The notes under the pieces are model-generated. The model saw only the letters and a program-made list of their open reading frames with translations, was not told the DNA's origin and made no database searches. 64,000 nucleotides of DNA from Bacteroidota bacterium (lineage in GTDB: Bacteria > Bacteroidota > Bacteroidia > B-17B0 > Aurantibacillaceae), in contig JAUXZS010000050.1 of the NCBI GenBank assembly GCA_030692515.1, forward strand, positions 1 to 64,000, read 5' to 3'. Position numbers and translations under genes: made by a program. Below are positions 1 through 64,000 of this stretch, piece after piece. How positions within the stretch are numbered: position 1 is the first letter of the stretch; each line of letters begins with the position of its first letter.

Positions 1-3000
1 TAACCGTTCCTCCACTTAAAGCACCTGGATTCCAAGTATACGATGTAGCGCCCGATGAAGTTAAGGTAGCCGAACTTCCAGAACAAATATTTGTTGGCGA
101 AGTTACAGCAGTGATAGTAGGGTTTGGATTTACAATTATAGATAGTGTTATTGTACTTGTACAAGCGCCATTAGAACCAGTTAAAGTATAGGTAGTGTTT
201 ACTAGCGGAGTAACGCTTATGGTCGTGCCATTAAGTGCTCCTGGATTCCACGTGTAACTTGTGGCGCCGGAACCGGTAAGTGTTGTTGAATTTCCAGAAC
301 AAATAGCAGTATTACTTGCAACAGCATTTACTGTTGGAATAGGAGTTACAATTAAATTAACGGTATTAGTTGTGGTACAGCCAAATGCGTTAGAGCCTGT
401 AACGGTATAAAGAGTTGTTGAAGCAGGTGTAACGGTAACTGTTCCTCCACTCAATGCTCCGGGATTCCAAGTATAAGATGTAGCGCCCGATGAAGTTAAG
501 GTAGCCGAACTTCCAACGCAAATATTTGTAGGAGAGCTAATGGCTGTAATTGTAGGATTTGGATTAACTATTAAATTTACTGTTGCATTTGATGTACAAC
601 TGCCATTACTACCTGTTACTGTATATAAAGTAGTGGATGTTGGATTAACCGCTATTGGATTTCCAGTAATGTTCCCTGGATTCCATGTATAGGTTAATGC
701 TCCATTAGCCGTTAACGTGGCCGAAGCACCGCTACAAATAACAGTAGGGTTGCTTGTTGCATTTACAGTTGGAATTGGATTTACAAGTAAAGAAATAGTT
801 TTAGTATCGGAACAATTTGCGGTGGCTCCTATTACAGTATAAATTGTGGTTCCAAGAGGAGATACTGCTACGCTTGAGCCACTTAAATTACCTGGGTTCC
901 AAGTATAAGTTGTTGCCCCAACAGACGAAAGTGTTGAAGTTCCTCCAACACAGATAGAAGTTGGAGTTGCAACTGGATTAATAGTAGGTGTTATATTAAC
1001 AGAGACCTGTCTAGTAGTAGAATTTGTACATCCTGCGGCATTAATTCCAGTCAAAGTATATACTGTAGTTGTTGCAGGTGTAACGTTAACTGTAGCTCCA
1101 GTTAGTGAACCAGGATTCCAAGTATAACTTATCGCTCCGGACGCAGTTAATGTACTTATGTTGCCACTGCAAATTAAAGTCGGTGATGCGTTTGCAGTAA
1201 CCGTTGGATTAGCATTAACAACCAAGGTTATTGTTTGCGAACTTGTACAACTTCCATTTGCTCCAGTAACAGTATATGTTGTATTGGCTGCCGGAGTAAC
1301 TGCTATAGTTCCGCCCGCTAAAGCTCCAGGATTCCATGTATAAGTTGTTGCACCTGAAGCATTCAGGGTAGCCGAATTTCCAGCGCAAATAGCGGTAGAT
1401 GAAGATGAAACGTTAAGGGTTGGTGTTGCAGTAACAACGTATGAAATAGTTTGAGTTGCAGGACAAGCTAACGAATTAGTTCCAGTAACTGAATAAGTTG
1501 CTGTAACTGTAGGCGTAATAATAATCGAATTAGAAATCACAGCACCGGGGTTCCAGGTATAATTAACAGCACCACTTGCTGTTAATGTCGCAGAGCCTCC
1601 ACTACCACTACATATTGTTGTGGGTGAACTTATTATTGTCATGGTTGGCCCATTACTTACAGTAATTTGAACAGTTTCTGTATCAGTACAAGAAAGTAAA
1701 CTACCCGTCACAGTGTAAACAGTTGTAGCAAGAGGAGAAACAGCAACAACAGCCCCGTTTAAGTTACCTGGTTGCCATGTATATGTTGAAGCGCCACCTG
1801 CGAATAGATTTACACTACCCCCAGAACAAATAGTCGAAGTGCTGCTAAATGCAGAAACAGTAGGGGAACCAATAACACTTATGCTAATAGTATTTGAGCC
1901 AGTACAACTTCCATTACCACCCACTACTGTATATGTTGTAGTTATAGTTGGATTAACAACGGTTACCGATCCATTAGCGCCTGTACTCCAAGTATAACTG
2001 GTTGCTCCATTAGCCGTTAATGTTGCCGGACTACCACTACAAACAACATTGGTACTTGTGTTTATAGTAATTACTGGTGCCGAAGAAACCGTTATTAAAA
2101 TTGTTTTTGATGAAACGCAACTGAGAGAAGTTGTTCCTGTAACGGTATATATTGTCGTTGCCGTTGGCGAAACCACAACAGAAGATCCGTTAAGATTCCC
2201 AGGCTGCCATGTGTAACTTACCGCGCCTGAAGCAGTAATAGTTGAGCTTAAGGTTGGGCAAATAGTAGAAGGAGATGCCGACACTAATATGTTTGGTGCT
2301 GAAATAAAAACAGTTGTAAATTGGGGCCATCCACCACCGGGTAAATTACAAGAACTTTTTGGAGGGCAAACGCCGTTTCCACTACAAGAATCAACTTTAT
2401 AAACCGAAAAGGTTGTTGTTAAACTAACTGATGGAATAACCAAAGATGGTGTAGTTGTTATTCCCTGAAGTATACCTAAATTGTCATAATATTTAAAATA
2501 AACTGTTGAAGTAACACAGCTTGGTGCTAAACTTGGACTAGCACAAGGAAGTGGACAATTAGAATTTAATATAGTTAATGTTTTAGCACCCGGGCAACTT
2601 GGAGAAAGTGTTGTAGAGGTGGGTGAATGTATTAACGAAGCTGAACAAGCAACAGGGGCAACACCTGGTACTATAAATGAATTAACGGCAGTCCACGGAC
2701 CTGTACTGGTAGTGCCATAAACCGCTTCTCTTGCCCTAAAATACATTGTAGTTCCTGGACAAAAATATGCGTACGGTATTGTAATAGCATTATAAGGTTC
2801 AAGTACACATGCATCATTCCATGCTGGGGCAGAATAGCCAGGAACATTCAATAATGAATTAAAAAATGGGTAGCTAACATGTGTAACCCCAGGCCCAGTC
2901 CAATTAGTTAAAGTATTTATTAAACAGGTTGGTTGAACCCCTAAAAAACCAGTAGGACTGCAAGAAACTTCAATTTGCATCCAATATGGACCGCCACCGC

Positions 3001-3145
3001 AAGTGGCTCCATTCGAAGATGCGTTTACAGTAATCCCAGTTGGACCAGCAGTAAAGGTATAATTTACAAGAGGGAAGGCGTGTGACGCAAAAAAAGTTTT
3101 GCTTCCAAATAATAAAATAAAAAGTAATAGATAATTAAAACGCAT
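1..3145 (-). CDS. Large secreted multi-repeat surface protein, 3' end outside window
   Basis: The minus frame is open from an ATG at 3143-3145 to the left edge, giving at least 1048 residues. It starts with MRFNYLLLFILLFGS, a typical signal peptide. After about 280 residues of non-repeated sequence rich in paired Cys, at least 11 copies of a 72-73 residue module follow. Each has a SYTW-x-PG-x-L core, then a V-x-P-x-x-TT-x-YTVTG strand and a Cys pair. This is the Ig/PKD-like beta-sandwich repeat style of Bacteroidota adhesins and gliding or T9SS-secreted proteins. A C-terminal sorting domain would lie outside the window. Units at 1-130 and 430-560 are nearly identical in DNA, pointing to recent duplication or gene conversion. 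The exact role is unknown. Confidence 0.85.
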   Translation of the reverse strand, partial: MRFNYLLLFILLFGSKTFFASHAFPLVNYTFTAGPTGITVNASSNGATCGGGPYWMQIEVSCSPTGFLGVQPTCLINTLTNWTGPGVTHVSYPFFNSLLNVPGYSAPAWNDACVLEPYNAITIPYAYFCPGTTMYFRAREAVYGTTSTGPWTAVNSFIVPGVAPVACSASLIHSPTSTTLSPSCPGAKTLTILNSNCPLPCASPSLAPSCVTSTVYFKYYDNLGILQGITTTPSLVIPSVSLTTTFSVYKVDSCSGNGVCPPKSSCNLPGGGWPQFTTVFISAPNILVSASPSTICPTLSSTITASGAVSYTWQPGNLNGSSVVVSPTATTIYTVTGTTSLSCVSSKTILITVSSAPVITINTSTNVVCSGSPATLTANGATSYTWSTGANGSVTVVNPTITTTYTVVGGNGSCTGSNTISISVIGSPTVSAFSSTSTICSGGSVNLFAGGASTYTWQPGNLNGAVVAVSPLATTVYTVTGSLLSCTDTETVQITVSNGPTMTIISSPTTICSGSGGSATLTASGAVNYTWNPGAVISNSIIITPTVTATYSVTGTNSLACPATQTISYVVTATPTLNVSSSSTAICAGNSATLNASGATTYTWNPGALAGGTIAVTPAANTTYTVTGANGSCTSSQTITLVVNANPTVTANASPTLICSGNISTLTASGAISYTWNPGSLTGATVNVTPATTTVYTLTGINAAGCTNSTTRQVSVNITPTINPVATPTSICVGGTSTLSSVGATTYTWNPGNLSGSSVAVSPLGTTIYTVIGATANCSDTKTISLLVNPIPTVNATSNPTVICSGASATLTANGALTYTWNPGNITGNPIAVNPTSTTLYTVTGSNGSCTSNATVNLIVNPNPTITAISSPTNICVGSSATLTSSGATSYTWNPGALSGGTVTVTPASTTLYTVTGSNAFGCTTTNTVNLIVTPIPTVNAVASNTAICSGNSTTLTGSGATSYTWNPGALNGTTISVTPLVNTTYTLTGSNGACTSTITLSIIVNPNPTITAVTSPTNICSGSSATLTSSGATSYTWNPGALSGGTV

Positions 3146-3376
3146 ATTATAAAATTAATTAGCTAACTTATTAAATATTCTTGAATACTGAACGTTATTA
3201 ACAATTTAAAAAATTAACTAGTTAAAAATCAATGCTTTAATTTAAATTTTAAGGAGTCTAAATTGTTAATTATTTTTTTTAGCAATAGAAAAAAATAACA
3301 ATTTTCAATTTGACTAAAAACATTGTGAAAGAAATAAAATTTTTAAAATTTTAGAATCGTTATTTTTGAGGGATTT

Positions 3377-5209
3377 ATGTCGAATAATACTATAGCACTA
3401 TTACCAAATCATGTCGCAAATCAAATTGCAGCCGGTGAGGTTGTGCAAAGACCATCGAGTGTAGTTAAAGAATTATTGGAAAATGCAATTGATGCTGGGG
3501 CTACACACATTAAATTAATTATCAAAGATGCTGGGAAATCATTGATTCAGGTAATTGATAATGGAAAAGGCATGAATCCATTTGATGCTAGAATGTGTTT
3601 TGAAAGACATGCAACTTCAAAAATCACAAGCTCTGATGATTTGTTTGCACTAACAACTAAAGGTTTTAGAGGCGAGGCTCTGGCAAGTATTGCTGCAATT
3701 GCTCAAGTAGAATTAAAAACAAAAAGGGCCGATGATATAGTTGGACAACATATTGTAATTGATGGAGGAAAATTTATTTCGCAAAGCGAATGTCAGTGTT
3801 CAAATGGAACAACATTTATTGTGAAAAATTTATTTTTTAACGTTCCGGCAAGAAGAAATTTTTTAAAAAATGATCAAATAGAACAAAAACATATAATTGA
3901 TGAAATTGAACGCGTTGCAATTCCGCACACAGACATTCATTTTGTTTTTCAAAGTAATGGCAATGACGTTTTAAATCTCCCACCCGGAAATTTAATACAA
4001 AGAATAAAATCTTTGGTAGGAAGTTATATTCAGAAAGAATTGGTGGCAATAAGTGAAGATACAAATTTTGTAAAAATTCGAGGCTATGTTAGTCTCCCTG
4101 AATCTGCAATAAAATCACGAAAGGAACAATATTTTTTTGTAAATAATCGTTTCGTAAAAAATCCATTTTTAAATCATGCAATTTATGAGGCGTATAAAGA
4201 TTTAATTACTTACCAATCTCACCCACGTTATTTTTTGTTTTTGGAAATGGATCCAAAAAACATTGATATTAACATTCACCCCACAAAAACCGAAGTTAAA
4301 TTTACCGACGATAAATCGGTTTATATGCTTTTAGTTAGCTCCATAAAAAGAGCCCTAGGTAAGGCTAGCGCTGGCCCCTCATTAGATTTTGATTCTGAAA
4401 TGAGTTTGAATATTGATGCGCAATCTGAAAATAGAATTCTTACTCAGCCAAAAGTTAGTTATAATCAAAACTACAATCCATTTAATTCTAACACATCAAG
4501 TTCTTCTGATAATTCACTTCAAAAAGCAAACAAACAACATTGGGAAACCATGTTTGATGGTTTTAAAAACACACAAGAAAATACTGAGGTTGTTTCAAAT
4601 AACACGAAGCAAAATGCTTTAGAAGAATTAAAAAGTGAATCGGTTGCTTTCAGTTTTTTTCAACTAAACAAAAAATATATTGTTACAACTTATAATAAAA
4701 ATGTTTTAATTGTTGATCAGCAAAGGGCGCATGAACGCATAGTTTATGAGCATTATTTAAAAACAAAAAAGGAAACCAAAATAACATCACAACAATTACT
4801 ATTTCCCGAACAAATGGAATTGAGCGCAAACGATTTTACATTAATAAAAGGCTTAACCGAAGAATTTAGAATATTAGGTTTTGATTTTGAAGTGTTTGGA
4901 AAAAACAGTATTGTAATTAATGGTACTCCAAGCGATTTAAAAGATTTTAAAATAATTGAAACCATTGAAGGAGTTTTAGAAACATTTAAATTAAATACAA
5001 TTGACAGTAAAATAGAAAAGCATGATAATTTGTGTAGAGCAATTGCATATAATACTTGTATTAAATATGGAAAACATTTAGATGAAGAAGAAATAAGATT
5101 AATTTTGGAGCACTTATTTAACTGTGAAAATCCATTATACACCGCGTCAGGAAAATCAATCATGATGGAAATAGATTATTTAGACATCGAAAAATATTTT
5201 AAAAAATAA
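3377..5209 (+). CDS. mutL: DNA mismatch repair protein MutL
   Basis: MutL links MutS mismatch recognition to downstream strand processing. The 610-residue product has the N-terminal GHKL ATPase with IAAGEVVQRP, the ELLENAIDAG helix, DNGKGM and TKGFRGEAL, followed by the transducer domain, a low-complexity linker (about 345-415) and a C-terminal dimerisation domain. The endonuclease-type motif is altered: residues 447-458 read DQQRAHERIVYE where the family has DQHA-x2-E-x4-E, and the late CPHGRP motif is replaced by CENPLYTASGK near 583. Whether it still nicks DNA is uncertain. The stop codon directly abuts the ATG of the next gene, so they are probably cotranscribed. Confidence 0.95.
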   Translation: MSNNTIALLPNHVANQIAAGEVVQRPSSVVKELLENAIDAGATHIKLIIKDAGKSLIQVIDNGKGMNPFDARMCFERHATSKITSSDDLFALTTKGFRGEALASIAAIAQVELKTKRADDIVGQHIVIDGGKFISQSECQCSNGTTFIVKNLFFNVPARRNFLKNDQIEQKHIIDEIERVAIPHTDIHFVFQSNGNDVLNLPPGNLIQRIKSLVGSYIQKELVAISEDTNFVKIRGYVSLPESAIKSRKEQYFFVNNRFVKNPFLNHAIYEAYKDLITYQSHPRYFLFLEMDPKNIDINIHPTKTEVKFTDDKSVYMLLVSSIKRALGKASAGPSLDFDSEMSLNIDAQSENRILTQPKVSYNQNYNPFNSNTSSSSDNSLQKANKQHWETMFDGFKNTQENTEVVSNNTKQNALEELKSESVAFSFFQLNKKYIVTTYNKNVLIVDQQRAHERIVYEHYLKTKKETKITSQQLLFPEQMELSANDFTLIKGLTEEFRILGFDFEVFGKNSIVINGTPSDLKDFKIIETIEGVLETFKLNTIDSKIEKHDNLCRAIAYNTCIKYGKHLDEEEIRLILEHLFNCENPLYTASGKSIMMEIDYLDIEKYFKK

Positions 5210-6067
5210 ATGAATTTTAACAATCAATACAGACCAGGTGCTTTTGGGGGATTACCCATGGTTACTAAAAATATTATTATTATTAATATAATATTTTTTC
5301 TTTTAACTGTTGTCTTACAGCAAAGTCAAAGTTTCGATTTAGTAAAGTATTTAGGTTTACATTATGTTACAGCGCCAGACTTTAAACCTCATCAGTTTAT
5401 AAGCTATATTTTTATGCATGGAAGTTTAATGCATTTATTATTTAATATGCTTGCTGTTTATATTTTCGGCCAGGTGTTAGAGCAAGTTTGGGGCCCAAAA
5501 CGTTATTTAATATTTTATATATTAACTGGTTTAGGAGCCGCATTAGCCCAGTATATTGTTATTTATTTTTCAGTAAGTCCTCTAATTGATTCTATACAAT
5601 TTGCCCAAAAAAATTTAAATAGAGAGTCAATTAATGGTTTACTTAACACCATCGATTTTCAGAAAAGTTTAAGTCATCAAACTTATCCAATATACGAAAC
5701 GTTTGTAGAGCAATATAATAAAGCGGTTCAAGATAATTCTCCAAGAGCATTAAGTATAGCCTCACAGTTTTTATTGGATTACAAGAATCAATTTTTAAAT
5801 GAGTTTGTAGTAGTAGGAGCATCGGGTTCTCTTTTTGGGTTGCTTGGAGCGTTTGGAATGATGTTTCCTAACCGAATGCTCTATCTTTATTTTTTATTTC
5901 CCGTAAAAGCAAAGTGGTTAGTTATTGCTTATGGTGCATTTGAAATATTTTCCGGTATAAGAGCTAACCCAGAAGATAATGTAGCTCATTTTGCTCATAT
6001 TGGCGGTTTAGTGGTTGGAGTAATTATTGTTTTAATTTGGAGAAAAGATAAAAAACATTTTTATTAA
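5210..6067 (+). CDS. Rhomboid family intramembrane serine protease
   Basis: Rhomboids cleave membrane proteins inside the bilayer. The 285-residue protein has several hydrophobic helices, the HGSLMHLLFNM segment of helix 2, a GASG motif with the likely catalytic Ser205, and HFAHIGG with the likely catalytic His263. A loop of about 60 residues (roughly 125-190) between helices 3 and 4 is longer than in compact rhomboids such as GlpG. The ATG follows the mutL stop with no spacer, implying translational coupling. Substrates cannot be told from the sequence. Confidence 0.92.
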   Translation: MNFNNQYRPGAFGGLPMVTKNIIIINIIFFLLTVVLQQSQSFDLVKYLGLHYVTAPDFKPHQFISYIFMHGSLMHLLFNMLAVYIFGQVLEQVWGPKRYLIFYILTGLGAALAQYIVIYFSVSPLIDSIQFAQKNLNRESINGLLNTIDFQKSLSHQTYPIYETFVEQYNKAVQDNSPRALSIASQFLLDYKNQFLNEFVVVGASGSLFGLLGAFGMMFPNRMLYLYFLFPVKAKWLVIAYGAFEIFSGIRANPEDNVAHFAHIGGLVVGVIIVLIWRKDKKHFY

Positions 6068-6069
6068 TT

Positions 6070-6894
6070 ATGAATTTTTTTCAGAAAATAAAATACAATT
6101 TTCAAATTCAAGGAATTCTGACAAAGATTATTATTGTTAATGTCGCTATTTTTTTAACGGTTAATTTAGTTGGAAATTTATCGCATTTACCTTTGTTAAA
6201 TTACTTAGCTCTACCCTTAGGAGGCGATAAGTTTTTATATAAATTCTGGACCATTTTCACCTATATGTTTACGCACGAAAATCTCGGGCATATTTTTTGG
6301 AATATGGTGTTGTTTTATTTTACAGCTCAAATATTTTTTACAATTCTTGGACAAAAGAAAATGCTTTATGTATATGTTATGAGTGGCATTTCAGGGGGAG
6401 CTTTAGTTTTGATTTTAGCTTTATTATTTCCCGCTTCATTTGGTAATTCCTTATTATTAGGTGCTTCTGCTGCAGTGTTAGGTGTGGGCGCTGTTATGGC
6501 AATTTACTCTCCTAACTATACAGTTTATTTATTTGGTGTTTTAGAGTTATCTTATAAATATTTTTATTTAATTGTTTTTGGGGTTAGTACTATTATCGAT
6601 TTATCAGTTAATACAGGAGGTAAATTATCTCACGTAGGTGGAGCATTATTTGGAGTATTATATGGTTATAATTTAAAAAAAGGGGTGGATGTTTTTAACA
6701 TAAATATTTTCAATACGCGAAAAAAAAAGCTAAAAATAGTAAGTAATAACAGCGGAAATAAGGGTTTTTCAGGAAAACAATCCGATTCTGAACAAACTAT
6801 GAATGAAATTCTAGATAAAATTTCAAAAAGTGGGTATGATAGTTTGACAAAAAGGGAAAAAGATGAACTTTTTAAATTGTCACAAAAAAAATGA
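6070..6894 (+). CDS. Second rhomboid family intramembrane protease
   Basis: This 274-residue membrane protein is a diverged paralogue of its neighbour. It keeps the helix-2 pattern HENLGHIFWNM, a GASA motif with likely catalytic Ser133, and SHVGG with likely catalytic His188, so the Ser-His dyad is intact. There is no long loop. The C-terminal cytosolic tail (about 215-274) is lysine and serine rich and ends in a short helical motif (NEILDKISKSGYDSLTKREK) that is often found at the end of Bacteroidota rhomboids. It starts 2 bases after the first rhomboid stop, in the same transcription unit as mutL. Confidence 0.9.
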   Translation: MNFFQKIKYNFQIQGILTKIIIVNVAIFLTVNLVGNLSHLPLLNYLALPLGGDKFLYKFWTIFTYMFTHENLGHIFWNMVLFYFTAQIFFTILGQKKMLYVYVMSGISGGALVLILALLFPASFGNSLLLGASAAVLGVGAVMAIYSPNYTVYLFGVLELSYKYFYLIVFGVSTIIDLSVNTGGKLSHVGGALFGVLYGYNLKKGVDVFNINIFNTRKKKLKIVSNNSGNKGFSGKQSDSEQTMNEILDKISKSGYDSLTKREKDELFKLSQKK

Positions 6895-6959
6895 ACCAAG
6901 TAATATTGTTATAATTAAATCAGGTTTTATTAATATTTTGTTATATTAGTCCTCCCATA

Positions 6960-8609
6960 ATGAAGCAAAAAATTTCTGTCATATTAACTATTGTATGTTT
7001 ATGCCTTAATGGCTTTTCCCAATCAAAAGGTGGGGCAAAGCAAGATATTGACGATGCACATGAGCACTTCAAACATCATAATTATTTAATGGCAATTCCT
7101 ATTTATAAAGCCGAATTAAAAAAGGATAAAAACAATAAAAAAATAAAATATAATCTAGGAATTTGTTACCTAAACACAAAAATAAATAGAGAGGAATCAA
7201 TAAAATACTTTGAAGATTATTCTAAAGAATCAAATGCTGAGGAAGAAGTTTGGATTAATTTAGGGAAAGCTTATCTATTAAATAATAGAATTGAGGAAGC
7301 GGTTAGTTCTTTTCAAAAATATAAAAGCTTGAAGCCAAAAGATGGTAACAAGGTTAAACGATTACTTGAAAATTGTGAGAATGCGAGAAAGTTGATGGAT
7401 AATCCAACGCGTGTTACATTTCAAAATCTCGGTAAAGAAATTAATAGCGATGAACCAGATTATTATCCCTTTGTAAGTGCCGATGAAACTTTTTTAGCTT
7501 TCACTTCTCGTAGAAAAGAAAATTTCGGAGGAAAGAAAGTTGAAATGGATGGATATCACAGTAGCGATATTTATTTTAGTAAAATTGATAATTCTAAATG
7601 GTCAAAAGCTGCAAATGCCGGGAAATCTATAAACGGAGCTTTAGATGAACAGGTTGTTGGTTTAAGACCGGATGGTTTAGAATTATATGTGTACTTGGAT
7701 CACATAGATAAATTTGGAGATTTGTATGTCTCTTCAAGAAAAGATGTGTTAGCTGAATTTCCAAGACCAAAATTATGCGACCCACTAATTAATGCTAAAA
7801 TAGAAAGTAGCGGTTGTTTAAATGAAGACGGAAGCATTATGGTTTTTTCGAGAAGAGAAAAAATAAATTCTAATAGCGATTTATATGTTTGTAAGAAATT
7901 ACCAAATGGTAAATGGGGTCCATCTCAAAAATTACCGCCTTCTATAAATACAGAATATAACGAAGACTTCCCTTATTTATCTAACGATTGCGCAACCCTT
8001 TATTTTGCAAGCGAAGGTCACAATAGCATGGGAGGCTACGATCTTTTTAAAACAGAATGGAATTTATTTGAGAATACTTTTTCTGAACCAGAAAATTTAG
8101 GCTATCCAATTAATTCAACTGATGATGACAGAAGCATCTGTGTTACACCTGACGACAGAGTTGCATACATTAGTGCCTTTAGGCCAGGTGGTTTTGGCGA
8201 TTTAGACTTGTATAGAATAAAGTTTAACGATAACGACCAAATACATAAAATTTTTATCGGACAGGTATATCTAGGGGATACACTTAAAGAACATCAACCA
8301 AAGGCGTATTCTGTAAATATGATTGTTACTAACGCACAAAACAAAATAGAATATAATTTTACGCCGCATTCAAAAACTGGAAAATTCGTAATGAGTTTGC
8401 CTGCCGGTTTTTATAGACTTTCAATTGTATCGCAAGGATTTGTTGAATATAAAGAAGAAATGACGATTTCTGATTTTGGAAAAATTGACATTGAAAAAAA
8501 CCGAAATTTTGTTTTGAAACAAAAACCGGGATATGTTCCTCCAGTTGAAGTCAACGAAAAAATTAAAAAGCCACAACCTAAACCAAAGGGTAAAACTGCT
8601 ACTAAATAA
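6960..8609 (+). CDS. TPR and PD40 beta-propeller exported protein
   Basis: The 549-residue product begins with a signal peptide (MKQKISVILTIVCLCLNGFSQ). Tetratricopeptide repeats follow at about 25-140. WD40-like PD40 propeller strands (for example FLAFTSRRKE, DIYFSK, DLYVSSRKD, GGYDLFKTEW, GFGDLDLYRIK) span about 155-430, and a carboxypeptidase-regulatory-like beta sandwich lies near 450-530. The tail is Lys/Pro rich. The order TPR-PD40-CRD resembles the periplasmic T9SS component PorE, but the C-terminal OmpA peptidoglycan-binding domain of PorE is missing, so a direct T9SS role is only a guess. A 65-base gap separates it from the rhomboid gene. Confidence 0.8.
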   Translation: MKQKISVILTIVCLCLNGFSQSKGGAKQDIDDAHEHFKHHNYLMAIPIYKAELKKDKNNKKIKYNLGICYLNTKINREESIKYFEDYSKESNAEEEVWINLGKAYLLNNRIEEAVSSFQKYKSLKPKDGNKVKRLLENCENARKLMDNPTRVTFQNLGKEINSDEPDYYPFVSADETFLAFTSRRKENFGGKKVEMDGYHSSDIYFSKIDNSKWSKAANAGKSINGALDEQVVGLRPDGLELYVYLDHIDKFGDLYVSSRKDVLAEFPRPKLCDPLINAKIESSGCLNEDGSIMVFSRREKINSNSDLYVCKKLPNGKWGPSQKLPPSINTEYNEDFPYLSNDCATLYFASEGHNSMGGYDLFKTEWNLFENTFSEPENLGYPINSTDDDRSICVTPDDRVAYISAFRPGGFGDLDLYRIKFNDNDQIHKIFIGQVYLGDTLKEHQPKAYSVNMIVTNAQNKIEYNFTPHSKTGKFVMSLPAGFYRLSIVSQGFVEYKEEMTISDFGKIDIEKNRNFVLKQKPGYVPPVEVNEKIKKPQPKPKGKTATK

Positions 8610-8612
8610 TTT

Positions 8613-9215
8613 TTAATTTTCCTTTTTATTTCTTTCTTTAAGAATAGTTGTTATTTCGGTTAGCGATGCGTTTTTTGCTTGCAATAAAATTAAATAGTGA
8701 TACAATAAATCTGCAGCTTCATTTAAAAATAAATCTTGGTTATTGTCTTTCGATTCTATTACTAATTCAACAGCTTCTTCTCCTACTTTTTGCGCAATTT
8801 TATTTATTCCTTTTTTAAACAGTGTTGAGGTGTAAGATGAATCTGTTGGATTAATTTTTCTATCACGAATAATGTTCTCTAATTCAAATAAAAAATTTTC
8901 TGATCTGTTTTTTTCTTTAAAACAAGTGTCTTCACCAGTATGACAAACAGGACCTTCTGGTGTAGCCTTAATAAGTAAAGTGTCTTCGTCACAATCTAAC
9001 AAAATAGAGTTAACATTTAAATAGTTTTTACTTTCTTCTCCTTTTGTCCACAGCCTGTTTTTTGATCGTGAGAAGAACGTTACACGATTTTCTTTTTTCG
9101 TTTTTTCAAATGCTTCCTCATTCATGTAGCCCAACATTAAAACTCTATTTGTAATGTTGTCTTGAATAATAACAGGAATTAAGCCGTCGTTAGATTTGGT
9201 AAAATTAGGTTTCAT
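8613..9215 (-). CDS. hisIE: Bifunctional phosphoribosyl-AMP cyclohydrolase / phosphoribosyl-ATP pyrophosphatase
   Basis: It catalyses steps 2 and 3 of histidine synthesis, hydrolysing PR-ATP to PR-AMP and opening the adenine ring. The 200-residue protein has an N-terminal HisI domain (about 1-105) with the metal-binding DCDEDTLL and GPVCHTGEDTCF Cys/His motifs. A C-terminal HisE domain (about 110-200) carries the KVGEEAVELVIE helix and the NEAADLLYH helix of the MazG-like fold. It is the last gene of the his operon and is separated from hisF by a phosphatase gene. Confidence 0.95.
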   Translation of the reverse strand: MKPNFTKSNDGLIPVIIQDNITNRVLMLGYMNEEAFEKTKKENRVTFFSRSKNRLWTKGEESKNYLNVNSILLDCDEDTLLIKATPEGPVCHTGEDTCFKEKNRSENFLFELENIIRDRKINPTDSSYTSTLFKKGINKIAQKVGEEAVELVIESKDNNQDLFLNEAADLLYHYLILLQAKNASLTEITTILKERNKKEN

Positions 9216-9224
9216 ATCTTAAAA

Positions 9225-11258
9225 TTAAATTCTTATCCCTACAATTAAAATATCATCCACTTGATCTAGTTCCCCTTTCCAATTTTCGATAGTTGCATCT
9301 AATTGTTCTTTTTGTTGTTTTAAAGGTAGTTTTGATATTGAAATTATAAGTTCTTGAAATTGTTTGTTCTTGAATTTTTTTCCTTTTGGCCCGCCAAACT
9401 GATCTGCGTAACCATCCGTAAAAAAATAAATCATTTCGCCTTTTTGAATAGAAATTGTTTTAGATTGAAAAGGAATTGTTTTCTCATTAAATCTACCTAT
9501 CGGTTGTTTGTCGGCGCTTATTTGCGACAAGATCCATGTTTCATCCCAAAACTCTGATTTATTTGTTGGAGTGGTTATCCAAATGGGATTATGTGCTGCA
9601 GCTATATGTAATTTCATATTCTCGAAATCAAAAACACATAAAGCACCATCCATACCATCATTCACCTTATAATCACTTTTAGAGAAAGTTTCCTGCATTA
9701 ATTCATTCACCTTATCAAAAATAAGTGCAGGATCGTTTAATTTAAATTCTTTTATTGCTCTGCTTAATGCATTGCAGGCAACCACGCTTACTAATGCTCC
9801 CGGGACGCCGTGGCCCGTGCAATCGCCAACAACCAAAATCGCATTGTTTCCGATTACTTCTGTCCAATAAAAATCTCCTGCTATTACATCTTTTGGTTTA
9901 TATAAAACGAAGTGGTCGTTAAACAGATCTTGCATTGTTTTATCGGAGGGGAGCATGCTTCCTTGAATATGACGGGCATAAACAATCGAGTCCATAAGAT
10001 CTTTATTTTTTATTTCAATTATTTCTTTTTGAAATTCAACTTCTGTTTTTTGTTTTTCGATAAGGGTAAATAATTTTTTTGTTTTTCTGTTATTATAAAA
10101 TAAAAGTATAAAGGCAATAATAACAATGGCTAGCCCGCCAAACAAGTAGGCTAATTTATTTTTAAGAGAAGCGCTTTCAACCTTATCTTTTTCGATACTT
10201 AAATTTTGCTCTGCAATAATTTTTTCTTTTTCTGTAATAGTTAATTTACTTTCAATATCTGATATACTTTTTATTTTTTCTAACGTAAAAATTGTATCGT
10301 TGATAGCTTTTGAGTGTTTTAAGGAATAGAAAGCGTTTTTATAATCTGCCTCATCTTCATAAACGCTAATAATGCCCTTAAGGGCTTCTCCTTCTTCAAC
10401 AATTAAATTATTTTGTTTTGCCAGTTTTATTGCGCTATTAAAAAAACTCTTGGCGGCAATTAAATTGTTTAATTTTTTATAGCATTCTGCTGTAAGCGTT
10501 AATCCAGTAATTTCGCTATCAAGCATTTTATATTCCTGTGCTATTCGAGTGCAGTTTTTGTAGTGATTGATGGCCTCAATAAACTTGCCTAATTTATAAT
10601 AAATATTTCCCGAGCTCACTTCAAAATAAAACTCTCGCCCTGACTTTTGAATGTTAAGTTTTTCGTATTCGGTAAGTGCATCAAGCCCCTTGCTTGGCTG
10701 ATCCAGATCGCAATAGGTATTAGCTATATTGGTTAACGTATTTGCTATTCCTTCGACATCATTGATCTCTATAAAAATTGTCCTTGCTTTTAATAAATAC
10801 TCTAGCGCTTCATTATATTTACCTAGACGCCCAAGCGCAACAGACTTAAGTGAGTACGATTTTGCTAAACCAGTTTTTTCATAATTTTTTTCAAAGATCC
10901 TAATGGCTTGTGTTAATTTATCAATCGTAGCTTTTAGGTCGCCTTTTAAAAGAAGATATCGCGACTCGCAGTGAAGAGAAAACGCCAACTGCACTTCTAG
11001 GTTATGTTTTTTGCTTAATTTTTCGGCTTCTTCACAATAGATTATTGAAGAATCGGGGATGGAATTATAAATACTTTTTGCTATTTCAATTAGTAATGGG
11101 ACTCGTTTTTGAGCAATAGTGGTTGTTTGTAATTCTTTTTTTAAACTGTCAAATTTATTTTGCTGTCCCTTAGTTTTGAATGAGAATAAAAAAATCAAAA
11201 GAACAAGGCGGAAGTTGTTTGATCGTAGAAAATATATTTGTTTATTGAGTTTAGCCAT
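9225..11258 (-). CDS. TPR membrane protein with SpoIIE-type PP2C phosphatase domain
   Basis: The 677-residue protein has an N-terminal hydrophobic segment, tetratricopeptide repeats (about 50-340), one transmembrane helix near 370-392 (AYLFGGLAIVIIAFILLFY), a short coiled coil, and a C-terminal SpoIIE/PP2C phosphatase domain (about 425-677). Metal-binding acidic motifs visible are AGDFYW, GDCTGHGVPGALVS, NDGMDGAL and QVDDILIVGI. Such proteins are common in Bacteroidota and are thought to dephosphorylate regulatory proteins in response to periplasmic signals. Its place between hisF and hisIE, with 6 and 9 base gaps, puts it inside the histidine transcription unit although no histidine role is known. 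Confidence 0.9.
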   Translation of the reverse strand: MAKLNKQIYFLRSNNFRLVLLIFLFSFKTKGQQNKFDSLKKELQTTTIAQKRVPLLIEIAKSIYNSIPDSSIIYCEEAEKLSKKHNLEVQLAFSLHCESRYLLLKGDLKATIDKLTQAIRIFEKNYEKTGLAKSYSLKSVALGRLGKYNEALEYLLKARTIFIEINDVEGIANTLTNIANTYCDLDQPSKGLDALTEYEKLNIQKSGREFYFEVSSGNIYYKLGKFIEAINHYKNCTRIAQEYKMLDSEITGLTLTAECYKKLNNLIAAKSFFNSAIKLAKQNNLIVEEGEALKGIISVYEDEADYKNAFYSLKHSKAINDTIFTLEKIKSISDIESKLTITEKEKIIAEQNLSIEKDKVESASLKNKLAYLFGGLAIVIIAFILLFYNNRKTKKLFTLIEKQKTEVEFQKEIIEIKNKDLMDSIVYARHIQGSMLPSDKTMQDLFNDHFVLYKPKDVIAGDFYWTEVIGNNAILVVGDCTGHGVPGALVSVVACNALSRAIKEFKLNDPALIFDKVNELMQETFSKSDYKVNDGMDGALCVFDFENMKLHIAAAHNPIWITTPTNKSEFWDETWILSQISADKQPIGRFNEKTIPFQSKTISIQKGEMIYFFTDGYADQFGGPKGKKFKNKQFQELIISISKLPLKQQKEQLDATIENWKGELDQVDDILIVGIRI

Positions 11259-11264
11259 TACTAA

Positions 11265-12020
11265 TTATAACCTAATGGAGATATTTTTTGAAGATAGGTA
11301 TTTTTTTAATTCTATTACCTCAATTTCCTTAAAATGAAAAACACTTGCTGCTAAAGCGGCATCTGCTTTTCCATTTATAAATATATTTTTAAAGTGTTCC
11401 ATTGTTCCGGCTCCCCCGCTGGCAATAACGGGTATATTTACGGCTTCAGATATTTGTTTAGTAATATCTATAGCAAAACCATTTTTTGTTCCATCGTTAT
11501 TCATAGAGGTTAACAAAATTTCGCCAGCGCCTAATTTAGCTCCTTCAATTGCCCATTCAACTGCTTTCAAATCTGTTTTTATTCTTCCACCATTTAAATA
11601 TACAAACCAGTTGTTGTTTTCAAATTTAGTGTCAATTGCTAAAACAATGCACTGACTACCAAATTGCTCAGCTAAATTTTTAATTAGTTGAGGGTTTTTT
11701 ATCGCTGCACTATTTATCGAAATTTTATCAGCCCCTGCATTTAATAAAGCAGACACATCTACAATAGAGCTTATACCGCCACCAACCGTAAATGGAATAT
11801 TAATTTGTTTTGCAATACGCGTAACAAGTTCAGTTAATGTTTTACGTTTTTCGTTTGTTGCGGTAATGTCTAAAAAAACTAATTCATCAGCACCTGCTTT
11901 CGCATACATTCGTGCTAATTCAACTGGGTCTCCTGCATCGCGAATATTTTCGAAATTAATGCCCTTTACAGTTCTACCATCTTTAATATCTAAACAAGGA
12001 ATGATTCTTTTCGCCAACAT
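11265..12020 (-). CDS. hisF: Imidazole glycerol phosphate synthase cyclase subunit
   Basis: HisF uses ammonia from HisH to convert PRFAR to imidazole glycerol phosphate and AICAR. The 251-residue TIM barrel starts with the typical [20 protein letters not shown], with the first catalytic Asp in CLDI and the second Asp in the [10 protein letters not shown] loop ([10 protein letters not shown]). Phosphate-binding segments VGGGI and ASGGAGT are present. It follows hisA by one base. Confidence 0.97.
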
Positions 12021-12021
12021 G

Positions 12022-12738
12022 TTAAATAAATTTTTTTAATTCGTTAAGCGTAATGCGTTTTTCATAAATTGCTTTTCCTACAATAGCCCCCGAACATCCA
12101 ATTTCTTTTAAGTCTTCTAAATCTTTTAAATTAGCAACTCCTCCACTTGCAATTAAATTTATTTTTGGAAATTCGCTTATTATTTTTTTATATAAATCAA
12201 TTGCGGGCCCTTCCAATAAACCGTCTTTTGAAATATCGGTACAGAAAATATTTTTTATACCTTGCTCATTATTCTCTTTAATAAAATCGAATATTGAAAC
12301 ATCAGTAGTTTCCAGCCAACCATTAATGGCAATTTTTTCGTTTTTCACATCTGCGCCAAGAAGGAGTTTTTCAGCCCCGTATTTTATTACCCAACTAAAA
12401 AACAGTAATTTATTTCTCACTGCCAAACTGCCTATTGTGGCTATCCTAGCGCCAGCTTCAAATATGGAATGAATATCTTCATTAGTTTTAATACCACCAC
12501 CAAAATCTATTTTTAAATTTGTTTTATTTGCAATTTTTTCAAGCACTTTATAATTAATAACCTTCCCTTGTTTAGCGCCATCCAAATCAACCAAGTGTAA
12601 GCGTTTAATTCCTAAATCTTGGAATTCAAGAGCAACATCCAATGGATTTTCATTATAAATTGTTTTTTGAGAGTAATCACCTTGTGTTAAGCGAACACAC
12701 TTACCTTCAATAATATCTATAGCAGGAATAATTTCCAT
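12022..12738 (-). CDS. hisA: 1-(5-phosphoribosyl)-5-[(5-phosphoribosylamino)methylideneamino]imidazole-4-carboxamide isomerase
   Basis: HisA performs the Amadori rearrangement of ProFAR to PRFAR. The 238-residue TIM barrel, homologous to HisF, begins [20 protein letters not shown] with the catalytic Asp8. The second acid is in [13 protein letters not shown], and phosphate loops FGGGI and ASGGV are present. Length is normal for the family. It is tightly packed between hisH and hisF. Confidence 0.97.
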
Positions 12739-12740
12739 AA

Positions 12741-13325
12741 TTATAATTTTATAAAATTTTGTAAAATTGTTTCTCCAACTACTCCGGATTTTTCAGGATG
12801 AAATTGTACACCGTAAAAATTATTTTTTCGCAGAGCTGAACTATAATTTAAATCATAATTTGTTGTAGCAATGGTGTTTTCTCCCATCTCAGCATAATAA
12901 CTATGCACGCAATACTGGTATTCATTTTCTTTAATTCCTTTAAATAAATCTGTTTTCAAATCGAAAATAGTATTCCAGCCAATTTGCGGAACTTTACTTT
13001 CAGTAGACTTGAATAATTTTATTTTTTGATTAAAAACTCCTAAACATTTTGTGTCACCTTCTTCTGAGGAAGTACACATGAGCTGCATTCCTAAACATAT
13101 TCCTAATACAGGTTGTTTTAATTCTCGAATAACAATGTCTAGTTTTTTTTCGCGTAAATAATTCATTGCACTGCTTGCCTCACCAACACCAGGAAATATA
13201 ACTTTATCAGCAGTAGACATTTCAGCTATATCATCAGTAATAATCGGTTCAATGCCAATTCGCTCCAGAGCAAAAGTAACTGAGCGTATATTACCGGCGT
13301 TATATTTTATAATTACTGTTTTCAT
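12741..13325 (-). CDS. hisH: Imidazole glycerol phosphate synthase glutamine amidotransferase subunit
   Basis: HisH hydrolyses glutamine and channels ammonia to HisF. The 194-residue class I amidotransferase shows the nucleophile elbow LGICLGMQLM with the catalytic Cys (about 78) and the QFHPEKSG motif with His and Glu near the C-terminus. The oxyanion strand PGVGEA is present. It directly follows hisB. Confidence 0.96.
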   Translation of the reverse strand: MKTVIIKYNAGNIRSVTFALERIGIEPIITDDIAEMSTADKVIFPGVGEASSAMNYLREKKLDIVIRELKQPVLGICLGMQLMCTSSEEGDTKCLGVFNQKIKLFKSTESKVPQIGWNTIFDLKTDLFKGIKENEYQYCVHSYYAEMGENTIATTNYDLNYSSALRKNNFYGVQFHPEKSGVVGETILQNFIKL

Positions 13326-14432
13326 TTATAGTAGTCCTTTCGTTGAAGGTAAACTCATATTATTTATATCTCTTTTAACGGCAATTTTTATTGCTTTGGC
13401 AAAGGCTTTAAAGATGGCTTCAATCTTATGGTGTTCATTTTGTCCTTCTGCCTTAATGTTTAAATTACATTTGGCGGCATCGCTAAACGATTTAAAAAAA
13501 TGGAAAAACATTTCAGTTGGCATTTCACCAATTTTTTCTCTTTTAAATTCCGGTTCCCACACAATCCAATTTCTTCCGCCAAAATCTAACGCAACTTGCG
13601 CTAAACAATCGTCCATTGGTAAACAGAAGCCATAGCGCTCTATCCCTTTTTTATCGCTTAAGGCATTTAAAAACGCCTCGCCTAAAGTAATCCCAACATC
13701 CTCAATGGTGTGATGTTCGTCAATGTGTAAATCACCCTTTGCAACAATTTTTAAATCAATATTTCCATGCTTAGCAATTTGTTCTAACATGTGATCAAAA
13801 AAAGAAAGGCCTGTAGAAATTTCAGATTTTCCAGTTCCGTCTAAATTTATTTCAATCGAAATATCGGTTTCTTTTGTTTTTCTTACTTGGGAAATTTTTC
13901 TTTCAGGTAATTTTAAGAAGTTGTAAATCTCTTCCCAATTATTGCATTGTAATGTAATTTGATTTTCATAACCAGCTGGTTTATCATAATTTTTTATGAA
14001 AACCATTTGTGTCCCTAAATTCTTTGCAAGTTTCACATCGGTTATTCTATCTCCAATAACAAATGAATTTTTCAGGTCATAGTCACCACTTAAGTAGTTT
14101 GTAAGCATACCAGTGTTTGGTTTGCGAGTAATTGCATTGTCTTTTTCAAATGTTTTATCAATGCATACTTCTGTAAAAAAAATTCCCTCTGCTTCTAACG
14201 ATTTAATAATAAAATTTTGTACCGGCCAAAACGTATTTTCAGGAAAAGAAGATGTGCCTAAGCCATCTTGATTAGTAACCATCACAAATTCATAATCTAA
14301 TTCACGTGCTATTTTGCCTAACCATGTAAATACTCCAGGTAAAAATTGAAGTTTTTCAAAACTATCAATTTGAAAATCTGTAGGTTCAAAAATCAAAGTG
14401 CCATCTCTATCAATAAACAATACTTTTTTCAT
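13326..14432 (-). CDS. hisB: Bifunctional histidinol-phosphatase / imidazoleglycerol-phosphate dehydratase
   Basis: The 368-residue fusion has an N-terminal HAD phosphatase (about 1-165) with [12 protein letters not shown] and the Zn-type Cys/His loop region. The C-terminal IGP dehydratase (about 175-368) has the metal-binding motifs [21 protein letters not shown] and [11 protein letters not shown]. It performs the dehydration and histidinol-phosphate dephosphorylation steps. Its start codon overlaps the hisC stop by 4 bases (ATGA), indicating coupling. Confidence 0.97.
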
Positions 14433-15502
14433 TGGTTGTAATTTTTTAATGCATTTAATAATGTTTTATTTTCTTCTATTGTTCCGATTGTTATTCTTAA
14501 ACAACCCTCGCATAATAGTACGCTACTTCTATTGCGAATAATAATTTTATTTTCGGCGAGGTATTGATATATCCCAGAAGGATTATTTGTTTTTACCAAT
14601 ATAAAATTGGCGTCGCTTGGATACACCTTTAAAATAAATGGAAGTTTAGAAATTTCATCTGATAATAAATTTCTTTGAGCAACTATTTCTTTTATCCAGG
14701 TATTTACTTGACCCAAATTATCGAGCGCTTTAATTGCTATTTGTTGAGAAACAGAATTAATATTGTACGGGGGTTTTATTTTATTAAACACATCAATAAT
14801 TTGCTGTGATGCAAAGGCTGCCCCAACTCGCAATCCAGCGAGGCCCCATGCTTTTGAGAGAGTTTGTAAAATGACGAGGTTAGGATAATTTAATAATTCA
14901 GGAATTAAACTTCTATAGCTTGCGAAATTAATATAAGCTTCGTCTATTACTACGATCCCATTAAACGAATCTAATATTAATTTGATTGCATCCCACTTTA
15001 CACCATTTCCGGTTGGATTATTAGGGCAGCAAAGAAATATTAATTTTGTGTTTTCATTTATCGTTTTTAAAATGCCCTCTGTATCTAACTGAAATGTATC
15101 TTGAGTTAATGGCACTTTAAGAACTTCAACATCATTTATTTTTGCCGATATTTCATACATGCCGTATGTTGGTGGACAAACAATAATATTTTCTTTAGTA
15201 GGATAACAAAAAGCACGAATTAAAATATCAATTGCTTCATCACTTCCATTACCTAAAAATATGTTTTCAATTGCTAGACCTTTAATCTTACCAAGTTTTT
15301 CTTTTAACTCAAGTTGTAATGGGTCGGGGTAACGATTTAAGTTAATTTGATAATCTTTATCAAAGCTTATTGGTGCGCCGTTTGTATTCTCGTTCGCATC
15401 TAAAAAGATGCCGTCTTTTCCTTTATATTCATCACGCGCGGATGAATAGGGTATAAGCCTTTTTATATTTTGTCTAAGTAAATTATTTAAGTCGAATTCC
15501 AT
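14429..15502 (-). CDS. hisC: Histidinol-phosphate aminotransferase
   Basis: This PLP enzyme transaminates imidazole acetol phosphate to histidinol phosphate. The 357-residue fold-type I protein has [11 protein letters not shown], the CCPNNPTGN cofactor-binding strand, [10 protein letters not shown] and the Schiff-base lysine in [15 protein letters not shown], all in the expected order. It overlaps hisB by 4 bases and follows hisD by 2. Confidence 0.96.
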
Positions 15503-15504
15503 AT

Positions 15505-16782
15505 TTATTTTTTTAATCTTATTGTTACTGCATTTTTGTGCGCTTGCAAACCTTCTGCTTCAGCCATCACTTCAATGGCTGGTCCAATTTTATTTATGCC
15601 TTCTTGCGTTATTTTTTGCATGGTTATTTTTTTTACAAAACTATCTAATGAAACACCGCTGTATGCTTTGGCATTCCCATTAGTTGGTAAGGCGTGATTA
15701 GTTCCTGAAGCGTAATCGCCAGCACTTTCGCAAGAGTAATTACCAAGAAAAATGGAACCTGCATTTATTATTTGTTCTGAAATAACCTCGTCATTTTCAC
15801 AAGCAATTATTAAATGTTCTGGAGCATATTCATTTATTAATTGAATAGCCTCCGAAACATCTTTTACTAAAAATGCCGTACTGTTTTCTAATGCTTTGGC
15901 CGCTATTTCCTTTCTTGGTAAAACTTCTAGTTGTTTATATACTTCTAATTTAATTTTTGAAATAATTTTTTCATTTGTTGAGATTAAAATTACCTGAGAG
16001 TCTTCTCCATGTTCCGCTTGTGATAATAAATCGGCTGCAACAAATTCAGGAACGCAAGTCTCATCGGCTATTACTGCAAGCTCAGATGGTCCAGCCGGCA
16101 TATCAATTGCTGTTCCGTTTTTATTAACTAATTGTTTTGCGCAAGTTACATATTGATTGCCTGGACCAAAAATTTTATAAACTTTCGGAACGCTTTCTGT
16201 GCCATAAGCCATTGCTGCAATTGCTTGAACGCCACCAATTTTAAATAATTTGGTTACGCCTACTAATTTTGCCGCATATAAAATGGCTGGATTTAAATTT
16301 CCGTTTTTATCGGGAGGGCTGCATAAAATAATTTCTTTACAGCCGGCTAATTTTGCGGGTATACCTAACATTAATATTGTTGAGAAAAGAGGCGCAGAAC
16401 CACCCGGAATATATAAACCAACTTTTTCTATCCCTACAGATTTTCTCCAACAGTTTACACCATCAGAAGTTTCAATAATTTTTATTTCTTCTTTTTGTGC
16501 TTTGTGAAATTTTTCAATATTACTTTTCGCCAATTGAATGGCCGCTTTTAATTCCTGGCTACATAATTTTTCTGCCTGTTCAAATTCCACTTCAGAAGCT
16601 AAGAGTTTAGCAATAGTTGCTTTATCATATTGCAAGGTGTATTTAGCAAGAGCTATATCACCATTTTTTTGAACATCTACTAGTATATCATTTACGGTTT
16701 GTTCAAGTGAAATAGTATCAATTGTTGGACGTTGCAACAATTTAGACCATTCATTTTTTGGAGGATAGTTTATTGTTTCCAT
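15505..16782 (-). CDS. hisD: Histidinol dehydrogenase
   Basis: HisD oxidises histidinol to histidine in two NAD-dependent steps. The 425-residue protein has the GLYIPGG signature, the FGPGNQYV segment, the Zn-ligand and catalytic region AEHGEDSQVILI, EYAPEHL and the late GDYASGTNHALPT motif. Length is typical. Its start overlaps the hisG stop by one base. Confidence 0.97.
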   Translation of the reverse strand: METINYPPKNEWSKLLQRPTIDTISLEQTVNDILVDVQKNGDIALAKYTLQYDKATIAKLLASEVEFEQAEKLCSQELKAAIQLAKSNIEKFHKAQKEEIKIIETSDGVNCWRKSVGIEKVGLYIPGGSAPLFSTILMLGIPAKLAGCKEIILCSPPDKNGNLNPAILYAAKLVGVTKLFKIGGVQAIAAMAYGTESVPKVYKIFGPGNQYVTCAKQLVNKNGTAIDMPAGPSELAVIADETCVPEFVAADLLSQAEHGEDSQVILISTNEKIISKIKLEVYKQLEVLPRKEIAAKALENSTAFLVKDVSEAIQLINEYAPEHLIIACENDEVISEQIINAGSIFLGNYSCESAGDYASGTNHALPTNGNAKAYSGVSLDSFVKKITMQKITQEGINKIGPAIEVMAEAEGLQAHKNAVTIRLKK

Positions 16783-17642
16783 TATAAAATCATTTTTTCT
16801 ATTGGGACAACTAAAATTCCTTGTGCACCATTACTTTTTAATTTTTCAATTATTTCCCAAAATTGATTTTCTTCAACAACAGAATGGACAGAGCTCCAAC
16901 CTTTTTCTGCCAAAGGAATAATGGTTGGGCTTTTCATGCCGGGTAATATTTTGCAAATGGTTTCTAATTTATTGTTAGGTGCATTTAGTAAAATATATTT
17001 TGTGTTTTTTGATTTACGGACGGCATTAATGCGGAATAATAATTTATTTAAAATTTCCTGTTGTTCTTTTTTTAATTTTTTATTTGCAATTAAAACCGAC
17101 TCTGATTTTAATACTACTTCAACTTCTTTTAACCCGTTTGTAAATAACGTGCTGCCAGAACTTACTAAATCACAAATTGCATCTGCCAATCCAATACCGG
17201 GAGCAATTTCTACAGACCCACTAATTTCCTGAATCTCTGCTTTAATTTTATTTTTCTTTAAATAATCGCCAAGTATATTTGGGTAAGAAGTTGCAAATCT
17301 TTTACCGTTGAAATCTTTCAGTGATTGATACTTTTGGTCTTTTGGTATAGCAATTGATAAACGACATTTTCCGAACCCGAGCTTATCTATCAACTTTATA
17401 GATTTATTTTTTTCAAGCATTACGTTTTCTCCAACTATTCCAATATCTGCAACACCATCCTCAACATATTGTGGAATATCATCATCTCTTAGGAAGAAGA
17501 CTTCTAATGGAAAATTGAAGGCCTCTGCCTTAAGTTTGTTTAATCCATTATCGAATTCAATACCACACTCTTTTAAAAGTTTAAGTGAGCTTTCGGAAAG
17601 TCTCCCTGATTTTTGAATTGCTATTTTTAATTTTGTTTCCAT
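16782..17642 (-). CDS. hisG: ATP phosphoribosyltransferase (long form)
   Basis: HisG starts histidine synthesis by joining ATP and PRPP and is the usual feedback-inhibited step. At 286 residues it is the long form with a C-terminal ACT-like regulatory domain (about 210-286), which does not need HisZ. Visible motifs are IAIQKSGRLSE at the start, DDIPQYVEDGVADIGIVG, and the PRPP loop DLVSSGSTL. It is the first structural gene after the His leader and attenuator. Confidence 0.96.
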   Translation of the reverse strand: METKLKIAIQKSGRLSESSLKLLKECGIEFDNGLNKLKAEAFNFPLEVFFLRDDDIPQYVEDGVADIGIVGENVMLEKNKSIKLIDKLGFGKCRLSIAIPKDQKYQSLKDFNGKRFATSYPNILGDYLKKNKIKAEIQEISGSVEIAPGIGLADAICDLVSSGSTLFTNGLKEVEVVLKSESVLIANKKLKKEQQEILNKLLFRINAVRKSKNTKYILLNAPNNKLETICKILPGMKSPTIIPLAEKGWSSVHSVVEENQFWEIIEKLKSNGAQGILVVPIEKMIL

Positions 17643-17663
17643 TGTTTAGTTTAATTTTTATTA

Positions 17664-17694
17664 TAAAAAAAGGCCTACCGTTATGGTAAGCCTT
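17664..17694 (-). terminator. Histidine operon attenuator terminator
   Basis: On the minus strand a 10-base arm (17685-17694, AAGGCTTACC) pairs with GGTAGGCCTT (17670-17679) with one G-U wobble, and a run of seven T residues follows. It lies between the His leader stop and hisG, about 22 bases before the hisG ATG. Its 5' arm can instead pair with GGTAGGCT at 17741-17748 inside the leader ORF. Confidence 0.9.
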
Positions 17695-17720
17695 ATATAT
17701 TATTTTAGTTATATTTAATT

Positions 17721-17780
17721 CTAAAACGCAATACACACGCAGCCTACCTGATGTAAGTTATGGTGATGATGTATATGCAT
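17721..17780 (-). CDS. hisL: His operon leader peptide
   Basis: A 19-residue ORF reads MHIHHHHNLHQVGCVCIAF, with six His codons in its first ten, including CAT CAT CAC CAT in a row. Right after the His run, codons Q-V-G-C contain GGTAGGCT (17741-17748), which can pair over 8 positions (two wobbles) with the 5' arm of the downstream terminator. A ribosome stalled on His codons would leave this segment free to form the antiterminator, and a ribosome that finishes would mask it. This is the classical his attenuation layout. The pairing is seen in the sequence; the mechanism is inferred from known his leaders. Confidence 0.92.
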   Translation of the reverse strand: MHIHHHHNLHQVGCVCIAF

Positions 17781-17797
17781 TGTTGCTTTCACTGGGG

Positions 17798-17829
17798 CAA
17801 ATTAAGGAATTATTTATTTAATAACCAAA
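17798..17829 (-). promoter_or_regulatory. Candidate promoter of the his leader
   Basis: Reading on the minus strand, TTTG (17826-17829), 20 bases, then TTAATTTG (17798-17805) fits the Bacteroidota sigma-A promoter style. The leader ATG begins 17 bases after the -7 element. The same pair of elements with the same 20-base spacing precedes the Cys/Met leader at 29842-29873. Confidence 0.65.
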
Positions 17830-17831
17830 TT

Positions 17832-19076
17832 TTAATTTATTGTGCCAGCGGCCATTGTATTATTGGTGTTTTCGTTAATTAAGATAAACCCTCCAGTATT
17901 TCTGTTTTCAGAAAAAGAATCAAAGCTTATTGGTTCTGAGGTTTTAATTAAAACTTTACAGATATCATTTAACTTCATTGATCCATCACTTTGAAGTTCC
18001 ATAAAAGAATGAATATCAATTTTACTAATAACTTCTTTCACAATGGCTTTAGTTCTAAAACTATTTTGTTGTAATAACATTTTTTGTCCGGGGATAAAAC
18101 CAACATTATCCATCCAGCAAATTGTTGCTGTAATTTCTTTTTCAGTTCTTGGTAAATGTTCTATAGGTACAATTGAATTTCCTCGACTAACATCCACATC
18201 ATCTTTTAAATGTAACACAACGGGTCTGTTTATTTCTGCTACTTCAACTTCGCGTTGATTGATTTCTATTTTTTCAATTTCAGTTTCAATTCCTGAAGGT
18301 AAAACAACCACACGTTGTCCTTTTTTATAATTACCACTTACAACTTTTCCTGCAAATCCTCTGTAATCGTGATTCTCTTTAGTTTGCGGACGAATGACAT
18401 ATTGTACTTGAAAACGCGACGCCTCTGTTTTTTTTGTTTCGTATATTTCTATAGTTTCTAAAAAATTAAGGAGGGTCGGGCCGGTATACCAATTCATTTT
18501 ATCCGATCTTGTAACCACATTGTCTCCGGCCAAGGCACTTGCTGGAATAAAAGAAATGTCCTTTAGTCCTAATTGTTTTGCAAAAAGTAAATAGTCGTTT
18601 TCAATTTCTGTGTAACGTGCTTCCGAATAATCTACTAGATCCATTTTATTAATACAAACTAAAACATGAGGCATTCCTAAAATAGCAGATAATATTGAAT
18701 GACGTTTAGTTTGGTCGGTAATACCATTGCGAGCGTCTACTAAAATAATTGCCAAGTTTGCGTTTGAGGCACCAGTAAACATGTTACGCGTATATTGTAT
18801 ATGTCCGGGCGTATCTGCAATAATAAATTTTCGTTTATCTGTTGTAAAATATTTGTATGCTACATCAATTGTAATTCCCTGTTCTCTTTCGGCTCTTAAT
18901 CCATCAGTTAATAAAGCAAGATCAATATCAGAGTTTATACCTGTTGTTTTGCTTTGCCTTGTTAATGTTTCAATAATATCTGTTGAAATAGAATTGCTAT
19001 CATATAATAAACGACCGATGAGTGTGCTTTTGCCATCATCAACGTTTCCTGCTGTAAAAAATCTTAATAAATCCAT
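17832..19076 (-). CDS. cysN: Sulfate adenylyltransferase subunit 1 (GTPase)
   Basis: CysN is the GTPase that drives the CysD reaction of sulfate and ATP to adenosine 5'-phosphosulfate. The 414-residue product has the elongation-factor-like G motifs GNVDDGKST, DTPGH and INKMDLVD, then domain II and III beta barrels. No APS kinase (CysC) domain is fused, which fits with an APS-type CysH in the same cluster. It is the last gene of the sulfur block, ending 52 bases before the His leader ATG. Confidence 0.95.
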   Translation of the reverse strand: MDLLRFFTAGNVDDGKSTLIGRLLYDSNSISTDIIETLTRQSKTTGINSDIDLALLTDGLRAEREQGITIDVAYKYFTTDKRKFIIADTPGHIQYTRNMFTGASNANLAIILVDARNGITDQTKRHSILSAILGMPHVLVCINKMDLVDYSEARYTEIENDYLLFAKQLGLKDISFIPASALAGDNVVTRSDKMNWYTGPTLLNFLETIEIYETKKTEASRFQVQYVIRPQTKENHDYRGFAGKVVSGNYKKGQRVVVLPSGIETEIEKIEINQREVEVAEINRPVVLHLKDDVDVSRGNSIVPIEHLPRTEKEITATICWMDNVGFIPGQKMLLQQNSFRTKAIVKEVISKIDIHSFMELQSDGSMKLNDICKVLIKTSEPISFDSFSENRNTGGFILINENTNNTMAAGTIN

Positions 19077-19096
19077 TATTGTTTTATTTCTATTTC

Positions 19097-19121
19097 CCTT
19101 CGATTCCGCTCAGGGTGACAT
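19097..19121. repeat. Fragment of a dispersed intergenic repeat
   Basis: The cysD-cysN spacer contains CCTTCGATTCCGCTCAGG followed by GTGACA. From memory this matches a dispersed intergenic repeat seen in many Bacteroidota genomes (CTTCGA-CTCCGCTCAGG-TGACA type). Related words occur in the cysH-cysD spacer. One copy cannot prove dispersion. Confidence 0.4.
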
Positions 19122-19158
19122 TTTTTTAATTAAATTATATGAATGCTATTTTTATAAA

Positions 19159-20067
19159 TTAAAAGTAACCACCTTTTTTTCGGTCTTCCATTGCTGCTTC
19201 ACTTACGCGATCATCCATTCTTGTAGCGCCTCGTTCGCTTATTTTTGCGACTTTCAATTCTACAAGAATGTCGTCCACGGTATACGCCTCACTTTCAACG
19301 GCAGCCGTACAAGTCATGTCGCCCACAGTTCTGTAACGTACCTTTTTATTTACTATTACATCGTCAGCTTCAAGAATTATAAATTCGTTAGTATTCATTA
19401 ACTGTCCATTTTCTGTTAAAATACATTCTCTTTCGTGTGTAAAATAAATGGATGGTAATTCTATTTTTTCTCGTTTAATATAGTTCCATACATCTAACTC
19501 TGTCCAATTACTGATTGGAAATACACGTACATTTTCTCCTTTATTAATTTTGCCATTGTAAATATTCCAAAGTTCGGGTCTTTGCATTTTGGGATCCCAT
19601 TGTCCAAATTCATCACGCACAGAAAATATTCGTTCTTTGGCCCTTGCTTTCTCTTCGTCTCTGCGAGCGCCGCCAATACAAGCGTCAAATTCAAATTCTT
19701 CAATTACATCTAATAAAGTATATGTTTGCAAACCATTTCTACTTGGAAATTTTCCTTTACCGTCCTGTAATTTTTTTGCTTTAATTGTATCAGTAACATA
19801 GCGAACAATTAATTTCTCATCTAACTGTTTTGCTAAATTATCCCTGTAAGTAATTGCTTCCGGAAAATTATGTCCTGTATCAACATGTACCAATGGAAAT
19901 GGAAATTTACCAGGACGAAATGCTTTTAAAGCTAAATGCACCAAACAGATGCTATCCTTTCCACCGCTAAATAAAAGCGCGGGTCTATCAAACTGTCCGG
20001 CAACTTCACGTAAAATGTAAATTGCTTCGGCTTCTAACTCATCTAAATAATCAAATTGTTTACTCAT
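19159..20067 (-). CDS. cysD: Sulfate adenylyltransferase subunit 2
   Basis: CysD forms APS from sulfate and ATP together with CysN. I start it at the ATG at 20065-20067, giving 302 residues, the usual length; the frame also extends five codons upstream to a GTG. The N-type ATP pyrophosphatase loop LLFSGGKDS is present near residue 30, followed by PFPLVHVDTGHNFPE, and the C-terminal RGATRMDDR region is typical. It follows cysH after a 144-base gap with a repeat element, and precedes cysN by 82 bases. Confidence 0.95.
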   Translation of the reverse strand: MSKQFDYLDELEAEAIYILREVAGQFDRPALLFSGGKDSICLVHLALKAFRPGKFPFPLVHVDTGHNFPEAITYRDNLAKQLDEKLIVRYVTDTIKAKKLQDGKGKFPSRNGLQTYTLLDVIEEFEFDACIGGARRDEEKARAKERIFSVRDEFGQWDPKMQRPELWNIYNGKINKGENVRVFPISNWTELDVWNYIKREKIELPSIYFTHERECILTENGQLMNTNEFIILEADDVIVNKKVRYRTVGDMTCTAAVESEAYTVDDILVELKVAKISERGATRMDDRVSEAAMEDRKKGGYF

Positions 20068-20077
20068 AATTTTTTTT

Positions 20078-20127
20078 GTCACATCGAGTAGAAAATTCCG
20101 CCTCTATGAATTTTCGTTTCGAGATGT
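20078..20127. repeat. Imperfect inverted repeat, REP-like
   Basis: The cysH-cysD spacer holds outer words GTCACATCGAG and TTTCGAGATGT flanking a perfect 8-base inverted pair GAAAATTC (20091-20098) and GAATTTTC (20108-20115). The outer words resemble dispersed intergenic repeats of Bacteroidota. A further degenerate copy may follow to about 20195 (CACTTCTCGATAATATTTTG). It could act as an mRNA-stabilising hairpin inside the operon, which is inference. Confidence 0.45.
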
Positions 20128-20211
20128 TTTTATTCCTTTTCTTTCACTTCTCGATAATATTTTGCAAGAGGCAGGCAAAATCAATCGAAGCGGCACTAAT
20201 TAATACTTAAT

Positions 20212-20913
20212 CTACTTAATATGCAGCCCGCATTCTTTTTTATCGTTTTGTTCCCACCACCAGCGGCCTGCTCTAAAATCTTCACCGTCCTTTATCGCTC
20301 TGGTACAAGGGGCACATCCAATACTTACAAAACCTTTATCATGTAAAGAATTATATGGAATATTATTTTCATTAATGTATTTTTTTACTTCAGTTAAATT
20401 CCAATTTAAAATTGGATGAAACTTTATTATTTGATTTGCTTCGTCCCATTCTAATGAAGGCATATCTTGTCGGTTTCCCGATTGATCAGCTCTAATGCCA
20501 GTGATCCAAATGCGATTACCTTTTAAAGCGCGTTTTAATGGTTCAACTTTTCTAATGTAACAACATTCTTTTCTATTATCTAAAGACTCATAAAAACTAT
20601 TAGGCCCTTTATTTGAAACTAATTTTTCCAATTGATTAGTTTGCGGGTACATTACGGTAATAGGTTTTTTATACCGCTCCAAGGTGCTGCTTAAAACAGA
20701 ATAGGTTTCGTTAAACAAACGTCCTGTATCTAATGTAAAAATTTCAATAGGCAAATTATTAGAAAATATAAAATGCGTTATCACTTGGTCTTCATAACCC
20801 AGACTGGTAGAAAAAACTATTTTTCCAGAAAATTCTTTTGCCAACATGGCTAAGGATTCTTCTGGCGATTTATCTTTTATTAATTGTTGTATTTTATTTA
20901 TTTCGGTTTGCAT
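20212..20913 (-). CDS. cysH: Assimilatory APS reductase, [4Fe-4S] type
   Basis: CysH reduces activated sulfate to sulfite. The 233-residue product has SLGYEDQVITHF, TLDTGRLF, the Cys pair in RKECCYIRKVEP and a second pair in GCAPCTRAI, then the C-terminal catalytic ECGLHIK. The two Cys pairs are the ligands of the iron-sulfur cluster that marks APS-using reductases, so APS rather than PAPS is the likely substrate. The absence of cysC in the cluster supports this. It starts one base after the metZ stop. Confidence 0.94.
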   Translation of the reverse strand: MQTEINKIQQLIKDKSPEESLAMLAKEFSGKIVFSTSLGYEDQVITHFIFSNNLPIEIFTLDTGRLFNETYSVLSSTLERYKKPITVMYPQTNQLEKLVSNKGPNSFYESLDNRKECCYIRKVEPLKRALKGNRIWITGIRADQSGNRQDMPSLEWDEANQIIKFHPILNWNLTEVKKYINENNIPYNSLHDKGFVSIGCAPCTRAIKDGEDFRAGRWWWEQNDKKECGLHIK

Positions 20914-20914
20914 T

Positions 20915-22081
20915 TTACTTTAAAGCTTGTAATAAATCATTTAAAATATCTTCTTTATTTTCTAAGCCAATTGAAACACGAATTAAACCTGGGGTAATTC
21001 CTACAGTTAGTCTTTCGGCCTCACTTAGTTTACAATGAGTGCTTGAAGCCGGATGCGTAACAATACTTCTTGCATCACCTAAGTTTGGAGAAATTTTTAT
21101 CATTTGTAATTTGTCTAAAAATAGTTTCGCAGCTTCATACCCTCCTTTAACAGTAATGGTTATAATGCCTCCTCCAGCTTTCATTTGTTTTTTTGCGATG
21201 TTATAATTTGGATGTGAAGGCAAAAAAGGATAAGATACATTTTCTAATTTTGAATTCCCTTCTAATGCCTTTGCAACATGAAGAGCGTTTTCGCAATGTC
21301 TATCCATTCTTAAGGCTAAGGTTTCTAAACTTTTGCTTAATACCCATGCATTAAATGGACTTAAAGAAGGACCGGTTAATCTTCCGAATAAATAAACATC
21401 ATTTATCAATTCTTTTTTTCCAACAACAACGCCTCCTAAAACTCTTCCTTGGCCATCCATGTATTTTGTAGCAGAATGAATTACCAAATCTGCGCCATAT
21501 TTAATTGGTTGTTGCAGATAGGGTGTAGCAAAACAATTATCTACAATTAAAAGTAAGTTATGCTTTTTTGCAAGAGCACCTACTACTTCTAGGTCAATTA
21601 ATTCTATTGCAGGATTTGTTGGCGTTTCTAAATAAATAAATTTCGTTTCAGGCTTAATTAATTTTTCAATTTCGATAACATTATTCGTATTAAAATAGGA
21701 ATAGGAAATATTCCATTTTGGAAAATACTTTGTAAACACAGCGTGGGTTGCTCCAAAAACTGAAGAACAAGAAATAACATGGTCTCCTGATTTTAAGATA
21801 GACATGAATGTTGTAAATATTGCCGCCATACCCGTTGCAGTTGCAAAACCGGCCTCAGCTCCTTCAAGTAAACATACTTTATTAATGAACTCGCTAGTAT
21901 TTGGGTTCACATATCTTGAATAAATATATGCATCTGATTCATCATTAAAAGCAGCACGCATATCTTCTGCTGTATCAAAAATAAAACTTGATGTTAGATA
22001 TAATGGAGTAGAGTGTTCATTATTCTCACTGCGTTCCATTTGTGCTCGGATAGCCTGAGTTTCGAAATGTTTGTTTTTCAT
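20915..22081 (-). CDS. metZ: O-acyl-homoserine sulfhydrylase (Cys/Met metabolism PLP enzyme)
   Basis: It probably joins sulfide to O-acetyl- or O-succinylhomoserine to give homocysteine. The 388-residue fold-type I PLP protein shows the Cys/Met enzyme signature around the cofactor lysine, HSATKYMDGQGRVLGG, with the MDGQGR wording of the MetZ subgroup. EGAEAGFATATGMAAI and ETPTNPAIELID are also present. The metX gene in this window makes O-acetylhomoserine most likely. Cystathionine gamma-synthase is the main alternative, but the neighbouring sulfide-producing genes favour direct sulfhydrylation. Confidence 0.85.
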   Translation of the reverse strand: MKNKHFETQAIRAQMERSENNEHSTPLYLTSSFIFDTAEDMRAAFNDESDAYIYSRYVNPNTSEFINKVCLLEGAEAGFATATGMAAIFTTFMSILKSGDHVISCSSVFGATHAVFTKYFPKWNISYSYFNTNNVIEIEKLIKPETKFIYLETPTNPAIELIDLEVVGALAKKHNLLLIVDNCFATPYLQQPIKYGADLVIHSATKYMDGQGRVLGGVVVGKKELINDVYLFGRLTGPSLSPFNAWVLSKSLETLALRMDRHCENALHVAKALEGNSKLENVSYPFLPSHPNYNIAKKQMKAGGGIITITVKGGYEAAKLFLDKLQMIKISPNLGDARSIVTHPASSTHCKLSEAERLTVGITPGLIRVSIGLENKEDILNDLLQALK

Positions 22082-22086
22082 AATAT

Positions 22087-22500
22087 TTAATTAATAGATA
22101 TTTTATAAGTTATTTTTGCTGTTGGCTCCAATGTTTTTGAAACAGAACAATATTTTTCTACTGATAATTTTACAGCACGCTCTGCTTTATCTAAATCGAC
22201 TTTTCCTTTTATTTTATAGTGCAGACAAATATCTCTGAACAAAGAATACCCCTCTATTTTTTCCCTTTCACCATCTACTTCAATTTCAAAAGACTCTATA
22301 ATTTGCTTTTGTTTTTTTAGAATTAAAATTACGTCAATTGCGCTGCAACCTCCAACTGCGGCAAGGAGTAATTGCATTGGACGCATGCCTTTGCCTGCCC
22401 CACCTATATCAGTTGAACCATCCATTACAATGGAATTACCAGTATCGTTAGTGGCTTCCATATTAAAGTTGTCGTCTATTCTTTTTATGTTTATTTTCAT
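22087..22500 (-). CDS. OsmC family protein
   Basis: The 137-residue product has the OsmC/Ohr fold pattern with two conserved Cys, one in AVGGCSAIDV and one in VEKYCSVSKTLEP. Family members reduce organic hydroperoxides or handle reactive sulfur species. Its place in a sulfur assimilation operon between metZ and the flavin reductase suggests a thiol or persulfide-related job, but this is inference. Confidence 0.88.
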   Translation of the reverse strand: MKINIKRIDDNFNMEATNDTGNSIVMDGSTDIGGAGKGMRPMQLLLAAVGGCSAIDVILILKKQKQIIESFEIEVDGEREKIEGYSLFRDICLHYKIKGKVDLDKAERAVKLSVEKYCSVSKTLEPTAKITYKISIN

Positions 22501-22537
22501 TTTAGTATAAAATTTGTAATTCTAAATATACTTCATT

Positions 22538-23548
22538 TTAAAACGTATTCACCCCATTCACAGTAGTATATTTCATGGTGTATTTTACGCCTGGATTAAG
22601 ATATTTGTATGCACTATGACTCATTAGTGCCGCTTCATGGAATCCACATAAAATTAATTTTAATTTATTTTTATAGGTATTAATATCACCAATAGCATAA
22701 ACTCCTTCTATGTTTGTTGAATAATCATCTGTATTAACTTCAATGGCATTTTTATCGATATTTAATCCAAATGTTTCAATTGGTCCTAGTTTTGGACTTA
22801 AGCCAAACAAGGGAATTAAATTATCGGCCTCTATGGTTTGTTCCTCTTTTGTTTTTAAATTTATTGCACCAACTTTTTGTAAAAAAGTATCCCCTGATAC
22901 TCTGGTTAAATTTGAGTTTAGTAATAAATTGATTTTACCTTCTTCTGCTAACTTCATTACCTTATTTACACTATCGGGAGCCCCCCTAAAGGCCTCGCTG
23001 CGGTGAACCAATGTTACTTTTTTAGAGATATTTGCTAAAAAAATGGTCCAGTCTAATGCGCTATCACCGCCACCAGCAATTACAATATTTTTGTCGCGGT
23101 AGCTTTCAGGATCTAAAATCATATAACTAATTCCTTTTCCGTTTTCGAATTTAGAAAGGTTTTCAACTTCAGGCTTGCGGGGTTCGAAACAACCTAAACC
23201 ACCTGCAATTACTATAACGCTTGCATTTATTTTAGTTCCCATGTTGGTAGTTAAAATAAAATCACGCTCACCTAATTTTTCAAGAGACTCAATTCGCTCG
23301 CCTAAAGTATAGACCGGATTAAAAGGTTCTGCTTGCGTAACTAAATTATCAATTAATTCTTGCGCTAATACACTAGGAAAACCAGGGATGTCGTATATTG
23401 GTTTTTTAGGGTAAATTTCAGATAGTTGTCCGCCAACCTGCGGCAAATAATCTATTAAATGACAGCGCATTTTTAAAAGTCCTGCTTCAAAAATTGCAAA
23501 TAATGCTACTGGTCCTGCACCTATAATGGCGATATCTGTTGTTATCAT
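22538..23548 (-). CDS. Thioredoxin-reductase-like ferredoxin/flavodoxin-NADP reductase
   Basis: The 336-residue flavoprotein begins ITTDIAIIGAGPVALFAIFEA (FAD Rossmann loop), then has LPQVGGQL and a NADPH-binding GGGDSALDW near 160. A C-terminal GVYAIGDIN closes the FAD site. No redox-active CxxC of true thioredoxin reductase is seen, which matches the YumC-type ferredoxin-NADP reductases. In this operon it would naturally supply electrons to the sulfite reductase. It lies 2 bases after the Met8-TSUP fusion. Confidence 0.85.
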   Translation of the reverse strand: MITTDIAIIGAGPVALFAIFEAGLLKMRCHLIDYLPQVGGQLSEIYPKKPIYDIPGFPSVLAQELIDNLVTQAEPFNPVYTLGERIESLEKLGERDFILTTNMGTKINASVIVIAGGLGCFEPRKPEVENLSKFENGKGISYMILDPESYRDKNIVIAGGGDSALDWTIFLANISKKVTLVHRSEAFRGAPDSVNKVMKLAEEGKINLLLNSNLTRVSGDTFLQKVGAINLKTKEEQTIEADNLIPLFGLSPKLGPIETFGLNIDKNAIEVNTDDYSTNIEGVYAIGDINTYKNKLKLILCGFHEAALMSHSAYKYLNPGVKYTMKYTTVNGVNTF

Positions 23549-23550
23549 TT

Positions 23551-25038
23551 TTAAATAAATGTACTTATGATTGTTTTTAAACTAATTGTAATAACTAAAC
23601 ATCCCACAAAAAGTAATCCTTTTTTTGTTGGAATTTTATTTGAAAAATAAATGGAAATTGGCGCAGCAATCATTCCTCCAATAACTAAACCTAAAATAAT
23701 TTGCCAATGACTTATTCCGATAAGTAAAAAAAATGTTATTGTACTTATTGTAGCAACAAAAAACTTGGCCAAATGAGAAGAGCCAACGGCATATTTTAGT
23801 TGACGACCACCAGCTATTAATGAAGTTGTAACTATTGGACCCCAACCACCTCCACCAACAGAATCTAAAAATCCTCCTGTGACAGCTACTAAACCAATTT
23901 TTTTAATTTTTGAACCAGTTCTTAAATGGATATTTTTAGCTCTAACAATTATCATCAAGCCTAAGATTAATGTGTAAAATGAAACTAAAGGCTTTATTAA
24001 CACAAAATAATCTTTACTAATAAATGAAATAGCTGTTGCTCCAAATATGGCCCCAATAGCTCCAGGCCAAACTAATTTTTTAAATAATTTAATATTTACA
24101 TTTTTAAATCTCATATAAACTAATGATGAGGACCCTGTTGTAAATACCTCCGAAGCATGCATGCTAGCGCTTGCTATGGCGGGAGAAATACCGATGCTTA
24201 ATAAAAATGTTGTTACACTTACGCCATAAGCCATTCCCAGCGCTCCATCAATCATTTGAGCAATAAATCCTGCTAAAACATAAATCCATAAATTAGAATC
24301 AAAACTTTGCATTGTAATTCTTAGGAACGAACCAATATCTGTAAAGGGAACGTAAGTAAAAATTAAATGGCCAATTACCATAATTATAATTACAGCCAAC
24401 GAATATAAACTTGCAGTTCCTATTCTTTTTATTGAGAAAGCTTTAGTGCTTGGTTTATCAGCTAAAGTGGATGTAATTTTATTTAATTCAGAAACTTTGC
24501 TTGCAAAATCTCCATTTAATTGCGTTCTAATTTTATATAAATTTTCTAATACTTCCTGCATTTCATCCGGAAAGGCCTGTTCAAATACTTCTCTTACTCG
24601 TTTTGCAACGGTTGGAGATTTGCCATTTGTTGATATAGCTATTTTTAGATCGCCTTTTCGTACGATTGATCCTAAATAGAAATCGCATTGTTCAGGAGTA
24701 TCAGCTACATTTGCCAGAATACATCTTTTTTTGGCCTCCTCTTTAATTTCAAAGCTTTTTTGCTTATCATTAATGGCCACAATTAAAAATTCTATGTTAT
24801 TTAAATCTGAATTTTCAAACTGCCTTTCTATGGTTTTAACATGAGGGTAAAATTTTAAATAGTCCTTTAACGCTGATGAAAAATCCTTTGCAACGATTGT
24901 TAAATCAGCTGCTGGGCAATTTAATAAAACAGCAGACACTTTTTCCAATCCAACTTTTCCTCCACCAACAATTAGCACCCGAAAGTTTTCTAGCTTTAAA
25001 AACACAGGAAATAATTTATTTATATTTTCGATGCTCAT
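23551..25038 (-). CDS. Met8-like precorrin-2 dehydrogenase/ferrochelatase fused to TSUP permease
   Basis: The N-terminal third (about 1-200) is a siroheme synthase dehydrogenase/chelatase domain like Met8 or the CysG N-terminus, with VLIVGGGKVGLEKV, ANVADTPEQCDFYLGSIV (likely catalytic Asp) and STNGKSPTVAKRVRE. The remainder (about 205-495) has around eight hydrophobic helices with the TauE/SafE (TSUP) repeats QMIDGALGMAYGV and GGFLDSVGGGGWGPIV, a family that moves sulfite, sulfonates or related anions. One chain thus joins siroheme making with sulfur-anion transport. It overlaps the DUF2490 gene by 4 bases. Confidence 0.9.
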   Translation of the reverse strand: MSIENINKLFPVFLKLENFRVLIVGGGKVGLEKVSAVLLNCPAADLTIVAKDFSSALKDYLKFYPHVKTIERQFENSDLNNIEFLIVAINDKQKSFEIKEEAKKRCILANVADTPEQCDFYLGSIVRKGDLKIAISTNGKSPTVAKRVREVFEQAFPDEMQEVLENLYKIRTQLNGDFASKVSELNKITSTLADKPSTKAFSIKRIGTASLYSLAVIIIMVIGHLIFTYVPFTDIGSFLRITMQSFDSNLWIYVLAGFIAQMIDGALGMAYGVSVTTFLLSIGISPAIASASMHASEVFTTGSSSLVYMRFKNVNIKLFKKLVWPGAIGAIFGATAISFISKDYFVLIKPLVSFYTLILGLMIIVRAKNIHLRTGSKIKKIGLVAVTGGFLDSVGGGGWGPIVTTSLIAGGRQLKYAVGSSHLAKFFVATISTITFFLLIGISHWQIILGLVIGGMIAAPISIYFSNKIPTKKGLLFVGCLVITISLKTIISTFI

Positions 25039-25751
25039 GATTGAATAGTGTGGTATAAATTAAAACGAATTACTTCTGACATTAAAAATGTATTTCCTGA
25101 TGATAACTGTTGCCAAATATGTATGTACTGTAATTGCAAACTTATTTTTTTATTGAGTTCATAATTTAATCCTGCATAAGATCGGTTTTGATCGAAATAA
25201 TTATAAGTAATATTTTTTCCGGCATTTATCATTAATTCATTTCCAATTAAAATGTATAATATTTTTCCTTTTTCTTCATTTTTTGTAATCGGAAAGCGCA
25301 GGTCAAGCCTGTAACGAAATCTGTGATTGAATTGATATTCATTTACTGGCTCGTTATTTTTTACCTTCTCATTAAAACGCTGTTCGAGCCTGAAGCGATG
25401 CGATATTTTTAAATTATTAAGGTTGTCATTAATCAAAATCTCTTGCCATGGTCTCCATTCTCTTCGGGTAGATTCGTTATTAATGAAAAATCTGAAATGA
25501 GCAAAGCCCGATGTTGCAGTAATTTTGTCATTAAACTTATAGCTTAACCCTGTTCTACCTAAAACTTGCGAATTGGCGTGATACCAATTTTTGGCTCTAA
25601 ATTGAAAGTCGGAATTTACAGACCACTTTGGATTGATGTTAATAGTATTATAATACCCAAGCCAAAGCATGTTGTCTTTTATTATTATCGGCGAATTTTG
25701 TGATAGAAGTTTAACCGACATAATGAGGATAGCTATAAAAATAAAGCGCAT
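25035..25751 (-). CDS. DUF2490 family outer-membrane protein
   Basis: The 238-residue product begins with a signal peptide (MRFIFIAILIMSVKLLSQ) and continues as alternating amphipathic strands rich in Tyr, Arg and Asn. Examples are WSVNSDFQFRAKNWYH, HRFRLEQRFNE and YRLDLRFPI, the pattern of DUF2490 beta-barrel proteins. It sits between cobA and the TSUP fusion, so it may form an outer-membrane path for a sulfur compound. No substrate is visible. Confidence 0.75.
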   Translation of the reverse strand: MRFIFIAILIMSVKLLSQNSPIIIKDNMLWLGYYNTININPKWSVNSDFQFRAKNWYHANSQVLGRTGLSYKFNDKITATSGFAHFRFFINNESTRREWRPWQEILINDNLNNLKISHRFRLEQRFNEKVKNNEPVNEYQFNHRFRYRLDLRFPITKNEEKGKILYILIGNELMINAGKNITYNYFDQNRSYAGLNYELNKKISLQLQYIHIWQQLSSGNTFLMSEVIRFNLYHTIQS

Positions 25752-25753
25752 TA

Positions 25754-26524
25754 TTAGTTAAATAAATATCTTGAGTTAAGTCTGCTTAAAGTAAACTCTC
25801 TATGTAGTTTTACAACTTCACCAATAACAATAACTGCCGGAGCCTCAATATTTTCTTTTTCAGAAATTCCAACAATAGTTTCAATTACTCCTAAGGCAAT
25901 TTTTTGGTTTGGCAGCGAACCATTTTGGATTAAGGCTACTGCTGTATTTCCTTTATTTTCTTTTTTAAAAACTTCTGTAATTTCTTTTAGTTTTGAAAGC
26001 CCCATTAGAATAACAACTGTTGCATTTGTTTTTGCTGATAAAACAACATCCTGCGATAAATTATTTTCTTTCGTTGTTCCGGTAATTACCCAAAAACTTT
26101 CACTAATCCCTCGATGTGTTACAGGTATTCCACTTAATGCTGGAACGCCAATTGAACTGGAGATTCCTGGAATCACTTCCGTTTCTATATTAAATGCATA
26201 TGCGTAATCAATTTCTTCTTGGCCTCTACCAAATACAAATGAGTCTCCGCCTTTTAAACGAACTACATGACCATGAGTGAAGGCTAAATCTATTATTAAT
26301 GAATTAATTTGATCTTGAGTATAAGCATGTTGGTTGTTACGTTTACCTACATATATTTTTAAAGCATTATTAGGGGCAAATTTTAATAGTTCTTTATTTA
26401 CAAGTGCATCATATAAAACAACGTTTGCTTGTTTTAAGGCATTTAAGCCTTTTATTGTTATTAATTCAACATCGCCGGGTCCGGCACCTACCAATGTTAA
26501 TTTTGGGTTTACTATTTGTGACAT
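25754..26524 (-). CDS. cobA: Uroporphyrinogen-III C-methyltransferase
   Basis: It methylates uroporphyrinogen III twice, using SAM, to give precorrin-2 for siroheme, the cofactor of sulfite reductase. The 256-residue product shows LVGAGPGDVELITIKG at the N-terminus, then VVLYDALVN, VRLKGGDSFVFGRG and GIPVTHRG, all typical of SUMT. With the Met8 domain two genes downstream the siroheme route is complete. The gene starts 76 bases after the stop of a poly-Cys leader ORF. Some annotations would call this cysG or sumT. Confidence 0.93.
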   Translation of the reverse strand: MSQIVNPKLTLVGAGPGDVELITIKGLNALKQANVVLYDALVNKELLKFAPNNALKIYVGKRNNQHAYTQDQINSLIIDLAFTHGHVVRLKGGDSFVFGRGQEEIDYAYAFNIETEVIPGISSSIGVPALSGIPVTHRGISESFWVITGTTKENNLSQDVVLSAKTNATVVILMGLSKLKEITEVFKKENKGNTAVALIQNGSLPNQKIALGVIETIVGISEKENIEAPAVIVIGEVVKLHREFTLSRLNSRYLFN

Positions 26525-26550
26525 AATTTTATTTTTAACTAATTTTTAAT

Positions 26551-26598
26551 TTAAAATTTCGATTAACTATTTATGTGTTTGTCGAAATTTCAAACACA
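26551..26598 (-). promoter_or_regulatory. Mutually exclusive hairpins downstream of a poly-Cys leader ORF
   Basis: Hairpin A is TGTGTTTG (26591-26598) with CAAACACA (26574-26581), 8 perfect pairs, starting one base after the leader stop. Hairpin B pairs TTGAAATTTCGA (26582-26593) with TCGAAATTTTAA (26551-26562), 12 pairs including one G-U. They share bases 26591-26593, so both cannot form fully. No clear T-run follows hairpin B, so the control could be at the level of translation or RNA processing rather than termination. Ribosome position on the leader would decide between them. Confidence 0.6.
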
Positions 26599-26599
26599 G

Positions 26600-26665
26600 T
26601 TATTTATTTTTTATACAGCAACAACAACTGTCATATTTTATATAAATATATTTTCGCTTACTCAT
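26600..26665 (-). CDS. Poly-cysteine leader peptide between sulfite reductase and cobA
   Basis: This 21-residue ORF starts one base after the sulfite reductase stop and contains four consecutive Cys codons (D-S-C-C-C-C-I-K-N-K at its end). The Cys codons lie at about 26615-26626, so a ribosome stalled there leaves the following hairpin A free, while one at the stop codon covers it. The layout is that of a cysteine-sensing leader acting inside an operon. Expression is inferred from the codon pattern and the hairpins. Confidence 0.75.
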   Translation of the reverse strand: MSKRKYIYIKYDSCCCCIKNK

Positions 26666-26666
26666 T

Positions 26667-28781
26667 TTATTTTTCAATTAAAAGTTCTGTTTCTCTATAT
26701 TTTATAACATTTGAAACGAATGAAGTTGCTTGCGTAAAGTATTTTTCGGCAAAAATTTCACTAGGTTCATTTTTGTTTATCTGTAAAATAAGTTCACTAA
26801 AGGATGTATTTAATTTTATTAGATCACTTTGAATAAAAACTTTATCAAAATCATTTATTACACTATGTTGCGTGTTCACATGAATTTGTTTATCTAATAA
26901 CAAACCTTTCGCAGCATTTATAAATGCCGCATACGAGAAGTAGATACTATCACCCCATTGTTTATTTTCAAAAGCTTCAGCGCTATACGCTAATTTTTCT
27001 TCTGCTTCAAAAAATAAAGTTGCTACTAAATCAATTACAACTCCGGCACATTCACCAACACCAATTGCAGTAGCAAATTTTTCTTCTTGCCCCCAATCAA
27101 TTAATTCATCAGCAGATAAGGTGCTATTATCTGCAATCGGTTTTAATAATTGATAGAAATAATCTTTTCCTTGTTTATCGTAATAAGAATTAAAATATTC
27201 TCCTTCAACTGCATTTTTTTCGAAATCTTTAAATAATGTCCTTAACACATCCGGCGCTCGTTTACTAGCAACTTTAATTACTTTATCAGAAATTCTTCCT
27301 TCGCCATTGCCTATTGTACCTCCACCTAACAATACTTGAAGCGCTGGAACAACAGTGGTGCCAACTTTAAATGAACTTCCGTGAAAACCAATTTGAGCTA
27401 GACCATGCTGACCACAAGAATTCATACAGCCACTTATTTTTATTTTTATGTCGTGGTTGTAAATTAAGTCAGGAAACTCTGAATAAATTACTTCCTCTAG
27501 GGCCACCGAAATTTGAGTGCTATTTGAAATTGCTAAATTACAAGTGTCAGTTCCTGGGCAAGCTGTTATATCGCCAACTGAATCGAAGCCAGGAGTTGCC
27601 AGATTAATTTTTTCAAGTTCACTAAATATTAATGGCAGCTCTTCCTGTGACAAGTTTCTCAATAAGAATCCTTGGTTAATAGTAACTCGAATATCATCCT
27701 TATCTGCATATTTAGTAATGATAGATGCAAATTTTCTTGTATTCGTGCTTGAAATATTTCCTAATTGAATTTTTACATATACTGCAAAAAGGTCTTTTTG
27801 TTTTTGTTTGAACGTATTTGTTTTTAACCAAATTTGATATTTGCTTTCATCTATTACAGGTTTTTCTGAATTTAAAAACGAACGAAAAGTTGTTGGAGTT
27901 TTATTTTCGGTATCAATTTTAAATGTTTTTACTAAAAGTGATTTTTCCTCTTCTTTCACTAAATTTAAAAATGCATCTAAACCAATCTTATTAATGAGAT
28001 ATTTTAATCTTGCCTTATTGCGACTTGCTCTTTCTCCGTGCCTATCAAACACACGCAATGTAGCTTCTACAAAAGGAATAAGTTTATCCTCATGTAAAAA
28101 TTCAAAAGCTGTTTGTGCTAAAAATGGCTGCGCACCTAAACCACCGCCTATTAAAACTTTAAAACCAATTTGGTTGTTTTCAATTTTTGGAATAAAACCC
28201 AAATCATGAATATAGGTTAGCGCAGTATCTTTTTCATTGTTAGAAAAAGCCATTTTTATTTTCCTTCCCATTTCCTGGCAAAAAGGTTTTCGCAAAAAAT
28301 ACGTAAACAATGCATGAGCATAAGGCGAAACATCAAAAAGTTCGTTTGGATCTATTCCTGCTTCTGGCGAAGCTGTAATATTTCTTACAGTATTACCACA
28401 AGCTTCACGTAAGGTAATGTCCTCTTGTTCTAACTTCGCCCATAATTCCGGAGTCCTATCTAAACTTACATGGTGTATTTGTATATCCTGACGCGTTGTT
28501 AAATGTAAATTCCCATTTGAGTATTCATCACTAATATCAGCAATGCGTAATAATTGTTTTACGCTTAATTTTCCAAACGGTAATTTTATACGGATCATTT
28601 GAACACCTTGCTGACGCTGGCCATATACACCACGAGCTAGACGAAGGCTACGAAACTTTTCTTCATGTATTTTTCCTTCCTTAAAAGCACGAATTTTTTG
28701 GTCAAGATCAATGATGTCTTTTTCAATTAAAACTTTTGATGAAGAATTTATTTGTTCTAATTCTGTTCTAAAACTTTGCAT
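26667..28781 (-). CDS. Sulfite reductase, ferredoxin-type siroheme/[4Fe-4S] enzyme with C-terminal extension
   Basis: It reduces sulfite to sulfide (or possibly nitrite to ammonia). The 704-residue product has the two-fold nitrite/sulfite reductase ferredoxin-like halves, with TTRQDIQIHHV and the cluster ligands C-x5-C (CPGTDTC, about 408) and C-x3-C (GCMNSCG, about 450). Beyond about residue 560 there is a helical extension of some 140 residues similar to HEPN-like tails seen on Bacteroidota homologues. The surrounding sulfur genes favour sulfite as substrate. The flavoprotein at 22538-23548 is a likely electron donor. Confidence 0.9.
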   Translation of the reverse strand: MQSFRTELEQINSSSKVLIEKDIIDLDQKIRAFKEGKIHEEKFRSLRLARGVYGQRQQGVQMIRIKLPFGKLSVKQLLRIADISDEYSNGNLHLTTRQDIQIHHVSLDRTPELWAKLEQEDITLREACGNTVRNITASPEAGIDPNELFDVSPYAHALFTYFLRKPFCQEMGRKIKMAFSNNEKDTALTYIHDLGFIPKIENNQIGFKVLIGGGLGAQPFLAQTAFEFLHEDKLIPFVEATLRVFDRHGERASRNKARLKYLINKIGLDAFLNLVKEEEKSLLVKTFKIDTENKTPTTFRSFLNSEKPVIDESKYQIWLKTNTFKQKQKDLFAVYVKIQLGNISSTNTRKFASIITKYADKDDIRVTINQGFLLRNLSQEELPLIFSELEKINLATPGFDSVGDITACPGTDTCNLAISNSTQISVALEEVIYSEFPDLIYNHDIKIKISGCMNSCGQHGLAQIGFHGSSFKVGTTVVPALQVLLGGGTIGNGEGRISDKVIKVASKRAPDVLRTLFKDFEKNAVEGEYFNSYYDKQGKDYFYQLLKPIADNSTLSADELIDWGQEEKFATAIGVGECAGVVIDLVATLFFEAEEKLAYSAEAFENKQWGDSIYFSYAAFINAAKGLLLDKQIHVNTQHSVINDFDKVFIQSDLIKLNTSFSELILQINKNEPSEIFAEKYFTQATSFVSNVIKYRETELLIEK

Positions 28782-28786
28782 AATTA

Positions 28787-29659
28787 TTATTTTGTGGCAT
28801 TATATAATTGATACCAATCTTCGTTCGTTAATTTTATAGAAAAAGCAGTTGCGGCATTTTTTATCCGCTTTTTATCAGGACTTCCAATAATTGGAATGGC
28901 ACCTAATTTATGTAACCAGGCAACTGCCGCTTGCTCAATGTTGATGTTATATTTTTTAGCAACTACGGTTAGCGCTTTTCTAACTTTAACGGCTTTTTTA
29001 TCATTACCACTAAGGATCCTGCCGCCAGCTAATGGAGCGTAGGCCATAGGCTTACTGTATTGTTCTTTAATAAAGTCTAGTCTCCCGTCATCAATAGCTG
29101 ATGTTTGCAATAAATTCAATTCAATGTGGTTGGTAATTATTGGTTGAGGCAATAAAGAAGCCAATAAACGGTGCTGAAATACATTGAAGTTTGATACTCC
29201 GATGAATTTAATTTTTCCGCTTAACAAAAGCTTTGTTAACGCAGAGGCAGTTTCTTCCACATTATATAGTGGGTCGTAATGTTCCAATAAAAAAATATCG
29301 ATGTAATCCGTTTTTAATCTTTTTAGAGAATCGTTTACGCTTTTGGTAATGTGTTGTGCGCTTAAATCGTAATATTCATTTTTTTTGTTTGATGATTTTC
29401 TTATTCCTGCTTTTGTAGAAATTATAACATCTTCTCTCTTTATAGAACTTGAATATATTGCCTTTCCAAATAATTCTTCAATTCTTCCTTCTGAATAATT
29501 ATCACTATGATCAAATGTATTTACGCCTAATTCTAAATTGTAGTTTATTATTTCTTCTATTTTCTTTTGATTTGCTAAAGCTGCTGTTGTATATCTCCAG
29601 AATCCATAAATTGCTGCTGATACTTCTGGTCCTGATTCGCTGATATATATTTTTTCCAT
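28787..29659 (-). CDS. Aldo/keto reductase
   Basis: The 290-residue TIM-barrel oxidoreductase keeps the family tetrad: Asp and Tyr in NTFDHSDNYSEG, Lys in ISTKAG and His in LLEHYDP. The NADP-binding GSPDKKRI lies near the C-terminus. It is the first structural gene after the Cys/Met attenuator, 5 bases before sulfite reductase, so it is coexpressed with sulfate assimilation. Its substrate is unknown and the link to sulfur is unexplained. Confidence 0.88.
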   Translation of the reverse strand: MEKIYISESGPEVSAAIYGFWRYTTAALANQKKIEEIINYNLELGVNTFDHSDNYSEGRIEELFGKAIYSSSIKREDVIISTKAGIRKSSNKKNEYYDLSAQHITKSVNDSLKRLKTDYIDIFLLEHYDPLYNVEETASALTKLLLSGKIKFIGVSNFNVFQHRLLASLLPQPIITNHIELNLLQTSAIDDGRLDFIKEQYSKPMAYAPLAGGRILSGNDKKAVKVRKALTVVAKKYNINIEQAAVAWLHKLGAIPIIGSPDKKRIKNAATAFSIKLTNEDWYQLYNATK

Positions 29660-29693
29660 GATAATGCGTTTTAATTTTTTAGGCTTATTGATT

Positions 29694-29729
29694 TAAAAAA
29701 AAATGCCCCACCGTATTAACGGAGGGGCA
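29694..29729 (-). terminator. Attenuator terminator of the sulfur operon
   Basis: On the minus strand TGCCCCTCCGT (29719-29729) pairs with ACGGTGGGGCA (29704-29714) with a single mismatch and a 4-base loop. A tract of about ten T residues follows. It lies between the Cys/Met leader ORF and the aldo/keto reductase gene, where it would stop transcription unless the competing antiterminator forms. Confidence 0.92.
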
Positions 29730-29758
29730 CATATTGAGGGTCAATATTCTTCCGTTAA
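29716..29758 (-). promoter_or_regulatory. Antiterminator pairing overlapping the leader stop codon
   Basis: TTAACGGA (29751-29758), which contains the leader stop codon, pairs perfectly over 8 bases with TCCGTTAA (29716-29723) in the 5' arm and loop of the terminator. The loop encloses a nested hairpin ATATTGA/TCAATAT (7 pairs, 3-base loop CCC). A ribosome stalled on the first Cys codons would leave TTAACGGA exposed, and a ribosome at the stop would hide it. This matches classical amino-acid attenuation. Confidence 0.8.
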
Positions 29759-29832
29759 CAACATCGTTGCATCATCCAACAACACATCATGTTGTTTGAG
29801 AATTTAGTCTTATGGTTAGAATACTTTTTCAT
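29755..29832 (-). CDS. Cys/Met-rich leader peptide of the sulfur assimilation operon
   Basis: A 25-residue ORF ends N-N-M-M-C-C-W-M-M-Q-R-C-C. Four Cys, four Met and one Trp codons fall within the last eleven. It begins only about 10 bases after the promoter -7 element, so the transcript may be nearly leaderless. It is followed by an antiterminator and a strong terminator, so it probably senses charged tRNA-Cys and perhaps tRNA-Met. No longer ORF explains this stretch. Confidence 0.88.
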   Translation of the reverse strand: MKKYSNHKTKFSNNMMCCWMMQRCC

Positions 29833-29841
29833 TTTCGTGTG

Positions 29842-29873
29842 CAAATTAATGCACTTTATTTTTATTATCCAAA
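29842..29873 (-). promoter_or_regulatory. Candidate promoter of the sulfur operon leader
   Basis: On the minus strand TTTG (29870-29873), 20 bases, and TTAATTTG (29842-29849) match the element words and spacing of the his leader promoter. A 12-base perfect palindrome, CTATTATAATAG at 29904-29915, lies about 30 bases upstream and could bind the neighbouring Rrf2 regulator, but it is AT-rich and may be chance. Confidence 0.65.
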
Positions 29874-29941
29874 TAAAAATTAAACTTTTTTTCTTATATC
29901 ATACTATTATAATAGGAGATAAATCTTTGAAAGTCTTATAA

Positions 29942-30391
29942 TTAATGAGTTTTTGTTTTTTTCTTTAGCTTATTTTCTCTTAAAATAATATCCGATAAAC
30001 TTGTTTTGGATAATATTTTAATGCTTGCCTCTCTCACTTCAAGTACAACATTTCTTAGTCCACAAATCTCTTCATTCACACATTCTAAGCAAGGTTCATA
30101 AAAATTGAGACTCACGCAAGGTAGCAATGCTATTGGTCCTCCAGTTGAACGGATTACATTGCTTAACATTATTTCTTCGGGATGTTTAGCAAGTAAATAG
30201 CCCCCGGTTGCGCCCATTTTGCTTTTAACAAACCCTTCATTTTTTAATTCTAATAAAATGGTTTCTAAAAATTTTCTCGGTAAATTTTCCGATAAGGCGA
30301 TCTCTGAGGTTTTTAAAGTTTTCTGATCTGGGTATACTTTCGCCAATGATATCAATGCTTTTATGGCATATTTTGTTTTTTTCTGGAGCAT
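29942..30391 (-). CDS. Rrf2 family transcriptional regulator
   Basis: The ATG at 30389-30391 gives 149 residues starting MLQKKTKYAIKALISLAK; an upstream TTG extension of 7 codons is unlikely. The N-terminal winged helix-turn-helix with KMGATGGYLLAKHPEEI is typical of Rrf2. Four Cys cluster in LPCVSLNFYEPCLECVNEEICG (written here in parts: LPC, EPCLEC, EEICG), which could hold an Fe-S cluster as in IscR or sense thiols. Lying between the hom/metX and sulfate operons, it may regulate sulfur metabolism like the CymR member of the family. Confidence 0.9.
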   Translation of the reverse strand: MLQKKTKYAIKALISLAKVYPDQKTLKTSEIALSENLPRKFLETILLELKNEGFVKSKMGATGGYLLAKHPEEIMLSNVIRSTGGPIALLPCVSLNFYEPCLECVNEEICGLRNVVLEVREASIKILSKTSLSDIILRENKLKKKTKTH

Positions 30392-30428
30392 ATTTGCGAT
30401 TTTAATTTTCAAATATACTGCTAAATTA

Positions 30429-30459
30429 GTAGGAGTTAAAAAATAATTTCAACTCCTAC
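30429..30459. promoter_or_regulatory. Inverted repeat upstream of the Rrf2 gene
   Basis: GTAGGAGTT (30429-30437) and AACTCCTAC (30451-30459) form a perfect 9-base inverted repeat with a 13-base spacer in the gap between peroxiredoxin and Rrf2 genes. No T-run follows on either strand, so it is not a standard terminator. It may be an operator for the regulator or a transcript-processing hairpin. Confidence 0.45.
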
Positions 30460-30472
30460 ACATTATTTGGAT

Positions 30473-31108
30473 TTAAAGATTTGGTTGTGGTGTAATTCTT
30501 AAGTAAGGTTTAATTTCTTTAAATCCTTTAGGAAATTTTGCAGGAATATCTTCTGTTTTTATTGCAGGAATAACCACAACGTCTTCACCTTGTTTCCAAT
30601 TTGCAGGGGTGGCCACGCTGAAGTTTGCTGTTAATTGCAATGAATCAATTACACGAAGTATTTCATCAAAATTTCTTCCAGTTGAAGCAGGGTAGGTTAT
30701 TAATAATTTAACCTTTTTATCTGGACTAATAATTACTACAGATCTTACAGTAAACTTATCGCTAGCATTTGGGTGAACAAAATCATATAGTTTTGATACC
30801 TCAAATGTTGGGTCGGCAATGATTGGATAATTTACAGTTGTGTTTTGCGTTTCATTAATATCTTTTATCCACTTTAAATGCGATTCAACCGGATCAACGC
30901 TTAGTGCAATTACTTTCACTCCGCGTTTATCAAACTCTGATTTTAACTTTGCAACTGTACCAAGTTCTGTAGTACAAACCGGGGTAAAGTCGGCTGGGTG
31001 CGAAAATAGAATTCCCCAATTGTTTCCTAAATATTCGTGAAAGTTAATTTTTCCTTCGCTTGATTCTGCTACAAAGTCTGGCGCGTTATCTCCTAATCTA
31101 ATTGACAT
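30473..31108 (-). CDS. 1-Cys (Prx6-type) peroxiredoxin
   Basis: The 211-residue peroxiredoxin carries the peroxidatic Cys in SHPADFTPVCTTELG. The long C-terminal region with PATPANWKQGEDVVVIP and YLRITPQP is typical of the Prx6 group, where a resolving Cys is usually absent; no second conserved Cys is seen. It reduces hydrogen peroxide or alkyl peroxides. It lies 9 bases after hom, so it appears cotranscribed with methionine genes. Confidence 0.92.
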   Translation of the reverse strand: MSIRLGDNAPDFVAESSEGKINFHEYLGNNWGILFSHPADFTPVCTTELGTVAKLKSEFDKRGVKVIALSVDPVESHLKWIKDINETQNTTVNYPIIADPTFEVSKLYDFVHPNASDKFTVRSVVIISPDKKVKLLITYPASTGRNFDEILRVIDSLQLTANFSVATPANWKQGEDVVVIPAIKTEDIPAKFPKGFKEIKPYLRITPQPNL

Positions 31109-31117
31109 AATGTTTTT

Positions 31118-32371
31118 TTAATTATTGATTAATACTTTTTCTTTAATTTCTATTTTATTTGTTTTTTTAGTATTCAGGCTAATTTTATCAGTTACCAAAG
31201 AAATGAATAATTTGTTTTTTAAGATATAGTCACGATTGGTTAATAGTGTTTGGAGATTTACTTTTCCAACAATATAATTATAGTCGCCACTGTTGTACTT
31301 TTCTGTAATCTCATCGAAAGTTATTTTTTCAATATCAGATTTTGAATTGTATCTGAAGTACACTTCTATAAAAACATCGTTAGTAAAATCAGACGCGTGC
31401 TTTTGAATATGTTTTTTAAATTCATATTTATAGCCGTGAGATAAAGCTGAAATGTCTGAAAGTACAGCCGCTCCAGTAGGATAACTACCTGCGCCTCTAC
31501 CTTGTAAAAATTGCTCACCCGAAAATTTACCTTCAACAATAACACCATTAAATTCATTTTCCACATTGTAAAGTTGATTGGTTTCTTTTACAAAACTTGG
31601 AGCAACTATAATGCCAACTTTATTATTTTCTAAACGCTGAATAACAGGAGTTAGTTTTATTTTGTATCCTTTTTCTGATGCATATTTTATATCGTTTTCG
31701 TGTAAGGTAGTAATGCCAATATTAAAAACATCTTCTGGTTTTATTATTAATCCAAATGCATGTAATGCAATTATTATCGCTTTAAATTTCGGATCAAACC
31801 CTTCAACATCATTTGTAGGGTCACTTTCTGCAAAACCTTTTTCTTGAGCTTGTTTTAAGGCAACAGGGTACGATAATTTTTCGTTAATGGTTTTTGTTAA
31901 GATATAATTTGTTGTTCCGTTAAATATACCAGATACTTTTTCTAATTCTTCATTATCAAAATATTCTTCAAGCGTTCTGATAATTGGAATACTGCCACCA
32001 GCTGATGCTTCATATAATAGAGAAACGTTATTTTTTTGTTGAAGATCGTATAACTCTTCTAAGTGAATGGCTAACATTTTTTTGTTTGCTGTTACAACGT
32101 GCTTTCCTTTTTTTAAGGCTTCACTAACAATATTAAAGGCCTCATCTGCATCATCAATTAATTCAACAATCACATCAATTTCAGGATCATTTAAAATAAC
32201 TGATTTGTCAAACGTAATAAGGTCTTTTGAGACACTTCTGTCTTTAGTTTTATCTTTCACTGCAATTTTTACAATATCTGCTTTAAAGCCCGTGCTGTTG
32301 TTTAACACATAGTATAAACCCTGGCCAACACAACCAAATCCGAATAATCCTATTTTTAATTTCTTTGCCAT
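31118..32371 (-). CDS. hom: Homoserine dehydrogenase
   Basis: It reduces aspartate semialdehyde to homoserine, the precursor of methionine and threonine. The 417-residue monofunctional enzyme begins LKIGLFGFGCVGQGLY (NAD(P) loop). It has VTANKKMLA, the catalytic EASAGGSIPIIRTL and the signature NGTTNYIL, then ESDPTNDVEGFDPKFKA. A C-terminal tail of about 90 residues occupies the place of an ACT domain but is not clearly one. It follows metX in the same unit. Confidence 0.94.
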   Translation of the reverse strand: MAKKLKIGLFGFGCVGQGLYYVLNNSTGFKADIVKIAVKDKTKDRSVSKDLITFDKSVILNDPEIDVIVELIDDADEAFNIVSEALKKGKHVVTANKKMLAIHLEELYDLQQKNNVSLLYEASAGGSIPIIRTLEEYFDNEELEKVSGIFNGTTNYILTKTINEKLSYPVALKQAQEKGFAESDPTNDVEGFDPKFKAIIIALHAFGLIIKPEDVFNIGITTLHENDIKYASEKGYKIKLTPVIQRLENNKVGIIVAPSFVKETNQLYNVENEFNGVIVEGKFSGEQFLQGRGAGSYPTGAAVLSDISALSHGYKYEFKKHIQKHASDFTNDVFIEVYFRYNSKSDIEKITFDEITEKYNSGDYNYIVGKVNLQTLLTNRDYILKNKLFISLVTDKISLNTKKTNKIEIKEKVLINN

Positions 32372-32390
32372 TTTTTCTCGTTTTAATTTT

Positions 32391-33455
32391 TTAGTTATTA
32401 GTTTTTTGTAAATTAAGTTTGTCTTTTTTTGTTTTTTCTTTTTTGTAGTAATCAGAAATTACTTTTGTAAGTTTTTCTGTTTCAATTAAAAATCCGTCAT
32501 GCCCATAATCAGAATCTATTTCAGAATACGTTGCATTAGCAATATGTTTTGCTAAATATTTTTGTTCAGTTGTTGGAAACAAAATATCTGTAGCAACTCC
32601 AATAACCAATGTGTTTGCCTTTATTAATTTTAAAGCTTGTTCTTTAGTTTCAGTTCTATTTCTTGCAACGTTGTGACTATCCATAGCATCCAACAAACGC
32701 ACATATGAATAAGCGTTAAAACGATTCACTAATTTTTCGCCTTGGTAACGTTGATAAGAAGCAGAAGCATAATTAGTTGTTTTATTGTAGTTCTCATCTT
32801 TTTGTGTGTTATCATAAGCAGAGTATCCTCTGTAACTTAATAAGGCAATACTTCTTGCGGCTGATAATCCTTTTTTAGCTGCATCTTCTGTATTTGAATA
32901 ATACGTTCTATCAGCTTTAATGGCTAAACGTTGCGATTCGTTAAATGCAATTCCCCATGGAGAATGTTGCGCATTGGTCGCAATTAAAATTAAATTTTCA
33001 GTTAATGCCTTATTTTCTAATGCCCATTCCATTGCAATTTGTCCACCTTGCGAACCACCAATGAGTGTGTGAATTTTATCAATCCCTAAATGATTTTTTA
33101 ATAGTTCAAATGAGGCAGCAATATCTTTAATTGTTATTTGCGGAAAATAATTAAACCAGGCTTCTTTAGTTTCAGAATTCAAACTTAAGGGACCTGTAGT
33201 GCCGTAACAAGAGCCTAAATTATTTGCACACACAATAAAATAATCATTTGGATTGTAAAGACTGTTTTCTCCAAACAATCCATTCCACCAATCAAAAACA
33301 TTACTGTTTGCAGTTAACGCATGACAAACCCAAACTACATTGTTGCGTTCTTTATTTATTTTACCAAATGTTTGATAGGCAATATCAATTCCTGGAAGAG
33401 ATTGACCATTTTCTAATTGAAAACGTTTTGAATATTTAAAGGTAGATAAACTCAT
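32391..33455 (-). CDS. metX: Homoserine O-acetyltransferase
   Basis: MetX activates homoserine for sulfhydrylation. The 354-residue alpha/beta hydrolase has the nucleophile elbow GGSQGGQIAMEWA, an acid in GVATDILFP and His in DYGHDGFLIE. Length and motifs are typical. Family members may be acetyl- or succinyltransferases, and this call is by overall similarity. It lies downstream of the SAM riboswitch, the Cys/Met leader and a 78-codon gene. Confidence 0.93.
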   Translation of the reverse strand: MSLSTFKYSKRFQLENGQSLPGIDIAYQTFGKINKERNNVVWVCHALTANSNVFDWWNGLFGENSLYNPNDYFIVCANNLGSCYGTTGPLSLNSETKEAWFNYFPQITIKDIAASFELLKNHLGIDKIHTLIGGSQGGQIAMEWALENKALTENLILIATNAQHSPWGIAFNESQRLAIKADRTYYSNTEDAAKKGLSAARSIALLSYRGYSAYDNTQKDENYNKTTNYASASYQRYQGEKLVNRFNAYSYVRLLDAMDSHNVARNRTETKEQALKLIKANTLVIGVATDILFPTTEQKYLAKHIANATYSEIDSDYGHDGFLIETEKLTKVISDYYKKEKTKKDKLNLQKTNN

Positions 33456-33473
33456 AGCTGTGGTTTTAAAATT

Positions 33474-33710
33474 TTAGTTATTAAATATTGTTCCAGAAAA
33501 AATGAGTTGCTTTTTTTCTTGCGAGCTTAAAAGATTTACTTCATCAACTAATCTAGTAATGTGTATAGGAATAATATTGAAAGGGAATGCGCCCCCTCTT
33601 TGTTCTATTCCAAATTCAACTTGAATTTCTAAAAAGTTGCGGTGACTTTGGTCGCCTATTAAATTTTCGCTTATTACTGTGTTTGTATATTTTGATTTAT
33701 TGTTTTTCAT
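33474..33710 (-). CDS. Small uncharacterised protein at the head of the met operon
   Basis: The 78-residue product has no recognised domain. It begins with polar residues, then has a strand-like stretch FLEIQVEFGIEQRGGAFP and a helical end VDEVNLLSSQEKKQLIF. It has no Cys and no Met apart from the initiator, which is unusual and fits a protein meant to be made when sulfur amino acids are scarce. It is the first gene after the leader ORF and lies 18 bases before metX. Confidence 0.65.
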   Translation of the reverse strand: MKNNKSKYTNTVISENLIGDQSHRNFLEIQVEFGIEQRGGAFPFNIIPIHITRLVDEVNLLSSQEKKQLIFSGTIFNN

Positions 33711-33786
33711 GATTCAAGGTTTTAATGATTTTATAAAATTGAAATTAGAGATGCTTTGATCTAATCTTAGAGCGCATCAAATATTG

Positions 33787-33833
33787 CCCTGGTTTGCCAA
33801 GGTTAATTTTTCCAATAAAAATTTGAGGAAAAA
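33787..33833 (-). promoter_or_regulatory. Hairpins after the Met/Cys leader ORF
   Basis: TTTTTCC (33827-33833 read on minus) pairs with GGAAAAA (33807-33813), 7 pairs with a 13-base loop, beginning 4 bases after the leader stop. Next CCTTGG (33797-33802) pairs with CCAGGG (33787-33792), 6 pairs around CAAA with one G-U. Neither has a strong T-run, though the second is followed by CAATATTT. They are candidates for the expression platform. Confidence 0.5.
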
Positions 33834-33837
33834 TAGC

Positions 33838-33957
33838 TTAGCACATGCAGCAACAGCAGCACATACAACAAGCCATCATTAAAAACTGAGGATTGATTAA
33901 GGTTATTGAACCCTTTAAATTTGTTTTGTTTTGTTTTTTTGATTCCGTGTGTTTCAT
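33838..33957 (-). CDS. Met/Cys-rich leader peptide downstream of a SAM riboswitch
   Basis: A 39-residue ORF starts 10 bases after the riboswitch P1 helix and ends M-M-A-C-C-M-C-C-C-C-C-M-C. Eight Cys and four Met codons fall in the last 13. The N-terminal part is Lys/Asn/Thr rich and has no Cys or Met after the start. The concentration of sulfur amino-acid codons just before metX and hom strongly suggests translation-dependent control. This is a second sensor in series with the SAM aptamer. Confidence 0.85.
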   Translation of the reverse strand: MKHTESKKQNKTNLKGSITLINPQFLMMACCMCCCCCMC

Positions 33958-33966
33958 TTTTTCTAT

Positions 33967-34102
33967 TTTTAATTTATTTTCCTCCGTTTTTCATCGGAGT
34001 AGGAGTTGGCACCTGTTTTCCAATCTCGGTTTATTGAGACTTTTAGTTGGTTGCCAGTGGGTCAGTGAGCCTATTCTCTCGCCACTTCTTAATAAATTAA
34101 AA
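33967..34102 (-). promoter_or_regulatory. SAM riboswitch, SAM-I (S-box) type
   Basis: P1 is a perfect 12-pair helix, TTTTAATTTATT (34091-34102) with AATAAATTAAAA (33967-33978). Between its arms lie the S-box core words GACCCACTGGCAACC and AGGTGCCAACTCCTAC. A P3-like hairpin (CCAA..TCTC/GAGA..TTGG) and a P4-like CTCCG/CGGAG hairpin are also present. It precedes metX and hom. Downstream there is no obvious rho-independent terminator competing with P1; instead a Met/Cys leader ORF follows at once. The exact SAM-I or SAM-I/IV subclass needs a covariance model. Confidence 0.88.
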
Positions 34103-34129
34103 CACACAATGGGTGGTTTTAATCTGCGA

Positions 34130-34162
34130 CAAATTTAATACATTTATTTTTACACTTCCAAA
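34130..34162 (-). promoter_or_regulatory. Candidate promoter of the met operon
   Basis: TTTG (34159-34162), 21 bases, then TAAATTTG (34130-34137), a perfect TAnnTTTG, lie just upstream of the riboswitch P1 arm. This fits the Bacteroidota promoter consensus and would start the transcript about 20 bases before P1. Confidence 0.7.
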
Positions 34163-34298
34163 TATATTTTAAAATAAATCAAGTTTTACCGTGTTTGTAA
34201 TGTTTTCGGCGGGAAGAATGAAAAGCTAAAACCGTATAGATTTTAACTATAGCCGAGTTTTTTTAACAAAGTTGAATTTAAATGGATGTTAAAACTCT

Positions 34299-35213
34299 TC
34301 AAAATTGAGATTTTATTTCTTTCAAAAGTTGATCAAGATTAACATCGCTTTCAACCCAATTAATTTTAACACCTTCTTTTTCCATTTTTCGAAACCAAGT
34401 CATTTGTCTTTTAGCAAATTGATTAATAGCGGTACCTAATTGTAGAATTAATTCTTCTTTTGTTATTTTTTTTATAAGATAAAGAGATATGAATTTATAT
34501 TCTAAACCAAAAAATTGTAAACGTTCGTGAGTAATTCCTGTTTCCAACAATCCTTCAACCTCTTCAATTAATCCGTTATTAATACGATTGATTAATCTTT
34601 CGTAAATACGTTCTCTACGTTTTTCTAACTCTATTTTTATTCCAATATAATAGGGATGATAATGAAGTTCACTTGAAGGTAATTTTGCAGACGAATTCTC
34701 TAAGTGTTCAGCTATTTCTATTGCGCGGATTAATCTTTTTTTAGAATTTAGATCTACTTTTTTTAATAATTCCGAATTAAATAGTTTTAATTTTTCTTGT
34801 AATTCTTCTTTTGAAAAATTATCCAGTGTATTTCTTAAAGAAGTATTTTCTTTTATTTGCGTAAAACTAAAATCTTTATGTAAGGCATCTAAATATAATC
34901 CTGTGCCTCCACAAATAATGGGTATTTTTTTTTCGTGGGTTATTTTATCGAAAGCAACTTTTAATTCCCGAATAAAATCATGTAAATAAAATTGTTCCTC
35001 AGGCGAAATAATGTCGATTAAATGATAGTTTATTTTTTTACCCTTACTTACATACTCATCTAAATCTTTTCCCGTACCAATATTTAAATCCTTGTATACT
35101 TGCCTTGAATCTGCACTAATAATTTCACCGTTTAAATTTGCAGCTATAGCACAAGCTAAATGAGTTTTTCCGCTAGCGGTTGGACCTAGAATTACTATGC
35201 AATTATTTTTCAT
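34299..35213 (-). CDS. miaA: tRNA dimethylallyltransferase
   Basis: MiaA adds a dimethylallyl group to A37 of tRNAs that read codons starting with U. The 304-residue product has the P-loop GPTASGKTHLA, the substrate motif SADSRQVYKDLNIGTGK, GGTGLYLDAL and the late KRQMTWFRK. Its start overlaps the upstream gene by 11 bases. Confidence 0.95.
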   Translation of the reverse strand: MKNNCIVILGPTASGKTHLACAIAANLNGEIISADSRQVYKDLNIGTGKDLDEYVSKGKKINYHLIDIISPEEQFYLHDFIRELKVAFDKITHEKKIPIICGGTGLYLDALHKDFSFTQIKENTSLRNTLDNFSKEELQEKLKLFNSELLKKVDLNSKKRLIRAIEIAEHLENSSAKLPSSELHYHPYYIGIKIELEKRRERIYERLINRINNGLIEEVEGLLETGITHERLQFFGLEYKFISLYLIKKITKEELILQLGTAINQFAKRQMTWFRKMEKEGVKINWVESDVNLDQLLKEIKSQF

Positions 35214-35961
35214 TTCCAGAATAAATTAATTTTAAGTTGCCTAAGTTTTGCGTAAGGTAAAATGTTTTTTTATCAAAGGCTTCAGTATTTGTTAATGCAA
35301 TTCTTTCAAATGTTTTTTTATTTACCAAAAATTTTATAGGAGGTGTTTCGCTGTGCAATTTAAATCCGGCTTTAATAAAAGACTCCCCTTTAGAAAATTG
35401 TTTGTCAACATAAGTCATTATATCACCCGCGTTTTTTTCGTTACAAAAATAGCTCATGAGTTTTGATAAGCCCCCGGTTACCGTTATGCCACTCTTGCAA
35501 CAAAAACGTATCAATTCAAAAGATTGTTTGCCCTCTGGTAAACGATTCATTTTTCGCCCTTTAGAGAAAGAAGCTGCACCAATTAATTCTTCCTTATAAA
35601 ACAAGCCGTAATTATAGGCGCTGGTTGTTGACTCAAAAAAATGCCAAGAATTAAAAAAGTTGACAGCTTGGGTTTTATCAATTTTTTCAATAATACAATT
35701 TCTTGCAAAAATGGTTTTGTTCAAATTTAGTTTAGACAAAACTATTGAAACAATTTTTGTTGGTCTTGTTATTATGTAATCAATTGGAATGTAAATAATA
35801 TTAGCAGAATTTTTTTTACTTAATTGACTTTCTCCAACATAAATGTTGATGGATGTTTTAGTTGACGAGACTTTTAATATATTTTTTGAATAGAAACATT
35901 TTAAAGAATGTGTTTCTAGTTCTTTAATTAAGGGATTTAAATATTTTTTAATATCTGACAA
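35203..35961 (-). CDS. Uncharacterised protein with GNAT-like / Mom-like domain
   Basis: The 252-residue protein has an N-terminal part of unknown type. A C-terminal region (about 95-235) has YNYGLFYKEELIGAASF, FELIRFCCKSG, TVTGGLSKLMSYF and IMTYVDKQFSKGESFIKAGF. This wording resembles acetyltransferase-fold proteins common in phages and near homing endonucleases (Mom-like), but here the gene is chromosomal and overlaps miaA by 11 bases. No nuclease motif is visible. A nucleic-acid modification role is possible but unproved. Confidence 0.6.
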   Translation of the reverse strand: MSDIKKYLNPLIKELETHSLKCFYSKNILKVSSTKTSINIYVGESQLSKKNSANIIYIPIDYIITRPTKIVSIVLSKLNLNKTIFARNCIIEKIDKTQAVNFFNSWHFFESTTSAYNYGLFYKEELIGAASFSKGRKMNRLPEGKQSFELIRFCCKSGITVTGGLSKLMSYFCNEKNAGDIMTYVDKQFSKGESFIKAGFKLHSETPPIKFLVNKKTFERIALTNTEAFDKKTFYLTQNLGNLKLIYSGNEK

Positions 35962-35981
35962 ATAATAAGTGTAGTATAAAT

Positions 35982-36015
35982 AAAAAATCCACCTGTTTTA
36001 AAGACAGATGGATTT
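35982..36015 (-). terminator. Rho-independent terminator after the DegT aminotransferase gene
   Basis: On the minus strand AAATCCATCTGT (36004-36015) pairs with ACAGGTGGATTT (35985-35996), 11 of 12 with a G-U, and the T-rich tail TTTTTTA overlaps its end. It lies 18 bases after the stop of the aminotransferase gene. Confidence 0.85.
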
Positions 36016-36033
36016 ATAAATTACAATCATTAA

Positions 36034-37242
36034 TTAAGCATTTACAGGTTGCATCGCTTTAACTACACAAGCAGAAATTTTTTCAGCTAATTCCTTTGTC
36101 TGTTCTTCTGTCCAAGTGCAGCGAATACCAAACGAAATTAATTTACCAACTACTTCTTGTGATTTTGGAATATTTAAGTTGTTGTAGTCTTGAGGTGCGC
36201 CCAAAACTTGTATTGCCAATTTAGAAGCTGTTTTTAAATTTTTAATATGGTCCCATTGATTTATAAAATGATACATATTGGTATACCAATAATTAAAACC
36301 ACTAACGCCTGCTTTATTAAATTCATCAACAGTTCGTTTAGCTATTTCAGTATTTGGTAAAAATATATTTAAAAAAGTTCCTGAATCGCCATTATCATCA
36401 CCTAACTTTGAAAAACTAATGCCTTCTGTTTTTGACAAATGATTTTGCAGTGTTTTTTTATGTTTTAAATTTTCTGTGCGAATAAAAGGCACTTTACGAG
36501 TTTGCGCAACGCCAACAGCAGCGTGTAATTCGCTAATTCTATAATTAAAACCAATAATGGGATGATTTTCCATTCCTCTATTATTTCCAACATGGTCATG
36601 ACCATGATCACAATAACTATCGGCTAATTTAAATGTACTTTCATCATTTGTTACCAATATGCCACCTTCGCCAGCTGTAGCGATTTTAAAAAAGTCAAAT
36701 GAATATGCGCCAGCTTTACCAAAACAACCAGTAGCAACTCCTTTATAAGACGCCGCAAATGCTTGGCCGGCATCTTCTACTAAAATTAATTTATTTTCGT
36801 TTATTACCGTCATTATTTCGTCCATATTGGCATTACCACCGCACATATGCACTAAACAAACAGCTTTTGTTTTAGGAGTAATTGCATTCTTAATGCCTGA
36901 AGCGCTTAAACAAAGGGTTTCATCTATTTCTGCAAAAACAGGCAATGCACCAAGCATTAAAACAGCCTCAACAGTTGCTATATAGGTAAATGGTGGACAA
37001 ATTACTTCGTCTCCTGCTCCAATCCCTGAAGCAGCTAAAGCAGCCATAATTGCGGCAGACCCGTTAGATACTGCTAAAGCATATTTTGCCTTAGTTATTT
37101 TTTTTGCTTCTTCTTCAAAATCTTTTGCTTTCCAAATATTGTTTCGTTGAGCTTCATGATTAAAACGGAACATAATTCCAGTAGACAATACATCTTCAAT
37201 TTCTTTACGCTCTTCGGCGCCAAATAATTCTGTTCCCGGCAT
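36034..37242 (-). CDS. DegT/DnrJ/EryC1/StrS family aminotransferase
   Basis: This PLP-dependent sugar aminotransferase-like protein of 402 residues has NGSAAIMAALAASGIGAGDEVI, LVEDAGQAF and the lysine motif SFDFFKIATAGEGG, where the Lys forms the Schiff base. Such enzymes usually act on nucleotide-bound keto sugars for surface glycans. No glycan genes flank it here, and it has its own terminator, so the substrate is open. Confidence 0.88.
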   Translation of the reverse strand: MPGTELFGAEERKEIEDVLSTGIMFRFNHEAQRNNIWKAKDFEEEAKKITKAKYALAVSNGSAAIMAALAASGIGAGDEVICPPFTYIATVEAVLMLGALPVFAEIDETLCLSASGIKNAITPKTKAVCLVHMCGGNANMDEIMTVINENKLILVEDAGQAFAASYKGVATGCFGKAGAYSFDFFKIATAGEGGILVTNDESTFKLADSYCDHGHDHVGNNRGMENHPIIGFNYRISELHAAVGVAQTRKVPFIRTENLKHKKTLQNHLSKTEGISFSKLGDDNGDSGTFLNIFLPNTEIAKRTVDEFNKAGVSGFNYWYTNMYHFINQWDHIKNLKTASKLAIQVLGAPQDYNNLNIPKSQEVVGKLISFGIRCTWTEEQTKELAEKISACVVKAMQPVNA

Positions 37243-37355
37243 GGTATATGATTTTAAGGTTTAAAGTTACAATTTATTGAGTGTTTATCAAAAACGTAGA
37301 ATTAATAAGAATGTTGCCTTTTTTTAAGACGTAAATTAAAATTTAAAAAAGAGAA

Positions 37356-37817
37356 TTAATTTGGAAAATAATAAAAATTATTTTCTGCATCTACAATTCC
37401 AAAATTTGCTGAAACAAGTTTGTGGTTTTCGTAATAGCAATCTAAGCCGGCACTATCAAAGCTTATTCGTTTCTCGCCCCATTCATGTGTTTCGGTATCG
37501 GTAAGAGCAAAGCCATTTGCTTTCATTAACTCAATTAATTCTTTTTCTTTAAGTGTAAATAGTTTTACATCAAACAATAAAGTTTCTTTATTATCAATCT
37601 CTACACTCGAAAAAGTTTGGTTTTTGTTATTATCAAAAAAAATAGAAAAGCCCAAATCCCAGTAATGATAAACTAAAGAAGAGGTATTTAAAATATCATC
37701 GGTAAGTGTTTGTGTTTCTTCGGGCTCACCAAATACAGCTTTAATGTTCTCTCGGGTTTCACCAAAAGAGATTGAGCAAAAGCCTTTTAGAAGTTTTATT
37801 ATTGGAAGTTGAAGCAT
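37356..37817 (-). CDS. Uncharacterised 153-residue protein
   Basis: I do not recognise this family. It has no signal peptide or membrane helix. It contains SISFGETRENIKAVFGEPEE near the start, a wording common in small immunity-like or cytosolic proteins, then alternating strands (HYWDLGFSIFF, YENHKLVSANFGI). It stands alone between the aminotransferase gene and tRNA-Lys, with 113 bases to the former. Confidence 0.6.
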   Translation of the reverse strand: MLQLPIIKLLKGFCSISFGETRENIKAVFGEPEETQTLTDDILNTSSLVYHYWDLGFSIFFDNNKNQTFSSVEIDNKETLLFDVKLFTLKEKELIELMKANGFALTDTETHEWGEKRISFDSAGLDCYYENHKLVSANFGIVDAENNFYYFPN

Positions 37818-37886
37818 TACAAGGCTAATGTATAAAAAGTGTTGAAAACAATGAAAAAAGAAATATTAAATATTTACAAAAATTAT

Positions 37887-37917
37887 TTTGGAAATGAGTA
37901 AAATGCAAGTATATTTG
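37887..37917 (+). promoter_or_regulatory. Candidate promoter of tRNA-Lys
   Basis: TTTG (37887-37890), 19 bases, then TATATTTG (37910-37917) match TTTG/TAnnTTTG. The tRNA begins about 88 bases downstream, so a 5' leader would be removed by RNase P. Confidence 0.55.
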
Positions 37918-38005
37918 CACTCCGATTTTGAAAATACAAGTAGAAATTGGGCCCGCACACGAAATGCATCTTTAATTAGAAGCGATTCCTGCGAAAAAGT
38001 GAAAT

Positions 38006-38078
38006 GATTCCGTAGCTCAGCTGGTAGAGCATTACACTTTTAATGTAGGGGTCCTGGGTTCGAATCCCAGCGGGATCA
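38006..38078 (+). tRNA. tRNA-Lys (anticodon UUU)
   Basis: The acceptor arm GATTCCG pairs with CGGGATC (one G-U), the D arm is GTAGCTCAGCTGGTAGAGC, the anticodon loop CTTTTAA gives UUU, and the T arm has GGGTTCGAATCCC. The discriminator is A and the next bases are CCC, so CCA is not fully encoded. The serine recombinase reading frame on the other strand ends inside it, marking the tRNA as the element boundary. Confidence 0.95.
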
Positions 38079-39594
38079 CCCGATGGGACTGAGTTGAGAA
38101 ATCAACATCAGTCCCATTTTTATTTGCCCCAAAAGCATTGATTTTACTACATATTTTGTAAACAACGCTCATCATATTTTTGGTTCGATATTCATTATTT
38201 TCAAAAACTAATTTCTCAGGAAAAATCGAACCAATTAGTTTTTGCTTAGTGTCTAAATTTGCTTTTTCGTACTGACTAGCAAAGTGTTTTAATAAACTAA
38301 AACCTCCATCAACATATCTTTTATAGTTAGCATCTAAACTTGCCACTTCAATAACCTTACGGGATAACCTATCAATTTCAGGTTGAAACTGGGATTTAAT
38401 CTCTCTGAACTCTGATGAAGTTATATCGCCATCCAACATCATTTGCTGGGCTTTAGAAAGCCTATCTTTATTTAAGCTAATTTCAACATTAATAGATTTA
38501 ATAGCTTGGCTTTTATTTTCTCCATTTGACTTAAACATTTCAAGTATTACTTTAGAATAAGCATCTATTACTTGTGGCTTAAATTCAAACTTCAATAACT
38601 CACTTAAAAACACTTGGTTAGCTTCAGGTGCTTTAAAACGCTCTCCACATCCCTTTTTGCAATGGTAATAAAAGTATCTATTACCTGCCCGCCCTTTTGA
38701 TGCACTCCCAGTTAATTTTTCACCGCATTTTTTGCAAACCAAAAAGCCTCTTAAAGGCAATTCATCTTTTGCCGTATTCTTCATGGGAACGTTCCGTTTA
38801 CGACCATCTAAAATATCTTGTACTTTATAAAATAGGTCTTCAGAAATTATGGGTGGGTGCATTCCATTTACAATATCGGAAGGCTCATCTTTGTATGCAG
38901 GTACTTGAATCTTACCACAATACACAGGGTTGCGCACTAATACCCACATATTGTTCTTACTGCAATCAAAGCCTTTGTCGGCTGCCATTTTTCTTACTTG
39001 TTCAATATTGTAAATGCCATTCGCTAATTCTTCAAAAATAAATTTGACATAAATGGCATCATCACTTGGTAGAATGATTTTGTTATTAAGTTCATCTCGT
39101 GTGTTCTTGTAGCCTTTCGGAGCAGTAGCCATCCATCGCCCTTCTTTCCTAGCTCTCCGCATTCCCACCAAAACATTTAAAGCCCTTCTATCGTTTTCAA
39201 CTTCCGGTGCTGCCAAATAAAATGCCAGCATGATTTTATTTTCAGGTATAGCTAAGTCCAATGGTTGCTCCATCGCTTGTGGCTCAACTCCTAATCTGTT
39301 TAATTGGCTAATCATGCTGTAAGCATCGCCAGCATTACGTGAAAACCTATCCCATTTTGTAAACAACAGTAGGTCGGCATAGTTTTTATGTTTCTTTAGT
39401 GTTGCCAATAACTTTATAAATTCGGGTCGATTAAATGTTTTTGCAGAATAGTCCTCTTTATAAATTGCAACTACTTCAATATTTTGTAGTTCACAATATT
39501 TTTCCAATCGCTCTAATTGATGTTTTAAACTATAACCTTTATCGGCTTGTTCATCGGTTGATACTCTGATGTAAATAATTGCTCTTCGTTTCAT
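38032..39594 (-). CDS. Large serine recombinase (site-specific integrase)
   Basis: The 520-residue protein has an N-terminal resolvase domain with AIIYIRVSTDEQADKGYS (catalytic Ser in RVST), FTKWDRFSRNAGD and a recombinase domain with RRARKEGRWMATAPKGY. A zinc ribbon follows with CKKCGEKL...CKKGCGERF, then a coiled coil (about 380-430). It should catalyse integration and excision of the element to the right. The last 16 codons (after FSTQS) are the reverse complement of the tRNA-Lys 3' half, and about 9 more come from the terminator next to it. The natural C-terminus in the excised form would therefore differ. Confidence 0.93.
   Translation of the reverse strand: MKRRAIIYIRVSTDEQADKGYSLKHQLERLEKYCELQNIEVVAIYKEDYSAKTFNRPEFIKLLATLKKHKNYADLLLFTKWDRFSRNAGDAYSMISQLNRLGVEPQAMEQPLDLAIPENKIMLAFYLAAPEVENDRRALNVLVGMRRARKEGRWMATAPKGYKNTRDELNNKIILPSDDAIYVKFIFEELANGIYNIEQVRKMAADKGFDCSKNNMWVLVRNPVYCGKIQVPAYKDEPSDIVNGMHPPIISEDLFYKVQDILDGRKRNVPMKNTAKDELPLRGFLVCKKCGEKLTGSASKGRAGNRYFYYHCKKGCGERFKAPEANQVFLSELLKFEFKPQVIDAYSKVILEMFKSNGENKSQAIKSINVEISLNKDRLSKAQQMMLDGDITSSEFREIKSQFQPEIDRLSRKVIEVASLDANYKRYVDGGFSLLKHFASQYEKANLDTKQKLIGSIFPEKLVFENNEYRTKNMMSVVYKICSKINAFGANKNGTDVDFSTQSHRVIPLGFEPRTPTLKV
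38083..38125 (+). terminator. Strong hairpin terminator after tRNA-Lys
   Basis: ATGGGACTGA (38083-38092) pairs perfectly with TCAGTCCCAT (38108-38117), with an inner GTTGA/TCAAC helix and GAAA loop, then TTTTTATTT. It is read in frame as part of the integrase C-terminus on the other strand. Whether it belongs to the host tRNA or to the element end is not clear. Confidence 0.85.
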
Positions 39595-39595
39595 A

Positions 39596-39883
39596 TTACG
39601 CTGATTTTAAATAGTCATTATTTTCTTCTTTAATTTTCGATATGGAAATAATATTTGCCTCTCCCTGCGTTGCCAAATATTGTTCTTCTTTATCTTTCAT
39701 GTATTCTTTAAACATGATGAAATCAATTTCAGCAATGATGTATAAGAAGTCCCTAATTTCTTTTATATCATCATCACTAAAATTATCTCCATTCTTGTTA
39801 AGCATCTTTTTAAATTCCTCCAAACTAATTTTTGGTTTGATTAATTGCTTCGCTTCTTCCAGTTTAAAATTTGTCTTTTTCAT
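39596..39883 (-). CDS. Small acidic protein paired with the integrase
   Basis: The 95-residue product is rich in Lys, Glu and Ile and looks fully helical (SLEEFKKMLNKNG, DDDIKEIRDFLYIIAEID). No family is recognised. It stops one base before the integrase ATG, so the pair is cotranscribed. It could be a recombination directionality factor, because such genes often sit beside serine integrases and are small, but nothing in the sequence proves this. Confidence 0.6.
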   Translation of the reverse strand: MKKTNFKLEEAKQLIKPKISLEEFKKMLNKNGDNFSDDDIKEIRDFLYIIAEIDFIMFKEYMKDKEEQYLATQGEANIISISKIKEENNDYLKSA

Positions 39884-40432
39884 AGCTCATTTTTTTGCTA
39901 AAATGGCACAGAACAAATATACGTAATAATTTACTTATATTATTGATTATCAATGTATTGTGTTTATGATTTTTAGCTTTTTTTTACACAAAACTAATTT
40001 AAGAAAAAAGGCAACTAAGCGGATATTTAACCTCGATGACTGTAACTGAATTTTAATTGATACTGTATTGCTTAGATTATTTTTGCTTTTTAATAATTCT
40101 ATTGGCAATAAAATTATCTATCGAATTTTTTAGGTTTTGATAGCATTATTTTCACTTTTGTAAACTTCTATTTTCACTTTACGGAGCGATTTTTGCATAC
40201 TACGATAGAGTTAAAAACAGTTCTTTAAAAATTGCGATGAGGTTAGAAACATCATTTTAAAGTTTACGATGTAATTGAAAACATCGGTTCACTTATTAGG
40301 ATGTATTCAAGGAGTATTTAAGGACAAAATTTCGAGTTTGGGGTGCATTTGTGGAACAATTAACCAAAGTTAAAATAAAGCAATTAAATCTGCATTTTTT
40401 GGGTTTTTCTAATGCAAACTAAAAGAGAATCA
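39884..40432. other. Gene-free spacer between integrase operon and copper operon
   Basis: This 549-base AT-rich stretch has no convincing ORF. It holds the integrase upstream region at its left, two copies of ATTTTCACTTT (about 40149 and 40170) and a set of three degenerate 32-base repeats (reported separately). The right part (40300-40432) follows the 3' end of the multicopper oxidase gene and shows no clear terminator. Confidence 0.6.
40203..40298. repeat. Three degenerate 32-base tandem repeats
   Basis: Units begin CGATAGAGTTAAAAACAG (40203), CGATGAGGTTAGAAACATC (40235) and CGATGTAATTGAAAACATC (40267), exactly 32 bases apart. The shared core is CGATnnnnTTnnAAACA. They may bind a regulator, the integrase or a plasmid-type initiator. 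There are no spacers of unique sequence with conserved long repeats, so this is not a CRISPR array. Confidence 0.5.
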
Positions 40433-42673
40433 TTAATAATTCAAACTAACTCCTACACCAAACCCCATATCGCTATCGTAATGAGTTCTAACTCCAAGAT
40501 TTTTATTTAAGATGTATCGCAGGTCAATCATATATTCTTTGTCTGTATTAATCATAAATCCAGCCCGTAATCTTTTAGTTATTGGTATATCCTCTCTCAT
40601 TAATTGTAACCTTACATTACCATCCTGATACACTTCGGCTTGAGCAATTATTAGCATAGGCAATGTGTAATTAATTCCTAAACTGATTTGCGCTCGGTTG
40701 TCTTTTGTGTTTGTTTGAGAAAATAAATTTGTTTCTTGTTCGTCTATTCCTAATTTACGGTAACGCCAATCAAACCCTACAAATGGCATAAACCATTGCA
40801 TTTTGCCGATGTACCGCCCAATATGAGTTTCAGTTTCATACCCATGTTTATCATGGTAGCCTAATCGCCACTCTGTACCAATACTCCAACGTGTGTTTTG
40901 TATCATTGCCATTCCATCATTTCCGTTTGAAGCAAAATCATTTTCCAGCATTAAATGAAATTTTCTATCATCGCTTTTTAATTTACGATACGCATATTTT
41001 GGATTTGGAATTAATGGATTGTTCGCTTGATTTTCATAAGTAAAAACTCGTCCCATACCGCTCATCATGTGATATAAAATATGACAATGAAAAAACCAAT
41101 CACCTTCTACATTTGCATTAAATTCTAAAGTGTCAGTTTCCATTGGCATAATATCTACGATGTTTTTTAATGGCGAATTGTTACCGTGTCCGTTTAGTAA
41201 TCTAAAATCGTGTCCATGCAAGTGCATGGGGTGGCGCATCATAGAGCCATTGTAAATTATCATTCTCACATTTTCGCCTTTTTTAATTAATATTTTATCG
41301 GTTTCAGAAACTACTTTGTTATTCAAACTCCAAACGTAACGATTCATGTTACCTGTAAGTTCAAAACGTAATTCTTTTACTATTGCCTCTTTTGGGAGAC
41401 TTGTACTTACTGGCGATTTTAACATGGAATAGTTTAGTGTAACAATATCAGAAAGTTTATTGCTATTGTATTGTTCGCTACCCATCTTCATGTCATTCAT
41501 TTTGTGTTTATCTTCGCCAGTAATTTCAGGATACATTACTACATTCATATCCATTTGATTAAGGCTCATTTGCATTCCCATATCATCTAAATTGCCATTC
41601 ATTTTCATCATGCCGTTCATCATCTTCATTCCTTCAAAATATTTTAATTTTGGAAGGGGTGCGGTTAATTGCTTAATGCCATTACCCAAATACATCGAAG
41701 CGGAATTAATACGGTCTTCGCTGGTGGCTAAAAATTCGTAGGAGGTACTATCGTTAGGTATGGTAACAATTATATCATACGTTTCGGAAACAGCTATAAT
41801 TAGCCTATCTACATCTACTGGCTCTACATCATTACCATCGTTAGCTACAACGGTTATTTTTCCCCCTGCGTATGTTAGCCAAAAATAAGTGGACGCTCCT
41901 CCATTTGAAACCCTTAATCTTACCTTATCTCCGCCTTTAAACTGTGAAAGTTGTTGTTCGTTTATACCGTTCATTAAAAATTTATTGTAGTAAACATCGC
42001 TTACATCCATAGCCAACATCCGCTTCCATTCGTTCTTCAATTTGGTTTTGAGATGCTTTTGCTTAATGGCTTCGGCATAACTTTGTGTAGTACCTTTTTT
42101 TATAGCAAACCAATCCGTAGCGTTATGTAGCATTCGGTGTACATTATTAGGATTATAGTTTGTCCACTCACTTAAAACAACCGGTATAGTAGGTAAATCA
42201 TCAATCCCTTTTCTAAATGTTTTATCGTCTTCACGCTTATTCATTATAAATGAACCGTACATTCCTATTTGTTCCTGTAAGCCCGAATGACTGTGATACC
42301 AATGTGTGCCGTTTTGGATAATAGGAAATTTATACAAATGCGTAGTGTGTGGTTTAATAGGCATTTGCGTAAGATAAGGTACGCCATCTTCTTTATTTGG
42401 CAAAAATAAACCGTGCCAATGTAATGATGTGCTTTCATTTAATTCATTACGTACGTATATTTCGGCGGTATCTCCTTCAGTAAACGTAAGTGTTGGCATT
42501 GGTATTTGTCCGTTTACTGCAATGGCTCGTTTTTCTTTCCCAGCAAAATTTACAAGAGTATCTTTAACAAACAAATCATAACGTATGGTTTTTTGTGCTT
42601 GAACTATATTAGTCGTAACTAACAGTATAATTACTTGCAACAGTTTTTTGTAACTACTTTTTTTAATATCCAT
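40433..42673 (-). CDS. CopA-type multicopper oxidase fused to a CopB-like outer-membrane barrel
   Basis: The first 560 residues or so form a three-cupredoxin oxidase with signal peptide (LLQVIILLVTTNIVQAQ) and copper motifs SLHWHGLFLP, GTHWYHSHSG, HPMHLHGHDF and WFFHCHILYHMMSGM. A Met-rich insert (about 345-410, MKMMNGMMKMNGNLDD and following) likely binds Cu(I). The C-terminal 190 residues (RWSIGTEWRLGYHDKHGYE, GIDEQETNLFSQTNTKDN, RLRAGFMINTDKEY) match the CopB outer-membrane barrel pattern. The oxidase probably detoxifies Cu(I) at the outer membrane. It is the last gene of the minus-strand copper operon. Confidence 0.9.
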   Translation of the reverse strand: MDIKKSSYKKLLQVIILLVTTNIVQAQKTIRYDLFVKDTLVNFAGKEKRAIAVNGQIPMPTLTFTEGDTAEIYVRNELNESTSLHWHGLFLPNKEDGVPYLTQMPIKPHTTHLYKFPIIQNGTHWYHSHSGLQEQIGMYGSFIMNKREDDKTFRKGIDDLPTIPVVLSEWTNYNPNNVHRMLHNATDWFAIKKGTTQSYAEAIKQKHLKTKLKNEWKRMLAMDVSDVYYNKFLMNGINEQQLSQFKGGDKVRLRVSNGGASTYFWLTYAGGKITVVANDGNDVEPVDVDRLIIAVSETYDIIVTIPNDSTSYEFLATSEDRINSASMYLGNGIKQLTAPLPKLKYFEGMKMMNGMMKMNGNLDDMGMQMSLNQMDMNVVMYPEITGEDKHKMNDMKMGSEQYNSNKLSDIVTLNYSMLKSPVSTSLPKEAIVKELRFELTGNMNRYVWSLNNKVVSETDKILIKKGENVRMIIYNGSMMRHPMHLHGHDFRLLNGHGNNSPLKNIVDIMPMETDTLEFNANVEGDWFFHCHILYHMMSGMGRVFTYENQANNPLIPNPKYAYRKLKSDDRKFHLMLENDFASNGNDGMAMIQNTRWSIGTEWRLGYHDKHGYETETHIGRYIGKMQWFMPFVGFDWRYRKLGIDEQETNLFSQTNTKDNRAQISLGINYTLPMLIIAQAEVYQDGNVRLQLMREDIPITKRLRAGFMINTDKEYMIDLRYILNKNLGVRTHYDSDMGFGVGVSLNY

Positions 42674-42695
42674 TTTATCACAATTACTATTTTAC

Positions 42696-43505
42696 TCACT
42701 TAGTTACATTAAAAAAAGTGTATTCAAATTTTATAAGAAAGCCATTTGGTGCAGTACGAAGCATATTACTATACAATTCTTTTCGATACGCTAAATCTAT
42801 TCTTGCCCTGCTTCTAATTATAAATTGAATTGAAGGAACAATATCTAAATTTGATTTACTATTTTGATTTAGTGTTTGTCCTAAAAATTCAACCATTAAA
42901 TTAATGTTCGTTTGTTTAAAGTTTTTATATACTCTTGGATACATTAATCGTCCGAATGATAAAGTATAATTAGTTGCATCCTTACTCTGTGATTTTGGAA
43001 ATTTATTTGCAGAAGTGTTATCTGTTACATTTTCATAGCTTATAGAAGCACTAATAGCTAACTTACTCACTAACTGGGTAGCAATAATTCCCAATTCACC
43101 TCCCGAATTATGACCCATCGTTTCTAATTCTTCCTGATGAATATCCGCTCTATTAATACTGAAACGTCCATAGGTAGCTAATCTAAAATGTTTATGAATA
43201 TCATCATTACTGTAAAATCTATATTTAGCATAAAAACTACCTCCTTCTAAATTTAGCCCACCCGTAGCTCTATTACTTTGAAAACTTTGTAAATGCACCA
43301 TCCATTTTTGATTAATGCCCCACATTATTTCAGGCATTAAATGGTAATTAAGTTTGTTGTTTTTGTCAAACATAAAACTGTTCATGGTTCTAACTCCTAT
43401 TGAACCCGTTGGCATATTACTAGCAGGTTCGGTCATTACAAAAAGTTCCTGTGCTTTGGTTTGTAACTGGATTAAGAGTATTAAAATAATTATACCCTTT
43501 TTCAT
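42696..43505 (-). CDS. Outer-membrane beta-barrel-like protein of the copper operon
   Basis: The 269-residue product starts with a signal peptide (MKKGIIILILLIQLQTKAQ) and continues as amphipathic strands, with a final strand GFLIKFEYTFFNVTK ending near an aromatic. Segments such as PTGSIGVRTMNSFMF and MPEIMWGINQKWMVHLQSF are shared, as far as I recall, with uncharacterised proteins near HMA and multicopper genes in Bacteroidota. It overlaps the HMA gene upstream by 4 bases. Substrate unknown, copper context clear. Confidence 0.7.
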   Translation of the reverse strand: MKKGIIILILLIQLQTKAQELFVMTEPASNMPTGSIGVRTMNSFMFDKNNKLNYHLMPEIMWGINQKWMVHLQSFQSNRATGGLNLEGGSFYAKYRFYSNDDIHKHFRLATYGRFSINRADIHQEELETMGHNSGGELGIIATQLVSKLAISASISYENVTDNTSANKFPKSQSKDATNYTLSFGRLMYPRVYKNFKQTNINLMVEFLGQTLNQNSKSNLDIVPSIQFIIRSRARIDLAYRKELYSNMLRTAPNGFLIKFEYTFFNVTK

Positions 43506-44008
43506 TCCTGAACTAATTTTATATGATAATCGTTTTCATTATTAACCGAATATGTTGCATACTTAATATACTTTTTAGAAAGCTTTTTAAATTCTTTTGC
43601 GGTTACATATCCTTTATCAAGTACCCTAAATTGTTTCTCTCCATTTAAAGTTTGAGAATTAGTATCAATAAACACGTAATTATTTTCTTGCTTACCATCC
43701 TCAATAGCAAAGTTTGAATAAGAAATATAGAGAACCATTGTGCCAACAAAGAATCCTGCCTTTTCCACTCTATCCTTAAAATCTTGAGGCGTTAAATTAT
43801 GTTCGGCTTTTAGTATTACAGTAAACAAATTTTTATTCAAATCAATCTCCACTTTATCTACGCCATCTATTACTTGAAGTTGCTTGTATATAGCATTACT
43901 ACACATAGAACAAGTAAGCCCAGTGGCTACAATATCAACTTTTTTTAACTGTGCGTTGGCAGTATTAATTAATACAAAGCCAAGTACTAGAATCATTAAT
44001 TTTTTCAT
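43502..44008 (-). CDS. Exported heavy-metal-associated (HMA) domain protein
   Basis: The 168-residue protein has a signal peptide (MKKLMILVLGFVLINTANAQ), then an HMA fold at about 22-95 with the metal-binding GLTCSMCSNAIYKQL. A C-terminal region of about 70 residues has no recognised domain. It likely binds Cu(I) in the periplasm and hands it to the neighbouring oxidase or barrel. It overlaps the barrel gene by 4 bases. Confidence 0.85.
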   Translation of the reverse strand: MKKLMILVLGFVLINTANAQLKKVDIVATGLTCSMCSNAIYKQLQVIDGVDKVEIDLNKNLFTVILKAEHNLTPQDFKDRVEKAGFFVGTMVLYISYSNFAIEDGKQENNYVFIDTNSQTLNGEKQFRVLDKGYVTAKEFKKLSKKYIKYATYSVNNENDYHIKLVQE

Positions 44009-44014
44009 GCAACT

Positions 44015-44842
44015 TTATTTAATTGTCTCTACTGTTTTACCACAACTTAACATTTGAGAACCGTAATAAGGGTTTTTGATAGCACTTTCTTTACTCAGCC
44101 AGTTTGCTCCTTTGCCATCGTTATACATAGGGCAATGTTGGTAGTAAATTGTACCGGGTTGTTTAGATACTTTTATTAATTCATAAATATTTTTTGAAAG
44201 CGTAACAAAATGGTCTCTTTGATGACTGGCTTCCTTAGTTTCGTTTATATGTGCGGCATCAAAAACCAAGTCTTTCATTACTTTCATCCAAACGTTATGT
44301 TCTTCAGTAGTTAGTTTATCCATTTTAATTTCATTAATGGATTTTACCAATTCACTTGCTTTTTGCGAAGCCAAGTTTCCATCCGTACTAACCAACGCAT
44401 CTTTTAAAGAAAAATAATTGCTAAATACTTTTGCTAATTGATTTGTTACTTGTGTTCCTGTATTAACTTCTGTTTCATTTTTGGTTTCACTTTTTAGTGT
44501 TTTACTTTGTTTTCTTTCGTATTTACAGCACCCATGTAAACTTGCATATACGTTATCAGGAGCAAGGTATTTTTCGTTATCATATCCTGATAAAGCGATG
44601 CGCTTTAATATTGCATCCGTGCTTGTCTTTTTAGTATCGTAAGTAACAATAGCTAATTTGGTATCTGTATTCCATACTACTTTTGAAGTTTTCTTTTTGT
44701 TACCTGATTTTTCTATTGTGTTTTTACACATATCGCAATTACCCGACACTTTAACCGTATCAGTTTTAGCATTTTTAATTTGTGCATGGCTAATTATAAA
44801 TGATAATAATAATGCCATAAAAGTTAATCCTGTTTTTTTCAT
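44015..44842 (-). CDS. HMA domain plus DUF3347 copper protein
   Basis: I start at the ATG at 44840-44842 because MKKTGLTFMALLLSFIISHAQ is a clean signal peptide; the frame extends 31 codons upstream. The 275-residue product has an HMA-like domain with SGNCDMCKNTIE, ending in the motif SLHGCCKYERKQ. DUF3347 follows (about 130-270) with HCPMYNDGKGANWLSKE and YYGSQMLSCGK, a domain found with CusB-like and metal-resistance proteins. The Cys and His in the last part could bind copper. A paralogous HMA with the same CCKYER ending is at 52051-52386. Confidence 0.88.
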   Translation of the reverse strand: MKKTGLTFMALLLSFIISHAQIKNAKTDTVKVSGNCDMCKNTIEKSGNKKKTSKVVWNTDTKLAIVTYDTKKTSTDAILKRIALSGYDNEKYLAPDNVYASLHGCCKYERKQSKTLKSETKNETEVNTGTQVTNQLAKVFSNYFSLKDALVSTDGNLASQKASELVKSINEIKMDKLTTEEHNVWMKVMKDLVFDAAHINETKEASHQRDHFVTLSKNIYELIKVSKQPGTIYYQHCPMYNDGKGANWLSKESAIKNPYYGSQMLSCGKTVETIK

Positions 44843-44883
44843 TTTGTACATTTTAATTGTTTGTTTTATTGATTTATTATTTT

Positions 44884-45255
44884 CTATTCTATTAATGAGT
44901 ATTTTCTGAAATTTGAAATACATGAATTGAAGCATTCGTAGTTAATTTCTAATTCAGAATGATTTTTATAATCGGAAAGTGTTTTTCTGCATTTCTGCCA
45001 TACTTCTATGCAGAAATTCAAATACAGAACTTCTACTGCTGATTTTCGTTTCATCAATACTATTAAAAGTACAGTGATGTCCGCACAGTCTCGCATTAGA
45101 GTAGCAGATAAGTCATCATTAGCTTTAATAAAATAGGAATCAGCACGTAAACAACATTCCACTAACAAATCAAGTTCGTGCAAAGCCAAAGAGCTAATAT
45201 CTACAATATGTACTTTACTTTTTAACAATTGATTTATAGAGCGATAATGTTCCAA
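44884..45255 (-). CDS. Small Cys-containing four-helix-like protein, possible copper storage relative
   Basis: The 123-residue product looks all-helical, with Cys spaced on helix faces: LLVECCLRADSYF, LMRDCADITVLL, LYLNFCIEVWQKCRKTL and YECFNSCISNFRK. This layout resembles the DUF326/Csp four-helix copper storage proteins, though with fewer Cys than the usual CxxC-rich members. Its 5' end overlaps the methyltransferase gene by 41 bases. The copper context supports the idea, but the match is by pattern only. Confidence 0.55.
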   Translation of the reverse strand: MEHYRSINQLLKSKVHIVDISSLALHELDLLVECCLRADSYFIKANDDLSATLMRDCADITVLLIVLMKRKSAVEVLYLNFCIEVWQKCRKTLSDYKNHSELEINYECFNSCISNFRKYSLIE

Positions 45256-45868
45256 AAATGGTTGAATAATTTGTCGTATTTGCTATGTTAGAAAAACCCG
45301 TTGAGTCTATATAGCTTGGCAAAAGTCCTTTTACGTTATCAGTTGTGGTTTTAAAGCCATCCAATAATTGCACAAGATAAAATAATCCACGCATAATTGG
45401 GTTTGCTGCCTTGCCCCAATCCGCTATATGAAGCTCTCCATTTGGCTTTAACACCCTTTTAATCTCCTTTAAAGAATTAAGTTTTTGGTCTTTATCTAAA
45501 TGATGAAATACGAGGCTTGTAATAACTCTATCAAATGAATTGTCTGCATACGGCAGCATAATACCATCATACTTAGTTATCATAATTTGTGCCTTTTCTT
45601 TTTCAACTTTCTCTTTCGCTATTTTTACTATTTTTTCATCTACATCTACTCCATCAATTGCACATTCGGGCTGAGTTTTTCTTACAAGTAGTGAAAGAGT
45701 AGCAGTACCTACCCCAAAATCGAGAACATGATGATGAGGTAAAATATTAGCTTGTTCAATAAGTGCTGATTTAAACTTCAACTCAGGCATTGTAAATGCA
45801 ATAAGCGGATTGTATAGTTTTGTTAGCCAATTGAATCTTAAAGCCGGTATATAATTTGTTTTTTCCAT
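45215..45868 (-). CDS. Class I SAM-dependent methyltransferase
   Basis: The 217-residue product has the SAM-binding motif VLDFGVGTATLSLLV, an acidic loop GVDVDEKIV, and post motifs FDRVITSLVFHHL and LKPNGELHIADWG of the UbiE/methyltransferase-11 type. The substrate is unknown. Metal islands often carry such enzymes for arsenic or similar compounds, but the Cys residues of ArsM are not seen. It lies 1 base after the DUF2147 gene. Confidence 0.85.
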   Translation of the reverse strand: MEKTNYIPALRFNWLTKLYNPLIAFTMPELKFKSALIEQANILPHHHVLDFGVGTATLSLLVRKTQPECAIDGVDVDEKIVKIAKEKVEKEKAQIMITKYDGIMLPYADNSFDRVITSLVFHHLDKDQKLNSLKEIKRVLKPNGELHIADWGKAANPIMRGLFYLVQLLDGFKTTTDNVKGLLPSYIDSTGFSNIANTTNYSTIFGTLSLYKSIVKK

Positions 45869-45869
45869 A

Positions 45870-46241
45870 TTAATTTACTTTTGATAAATATAAATCATGT
45901 CCAAATATTTTTAATCCATGATATATACTAACTCGTAAAACGTTGCCTGATTTTATTTTCGCAGAACAACTTGCACTATGTTTATCAGAAGGCATAATAA
46001 AAGTGCCGTTCTCATATTCATCTCCATCAACTTCAAGGTTTGTAATTACAACCTTTCCAACTTCATTGCTTTTATTTTGGTCGTTAACCCAAACTATTTT
46101 ACCGAAATATTTATCCTCTTTTTTATAAACAGCTATTTTTCGTTCCCCATCCGATGTGAGCCAATTACCCTCGATTGAATTGGTTTGAGCATGGGTAACT
46201 TTAACCATAAATAAAAAAATTATTAATACTACAACTCTCAT
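45870..46241 (-). CDS. DUF2147 domain exported protein
   Basis: The 123-residue product has a signal peptide (MRVVVLIIFLFMVKVTHAQ) and the DUF2147 wording EGNWLTSDGERKIAVYKKEDKYFGKIVW (first 20: EGNWLTSDGERKIAVYKKED), then LYLSKVN at the end. It is a small calycin-like beta barrel of unknown role, about 20 residues shorter than common members. It is within the copper operon. Confidence 0.8.
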   Translation of the reverse strand: MRVVVLIIFLFMVKVTHAQTNSIEGNWLTSDGERKIAVYKKEDKYFGKIVWVNDQNKSNEVGKVVITNLEVDGDEYENGTFIMPSDKHSASCSAKIKSGNVLRVSIYHGLKIFGHDLYLSKVN

Positions 46242-46251
46242 ATTTTATTTC

Positions 46252-46974
46252 TTAAAACATATTAATTAACATAATCAAACTCATTACTATCATTAAAGCA
46301 TCTTCAATAATTGTTATCGTACTCATTGGCAAATTAAATACAGCTCCTAAACAAGCACATTTTATTTTTTTCTTGTTTAATACACTTTGTAATACTCCAA
46401 TAATACTAACACTCATTACGATTGATGTAACTAAATTTGTTATTAAAGGATTAATGTCTGTTAGATATGCAATCCCCAATCCTAACTCAATAAAAGCATA
46501 TACATATCCGTAGCCTTTCCATTTTTTTGCCACAATATCATACATCGAATAGCTTTCTGCAAAGCCATTGAGGTTTAAAAATTTAAAAAATGAAAAGATT
46601 AGAAAAAATCCAGCCATAAAATGCCTCATCCATTGCATCCAACTAAAAACCACGTTGGAACTTTGAATTAATAAAGTGATGCCTATAATAAAACTGAAAA
46701 TTATTAAAATTGGTTTATAGGTTTCAATCCAACTTTTAGTTTGTTCCAACGTTTCATTATGTTCCATAGCAGATATTCTATACTTACTATTATCTCCACC
46801 TAAAGCTATTTGCAGGTTATGTAATGAAATATGCTTATTCATAGTTATTGTTCCTGTATTGCTTTCTTTTGATACCAATACATTAGTTATATCGGGCAAT
46901 AAGAGTAGAGCGTTCTTTACTTTAGCTTCGCAGCTACTACAAGTCATTCCTGTTATTTTATATGCGTGTGTCAT
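46252..46974 (-). CDS. HMA domain fused to MauE-like membrane protein
   Basis: I start at the ATG at 46972-46974 (MTHAYKITGMTCSSCEAKV); the open frame runs 34 codons further up but that part is unlike a protein start. The 241-residue product has a cytosolic HMA domain (1-68) with TGMTCSSCEAK. A linker follows, then four or five helices of the MauE/DoxX type with HFMAGFFLIFSFFKFLNL and the CxC in KKIKCACLGAVFNLPMS. MauE proteins are linked to disulfide or methylamine dehydrogenase maturation. The fusion suggests transfer of metal or electrons across the membrane. Confidence 0.85.
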   Translation of the reverse strand: MTHAYKITGMTCSSCEAKVKNALLLLPDITNVLVSKESNTGTITMNKHISLHNLQIALGGDNSKYRISAMEHNETLEQTKSWIETYKPILIIFSFIIGITLLIQSSNVVFSWMQWMRHFMAGFFLIFSFFKFLNLNGFAESYSMYDIVAKKWKGYGYVYAFIELGLGIAYLTDINPLITNLVTSIVMSVSIIGVLQSVLNKKKIKCACLGAVFNLPMSTITIIEDALMIVMSLIMLINMF

Positions 46975-47062
46975 TTTAAATAGTTTAATGGTTAATACTG
47001 ACACAAAGGTATTTTCAACTATTCCAAAAATGTTATAGGATAACTCATTCCGTTTATATAAT

Positions 47063-47638
47063 TCACAGGTCATCAATTGGCAGCCTTTTATTTTCTTTAA
47101 TATTTTTAAAATGTGATGGTGTTAATCCAGTTACTTTTTTAAATTGAGTACTTAAATGTGCCCCACTACTAAAACCTGTTTTAATAGCTATTTCATTCAA
47201 ACTTAATTCGTCATATACTAATAATTCCTTAACTTTTTCAATTCTCTGCAAAATCAAATACTGTTCTAAGGTTTGCCCTTCAACATCAGAAAAAAGATTA
47301 CTTAAATAAGTATAATCTTTCCCTAATTTGTTTTCTATAAAAACCGAAAATTTAAGCGGTGTATTATTAAAATTGTACTCCTGAATCCATTTTATTACTT
47401 CAGCCTTAATGCCACTAATTAGTAAAGATTTTTTATCGTCAATTAAGCTAAACCCATAACTAATAAGTTCATTCTTAATAGCACTAATTACTTCTTCACC
47501 AGGACTTTTAACCAAATGTACCTCGCCCAAAGAAACACTAACTGGTTTATAACCGTTTTTATCGAATAATTGCTCAACGACCATAATGCAACGGTTACAG
47601 ACCATATTTTTAATGTATAATATTTTTAATTTATTCAA
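47063..47638 (-). CDS. AraC family regulator with N-terminal HMA-like CxxC domain
   Basis: The 191-residue product has an N-terminal HMA-like fold (about 1-75) with YIKNMVCNRCIMVVEQLF, then a C-terminal AraC double helix-turn-helix (about 90-185) with LSNLFSDVEG, SLNEIAIKTGFSSGAHLSTQ and FKKVTGLTPSHFK. The CxxC could bind Cu(I) directly, so this is a likely copper sensor for the operon. A paralogue at 52390-52938 lacks the CxxC. Confidence 0.88.
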   Translation of the reverse strand: MNKLKILYIKNMVCNRCIMVVEQLFDKNGYKPVSVSLGEVHLVKSPGEEVISAIKNELISYGFSLIDDKKSLLISGIKAEVIKWIQEYNFNNTPLKFSVFIENKLGKDYTYLSNLFSDVEGQTLEQYLILQRIEKVKELLVYDELSLNEIAIKTGFSSGAHLSTQFKKVTGLTPSHFKNIKENKRLPIDDL

Positions 47639-47680
47639 GATTGCTTTTAATATTAATAATGTTCATGTTCTTAAATTAAA

Positions 47681-47759
47681 AATAGTGTAGGAACCCACTT
47701 TTGTAAAAATCAGCTATGAATAATCGCATTAAAACCAAAAGCAGATTCACTACACTATT
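47681..47759. repeat. 10-base inverted repeat around a long loop
   Basis: AATAGTGTAG (47681-47690) and CTACACTATT (47750-47759) are perfect inverted partners with 59 bases between them. On the minus strand the right arm is followed by TTTTTAATTT, so it may end transcripts of the porin-like gene at 47764-48426 or encode a small RNA. Confidence 0.45.
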
Positions 47760-47763
47760 ATTT

Positions 47764-48426
47764 TTATTCTTTTTTAGTAAACCCAAACAAATAACCTACT
47801 TGTAATCCAATTACTAAATTTTTTCCAACTTGCCCGTTGTCTGCTAATACACCGCCAAATACCGTTTTAAAGCCTGCATTAGCAAAGAGCGATAGTTGTA
47901 TAACGTCTTTTTCTACTCTCGGTATATTTAAACCAACATTTGCTAATGCGCTAAAATCATTTGCAATTGCATCATTAACCAAGTTATACGATTCGTAATT
48001 ATTTACACGTTGAGAATTTAGTAGCCTATTATATCCACCCGAAATATTAAAACACAGTTTGCTTTTTTTAATTACCTCTTTGGTTTGGTAAGCAATGCCA
48101 AGCATCACATCTAAGTAATTAAACTCATACGCTGGGGTGTAAGCGTACATTCCTTTATCAAATATAGCCCCACGCTGTTGGTAAGCAGTATTTAAGGTTA
48201 GCGCAAATTTGTCATTAATGTTATATAAAAACTTTACGCCCATGCCATTACTTATTTTCACAGCGTAAACAGGCATTTCATGTCCAGCACCATGAATATT
48301 ATTCATCTTACTTCCATAATAAGTAGAAGTACCAATGTTGTAATTTACTCCAGCTTTAAATTTGGATTGTGCTGAAGTTGCTTGTGCTATAAAAGCTATT
48401 GTGAGTATTAAAAAAATGCTTTTCAT
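47764..48426 (-). CDS. Porin-like outer-membrane beta-barrel protein
   Basis: The 220-residue product begins with a signal peptide (MKSIFLILTIAFIAQATSAQ) and has the alternating strands of the OMP_b-brl family: FKAGVNYNIGTSTYYG, GVKFLYNINDKFALTLNTAYQ, LDVMLGIAYQT, and a C-terminal VIGLQVGYLFGFTKKE. It directly precedes the inverted repeat and follows the multicopper oxidase gene, so it is cotranscribed with it. Function unknown. Confidence 0.75.
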   Translation of the reverse strand: MKSIFLILTIAFIAQATSAQSKFKAGVNYNIGTSTYYGSKMNNIHGAGHEMPVYAVKISNGMGVKFLYNINDKFALTLNTAYQQRGAIFDKGMYAYTPAYEFNYLDVMLGIAYQTKEVIKKSKLCFNISGGYNRLLNSQRVNNYESYNLVNDAIANDFSALANVGLNIPRVEKDVIQLSLFANAGFKTVFGGVLADNGQVGKNLVIGLQVGYLFGFTKKE

Positions 48427-48428
48427 AA

Positions 48429-49922
48429 TTATATAATTTTATAGTTCAACATCATGCCGCTATCTTCATGTTCCAAATTATGACAATGAAAAGCAAATTT
48501 TCCTAAATTGTTTGGAAAGGTCATTATGATTTTTACTTTCTCATTCGGCATACATAATACGGTATCTTTCCAGCCAGTTTCGTGTGGTAAAATAATTCCT
48601 CTACCTCCAACACGAGATAATACTTGAAAATGAACACCGTGCAAGTGCATAGGGTGTAAGTCTGCTCCAGCAGAATTATCAAACTCCCAAATTTCGGTAG
48701 TACCAGCCGTTACGGTTTCATCTATTCTATCCATGTCAAAACTCTTACCGCCAATTTTATGTATAGATGAGGAACTGCCCATGTTCATTCCTCCATGTCC
48801 ACCCGAATGATTATTGGCAATGTCAAACGAACGTGTTTTAATAGCTTGTGATGAAGGGATTGGATTGAATACTGCTAATGAGGTTGGAATAGTAAATGTT
48901 TCGGTAATTTGTTCGGTTACTTTAAACTTTAGTATTTTAAATGATTCTGAACCTTGCGAATCTCCACCATTAAATGAATTGCTTTGTAAATAAATTTCTG
49001 TTCCTACTGTTGCAGCACTAAAATCTACTAACACATCTGCTCTTTCGCCGGGCGATAACAATAAACTATTTGTAGTTTGTGTAGCTGATAATAAACCACC
49101 ATCTGAACCAATGATATTAAAATCTAAGTTATTGCTAAATGATAAATTATATACCCTTGCATTAGACCCATTCAAAAGTCTAAGCCTATAAATTTTTGTT
49201 TTAATATTATGGTAAGCAGACCACGAACCATTAACACAAACGTATTGCCCAAAATAACCACTCATTACATCCTCTGCTTCGGGAGAATAATTTATACTTC
49301 CATCAGAGTAAATGCGTCTGTCTTGAATAATTAATGGCAATTCAAATTCGCCTGATGGTAAATTTAAAGCAGCCTCTTCGGTATCATTAATAATAAACAT
49401 ACCAGCCAAACCTTTATTTACTTGTTTACCCGTTGTTAAATGTGGGTGTGGGTGAAACCAATTTGTACCTGCCTTTTGATTAATTGTAAACTGATAATTA
49501 AATGAAGAACCCTGATGAATGGTATATTGAGGATGCCCGTCCATATTTTCAGGAATGATTAAACCGTGCCAATGAATGTTAGTTTTTTCTTCTAGCTGAT
49601 TTGTTACATTAATAGAAACCGTTTGCCCATTATTTACTTTGATAACTGGGGCTAAAATATCGTTGGCAAAACCCAAAGCGTTAGATATTTTACCCTTAAT
49701 AATTGTTGTTTGATTTTGTTTTGCAGTAAAATTTATAGGCGATGCGCCATTTAAAACAGGAAGTAAGCGTAAAGGATTATCAAAACTTCCACTATTAACA
49801 GAAATGGATTTAGCCATATTCATAGCTGTTTTTTTACAGCCTTCTAAAAGCCAACTCACGCCTCCAAAAAGTGTAAATAAGGTTGCGCTACTTGAAAGTT
49901 GTATAAATTTTTTTCTGTCCAT
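48429..49922 (-). CDS. Multicopper oxidase, CueO-like, probable lipoprotein
   Basis: The 497-residue oxidase has the four copper motifs TNIHWHGLIIP, NWFHPHPHLT, HPMHLHGVHFQV and FAFHCHNLEHEDSGM. The N-terminus (MDRKKFIQLSSSATLFTLFGGVSWLLEGCKK) has a hydrophobic core ending in a lipobox-like LLEGC, so it may be lipid-anchored. A short His/Met/Gly-rich insert (NHSGGHGGMNMGSSSS) is near 345-365. It probably oxidises Cu(I) to the less toxic Cu(II). Confidence 0.92.
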   Translation of the reverse strand: MDRKKFIQLSSSATLFTLFGGVSWLLEGCKKTAMNMAKSISVNSGSFDNPLRLLPVLNGASPINFTAKQNQTTIIKGKISNALGFANDILAPVIKVNNGQTVSINVTNQLEEKTNIHWHGLIIPENMDGHPQYTIHQGSSFNYQFTINQKAGTNWFHPHPHLTTGKQVNKGLAGMFIINDTEEAALNLPSGEFELPLIIQDRRIYSDGSINYSPEAEDVMSGYFGQYVCVNGSWSAYHNIKTKIYRLRLLNGSNARVYNLSFSNNLDFNIIGSDGGLLSATQTTNSLLLSPGERADVLVDFSAATVGTEIYLQSNSFNGGDSQGSESFKILKFKVTEQITETFTIPTSLAVFNPIPSSQAIKTRSFDIANNHSGGHGGMNMGSSSSIHKIGGKSFDMDRIDETVTAGTTEIWEFDNSAGADLHPMHLHGVHFQVLSRVGGRGIILPHETGWKDTVLCMPNEKVKIIMTFPNNLGKFAFHCHNLEHEDSGMMLNYKII

Positions 49923-49971
49923 TATTATAAATTTATTTACAGGGAAGATTTACACCTTCCCTGTTTTTGAT

Positions 49972-50286
49972 TTAATTTACTGTAACTGTAATAGATTTAC
50001 TATCTTCTTTTTTCATTTTTTTATCCATTGCTTTTACTTTGGCGGTAAATGTTCCTTTTGAGTTATAAGCATGAGTTACGCTTGAACCTGACCCCATTGC
50101 CCCATCACCAAAATCCCATTCAATGTGATGTGCATCCATCGAGCAACCAGCATCAAATGAAATGGCTTGTCCTTGTGTTCCTGATTTCGACTCACTATCT
50201 ACGCAAGCCATTGGTTTTTTCATGCAGCTATTTAAAGTTAATACTGCTAATGTTGCCGTAGCAACTACGATTGATTTTGTTTTCAT
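49972..50286 (-). CDS. PKD-domain lipoprotein
   Basis: The 104-residue product has a lipoprotein signal (MKTKSIVVATATLAVLTLNSC) and one PKD domain with GQAISFDAGCSMDAHHIEWDF, GDGAMGSGSSVTHAYNSKGTF (each within a motif). Met, His and Cys residues (SCMKKPMACVD, CSMDAHH) could bind metal. It lies 2 bases after the T9SS protein gene. Confidence 0.8.
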   Translation of the reverse strand: MKTKSIVVATATLAVLTLNSCMKKPMACVDSESKSGTQGQAISFDAGCSMDAHHIEWDFGDGAMGSGSSVTHAYNSKGTFTAKVKAMDKKMKKEDSKSITVTVN

Positions 50287-50287
50287 A

Positions 50288-51172
50288 TTAGTTTATTATT
50301 ATTTTATTTCTGTAAATTGTTTTTCCGTTTCTTAATTCAATAAAGTATATACCCTTGTCTAAATTTGATACGTTTATAGCATCTGTACCATTTACTTTAT
50401 CGGCTTTGTAGTGCAAAAGACCTTTAGTATCAATAATTCTAAGTTCAAAGTATTCTATTTGTGTGCTTACTGATTTAGTACTAAAATAAAGTTTATCGTT
50501 TGTTGGATTGGGATATAAACTTAGTTCTGATTTTGAAACTTCGTATTCATTAACCCCAATAACGTTTCCTACAAATTGCAAGTTGTCGATATACATAAAA
50601 CTATTGTGAATAGGATTATTGCTACTTGCTGAAATAACTATACACGCTGAGTCAGGATTTTCCCCACTCATATAGTTTAAGTAAGTATAATTAGTAAACC
50701 ATGTATGAGCCATTGCATTAAAAATGCTTTTTCCAAAAGCTACTGTATCTCGTTTCATTAACATACTGTTCCATTTTGTTAATATTACCGAAACGTATGC
50801 AGTATCGCTTGGTAGCGTAACCATATATTGCATATTATAAGATAGATTGGCTGGACGTGAACTAAAAGGAAAACCTGAAATAGGTTTATAACTTACGGTA
50901 TCTATTTTTCCTGAAACTACTCTGCCCGGTACAACCCCTTTGCCTGTTATGCTTTGTGATATAACCGCTAGATAATTACTTCCGGGATTTCCCGGTGATA
51001 ATTTTGCACAGGTATAAACCGAATAAGCTTTTGTAGTAGCGTTTAAATTGCCCCAACTGTTAGGCGAATTATAGCCATTTATAATTGTCCACAACTCAAA
51101 TCCGTTGTTTGGAATTTGAGCTTTTAAATCTATAAACCCAATAAATGCTATTATAATTGCTACTGTTTTCAT
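50288..51172 (-). CDS. T9SS-sorted exported protein with beta-sandwich domain
   Basis: The 294-residue protein has a signal peptide and a beta-sandwich region beginning with NNGFELWTIINGYNSPNSWG, similar to PCMD-type carbohydrate-binding-like domains. It ends with a type A T9SS sorting domain (about 215-294: LSLYPNPTNDKLYF, GIYFIELRNGKTIYRNKIIIN in parts). It is probably secreted and surface-attached. The cell-surface partner is unknown. Confidence 0.85.
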   Translation of the reverse strand: MKTVAIIIAFIGFIDLKAQIPNNGFELWTIINGYNSPNSWGNLNATTKAYSVYTCAKLSPGNPGSNYLAVISQSITGKGVVPGRVVSGKIDTVSYKPISGFPFSSRPANLSYNMQYMVTLPSDTAYVSVILTKWNSMLMKRDTVAFGKSIFNAMAHTWFTNYTYLNYMSGENPDSACIVISASSNNPIHNSFMYIDNLQFVGNVIGVNEYEVSKSELSLYPNPTNDKLYFSTKSVSTQIEYFELRIIDTKGLLHYKADKVNGTDAINVSNLDKGIYFIELRNGKTIYRNKIIIN

Positions 51173-51178
51173 TTCAAG

Positions 51179-52039
51179 TTATTGAATAATGATTTTTTTA
51201 TATAATTGATTATTTACACTACTCAGTTTAATAAAATATATACCAGCATTTAATCCAAGTTGTTTAGCTGAGTATTGATAATTAGTTTTTTCAGGATTAT
51301 CAGTAACGTTTAATGTTTTAACAACTTTACCATGTAAATCCATTATCTTAATTTCATTAATTTCGTTGCCTGTTTCTACTTTAATTTCAAACTTATCGTG
51401 CGTAGGATTAGGAAATACTTTAATGAATTGGCTCTCACTAATCGTTTCATTTATTCCAGTAGTAGGTGCAGGTGTAAGAACAAGCGAACGTGTGTATGGA
51501 AAGTCTCCTGTTGTAGCATGATTATGATTAGTTGTAAGCGCACCCAAATAGAGAGTGATGTTTCCCTCATTAGTTAATGGAGCTTGCCAGTTAAACGTCC
51601 ATTCATTAAAACCTGATGAAATTACATCTGCGGCACAGGGTTTATGGCTTACATAATTTCTCGCTCCATCTACGTATGTTCTTGTTCTTATAGCATCGGT
51701 TAATTGAAAGTTACCTATGGTTGTATTGTTAGAGTTTTTTAATGCTAAACAGGAAAATCCCATTTTATCTATTCCAGTTTGGGTTATCGAAACTGTTACA
51801 GAATATACTTGACCGGGAGTGTATTGAGTTACACCTCCAGCAATGCTAAATGTTATGTTTGCTGTCCCACTATTATCCGTTCCTGCATGGCAGCCCGAAC
51901 AACTGGTTTCTCCCGGTGCGCCAGTATGTCCGCCAACCAAAGGAGCATCGCATGGCGAACTATTGGTATTTAAAATAGTCCAACTTGCCAATACAATAAC
52001 GATAACAAATAGCCCGAATATTACACTTAGTTTTTTCAT
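51179..52039 (-). CDS. T9SS-sorted protein with choice-of-anchor V domain and CxxCH-like motif
   Basis: The 286-residue product has a signal anchor (VIFGLFVIVIVLASWTILNT). Next comes the choice-of-anchor V segment with TGAPGETSCSGCHAG, which is a single CxxCH haem-like or metal site, then a Reeler-like beta domain to about 195. A T9SS type A domain follows (IKVFPNPTHDKFEIKV and final KKIIIQ). It belongs to the copper operon and may bind haem or copper. Confidence 0.85.
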   Translation of the reverse strand: MKKLSVIFGLFVIVIVLASWTILNTNSSPCDAPLVGGHTGAPGETSCSGCHAGTDNSGTANITFSIAGGVTQYTPGQVYSVTVSITQTGIDKMGFSCLALKNSNNTTIGNFQLTDAIRTRTYVDGARNYVSHKPCAADVISSGFNEWTFNWQAPLTNEGNITLYLGALTTNHNHATTGDFPYTRSLVLTPAPTTGINETISESQFIKVFPNPTHDKFEIKVETGNEINEIKIMDLHGKVVKTLNVTDNPEKTNYQYSAKQLGLNAGIYFIKLSSVNNQLYKKIIIQ

Positions 52040-52050
52040 ATTTTTTAGAT

Positions 52051-52386
52051 TTAAGGTTTTCTTTCGTATTTACAACACTCATGTAAATTATTATATGCGG
52101 TTTCATCTCCTTTATATTTATCGTTATCGTAACCTACATTAGCAATATGTTTTTGAATAGCATCTAAGTTGATTTTTGTTGAATCATAACTTACTTCCAT
52201 TTGTTTTGATTCTGTGTTCCATTCGGCTTTTGAAATGCCATCAACTTTAAGTGAGCCTTCAATGGTTTCTTTACACATATTACAATTGCCCCAAACTTTA
52301 AAATTAGCAGTAGCATTTGAATTAACGGATTGGTTACACGCCATTAGAAAAATACTGATTAATATTATGGATGTTATTTTTTTCAT
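52051..52386 (-). CDS. HMA-domain lipoprotein with CCKYER ending
   Basis: The 111-residue product has a lipobox signal (MKKITSIILISIFLMACNQ) and an HMA domain with VWGNCNMCKETIEGSL. Its last residues NNLHECCKYERKP match the ending of the HMA part of the protein at 44015-44842 (SLHGCCKYERKQ). A likely periplasmic copper carrier. It lies 4 bases after the second AraC gene and 11 bases before the T9SS gene. Confidence 0.88.
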   Translation of the reverse strand: MKKITSIILISIFLMACNQSVNSNATANFKVWGNCNMCKETIEGSLKVDGISKAEWNTESKQMEVSYDSTKINLDAIQKHIANVGYDNDKYKGDETAYNNLHECCKYERKP

Positions 52387-52389
52387 TGT

Positions 52390-52938
52390 TTATGTTTTAT
52401 CGGTTAATAATGATTTGAATTCAGTTGGAGATTTTCCTTCAACTTGTTTAAATTGATTTGTAAAATGTGCTGGACTACTATATCCTAATTGAAAAGCAAT
52501 TTCACTAAAGGTTAAATTACCTTCTTGTATTAATTCTTTTGCCTTATCTATTTTAAGCTTTATAAAGTATTTTTCTATACTTACTTTTTCAAAATCAGAA
52601 AATAATGTGCTTAAATAGTGATATTCGTAATGAACCTTGTTGCTTAAATAAACGCTCAAATTAGTTTTTAATGTTAGCTCCTTATTATATAGTAATTCTG
52701 TTAATGCTGACTTTATTCTTGAGGTTATTTTTTCTGCATTGTCATCAATGATTGAATAGCCAAATGGTAAAAGAAGTTCGTTCAATTTGGTTAAAGTTTC
52801 TTTTTCAGGTACAGATAGAAGCGTAACCCTACTATACGAGATTTCTTTTGGATGCAAACCTGCATCTCTAAACAAGCGATTAACGACCTCATAAGATTCG
52901 GCGTTAATCATATTTTTGATGTACAAAAAATACGACAT
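52390..52938 (-). CDS. AraC family regulator with degenerate HMA-like N-terminus
   Basis: The 182-residue product matches the regulator at 47063-47638 in layout: an HMA-like start YIKNMINAESYEVVNRLF, then LSTLFSDFEKVSIEKYF and an AraC C-terminus SEIAFQLGYSSPAHFTNQFK, GKSPTEFK. Here the CxxC of the first copy is replaced by NAES, so it cannot bind metal in the same way. It is the first gene of the second copper operon, starting upstream of the HMA lipoprotein. Confidence 0.86.
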   Translation of the reverse strand: MSYFLYIKNMINAESYEVVNRLFRDAGLHPKEISYSRVTLLSVPEKETLTKLNELLLPFGYSIIDDNAEKITSRIKSALTELLYNKELTLKTNLSVYLSNKVHYEYHYLSTLFSDFEKVSIEKYFIKLKIDKAKELIQEGNLTFSEIAFQLGYSSPAHFTNQFKQVEGKSPTEFKSLLTDKT

Positions 52939-53004
52939 AATTTATTATTTGATTGATACAATTAAAAAACTATCAGCAAAAACCAATAGTAGATTAAAGC
53001 AAAA

Positions 53005-53403
53005 TCAAATCAATAAATTTCTATTAAGAATAAAGAGAGGGTTTGGTGGTTTAGGAGGTGGATGAACAAAATCAATAACATGATTCCACGACCTATTTTC
53101 TGTAAGATAAAATTCAAATGTATGAGCAAATAGTAAACTTAACTCAAAAGGTTTGCTAATCTTACATTGTGATGCAGAGAAAACTTTTTGTGTTTCTGCT
53201 TTCAAGATTTTTGTTTCAGATTTACAACAGCCTTTGTTATGCGCTTCACTTTCATGACTACAACCGCACTTACTGCCTGAACCTAAACTTATACCATATA
53301 CCGAATGAGAAACTCTAGTGCCACAATAGTGTTTACTGTACAGAACCCCTGATGAAACAAGGGTAAAATAGATTGTAAATAGTATGTGAATTAGTTTAAT
53401 CAT
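53005..53403 (-). CDS. HYC_CC_PP family small exported protein
   Basis: The 132-residue product has a signal-like N-terminus and the three marks of this family: KHYCGTRV near the start, GCC in the middle (NKGCCKSE) and PPPKPPNP near the end. It also has a Cys/Ser-rich GSKCGCSHESEAHNKG stretch, suitable for copper. The role is unknown. It lies in the copper cluster, upstream of and divergent to the MbnP-like gene. Confidence 0.75.
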   Translation of the reverse strand: MIKLIHILFTIYFTLVSSGVLYSKHYCGTRVSHSVYGISLGSGSKCGCSHESEAHNKGCCKSETKILKAETQKVFSASQCKISKPFELSLLFAHTFEFYLTENRSWNHVIDFVHPPPKPPNPLFILNRNLLI

Positions 53404-53521
53404 TCAACTATACAAATTAACAAATAAAACATCAACTTATTGCATTTTAACACATTAATTCTTAAAATTATGTAAATGAATAATTTAACATAAGAATTAC
53501 ATTAGCTGAAAATTCTGTATT

Positions 53522-54496
53522 ATGAAACAACTCTACACCTTAACTTTATTGTTTATTAGTGCTTTTACAGCATTATTGGGTCAAAACACTATTAAATTAA
53601 ACATTAATCATAAATTAGGAAATAGCACGTTTGCTGTAAACCAAACAGCTACTAATAATTTGGGGCATTCATTCAACCTGAATAGAATGCAGTACTATTT
53701 ATCAGGATTTGTAATTACTCACGATGGCGCACAAACAACCACAGTATCAGGTGTTTACGCACTTGTTGATGCTGCGGCTCCAGCTCAAATTGATTTAGGG
53801 AACTTTCCAAGCATCACTAATATTGAAGCCATTAAATTTTCGGTTGGTGTTAATACGCCTGAAAATAATGCAGACCCTACTTTGTGGCCTTCTACTCATG
53901 CACTAGCTCCAAAATCCCCATCAATGCACTGGGGTTGGGCTTCAGGTTACTTTTTTATTGCTTTGGGTGGTAATTCAAGCCCTTCATTAAATCAGCAATT
54001 GGAGTTACACGCTTTAGGTAATGCAAATTATTTTAGTCAAACTATTGTGGCAACTGCAACCGTAGTTGGTGGAGAAAAAATTATTAATCTTAATGCTGAT
54101 TATGAAATGGCACTTAAAAATATCCCTATATCAAGCGGACTTGTATTGCATGGCTCTAGCGGAGCAAACGCTACTATGGTAACTAACTTTAGAGATTTTG
54201 TATTCACAGCTTCTAATTTAAGTGGTGTTGGAATTAATGAAAATGCAGATTTTAAAAACGGAATTGTTGTTTACCCTAATCCATCTAACAATGGTGTTTT
54301 TACATTCTTATCGCCAAATAATGTTGAAGAAAAATACAGTTACCAAATTACTGATATTACTGGGAAACTAATTGAATTTGGCGAAGTACGCAATAAGAGT
54401 GGAGAGCAAATTACAATCCAAAACAAAGGAATGTATTTTTTGTCCTTTTATGAAGGAAAAACTAATGTTGCAACTCAAAAATTAATTGTGCAATAA
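53522..54496 (+). CDS. MbnP-like copper protein with T9SS sorting domain
   Basis: The 324-residue protein has a signal peptide (LYTLTLLFISAFTALLGQ), an MbnP-like domain (about 20-235) and a T9SS type A tail (VVYPNPSNNGVF, final TQKLIVQ). Visible MbnP marks are INHKLGNSTFAVNQ, LNRMQYYLSGFVI and the conserved SMHWGWASGYFF. In methanobactin clusters MbnP carries a Trp changed to kynurenine by the di-haem enzyme MbnH and binds copper. The two Trp of HWGW are the candidates here. The next two genes encode MbnH-like enzymes. Confidence 0.85.
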   Translation: MKQLYTLTLLFISAFTALLGQNTIKLNINHKLGNSTFAVNQTATNNLGHSFNLNRMQYYLSGFVITHDGAQTTTVSGVYALVDAAAPAQIDLGNFPSITNIEAIKFSVGVNTPENNADPTLWPSTHALAPKSPSMHWGWASGYFFIALGGNSSPSLNQQLELHALGNANYFSQTIVATATVVGGEKIINLNADYEMALKNIPISSGLVLHGSSGANATMVTNFRDFVFTASNLSGVGINENADFKNGIVVYPNPSNNGVFTFLSPNNVEEKYSYQITDITGKLIEFGEVRNKSGEQITIQNKGMYFLSFYEGKTNVATQKLIVQ

Positions 54497-54501
54497 CACA
54501 A

Positions 54502-55527
54502 GTGCGTATAAATAATAAAAAGAATAGATTACTGCTTTTTTTCTTTATTGCTGTTCTTTTTACTGCTTGCTTAAACCGTTCTTTGTTTTCAGGTTCAACT
54601 GTTCTAAACAAAATTGTTGTACCTAAAGGCTTTCCTGAAATTAGTTTTCCCGACGATAATCATTTTACAAAAGAAAGATGGTTGTTAGGTAAAAAACTTT
54701 TTTATGATACGTCTCTATCATTAGATAGTTCTATAAGCTGTTCTTCATGTCATAAACCTGCATTAGCCTTTAGTGATAGTATTGCACTTAGCTTGGGTGT
54801 AAAAAATTTAGAAGGCACTCAAAATGCACCTACACTTGCAAACGTAGCTTATCATCCATACTACACAAGGTTAGGTGGCGTTTCAACTTTAGAGAAGCAA
54901 ATCCTTGTTCCTATTCAAGAACATAATGAGTTTAACTTCAATATTATTGAAATAGCGAAGCGCTTACAGGTCAATCAGGAATATTTGCAACTCAGTAGAA
55001 AGGCTTATAATCGTGAGTTTGATTATTACGTGATTACACGAGCATTAGCAAATTTTGAAAGAAGTTTAATTAGTGGCGAAAGTAAATACGATAAGTATAA
55101 GCAAGGAGTGGTTAAATTATCAGAGAAGGAAATGAAGGGGATGGATTTGTTTTTTAGCAAAAAAACAAATTGTAGTGAGTGTCATTCAGGATTTAATTTT
55201 TCAAATTATATGTTTGAAAATAATGGTCTCTACGAAACTTACAAAGATATTGGGAGAAAAAGATTGACAGAGAAAGAAGAAGATTTGGAAAAGTTTAAAG
55301 TTCCAACGTTGCGAAATATCGAATTAACAGCACCTTATATGCACAACGGCTCTATGAAAACTTTAGAAGATGTTGTTAAGCATTACAATAGTGGTGGTAA
55401 AAACAACAAACAAAAAAATAATTTAGTTAAGCCTTTAAACCTAACAACAATTGAACAGCAAAATTTGATTGCATTTTTAAAAACACTAACAGATAAAAAA
55501 TTTTGTACCAATAAATACTTTAATTAA
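54502..55527 (+). CDS. MbnH-like di-haem cytochrome c peroxidase family lipoprotein (1)
   Basis: The frame starts with GTG at 54502, six bases after the MbnP-like stop; no in-frame ATG is near. The 341-residue product has a lipoprotein signal (LLLFFFIAVLFTACLN), and two haem sites CSSCHKPALAFSD and CSECHSGFNFSN with axial-ligand regions APYMHNGSMKTLEDVV. The MauG/CcpA-type fold is typical for MbnH. It is likely to modify the neighbouring MbnP-like protein. Confidence 0.87.
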   Translation: MRINNKKNRLLLFFFIAVLFTACLNRSLFSGSTVLNKIVVPKGFPEISFPDDNHFTKERWLLGKKLFYDTSLSLDSSISCSSCHKPALAFSDSIALSLGVKNLEGTQNAPTLANVAYHPYYTRLGGVSTLEKQILVPIQEHNEFNFNIIEIAKRLQVNQEYLQLSRKAYNREFDYYVITRALANFERSLISGESKYDKYKQGVVKLSEKEMKGMDLFFSKKTNCSECHSGFNFSNYMFENNGLYETYKDIGRKRLTEKEEDLEKFKVPTLRNIELTAPYMHNGSMKTLEDVVKHYNSGGKNNKQKNNLVKPLNLTTIEQQNLIAFLKTLTDKKFCTNKYFN

Positions 55528-56634
55528 ATGAAAAGAAATATAATAGTAACATTTTCTATAACAGCTACTTTATTACTGGCATTAATTGCTTGTAAGAAAG
55601 ATACAAAAACAACAACTCCCGATGGCGAGGAAGCTAAATACGATGGTACACCCTATTCGTTTAATAGTGGTAGTTTCCCTGCGCCTAATCTCGCAAACGA
55701 TAACGTTTTAACCGAACAAGGGGTACAATTAGGCAGAATGTTATTTTATGAAAAATCGCTGTCGAAAGATAATTCTATTTCCTGCGCCAGTTGCCACAAA
55801 CAAGAATTTGCCTTTGATGATACAGCAAGATTTTCAATTGGCGTATTGGGTCTTAAAGGGAAACGACAAGCTATGGCTATTTTTAATACAGCATGGCATA
55901 CCAATCAGTTTTTTTGGGATGGTAGAGCGAATTTGTTACGTCACCAATCTTTGTTACCAATACAAGATACTTTGGAAATGTTTGAAACACTACCAAGTAT
56001 AGTAACTAAGATTTCCAATAACCCCATGTATCAAATCCAATTCATAAAGGCATTTGGCTCAAGCGAAGTTACTTCCGAAAAAATATCCAAAGCTATGGAA
56101 CAGTTTATGAATTCGATTGTTTCAAACGAATCTAAGTATGATAAATATTTAGCAGGTAGTGCTACCTTAACGCCAAGTGAGGATAATGGACGTAAATTAT
56201 TCTTTCAAGAATACAATCAATTCTTTCCTTCACAATCAGGGGCTGAATGTTCGCATTGCCATAGTGGGTTTAATTTTACCAATAATGATTACATGAATAA
56301 CGGCATGGATACAGATGCCTCTATTACGGATATTGGACGAGAGAAGGTTACAAACAATGTAGCAGATAAAGCTAAATTTAAAGTACCTAGTCTAAGAAAC
56401 ATTGCACTTACAGCACCTTATATGCACGATGGGCGATTTAAGACATTAGAAGAAGTAGTTGACCATTATAATAGCGGACTAAAGGCATCCACTTATATTG
56501 ACCCAGCTTTAGAAAATACAAGAGGAACAGGTTTAATGTTAAATGCTCAGCAAAAAGCAGATTTAGTGAATTTCCTTAAAACACTTACGGATTATTCATT
56601 AGTAAATAACCCGAAATATAAAAGTCCATTTTAA
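55528..56634 (+). CDS. MbnH-like di-haem cytochrome c peroxidase family lipoprotein (2)
   Basis: This 368-residue paralogue starts directly after the first (no gap). It has a lipoprotein signal (TATLLLALIACKKD), haem motifs CASCHKQEFAFDD and CSHCHSGFNFTNN, and APYMHDGRFKTLEEVVDHYNSGL near the end. It is more like BACCP/MauG in length. Having two copies in tandem suggests either two partners or electron transfer in series. Confidence 0.88.
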   Translation: MKRNIIVTFSITATLLLALIACKKDTKTTTPDGEEAKYDGTPYSFNSGSFPAPNLANDNVLTEQGVQLGRMLFYEKSLSKDNSISCASCHKQEFAFDDTARFSIGVLGLKGKRQAMAIFNTAWHTNQFFWDGRANLLRHQSLLPIQDTLEMFETLPSIVTKISNNPMYQIQFIKAFGSSEVTSEKISKAMEQFMNSIVSNESKYDKYLAGSATLTPSEDNGRKLFFQEYNQFFPSQSGAECSHCHSGFNFTNNDYMNNGMDTDASITDIGREKVTNNVADKAKFKVPSLRNIALTAPYMHDGRFKTLEEVVDHYNSGLKASTYIDPALENTRGTGLMLNAQQKADLVNFLKTLTDYSLVNNPKYKSPF

Positions 56635-56664
56635 TTAATAACCTAACAAATAGAAAAGTAAAAT

Positions 56665-57453
56665 ATGAAAAACCTAACCTTCTTAATTTTGGCTTTGCTT
56701 ATGAGCCTGTCCGTTTCTTCACAAACAGCAACAAATTTTAATTGTAATGACTGTGCATCCGTTAATCACGATTTATTTACTGAGCTTAACGCTGGTAAAG
56801 TTGTAGTAATATGTTGGGTTATGCCATGTGGCTCTTGTGTAGGCGGTGCGCTTGCAGCTCAAGCAGCCTGTCAAAGTTTTTCTACATCAAACCCCGGACA
56901 AGTTTATTACTATTGTGTAGATGATGTAGCGAACACTAATTGTACTACACTTTCAAATTGGTGTTCCTCTAACGGAGTAACTAATACTACTGCAAAGTTT
57001 TCAAACTCTGCTATTAATATGACAAATTATGGAACTGCTGGAATGCCTAAAGTTGTTGTTATAGGTGGCGGAACAAGCCATACGGTTTATTATAACCAAA
57101 ATAATAATACCGTTAGTCAGTCAGGGGTACAAGGTGCAATAAATAATGCCTTATCAGCTATTACAACCGATGTAAAAGAAATTGAAAATAGCGATTTTGT
57201 TTCAGCCAACATATACCCTAACCCTTCTAATTCGGCTTGTTCTCTTTCATTTAATCTATTAAAGGAATCCAAAGTTAAAATTGAAATTCAAAATGTATTA
57301 GGACAAAAAATTTCAGACGCATTTAGCGGTGATTTAAAAAAAGGAGAAAACACTTTAACAATTAATACCTCTGAATTAAGTAGTGGTAACTATTTCATTA
57401 ACATTTCTAATGATGGCACATCAAAGAAAATTAAAATGATAGTAGCTAAGTAA
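56665..57453 (+). CDS. T9SS-sorted thioredoxin-like protein
   Basis: The 262-residue protein has a signal peptide (LILALLMSLSVSSQ) and a thioredoxin-like domain (about 20-165) with VVICWVMPCGSCVGGA, where the usual CxxC is in CGSC form. FNCNDCASVNHDLFTE precedes it. A T9SS type A tail follows (ANIYPNPSNSACSLSF, KKIKMIVAK). It may act in thiol exchange or copper handling at the surface. It follows the MbnH-like genes in the same direction. Confidence 0.85.
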   Translation: MKNLTFLILALLMSLSVSSQTATNFNCNDCASVNHDLFTELNAGKVVVICWVMPCGSCVGGALAAQAACQSFSTSNPGQVYYYCVDDVANTNCTTLSNWCSSNGVTNTTAKFSNSAINMTNYGTAGMPKVVVIGGGTSHTVYYNQNNNTVSQSGVQGAINNALSAITTDVKEIENSDFVSANIYPNPSNSACSLSFNLLKESKVKIEIQNVLGQKISDAFSGDLKKGENTLTINTSELSSGNYFINISNDGTSKKIKMIVAK

Positions 57454-57473
57454 TTTTCAAAACCTTGTATTAT

Positions 57474-57503
57474 AAAGCCAACAAATCACTTGTTGGCTTT
57501 TTT
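57474..57503 (+). terminator. Rho-independent terminator after the T9SS thioredoxin-like gene
   Basis: AAAGCCAACAA (57474-57484) pairs perfectly over 11 bases with TTGTTGGCTTT (57490-57500) around a 5-base loop, followed by TTT. It ends the MbnP-like operon and overlaps the upstream extension of the next frame, supporting a later start for that gene. Confidence 0.9.
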
Positions 57504-57527
57504 ATGGACTATCAAATGCAAAATCAA

Positions 57528-58547
57528 ATGCGAATATTAACACTACTTACTATACTCAATTTACCATTACTAAAATTATATTCGCAAGGTTGCTGTTCAG
57601 GTGGTAGTGGCAGTCCCATAGCAGGCGGTGCTTCACAGGGAGTTTTACAAGAAAGGCAATTTGAAATTGCTCTTAATTATCAGTACACTGGCACAAACAA
57701 ATTCATGGTAGGAGATAAAGACACAACAAAATTATTCGATTATCTTTTTTCAAACTATTTATATATGCGCTTTGCTTATGGAGTTACTGATAGATTAACA
57801 ATGTCAATCGAATCAGGATATTTCTTTAATAAAACACAATACGGTTTCCAAAAATCCGATACTATTAAATCTTCAGGTATTGGAGATTTGATTATTTTCC
57901 CTCGTTATAGCGTTTATACTCGTAACACAGAAAAAACAAGAACTGAAATTACATTAGGAATGGGAATGAAAATACCGTTGGGTAAGCATAACGATTCTAC
58001 ACTCGTGTTTACTGACCAAAACACGGGGCAAAAATATTATACTACTTCCCCGCCCACAGTTCAAACAACTACTGGGGCTAACGATTTTATTTTTTATAGC
58101 TTTGTATATAGAGGTTATCCTGAAACCAAGTTTAGAGTTTTTACAAATATCCTTTACATAAAAAAAGGATGGAATTCATTAGGACAAAAGTTTGGCGACT
58201 ACGCAAGTGTTGGTTTATTTGCAAGTAAAACTGTTTTCAAAAAACTTGGAATCACACTCCAAATTCGTGGGGAATGGGTAGATTCTATGAAGTATGATAA
58301 AAATATAGATATGCTTGCGCTCTACAATATTGATGTAAAATCAACAGGGAGTAAAAAAGTGTTCTTTGCTCCTCAATTAAGTTTTACTCAAAATGATTTT
58401 ACGATTTACGCTATGAGTGAAATTCCATTATATCAATATTTAAACGGAACGCAAGTAGCATCACAACAGCAATTTACAGCAGGGATTTCTTACAGGTTTT
58501 TCGTGAAAAGAAAAGTTAAACCTACCGAACCTGATAAACTAAATTAA
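57528..58547 (+). CDS. Outer-membrane beta-barrel-like protein with GCCSGG motif
   Basis: I start at ATG 57528-57530 (MRILTLLTILNLPLLKLYSQG), a clean signal peptide; the frame runs up to 57465 but crosses the terminator. The 339-residue product has GCCSGGSGSPIAGGASQG just after the signal, possibly a metal or surface motif. Amphipathic strands follow with YLYMRFAYGVTDRLTMSIES and the end FTAGISYRFFVKRK. I do not know the substrate. The GCC start is shared with uncharacterised proteins next to MbnP genes, from memory only. Confidence 0.7.
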   Translation: MRILTLLTILNLPLLKLYSQGCCSGGSGSPIAGGASQGVLQERQFEIALNYQYTGTNKFMVGDKDTTKLFDYLFSNYLYMRFAYGVTDRLTMSIESGYFFNKTQYGFQKSDTIKSSGIGDLIIFPRYSVYTRNTEKTRTEITLGMGMKIPLGKHNDSTLVFTDQNTGQKYYTTSPPTVQTTTGANDFIFYSFVYRGYPETKFRVFTNILYIKKGWNSLGQKFGDYASVGLFASKTVFKKLGITLQIRGEWVDSMKYDKNIDMLALYNIDVKSTGSKKVFFAPQLSFTQNDFTIYAMSEIPLYQYLNGTQVASQQQFTAGISYRFFVKRKVKPTEPDKLN

Positions 58548-58707
58548 TCCAATCCTAACATCTTTTTTTCTTAAAGTTTTAGATTAACCCCTAAACTTTA
58601 TCTTGTTGAAAATCAACATTAAACAATACTTAAAACAATTATTTACGCAATTATTTACACAATATTGGAAATTATATATATGTTTGCTAAACCAAATAAA
58701 AAACTAG

Positions 58708-59742
58708 ATGATAAATGAAACTGTAAACCAAAAAATGATTTCGATAGCAAGGGAATCGAGAGAGCTTGAAAATAAAGAGTTGGCAGAAATAATGGAGGTA
58801 AATAGTTCAAGCATTTCACGTTGGGAAAATGAAGGGATGGCTGTATCTAAAGAAACCATAAAAGAAATGAGCAATCATTTACAGTACCCTGAAAGTTTTT
58901 TTTATCAAAAAGGCGAGTTATTACCATTGGCTTTAAGTTACCGCAAACGCAATATAGTTGCTACAAAAATCATCAACCAAATAGAGGCTAACATTAATAT
59001 ATCTCGCCTAAACATGGAGGTATTGTTAAATACCATAAAATTGAAAGAAGCGAACGTTCCGGTGTTAGATGTTATTAAATTCAATACGCCCCAAGAATGT
59101 GCTAAACAACTAAAAAAATTATGGCGAGTAGAAAGAGGCGTAATTGAAAATCTGTCGGAAGTATTAGAAAATCAAAATATAATGCTTTTAAATCTTGATT
59201 TTAAAACTGAGCGTGTAGATGGCCGTTGTACCATTGCTAAGGATAAAAACCCAATAATTGTAACAAATAAAAGTTTGTTGGGAGATAGGCAACGATTTAC
59301 TTTAGCCTACGAGCTTGGGCATTTAGTGATGCACTTATATACACAACCTAAGTTTGATAGAGATTTATCGCATGAGGCAAATTTGTTTGCAGCCGAATTT
59401 TTAATGCCTGAAAAGGACATAAAAAAAGATTTAGAAGATTTAACTCTTGCTAAATTGGGCGATTTAAAGCGAAAATGGAAAGTATCTATGCAGGCTTTAT
59501 TATATAGAGCATCAGACTTAAAAGTAATTACACCTAACCAAAAACATTATTTAGTAAAGCAGTTTAACTCACAAAATATAAGGCGCAGAGAGCCAGTAGA
59601 ACTGGATGTGAAAACTGAGCAATACAAATTGGTAAGAGATTTATTAACTACTTACCGAAGCAAACAAAAATTAAGTGTGGTAAAAATGGCGGCATTTTTA
59701 CACTTAACTCCCGAAGACTTTTTAAGCCGCTACAATGATTAG
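58708..59742 (+). CDS. HTH and ImmA/IrrE-like protein with altered metal motif
   Basis: The 344-residue product has an N-terminal XRE helix-turn-helix (about 5-60: NKELAEIMEVNSSSISRWEN) and a C-terminal IrrE-like peptidase domain (about 120-260). The zinc motif is changed: the expected HELGH reads AYELGHLVMH, with Tyr201 in place of the first His (TAC at 59308-59310, one base from CAC). The third ligand region EANLFAAEFLMPE is intact. Such proteins usually cleave a phage-type repressor during excision. The Tyr suggests reduced activity or a regulatory-only form. Confidence 0.88.
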   Translation: MINETVNQKMISIARESRELENKELAEIMEVNSSSISRWENEGMAVSKETIKEMSNHLQYPESFFYQKGELLPLALSYRKRNIVATKIINQIEANINISRLNMEVLLNTIKLKEANVPVLDVIKFNTPQECAKQLKKLWRVERGVIENLSEVLENQNIMLLNLDFKTERVDGRCTIAKDKNPIIVTNKSLLGDRQRFTLAYELGHLVMHLYTQPKFDRDLSHEANLFAAEFLMPEKDIKKDLEDLTLAKLGDLKRKWKVSMQALLYRASDLKVITPNQKHYLVKQFNSQNIRRREPVELDVKTEQYKLVRDLLTTYRSKQKLSVVKMAAFLHLTPEDFLSRYND

Positions 59743-59776
59743 TAACAATTAAATAGATATATAGGAGGTAGATAGT

Positions 59777-60010
59777 ATGAAATCAGGAGGAACAGTAACC
59801 GTAACAAAAATTGCAATTAGACCTTACACAAACAAGGATTTAGCAAGATTATTTGGCAAAAGCGAAAGCACATGGCGGAGAGAAGTAGCCCGTATCAGGC
59901 ATCAAATTGTACCAACTGAACGCATTGGGCATAGTTGGAGTATTAAACAAGTAGAACAGATAATGAGTTTACTTGGCAGACCTTACGAGGTAATAGAAGA
60001 ATTAGGATAA
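59777..60010 (+). CDS. Small DNA-binding-like protein (paralogue A)
   Basis: The 77-residue product has a start with a good ribosome-binding site (AGGAGG at 59763-59768). It contains YTNKDLARLFGKSESTWRRE, a helix-turn-helix-like pattern, then WSIKQVEQIMSLLGRPYEV. The protein at 61827-62060 has the same layout (KELYNHFKVSKHIFNRWI, YSVKQVLFIIETYGTPC), so they are paralogues. I do not recognise the family; they may bind DNA for the element. Confidence 0.65.
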   Translation: MKSGGTVTVTKIAIRPYTNKDLARLFGKSESTWRREVARIRHQIVPTERIGHSWSIKQVEQIMSLLGRPYEVIEELG

Positions 60011-60035
60011 CCATTATTTCATAAAAATTTAGGAA

Positions 60036-60064
60036 TGCCAGTCTGAAATAAGCTGGCAATTTTT
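60036..60064 (+). terminator. Terminator after the IrrE-like operon
   Basis: TGCCAG (60036-60041) pairs with CTGGCA (60053-60058) around an 11-base loop and is followed by ATTTTTAT. It lies 26 bases after the stop of the small gene. Confidence 0.75.
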
Positions 60065-60155
60065 ATTTAAAGCCACTAATCGACTTTTAAAATTAATATA
60101 TTTGAGTTGCAGTATTTGTTCACGGATAATAAATTAATTGAAAATATTTAAAGTA

Positions 60156-60953
60156 ATGCAAAAAACGACATTTAAAATATCCAAAATGGACTGTCCATCT
60201 GAAGAGCAAATGATAAAAATGTCACTTGCTGACCTTAAAGAGATTAGTTCATTAGCATTTGATATTCCTAATAGAAAATTAACCGTTTTTCATTCTAATA
60301 ATCCTGACCAAATTTTCCAACGGCTTGATAGCTTAAAGTTTGACACTACAATTATCGAAAGTATTTCGGTTGATAATACAGAAATTGAATTTAATAACAC
60401 CAGCCAAGAAAGAAAATTACTTTGGCAAGTTTTAGCTATTAACTTTTTCTTTTTTGCAATTGAACTTACAACTGGATTTATTTCAAATTCAATGGGATTA
60501 GTTGCAGACAGCTTGGATATGCTTGCCGATAGTATTGTATATGGACTTGCGCTTTTTGCAGTTGGTGGGACAATGACACGAAAAAGGAACATTGCAAAAT
60601 CAGCGGGTTATTTCCAGTTGTTACTTGCCGTTTTCGGGTTCATGGAAGTAATCAGACGATTTGTAGGAACTGAAACGGTTCCTGCTTTTCAAACAATGAT
60701 AGTTATTTCAATTTTTGCACTTATCGGAAATGGACTTTGTTTGTACCTACTACAAAAAAGTAAAAGCAAAGAAGCACATATGCAAGCAAGTATGATTTTC
60801 ACATCTAATGATGTAATTGTAAATCTCGGTGTAATAGTAGCAGGTGGGCTTGTTTACTTTACAAACTCCAAATATCCCGACCTTGTTATTGGAACGGTTG
60901 TGTTTTTTATAGTTGGGCAGGGTGCATTCAAAATCCTTAAACTATCTAAGTGA
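60156..60953 (+). CDS. CDF-type cation transporter with N-terminal HMA-like domain
   Basis: I start at ATG 60156 (MQKTTFKISKMDCPSEEQM); a TTG start 18 bases upstream is less likely. The 265-residue protein has a HMA-like N-terminus with MDCPSEEQ and six helices of the cation diffusion facilitator family, with NSMGLVADSLDMLADSIVYG in helix 2 and MQASMIFTSNDVIVNLGVIV in helix 5, where the Asp ligands lie. It probably exports zinc, cadmium or another divalent metal. It has its own terminator downstream. Confidence 0.85.
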   Translation: MQKTTFKISKMDCPSEEQMIKMSLADLKEISSLAFDIPNRKLTVFHSNNPDQIFQRLDSLKFDTTIIESISVDNTEIEFNNTSQERKLLWQVLAINFFFFAIELTTGFISNSMGLVADSLDMLADSIVYGLALFAVGGTMTRKRNIAKSAGYFQLLLAVFGFMEVIRRFVGTETVPAFQTMIVISIFALIGNGLCLYLLQKSKSKEAHMQASMIFTSNDVIVNLGVIVAGGLVYFTNSKYPDLVIGTVVFFIVGQGAFKILKLSK

Positions 60954-60984
60954 GCAACAAATAGAGAAAGTAAATACTAAAAAG

Positions 60985-61012
60985 CCGATAGAAACACTCT
61001 ATCGGTTTTTTT
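60985..61012 (+). terminator. Terminator after the cation transporter gene
   Basis: CCGATAGA (60985-60992) and TCTATCGG (60998-61005) form 8 perfect pairs with a 5-base loop and are followed by TTTTTTT. It ends the transporter transcript. Confidence 0.9.
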
Positions 61013-61063
61013 ATGCCGATTTCCATAGTGTTTTCCGTAATTACATCTAAAATTGCGTAAATA

Positions 61064-61146
61064 ATTTCCAATCAATTCCAGTCAAATCCAACCAATTCCA
61101 GTCATTAAATTGATTGACGTTCACTTTCCAGTCAAATCCAGTCAGT
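61064..61146. repeat. Cluster of TTCCAGTCA-type direct repeats with an inverted repeat
   Basis: TTCCAGTCAAATCCA occurs at 61076-61090 and 61126-61140, exactly 50 bases apart, with a third partial copy TTCCAGTCATTAA at 61096. CAATCAATT (61069-61077) and AATTGATTG (61108-61116) form an inverted pair across it. The cluster lies just upstream of the module at 61213. It may be a regulator-binding site, a transfer origin or an initiator region; nothing decides between these. Confidence 0.55.
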
Positions 61147-61212
61147 GCCGTTTTTTGTTGCCGTTACTTTGTCCTGTAAAAAGAAAACAAGTAATCAATA
61201 AAAAACAGCAAT

Positions 61213-61779
61213 ATGGAAACAGCAAAAAAAACTAATCAAAAAGCAAGTACACAATTAAAATTACAATTACTAAAAGGCGGTTTGTACCCACGCACAAAAA
61301 AAGAAACTGCCAGCGAAAATTTGTGGTTAATCTGTAAAGCTGCATTTTGGAACACACAATTATTTACACACGAAGAAGAGGCAAATTTTAAACTATTAAT
61401 TGCAGAACACTTTAAGGGAAGCAGAAACTTAGATGTAACCTTTAAACAATTAGTAGAGCGTGTGTGCCTTGTTAAGCGATATTTAACACGCAGGAAAGGA
61501 CGTTACATTTCAAAACCGATAGATTGGTTAAATGTAAATTACAAAAACGGTTTATCAGGAACAGCCAAATGGTACAAAGATGTAGAAAACCAAAGAGCAA
61601 CCGTGCCACATTACAACGAGGGTATTGCATTATTTGCAAAAGCACTTTTAAAGTACGCCGACAGCCGCAACATTATTAACCTCTTAAACTACCGCAGAGA
61701 GTTGATAGAATTAAAACAACATGATTTAGTGCAACTCTACATGAACAGTATCATGCACATTCAGTACCTCAATTTCTAA
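61213..61779 (+). CDS. Uncharacterised 188-residue protein of the element
   Basis: I do not recognise this family. The product is basic with Lys, Arg and Tyr spread along it (QLLKGGLYPRTKKET, RVCLVKRYLTRRKGRYISK, WLNVNYKNGLSGTAKWYKD) and has no membrane segment. It starts a run of short co-oriented genes to the right edge. A nucleic-acid binding role is plausible from the charge but not shown. Confidence 0.65.
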   Translation: METAKKTNQKASTQLKLQLLKGGLYPRTKKETASENLWLICKAAFWNTQLFTHEEEANFKLLIAEHFKGSRNLDVTFKQLVERVCLVKRYLTRRKGRYISKPIDWLNVNYKNGLSGTAKWYKDVENQRATVPHYNEGIALFAKALLKYADSRNIINLLNYRRELIELKQHDLVQLYMNSIMHIQYLNF

Positions 61780-61826
61780 AAAACAAAAAATCAAATCAAT
61801 TAAAAACAATCAAAAAAAATAAAAAC

Positions 61827-62060
61827 ATGAGTAACACAGCAAAAGTAGTAGTAATGGAACAACCATTTAAAGTAAGACCCTGCAACAAAAAAGAATTGTA
61901 TAATCATTTCAAAGTGAGTAAACACATTTTCAACCGTTGGATAAAAGCCATAGAGCCACAACTCGGAAAACCCATTGGTGGTTTGTATAGTGTAAAACAA
62001 GTATTGTTTATCATCGAAACATACGGCACACCTTGTCAAATTGTAAATGAAGCAGCGTAA
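61827..62060 (+). CDS. Small DNA-binding-like protein (paralogue B)
   Basis: The 77-residue product carries KELYNHFKVSKHIFNRWIKA and YSVKQVLFIIETYGTPC, the same order as the protein at 59777-60010. Shared positions include a RP near the start, a helix-turn-helix-like segment, and a (Y/W)S-(V/I)KQV motif. Function unknown. The two copies on both sides of the transporter gene suggest duplicated element regulators. Confidence 0.65.
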   Translation: MSNTAKVVVMEQPFKVRPCNKKELYNHFKVSKHIFNRWIKAIEPQLGKPIGGLYSVKQVLFIIETYGTPCQIVNEAA

Positions 62061-62176
62061 AGCAAAGTAAACGGAGGTAAACGAAAAACCAGTAAGAACC
62101 AAAATCCGCTTAGTGAGCCAAAACCCTTGCTAATCTTTGCACTCGCAAACAACATCAACAATTAAAAAAGCAGAAA

Positions 62177-62380
62177 ATGAAAACAAATGAAATCACAAAC
62201 GACAGCACCGCTTCGCATACCTTTTTAACTGGAGCAATACTGTTTGCCAACTTAGATTATTCGGGCTTGTTGGATTATGCAGTAAAGGCGATTATAGGTG
62301 GAGCAATATGGATGAGTTTTAAACTGGCAGGCGATTATTTATCCATTAGACTACGAAAGAAAAACACAAAAGAGAATTAA
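62177..62380 (+). CDS. Small membrane protein of the element
   Basis: The 67-residue product has one or two hydrophobic segments (FLTGAILFANLDYSGLLDYA, IIGGAIWMSFKLAGDYLSI) and a basic C-terminus. It is 38 bases before the next gene. Unknown; small membrane proteins in such modules can be structural or holin-like. Confidence 0.6.
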   Translation: MKTNEITNDSTASHTFLTGAILFANLDYSGLLDYAVKAIIGGAIWMSFKLAGDYLSIRLRKKNTKEN

Positions 62381-62418
62381 GAACAATAAAAAAAAATATA
62401 GAAAGGGGAAAAAACAAA

Positions 62419-62907
62419 ATGGCTAACTGGAAAAAAATAGGAATTATATCGGGCATAGGTGCAGGTTTGGTAGGCGTGTATAGTTATGCCAGTAGATTAT
62501 CCAAAGCCAGCGATAAAATAGAAACGAATATAAAAGCAAACATCCACTCCATAAAATTAGAAGGGATAACCATTCGGATAGATGTAAAATTAAAAAACCC
62601 AAGCAATGTAAAATTCAAAATTAAATACCCCTTTGTTAAAGCCCAATATAAGGATAGCGTGATTGGCACATCTCAAGTAATTGACAAAAACATAGAGATA
62701 CCAAAGAACGGAGAAGTAAACATAGAGGGCATTATGATACTTGTCCCCTACACAGGATTATTTTCAGTGGGTGCTGGACTAATGAAAGCCTTAACCATGA
62801 ATGAAGCCGCAATCATTACCGTTAAAACCATTAGCCAAGTGGACTTAGGTTGGAGAAAATTACCCTACGAAAAAACAAACGACATCACATTAAGAAACAA
62901 AGCCTAA
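62419..62907 (+). CDS. Membrane-anchored LEA-like domain protein
   Basis: The 162-residue product has an N-terminal hydrophobic segment (IGIISGIGAGLVGVYSYAS) and a beta-sandwich-like region with IRIDVKLKNPSNVKFKIKYP and IPKNGEVNIEGIMILVPY, resembling the LEA type 2 / WHy fold. Its stop overlaps the ATG of the next gene (TAATG). I cannot assign a role; similar proteins occur in Bacteroidota elements next to transglutaminase-like genes, from memory only. Confidence 0.65.
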   Translation: MANWKKIGIISGIGAGLVGVYSYASRLSKASDKIETNIKANIHSIKLEGITIRIDVKLKNPSNVKFKIKYPFVKAQYKDSVIGTSQVIDKNIEIPKNGEVNIEGIMILVPYTGLFSVGAGLMKALTMNEAAIITVKTISQVDLGWRKLPYEKTNDITLRNKA

Positions 62908-64000
62908 TGGAAGCAACTACAAAAATAAAACTTAAAAGCCTCGACCCATACAGGCATTTATTTCCAGCCGCATTGGTAATAGATAAAACTATAAAAAAGG
63001 GTGCAGGTGTAAGTGATACGGTAGCGTTTATACCAAAGGTCGTTGCAAAATGCAGATGGCAAGTGAAAAATTATGTGGATGCCGAATTAAGAGGATTAGG
63101 AATGTATGAGGCTTGCGAAAAATTATGGCACTTTGTAAAACAACACATCGAATATGAAAAAGACGAAAGAGGCTTGGAACAGGTACGCAGCCCACGCCGA
63201 TTAATTCACGATGTAAAAGGCGATTGCGATTGTTTTACAACATTCATAGATACGTGTTTAACAGAGCTAAATATTCCAACCATTAACCGAATAACAAAGT
63301 ATAAGGAAAACCACTTTCAACACATTTACCCCATAGTACCAATGAGCAATGGACAGTATATCGTGATGGATTGTGTAGTGGACAGATTTAATTATGAAGA
63401 ACCTTACAGCGAAAAAAAAGATTACAAAATGGATTTACAATTTTTAGATGGCATAGATGATGAGAAACTAAACGGAGGTGTAGATGTACAAGACCTGTTT
63501 GGATGGGACGGCGAAATGGGCGAATTAGGGAAAGCCAAGATATTTCGTAAGAACCAAAGCACATCTGCCATGCCCTTGCAAAATCAGGGCAACAAAAAAA
63601 CATTAATTAAAAACAAAGGCTTTCAAAAATTTAAAACGATTGCCAAAAAGGGCTTAAACATTGCCAACAAAGCGAATCCGGCTACTGCGTTATTACGTGC
63701 AGGTATATTAGCCTCGATGAAACTTAATGTAATGAAAGTACCACAACGATTAAAGTGGGCTTACTTAACAGAAAGTGAAGCACAACAAAAGGGTGCTGAC
63801 ATGGCGAAATTCGGAAAGCTAAAAAATGTGCTATACCGAATAGAACAAATATTTTACACCGCTGGAGGTAAGCCCGAAAATCTTAAAAAAGCAATCTTAG
63901 AAGGTAGAGGAAACCGAAACAAAGAAGTAAATGGATTTGGTTATGCTGAAAGTATGGATGGAAACGTATCAGGCATGAGTGAATACACCAATGTTTCTAC
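62907..64000 (+). CDS. Transglutaminase-like element protein, 3' end outside window
   Basis: The frame is open from ATG 62907 to the right edge, at least 364 residues. Near residue 107 it has the motif KGDCDCFTTF, the nucleophile loop of the transglutaminase-like cysteine protease fold. His in HFQHIYPIVPM and Asp in IVMDCVVDRF complete a likely Cys-His-Asp triad. The rest is basic and Gly/Ser rich with a region QRLKWAYLTESEAQQKG. In phage-like elements such domains can act in cell-wall or capsid processing. The role here is unknown and the C-terminus is cut. Confidence 0.75.
   Translation, partial: MEATTKIKLKSLDPYRHLFPAALVIDKTIKKGAGVSDTVAFIPKVVAKCRWQVKNYVDAELRGLGMYEACEKLWHFVKQHIEYEKDERGLEQVRSPRRLIHDVKGDCDCFTTFIDTCLTELNIPTINRITKYKENHFQHIYPIVPMSNGQYIVMDCVVDRFNYEEPYSEKKDYKMDLQFLDGIDDEKLNGGVDVQDLFGWDGEMGELGKAKIFRKNQSTSAMPLQNQGNKKTLIKNKGFQKFKTIAKKGLNIANKANPATALLRAGILASMKLNVMKVPQRLKWAYLTESEAQQKGADMAKFGKLKNVLYRIEQIFYTAGGKPENLKKAILEGRGNRNKEVNGFGYAESMDGNVSGMSEYTNVS

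Follow-up and report, generated by a model that had tools for sequence, protein, structure and literature searches.

A SAM-I aptamer abutting a Cys/Met-rich leader ORF upstream of metX and metY in Bacteroidota suggests SAM-gated, ribosome-read sensing of sulfur amino acids

The stretch of DNA analyzed here (the window; 64,000 nucleotides of contig JAUXZS010000050.1 from a Bacteroidota bacterium) carries on its reverse strand an aptamer placed 5' of the methionine/SAM genes metX and hom, followed by a short leader ORF (Table 1). An earlier note, made from the DNA letters alone, had read the aptamer as SAM-I type. Using cmscan, we obtained a full-length RF00162 match with an E-value of 4e-14, whose score of 69.4 bits lies above the curated gathering score of 44.4, and its identity as a SAM-I aptamer is certain; from its sequence, it would be expected to bind SAM. 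The 12-pair P1 helix put forward in the note can form, the Rfam match ending 4 pairs before the full helix. The 39-codon ORF that the note placed about 10 bases behind the aptamer was likewise recovered, with its AUG 9 nt past the extended P1. It encodes the 39-aa peptide MKHTESKKQNKTNLKGSITLINPQFLMMACCMCCCCCMC, which ends in MMACCMCCCCCMC.

Table 1. Features of the metX-hom leader region in the window, in 5' to 3' order of the transcript.
Feature	Position (strand)	Details
Bacteroidota-type promoter, putative	34130..34162 (-)	TTTG 34162-34159, 21 nt, TAAATTTG 34137-34130; read from sequence
P0, anti-P1 hairpin	34094..34125 (-)	34125-34113 with 34107-34094; 3' arm overlaps P1 5' strand; predicted fold
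Extended P1	33967..34102 (-)	34102-34091 with 33978-33967, 12 pairs
SAM-I aptamer (RF00162)	33971..34098 (-)	69.4 bits, full length
Cys/Met leader ORF	33838..33957 (-)	39 codons + stop; Cys/Met run = codons 27-39
Hairpin directly 3' of leader stop	33807..33833 (-)	33833-33827 with 33813-33807; comparable hairpin in relatives (by eye)
Hairpin CCTTGG/CCAGGG	33787..33802 (-)	predicted; closest relatives by eye
Hairpin GATGC/GCATC	33750..33778 (-)	predicted
78-aa ORF	33474..33710 (-)	first gene after leader, before metX; no NCBIfam or Pfam match
metX, homoserine O-acetyltransferase	32391..33455 (-)	NCBIfam TIGR01392, E 4.8e-102, 341.6 bits, below curated cut-off 500
hom, homoserine dehydrogenase	31118..32371 (-)	NF004976 above cut-off; PF00742

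The note had placed aptamer and leader before metX and hom. Both genes do lie downstream, and to this the 78-aa ORF between leader and metX has to be added. Neither the leader nor the 78-aa ORF matched any family in an NCBIfam and Pfam search, and a homologue of the latter sits between leader and metX/metY in 11 of the 12 leader loci of the own genus, the window included. The hairpins reported after the leader ORF are predicted by folding: 261 nt including the post-stop hairpins fold with -52.6 kcal/mol (z -2.7), and 2 of 200 shuffles fold equally well. In agreement with the statement that no standard terminator follows the aptamer, we found no terminator-like site between the window aptamer and the next reverse-strand ORF. 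The source genome has a second SAM aptamer, with a sub-threshold score of 32.9 bits, before metH (L002, G000:C41:231035-231127), and this one has no leader.

To describe how the arrangement is distributed, we read 193 aptamer loci. RF00162 matches were present in 39 of 41 genomes (the source genome and 40 relatives), and the genomes beyond the own genus are a sample picked to cover families. One wider RF00162 search contributed loci for its best 30 matches, 20 of them from family f33, and from the 208 genomes matched in the wider search 64 were picked by family; among the picked genomes, the second matches of G186 and G043 and the matches of G053 and G171 were left out. For two truncated loci (L011, L016) the aptamer end was assumed. 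An ORF was counted as a leader if its ATG lay -12 to +30 nt from the aptamer end and if its last 14 residues included 3 Cys or more; four ORFs with a GTG start (L148, L149, L156, L166) were counted only if GTG was allowed.

By this rule, 23 of 93 metX/metY aptamers are followed by a leader, compared with 0.46 on average and never more than 3 when the DNA behind the aptamers was dinucleotide-shuffled 100 times. Sorted by target class, leaders stand behind 10 of 25 metX and 13 of 68 metY aptamers, behind none of the 62 at metH, the 15 at metB/metC-like genes and the single one at hom, and behind 2 of 22 others. The difference between metX plus metY and metH has a Fisher p of 3e-6, a value that ignores relatedness. 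The note had made its case depend on the ORF recurring behind homologous riboswitches of related genomes, and it does recur: in the own genus a leader follows all 12 metX/metY aptamers found and none of the 24 metH aptamers. In other families of the same class, metX/metY leaders were counted in f2 (1/1), f15 (3/5), f18 (5/6) and f25 (2/2), while the metX/metY aptamers of f20 (0/3), f21 (0/15), f22 (0/5) and f26 (0/1) have no such leader, 0 of 24 together; in other classes of the phylum it was seen at 0 of 43 metX/metY loci, 20 of the 43 being from f33. The arrangement occurs in at least six sampled families (f1, f2, f15, f18, f22 and f25).

In the Rfam-derived set, genes other than metX and metY also lie behind leaders. 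They encode a PAPS reductase (L125 and L156), an amino-acid permease (L148), a TonB receptor (L176), a luciferase-like monooxygenase as second gene (L166) and an OsmC-like protein ahead of metY (L184), and several of the non-metX/metY targets would fit sulfur supply. Two genomes of family f25 (G205, G111) have several leader-bearing SAM aptamers each (L148, L149, L156, L166, L176, L177, L181). The genes behind their Cys leaders, four of which have a GTG start, include those for an amino-acid permease and a TonB receptor as well as an operon with a luciferase-like monooxygenase, possibly genes for the uptake of sulfur sources.

We also scanned one genome each of 84,980 species with a pattern consisting of the aptamer core, a gap, WATAAA, a gap and TGYTGYTGY, which does not require an ORF. 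The scan yielded at least 118 stretches, of which 80 loci are listed. Among these 80 matches, 77 are Bacteroidota by title and taxonomy, two are titled 'bacterium' only and one is from Macrococcus; the Macrococcus match has no leader ORF. The taxa among the matches listed include Pedobacter, Mucilaginibacter, Pontibacter, Fulvivirga, Chitinophagales, Saprospiraceae, Cyclobacteriaceae, Crocinitomicaceae and others. An in-frame open ATG at -12 to +20 of P1 that leads into the Cys run was present in 77 of the 80 matches listed (shuffles: mean 2.1, maximum 6); the P1 end of these named loci was set by sequence pattern and not by the covariance model, and the start position is not preselected by the scan. 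The first recognized gene in the 80 matches listed is metY in 57, metX in 5 and a 78-aa type ORF in 5, with no reference gene in 13. In L194, L230 and L241, the Cys leader is separated from metY by a short ORF that looks ferredoxin-like by eye. The aptamer-leader arrangement is widespread in Bacteroidota, at metX/metY and at some other genes. The earlier note, which called it unusual, was mistaken about its frequency, though at metH it was found at 0 of 62 loci.

After removal of four exact duplicates from 107, we compared 103 distinct leaders. Not in this set are L196, whose first in-frame ATG lies at +74, and L229 and L269, which have no leader. Cys accounts for 42.2% and Met for 10.1% of the last 14 residues of the 103 leaders, the figures for the remainder being 0.9% and 1.0%; Cys content is preselected by the scan pattern or the leader rule, whereas Met content and stop proximity are not. 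Cys is the final codon before the stop in 74 of the 103, and the last Cys lies 0-2 codons from the stop in 100. The leader ORF is conserved at the amino-acid level in relatives. The residues of its Cys/Met run are not constant in number or order (CCCCMC, CMCCCC, CCPCC, CCCCCC), with no fixed spacing motif seen on inspection, and its N-terminal part differs between clades. Indels among relatives' leaders are multiples of 3 in 37 of 53 cases, pN/pS of the non-Cys codons is 0.64, and TGT and TGC are exchanged in 98 of 473 aligned Cys pairs, pairs that are not independent of one another. The amino acid is thus retained and the remainder free to drift, as is the case in leader peptides. The bare DNA string TGYTGYTGYTGY has 68 sites in the source genome, overlapping ones counted, and we rejected the idea that it is unique; since the string is common, the evidence lies in the position and conservation of the ORF. 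At three loci (L145, L103, L111) the ORF at the leader position has few or no Cys codons, that of L145 being Met-rich; these ORFs are possibly decaying or re-tuned leaders.

The leader start lies close to the helix that closes the aptamer. Across 30 leader loci, 0-25 nt (median 6.5) separate the extended P1 from the leader start. The outermost Rfam pair is formed in 27 of these 30 loci, and one position past the Rfam helix pairs in 27 of 30 as well, with 5 pair types; shuffles give 17.1 in both cases. In 14 clade representatives the same two positions pair in 13 and 12 (shuffles 8.9 and 7.3). Beyond one extra P1 pair, leader loci show no clear pairing excess. One of the 30, L089, has a leader by a loose rule only (GTG start, +25) and is a questionable case; leaving it out gives 27 and 26 of 29. 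At the outermost Rfam pair and the next position there is no excess at metH loci (17/62 against 17.2 in shuffles; 14/62 against 14.7) or at metB/C loci (5/15 against 5.6; 6/15 against 6.2). Leaderless metX/metY loci are intermediate, with 35/70 and 29/70 against 25.1 and 21.9. We therefore rejected the idea that a longer P1 is confined to leader loci and regard it as a property of metX/metY aptamers that is most pronounced in those with a leader behind them. That the P1 helix depends on the ligand is carried over, by analogy, from the SAM-I family.

Upstream of the aptamer, the predicted P0 hairpin would compete with P1. For the P1 5' strand, mean pairing with the RNA ahead of it is 0.62 at leader loci compared with 0.37 in shuffles (p 1.7e-5), and 0.53 compared with 0.40 in 60 named loci. 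Such pairing is not enriched at metH (0.29 against 0.33), leaderless metX (0.38 against 0.39) or metB/C loci (0.21 against 0.22), and it is weakly enriched at leaderless metY (0.43 against 0.35, p 0.001). P0 is not universal, as 30% of the 30 leader loci have a score no higher than 0.5, and in the alignments its P1 side is near-invariant within clades, which leaves covariation there unreadable. Of 89 leader loci, 67 (shuffles 5.4) have the motif TANNTTTG, which we take to be the consensus of the Bacteroidota -7 box, at 10-80 nt ahead of P1, and in 63 of the 67 loci having the box its distance to P1 is at least 28 nt. At metH, 34 of 62 loci have the box and in 28 of these 34 it lies 15-21 nt ahead of P1. 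The longer distance would thus leave room for P0 in leader transcripts, and mostly none in metH transcripts. The start codon a few nucleotides past the switching helix, together with the competing hairpin upstream, indicates that the aptamer most likely controls the loading of the sensing ribosome. The earlier note had aptamer and leader standing in series; the order is right, and the wording understates their connection, given that the start codon adjoins the switching helix and that a competing hairpin is enriched upstream.

Less uniform is the RNA behind the leader. Within 200 nt past the leader stop, terminator-like sites occur in 12 of 103 loci, compared with 5 in one mononucleotide shuffle set, and we did not adopt an intrinsic terminator as the general output. 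A terminator-like hairpin with a T-run is present in L040 and some f25 loci. No downstream structure is common to the clades, the hairpins differing among the own genus, Pedobacter and Mucilaginibacter. RNAalifold gave covarying pairs in 0 of 8 for the own genus (13 sequences), 3 of 29 for Pedobacter (8) and 3 of 8 for Mucilaginibacter-type sequences (15); the post-stop hairpins of the latter two groups, with 3 two-sided changes each among their 29 and 8 pairs, are not the same hairpin. The Cys end pairs with downstream RNA modestly better than a control (mean z -0.65 against -0.17, p 0.0015, n=102, one of the 103 loci being left out for its short flank), and strong pairing is confined to some loci. 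At two further loci (L172, L122), aptamer, intrinsic terminator with T-run and Cys leader follow one another (by eye) in a true series layout; the L172 leader precedes a PAPS reductase gene and that of L122 a TonB-dependent receptor-like gene (by eye).

Leader RNA is rich in C and poor in G: between -100 and -40 from the stop C stands at 0.27, 0.27 and 0.22 and G at 0.13, 0.14 and 0.13, and in the 20 nt past the stop at 0.26 and 0.13. This composition would suit Rho, whose gene is present in the source genome. Since leaderless metX/metY loci have the same skew (C 0.28 and G 0.13 at 20-40 nt) and amino-acid content is a confounder, it is poor evidence for Rho, and after the leaderless comparison we demoted it to weak support; one metH bin likewise has C above G. 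The P1 extension and the C-rich, G-poor RNA of leaderless metX/metY loci may represent an older platform that either acquired the Cys leader by insertion or once had it and lost it. Tentatively, we take premature termination as the most likely output. The scarcity of terminator-like sites hints that it is perhaps Rho-dependent in many clades, and intrinsic attenuation in some clades with Rho in others is possible.

Taken together, control by two inputs, SAM and Cys/Met-tRNA, is the best reading of the locus, the tRNA input being suggested by the codon run. We propose, with moderate confidence, a SAM-gated sensor of sulfur amino acids that is read by a ribosome. In this proposal, transcription would start just ahead of P0. 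At low SAM, P0 would sequester the P1 5' strand, the A/U-rich P1 3' strand would remain single-stranded, and ribosomes would initiate at the leader AUG just past P1. At high SAM, the aptamer would close, P1 would extend up to the start codon and leader initiation would be blocked. By closing P1 against the leader start, with P0 opening the initiation region, SAM would thus gate the Cys sensor. A ribosome once loaded would translate about 38 codons, of which the last are mostly Cys and some Met. With sufficient charged Cys-tRNA (and Met-tRNA) it would run off at the leader stop, and when charged tRNA is scarce it would stall a few codons short of the stop at most. The operon, which contains metX/metY or, in some clades, cysH, permease or TonB genes, would be on when SAM is low and the ribosome is stalled. 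That this forms a hierarchical gate for sulfur assimilation that is widespread in the Bacteroidota, in which the riboswitch loads the sensor ribosome and the ribosome measures Cys/Met-tRNA at a shared junction of helix and start codon, we consider only slightly favored by the evidence.

Other explanations have to be weighed against this. The leader ribosome might choose between antiterminator and terminator past the stop, i.e., act by intrinsic-terminator attenuation, which would be compatible with SAM gating. In L184, L032, L159, L221, L260, L194 and L271, the last Cys codons and the stop can pair over an extended stretch with RNA further downstream; this agrees with it, as do the hairpins behind the stop and the terminator-like hairpins with T-run mentioned above. 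A run of codons for the pathway end products, typical of amino-acid attenuators, is clearly present (Cys 42%, Met 10% over 103 leaders), but we did not find mutually exclusive hairpins ending in a terminator. Since terminator-like sites number 12 in 103 against 5 in shuffles, the window leader has none and no alternative fold is shared, we do not file the leader as a classical intrinsic-terminator attenuator and consider this explanation rather unlikely. Less probable still are two independent switches in series, SAM acting via an unseen transcription platform of its own and the Cys leader being a separate attenuator. L172 and L122 have exactly this layout, and the P1 extension, partly common to leaderless metX/metY loci, may serve another platform. 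However, the main layout, with its median of 6.5 nt between P1 and AUG (n=30), leaves little room for a platform, and the window leader has no terminator-like site.

The peptide itself might also act, its Cys-rich end sensing metal, sulfide or thiol oxidation and thereby stalling the ribosome, or the product working in trans. There is precedent in a copper-responsive uORF (PMC9426467), and leader ends favor Cys over Met. Yet the run varies in number and order without a fixed spacing motif, the N-terminus is clade-specific and the run adjoins the stop, which fits stalling by codon, and we regard action of the peptide as improbable. A chance ORF in the leader RNA could be suspected from a pN/pS of merely 0.64 and from the frequency of the short DNA string, but leaders at 23 of 93 metX/metY aptamers against 0.46 in shuffles, at 77 of the 80 matches listed against 2.1, and at 12 of 12 in the genus exclude it in practice.

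The sign of the Cys effect is less certain at the window locus than at metY or cysH loci because the best matches of the source genome to a MetY fragment are 44% and 33% identical to it. Judged by their sequences, both may be cystathionine synthase/lyase-like enzymes, and metX may here feed a route that has Cys rather than sulfide as substrate. The 33% match, a MetY-like PLP enzyme, lies at 21785-22081 (-) of the window; it is encoded on the metX strand, about 10 kb further downstream.

Riboswitches are usually considered apart from amino-acid attenuators, as a different solution. In the open-access literature that we searched, no Cys leader was described behind a SAM aptamer. A relative is the mgtA leader of Salmonella with MgtL, where riboswitch-like ion control and a codon-biased leader ORF share one 5' region; Mg2+ and proline are the inputs there, SAM and Cys here. 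Like other members of the S box family (RF00162), the window aptamer matches the model and precedes met genes, but its P1 adjoins a leader ORF and not a terminator of its own or the start of the main gene. Leader ORFs with polycysteine are known from Mycobacterium cys operons, Propionibacterium acnes and Bifidobacterium cbs (PMC1262725; PMC9031893). In the Mycobacterium cys operons the Cys run lies near the stop without a terminator, Rho being one proposed possibility (PMC1262725), and in M. smegmatis such leaders are Cys-responsive attenuators according to a review that cites Canestrari 2020 (PMC9031893). The Bacteroidota leaders share with them the short ORF before sulfur genes and the Cys run close to the stop without a terminator hairpin (100 of 103; terminator-like sites in 12 of 103). 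The actinobacterial ORFs differ in that the cited accounts describe them for Actinobacteria and mention no riboswitch or Met component (PMC1262725, PMC9031893), and the M. smegmatis ORFs are leaderless, whereas the window ORF lies behind a complete SAM-I aptamer. In Rhodobacterales, uORFC-8-2 before cysS is a leader with Cys codons that is read as ribosome-mediated attenuation; as described, it has two tandem Cys codons, usually at positions 14 and 15, and a U-run terminator, and a riboswitch is not mentioned (PMC8632094).

Riboswitches that directly control translation of a small upstream ORF have been described in M. tuberculosis, namely the B12 switch with ppe2 (PMC11260477) and the Mbox with pe20, the latter together with Rho (PMC12810186). 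The Bacteroidota loci resemble them in that the helix adjoins the uORF start (0-25 nt, median 6.5, n=30) and shows an excess of pairing; the M. tuberculosis cases have other ligands, and the cited accounts describe no amino-acid codon run and so no second, tRNA input. A single leader RNA sensing both SAM and tRNA state is known from the Xanthomonas met operon, where SAM-I binds uncharged initiator tRNA (PMC7270179); there, the expression platform binds the tRNA directly, and that account mentions no leader peptide. Sinorhizobium metA is preceded by a SAM-II translational switch with an extra start codon and a terminator downstream (PMC9373788). It has in common with our proposal that a SAM switch acts on translation and differs in class, in the second AUG being in the metA frame and, as described, in the lack of a Cys leader. 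The cyanobacterial Downstream-peptide motif is a structured RNA directly ahead of a short conserved ORF, but it belongs to another RNA class and its description gives no amino-acid codon run (PMC2864571). Cys leaders and riboswitch-controlled uORFs are thus known separately; new, against the literature searched, is that the two sensors are joined at one helix in a conserved manner.

In the Bacteroidota, one 5' region joins a riboswitch and an amino-acid leader in conserved order. The arrangement accompanies genes through which sulfur enters Met and Cys, and we did not see it at metH of these genomes. It might explain aptamers that have no visible expression platform, like that of the window. 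As a natural case open to testing, it would show a riboswitch acting directly on the translation of a sensor peptide. It suggests how Bacteroidota may balance SAM against Cys.
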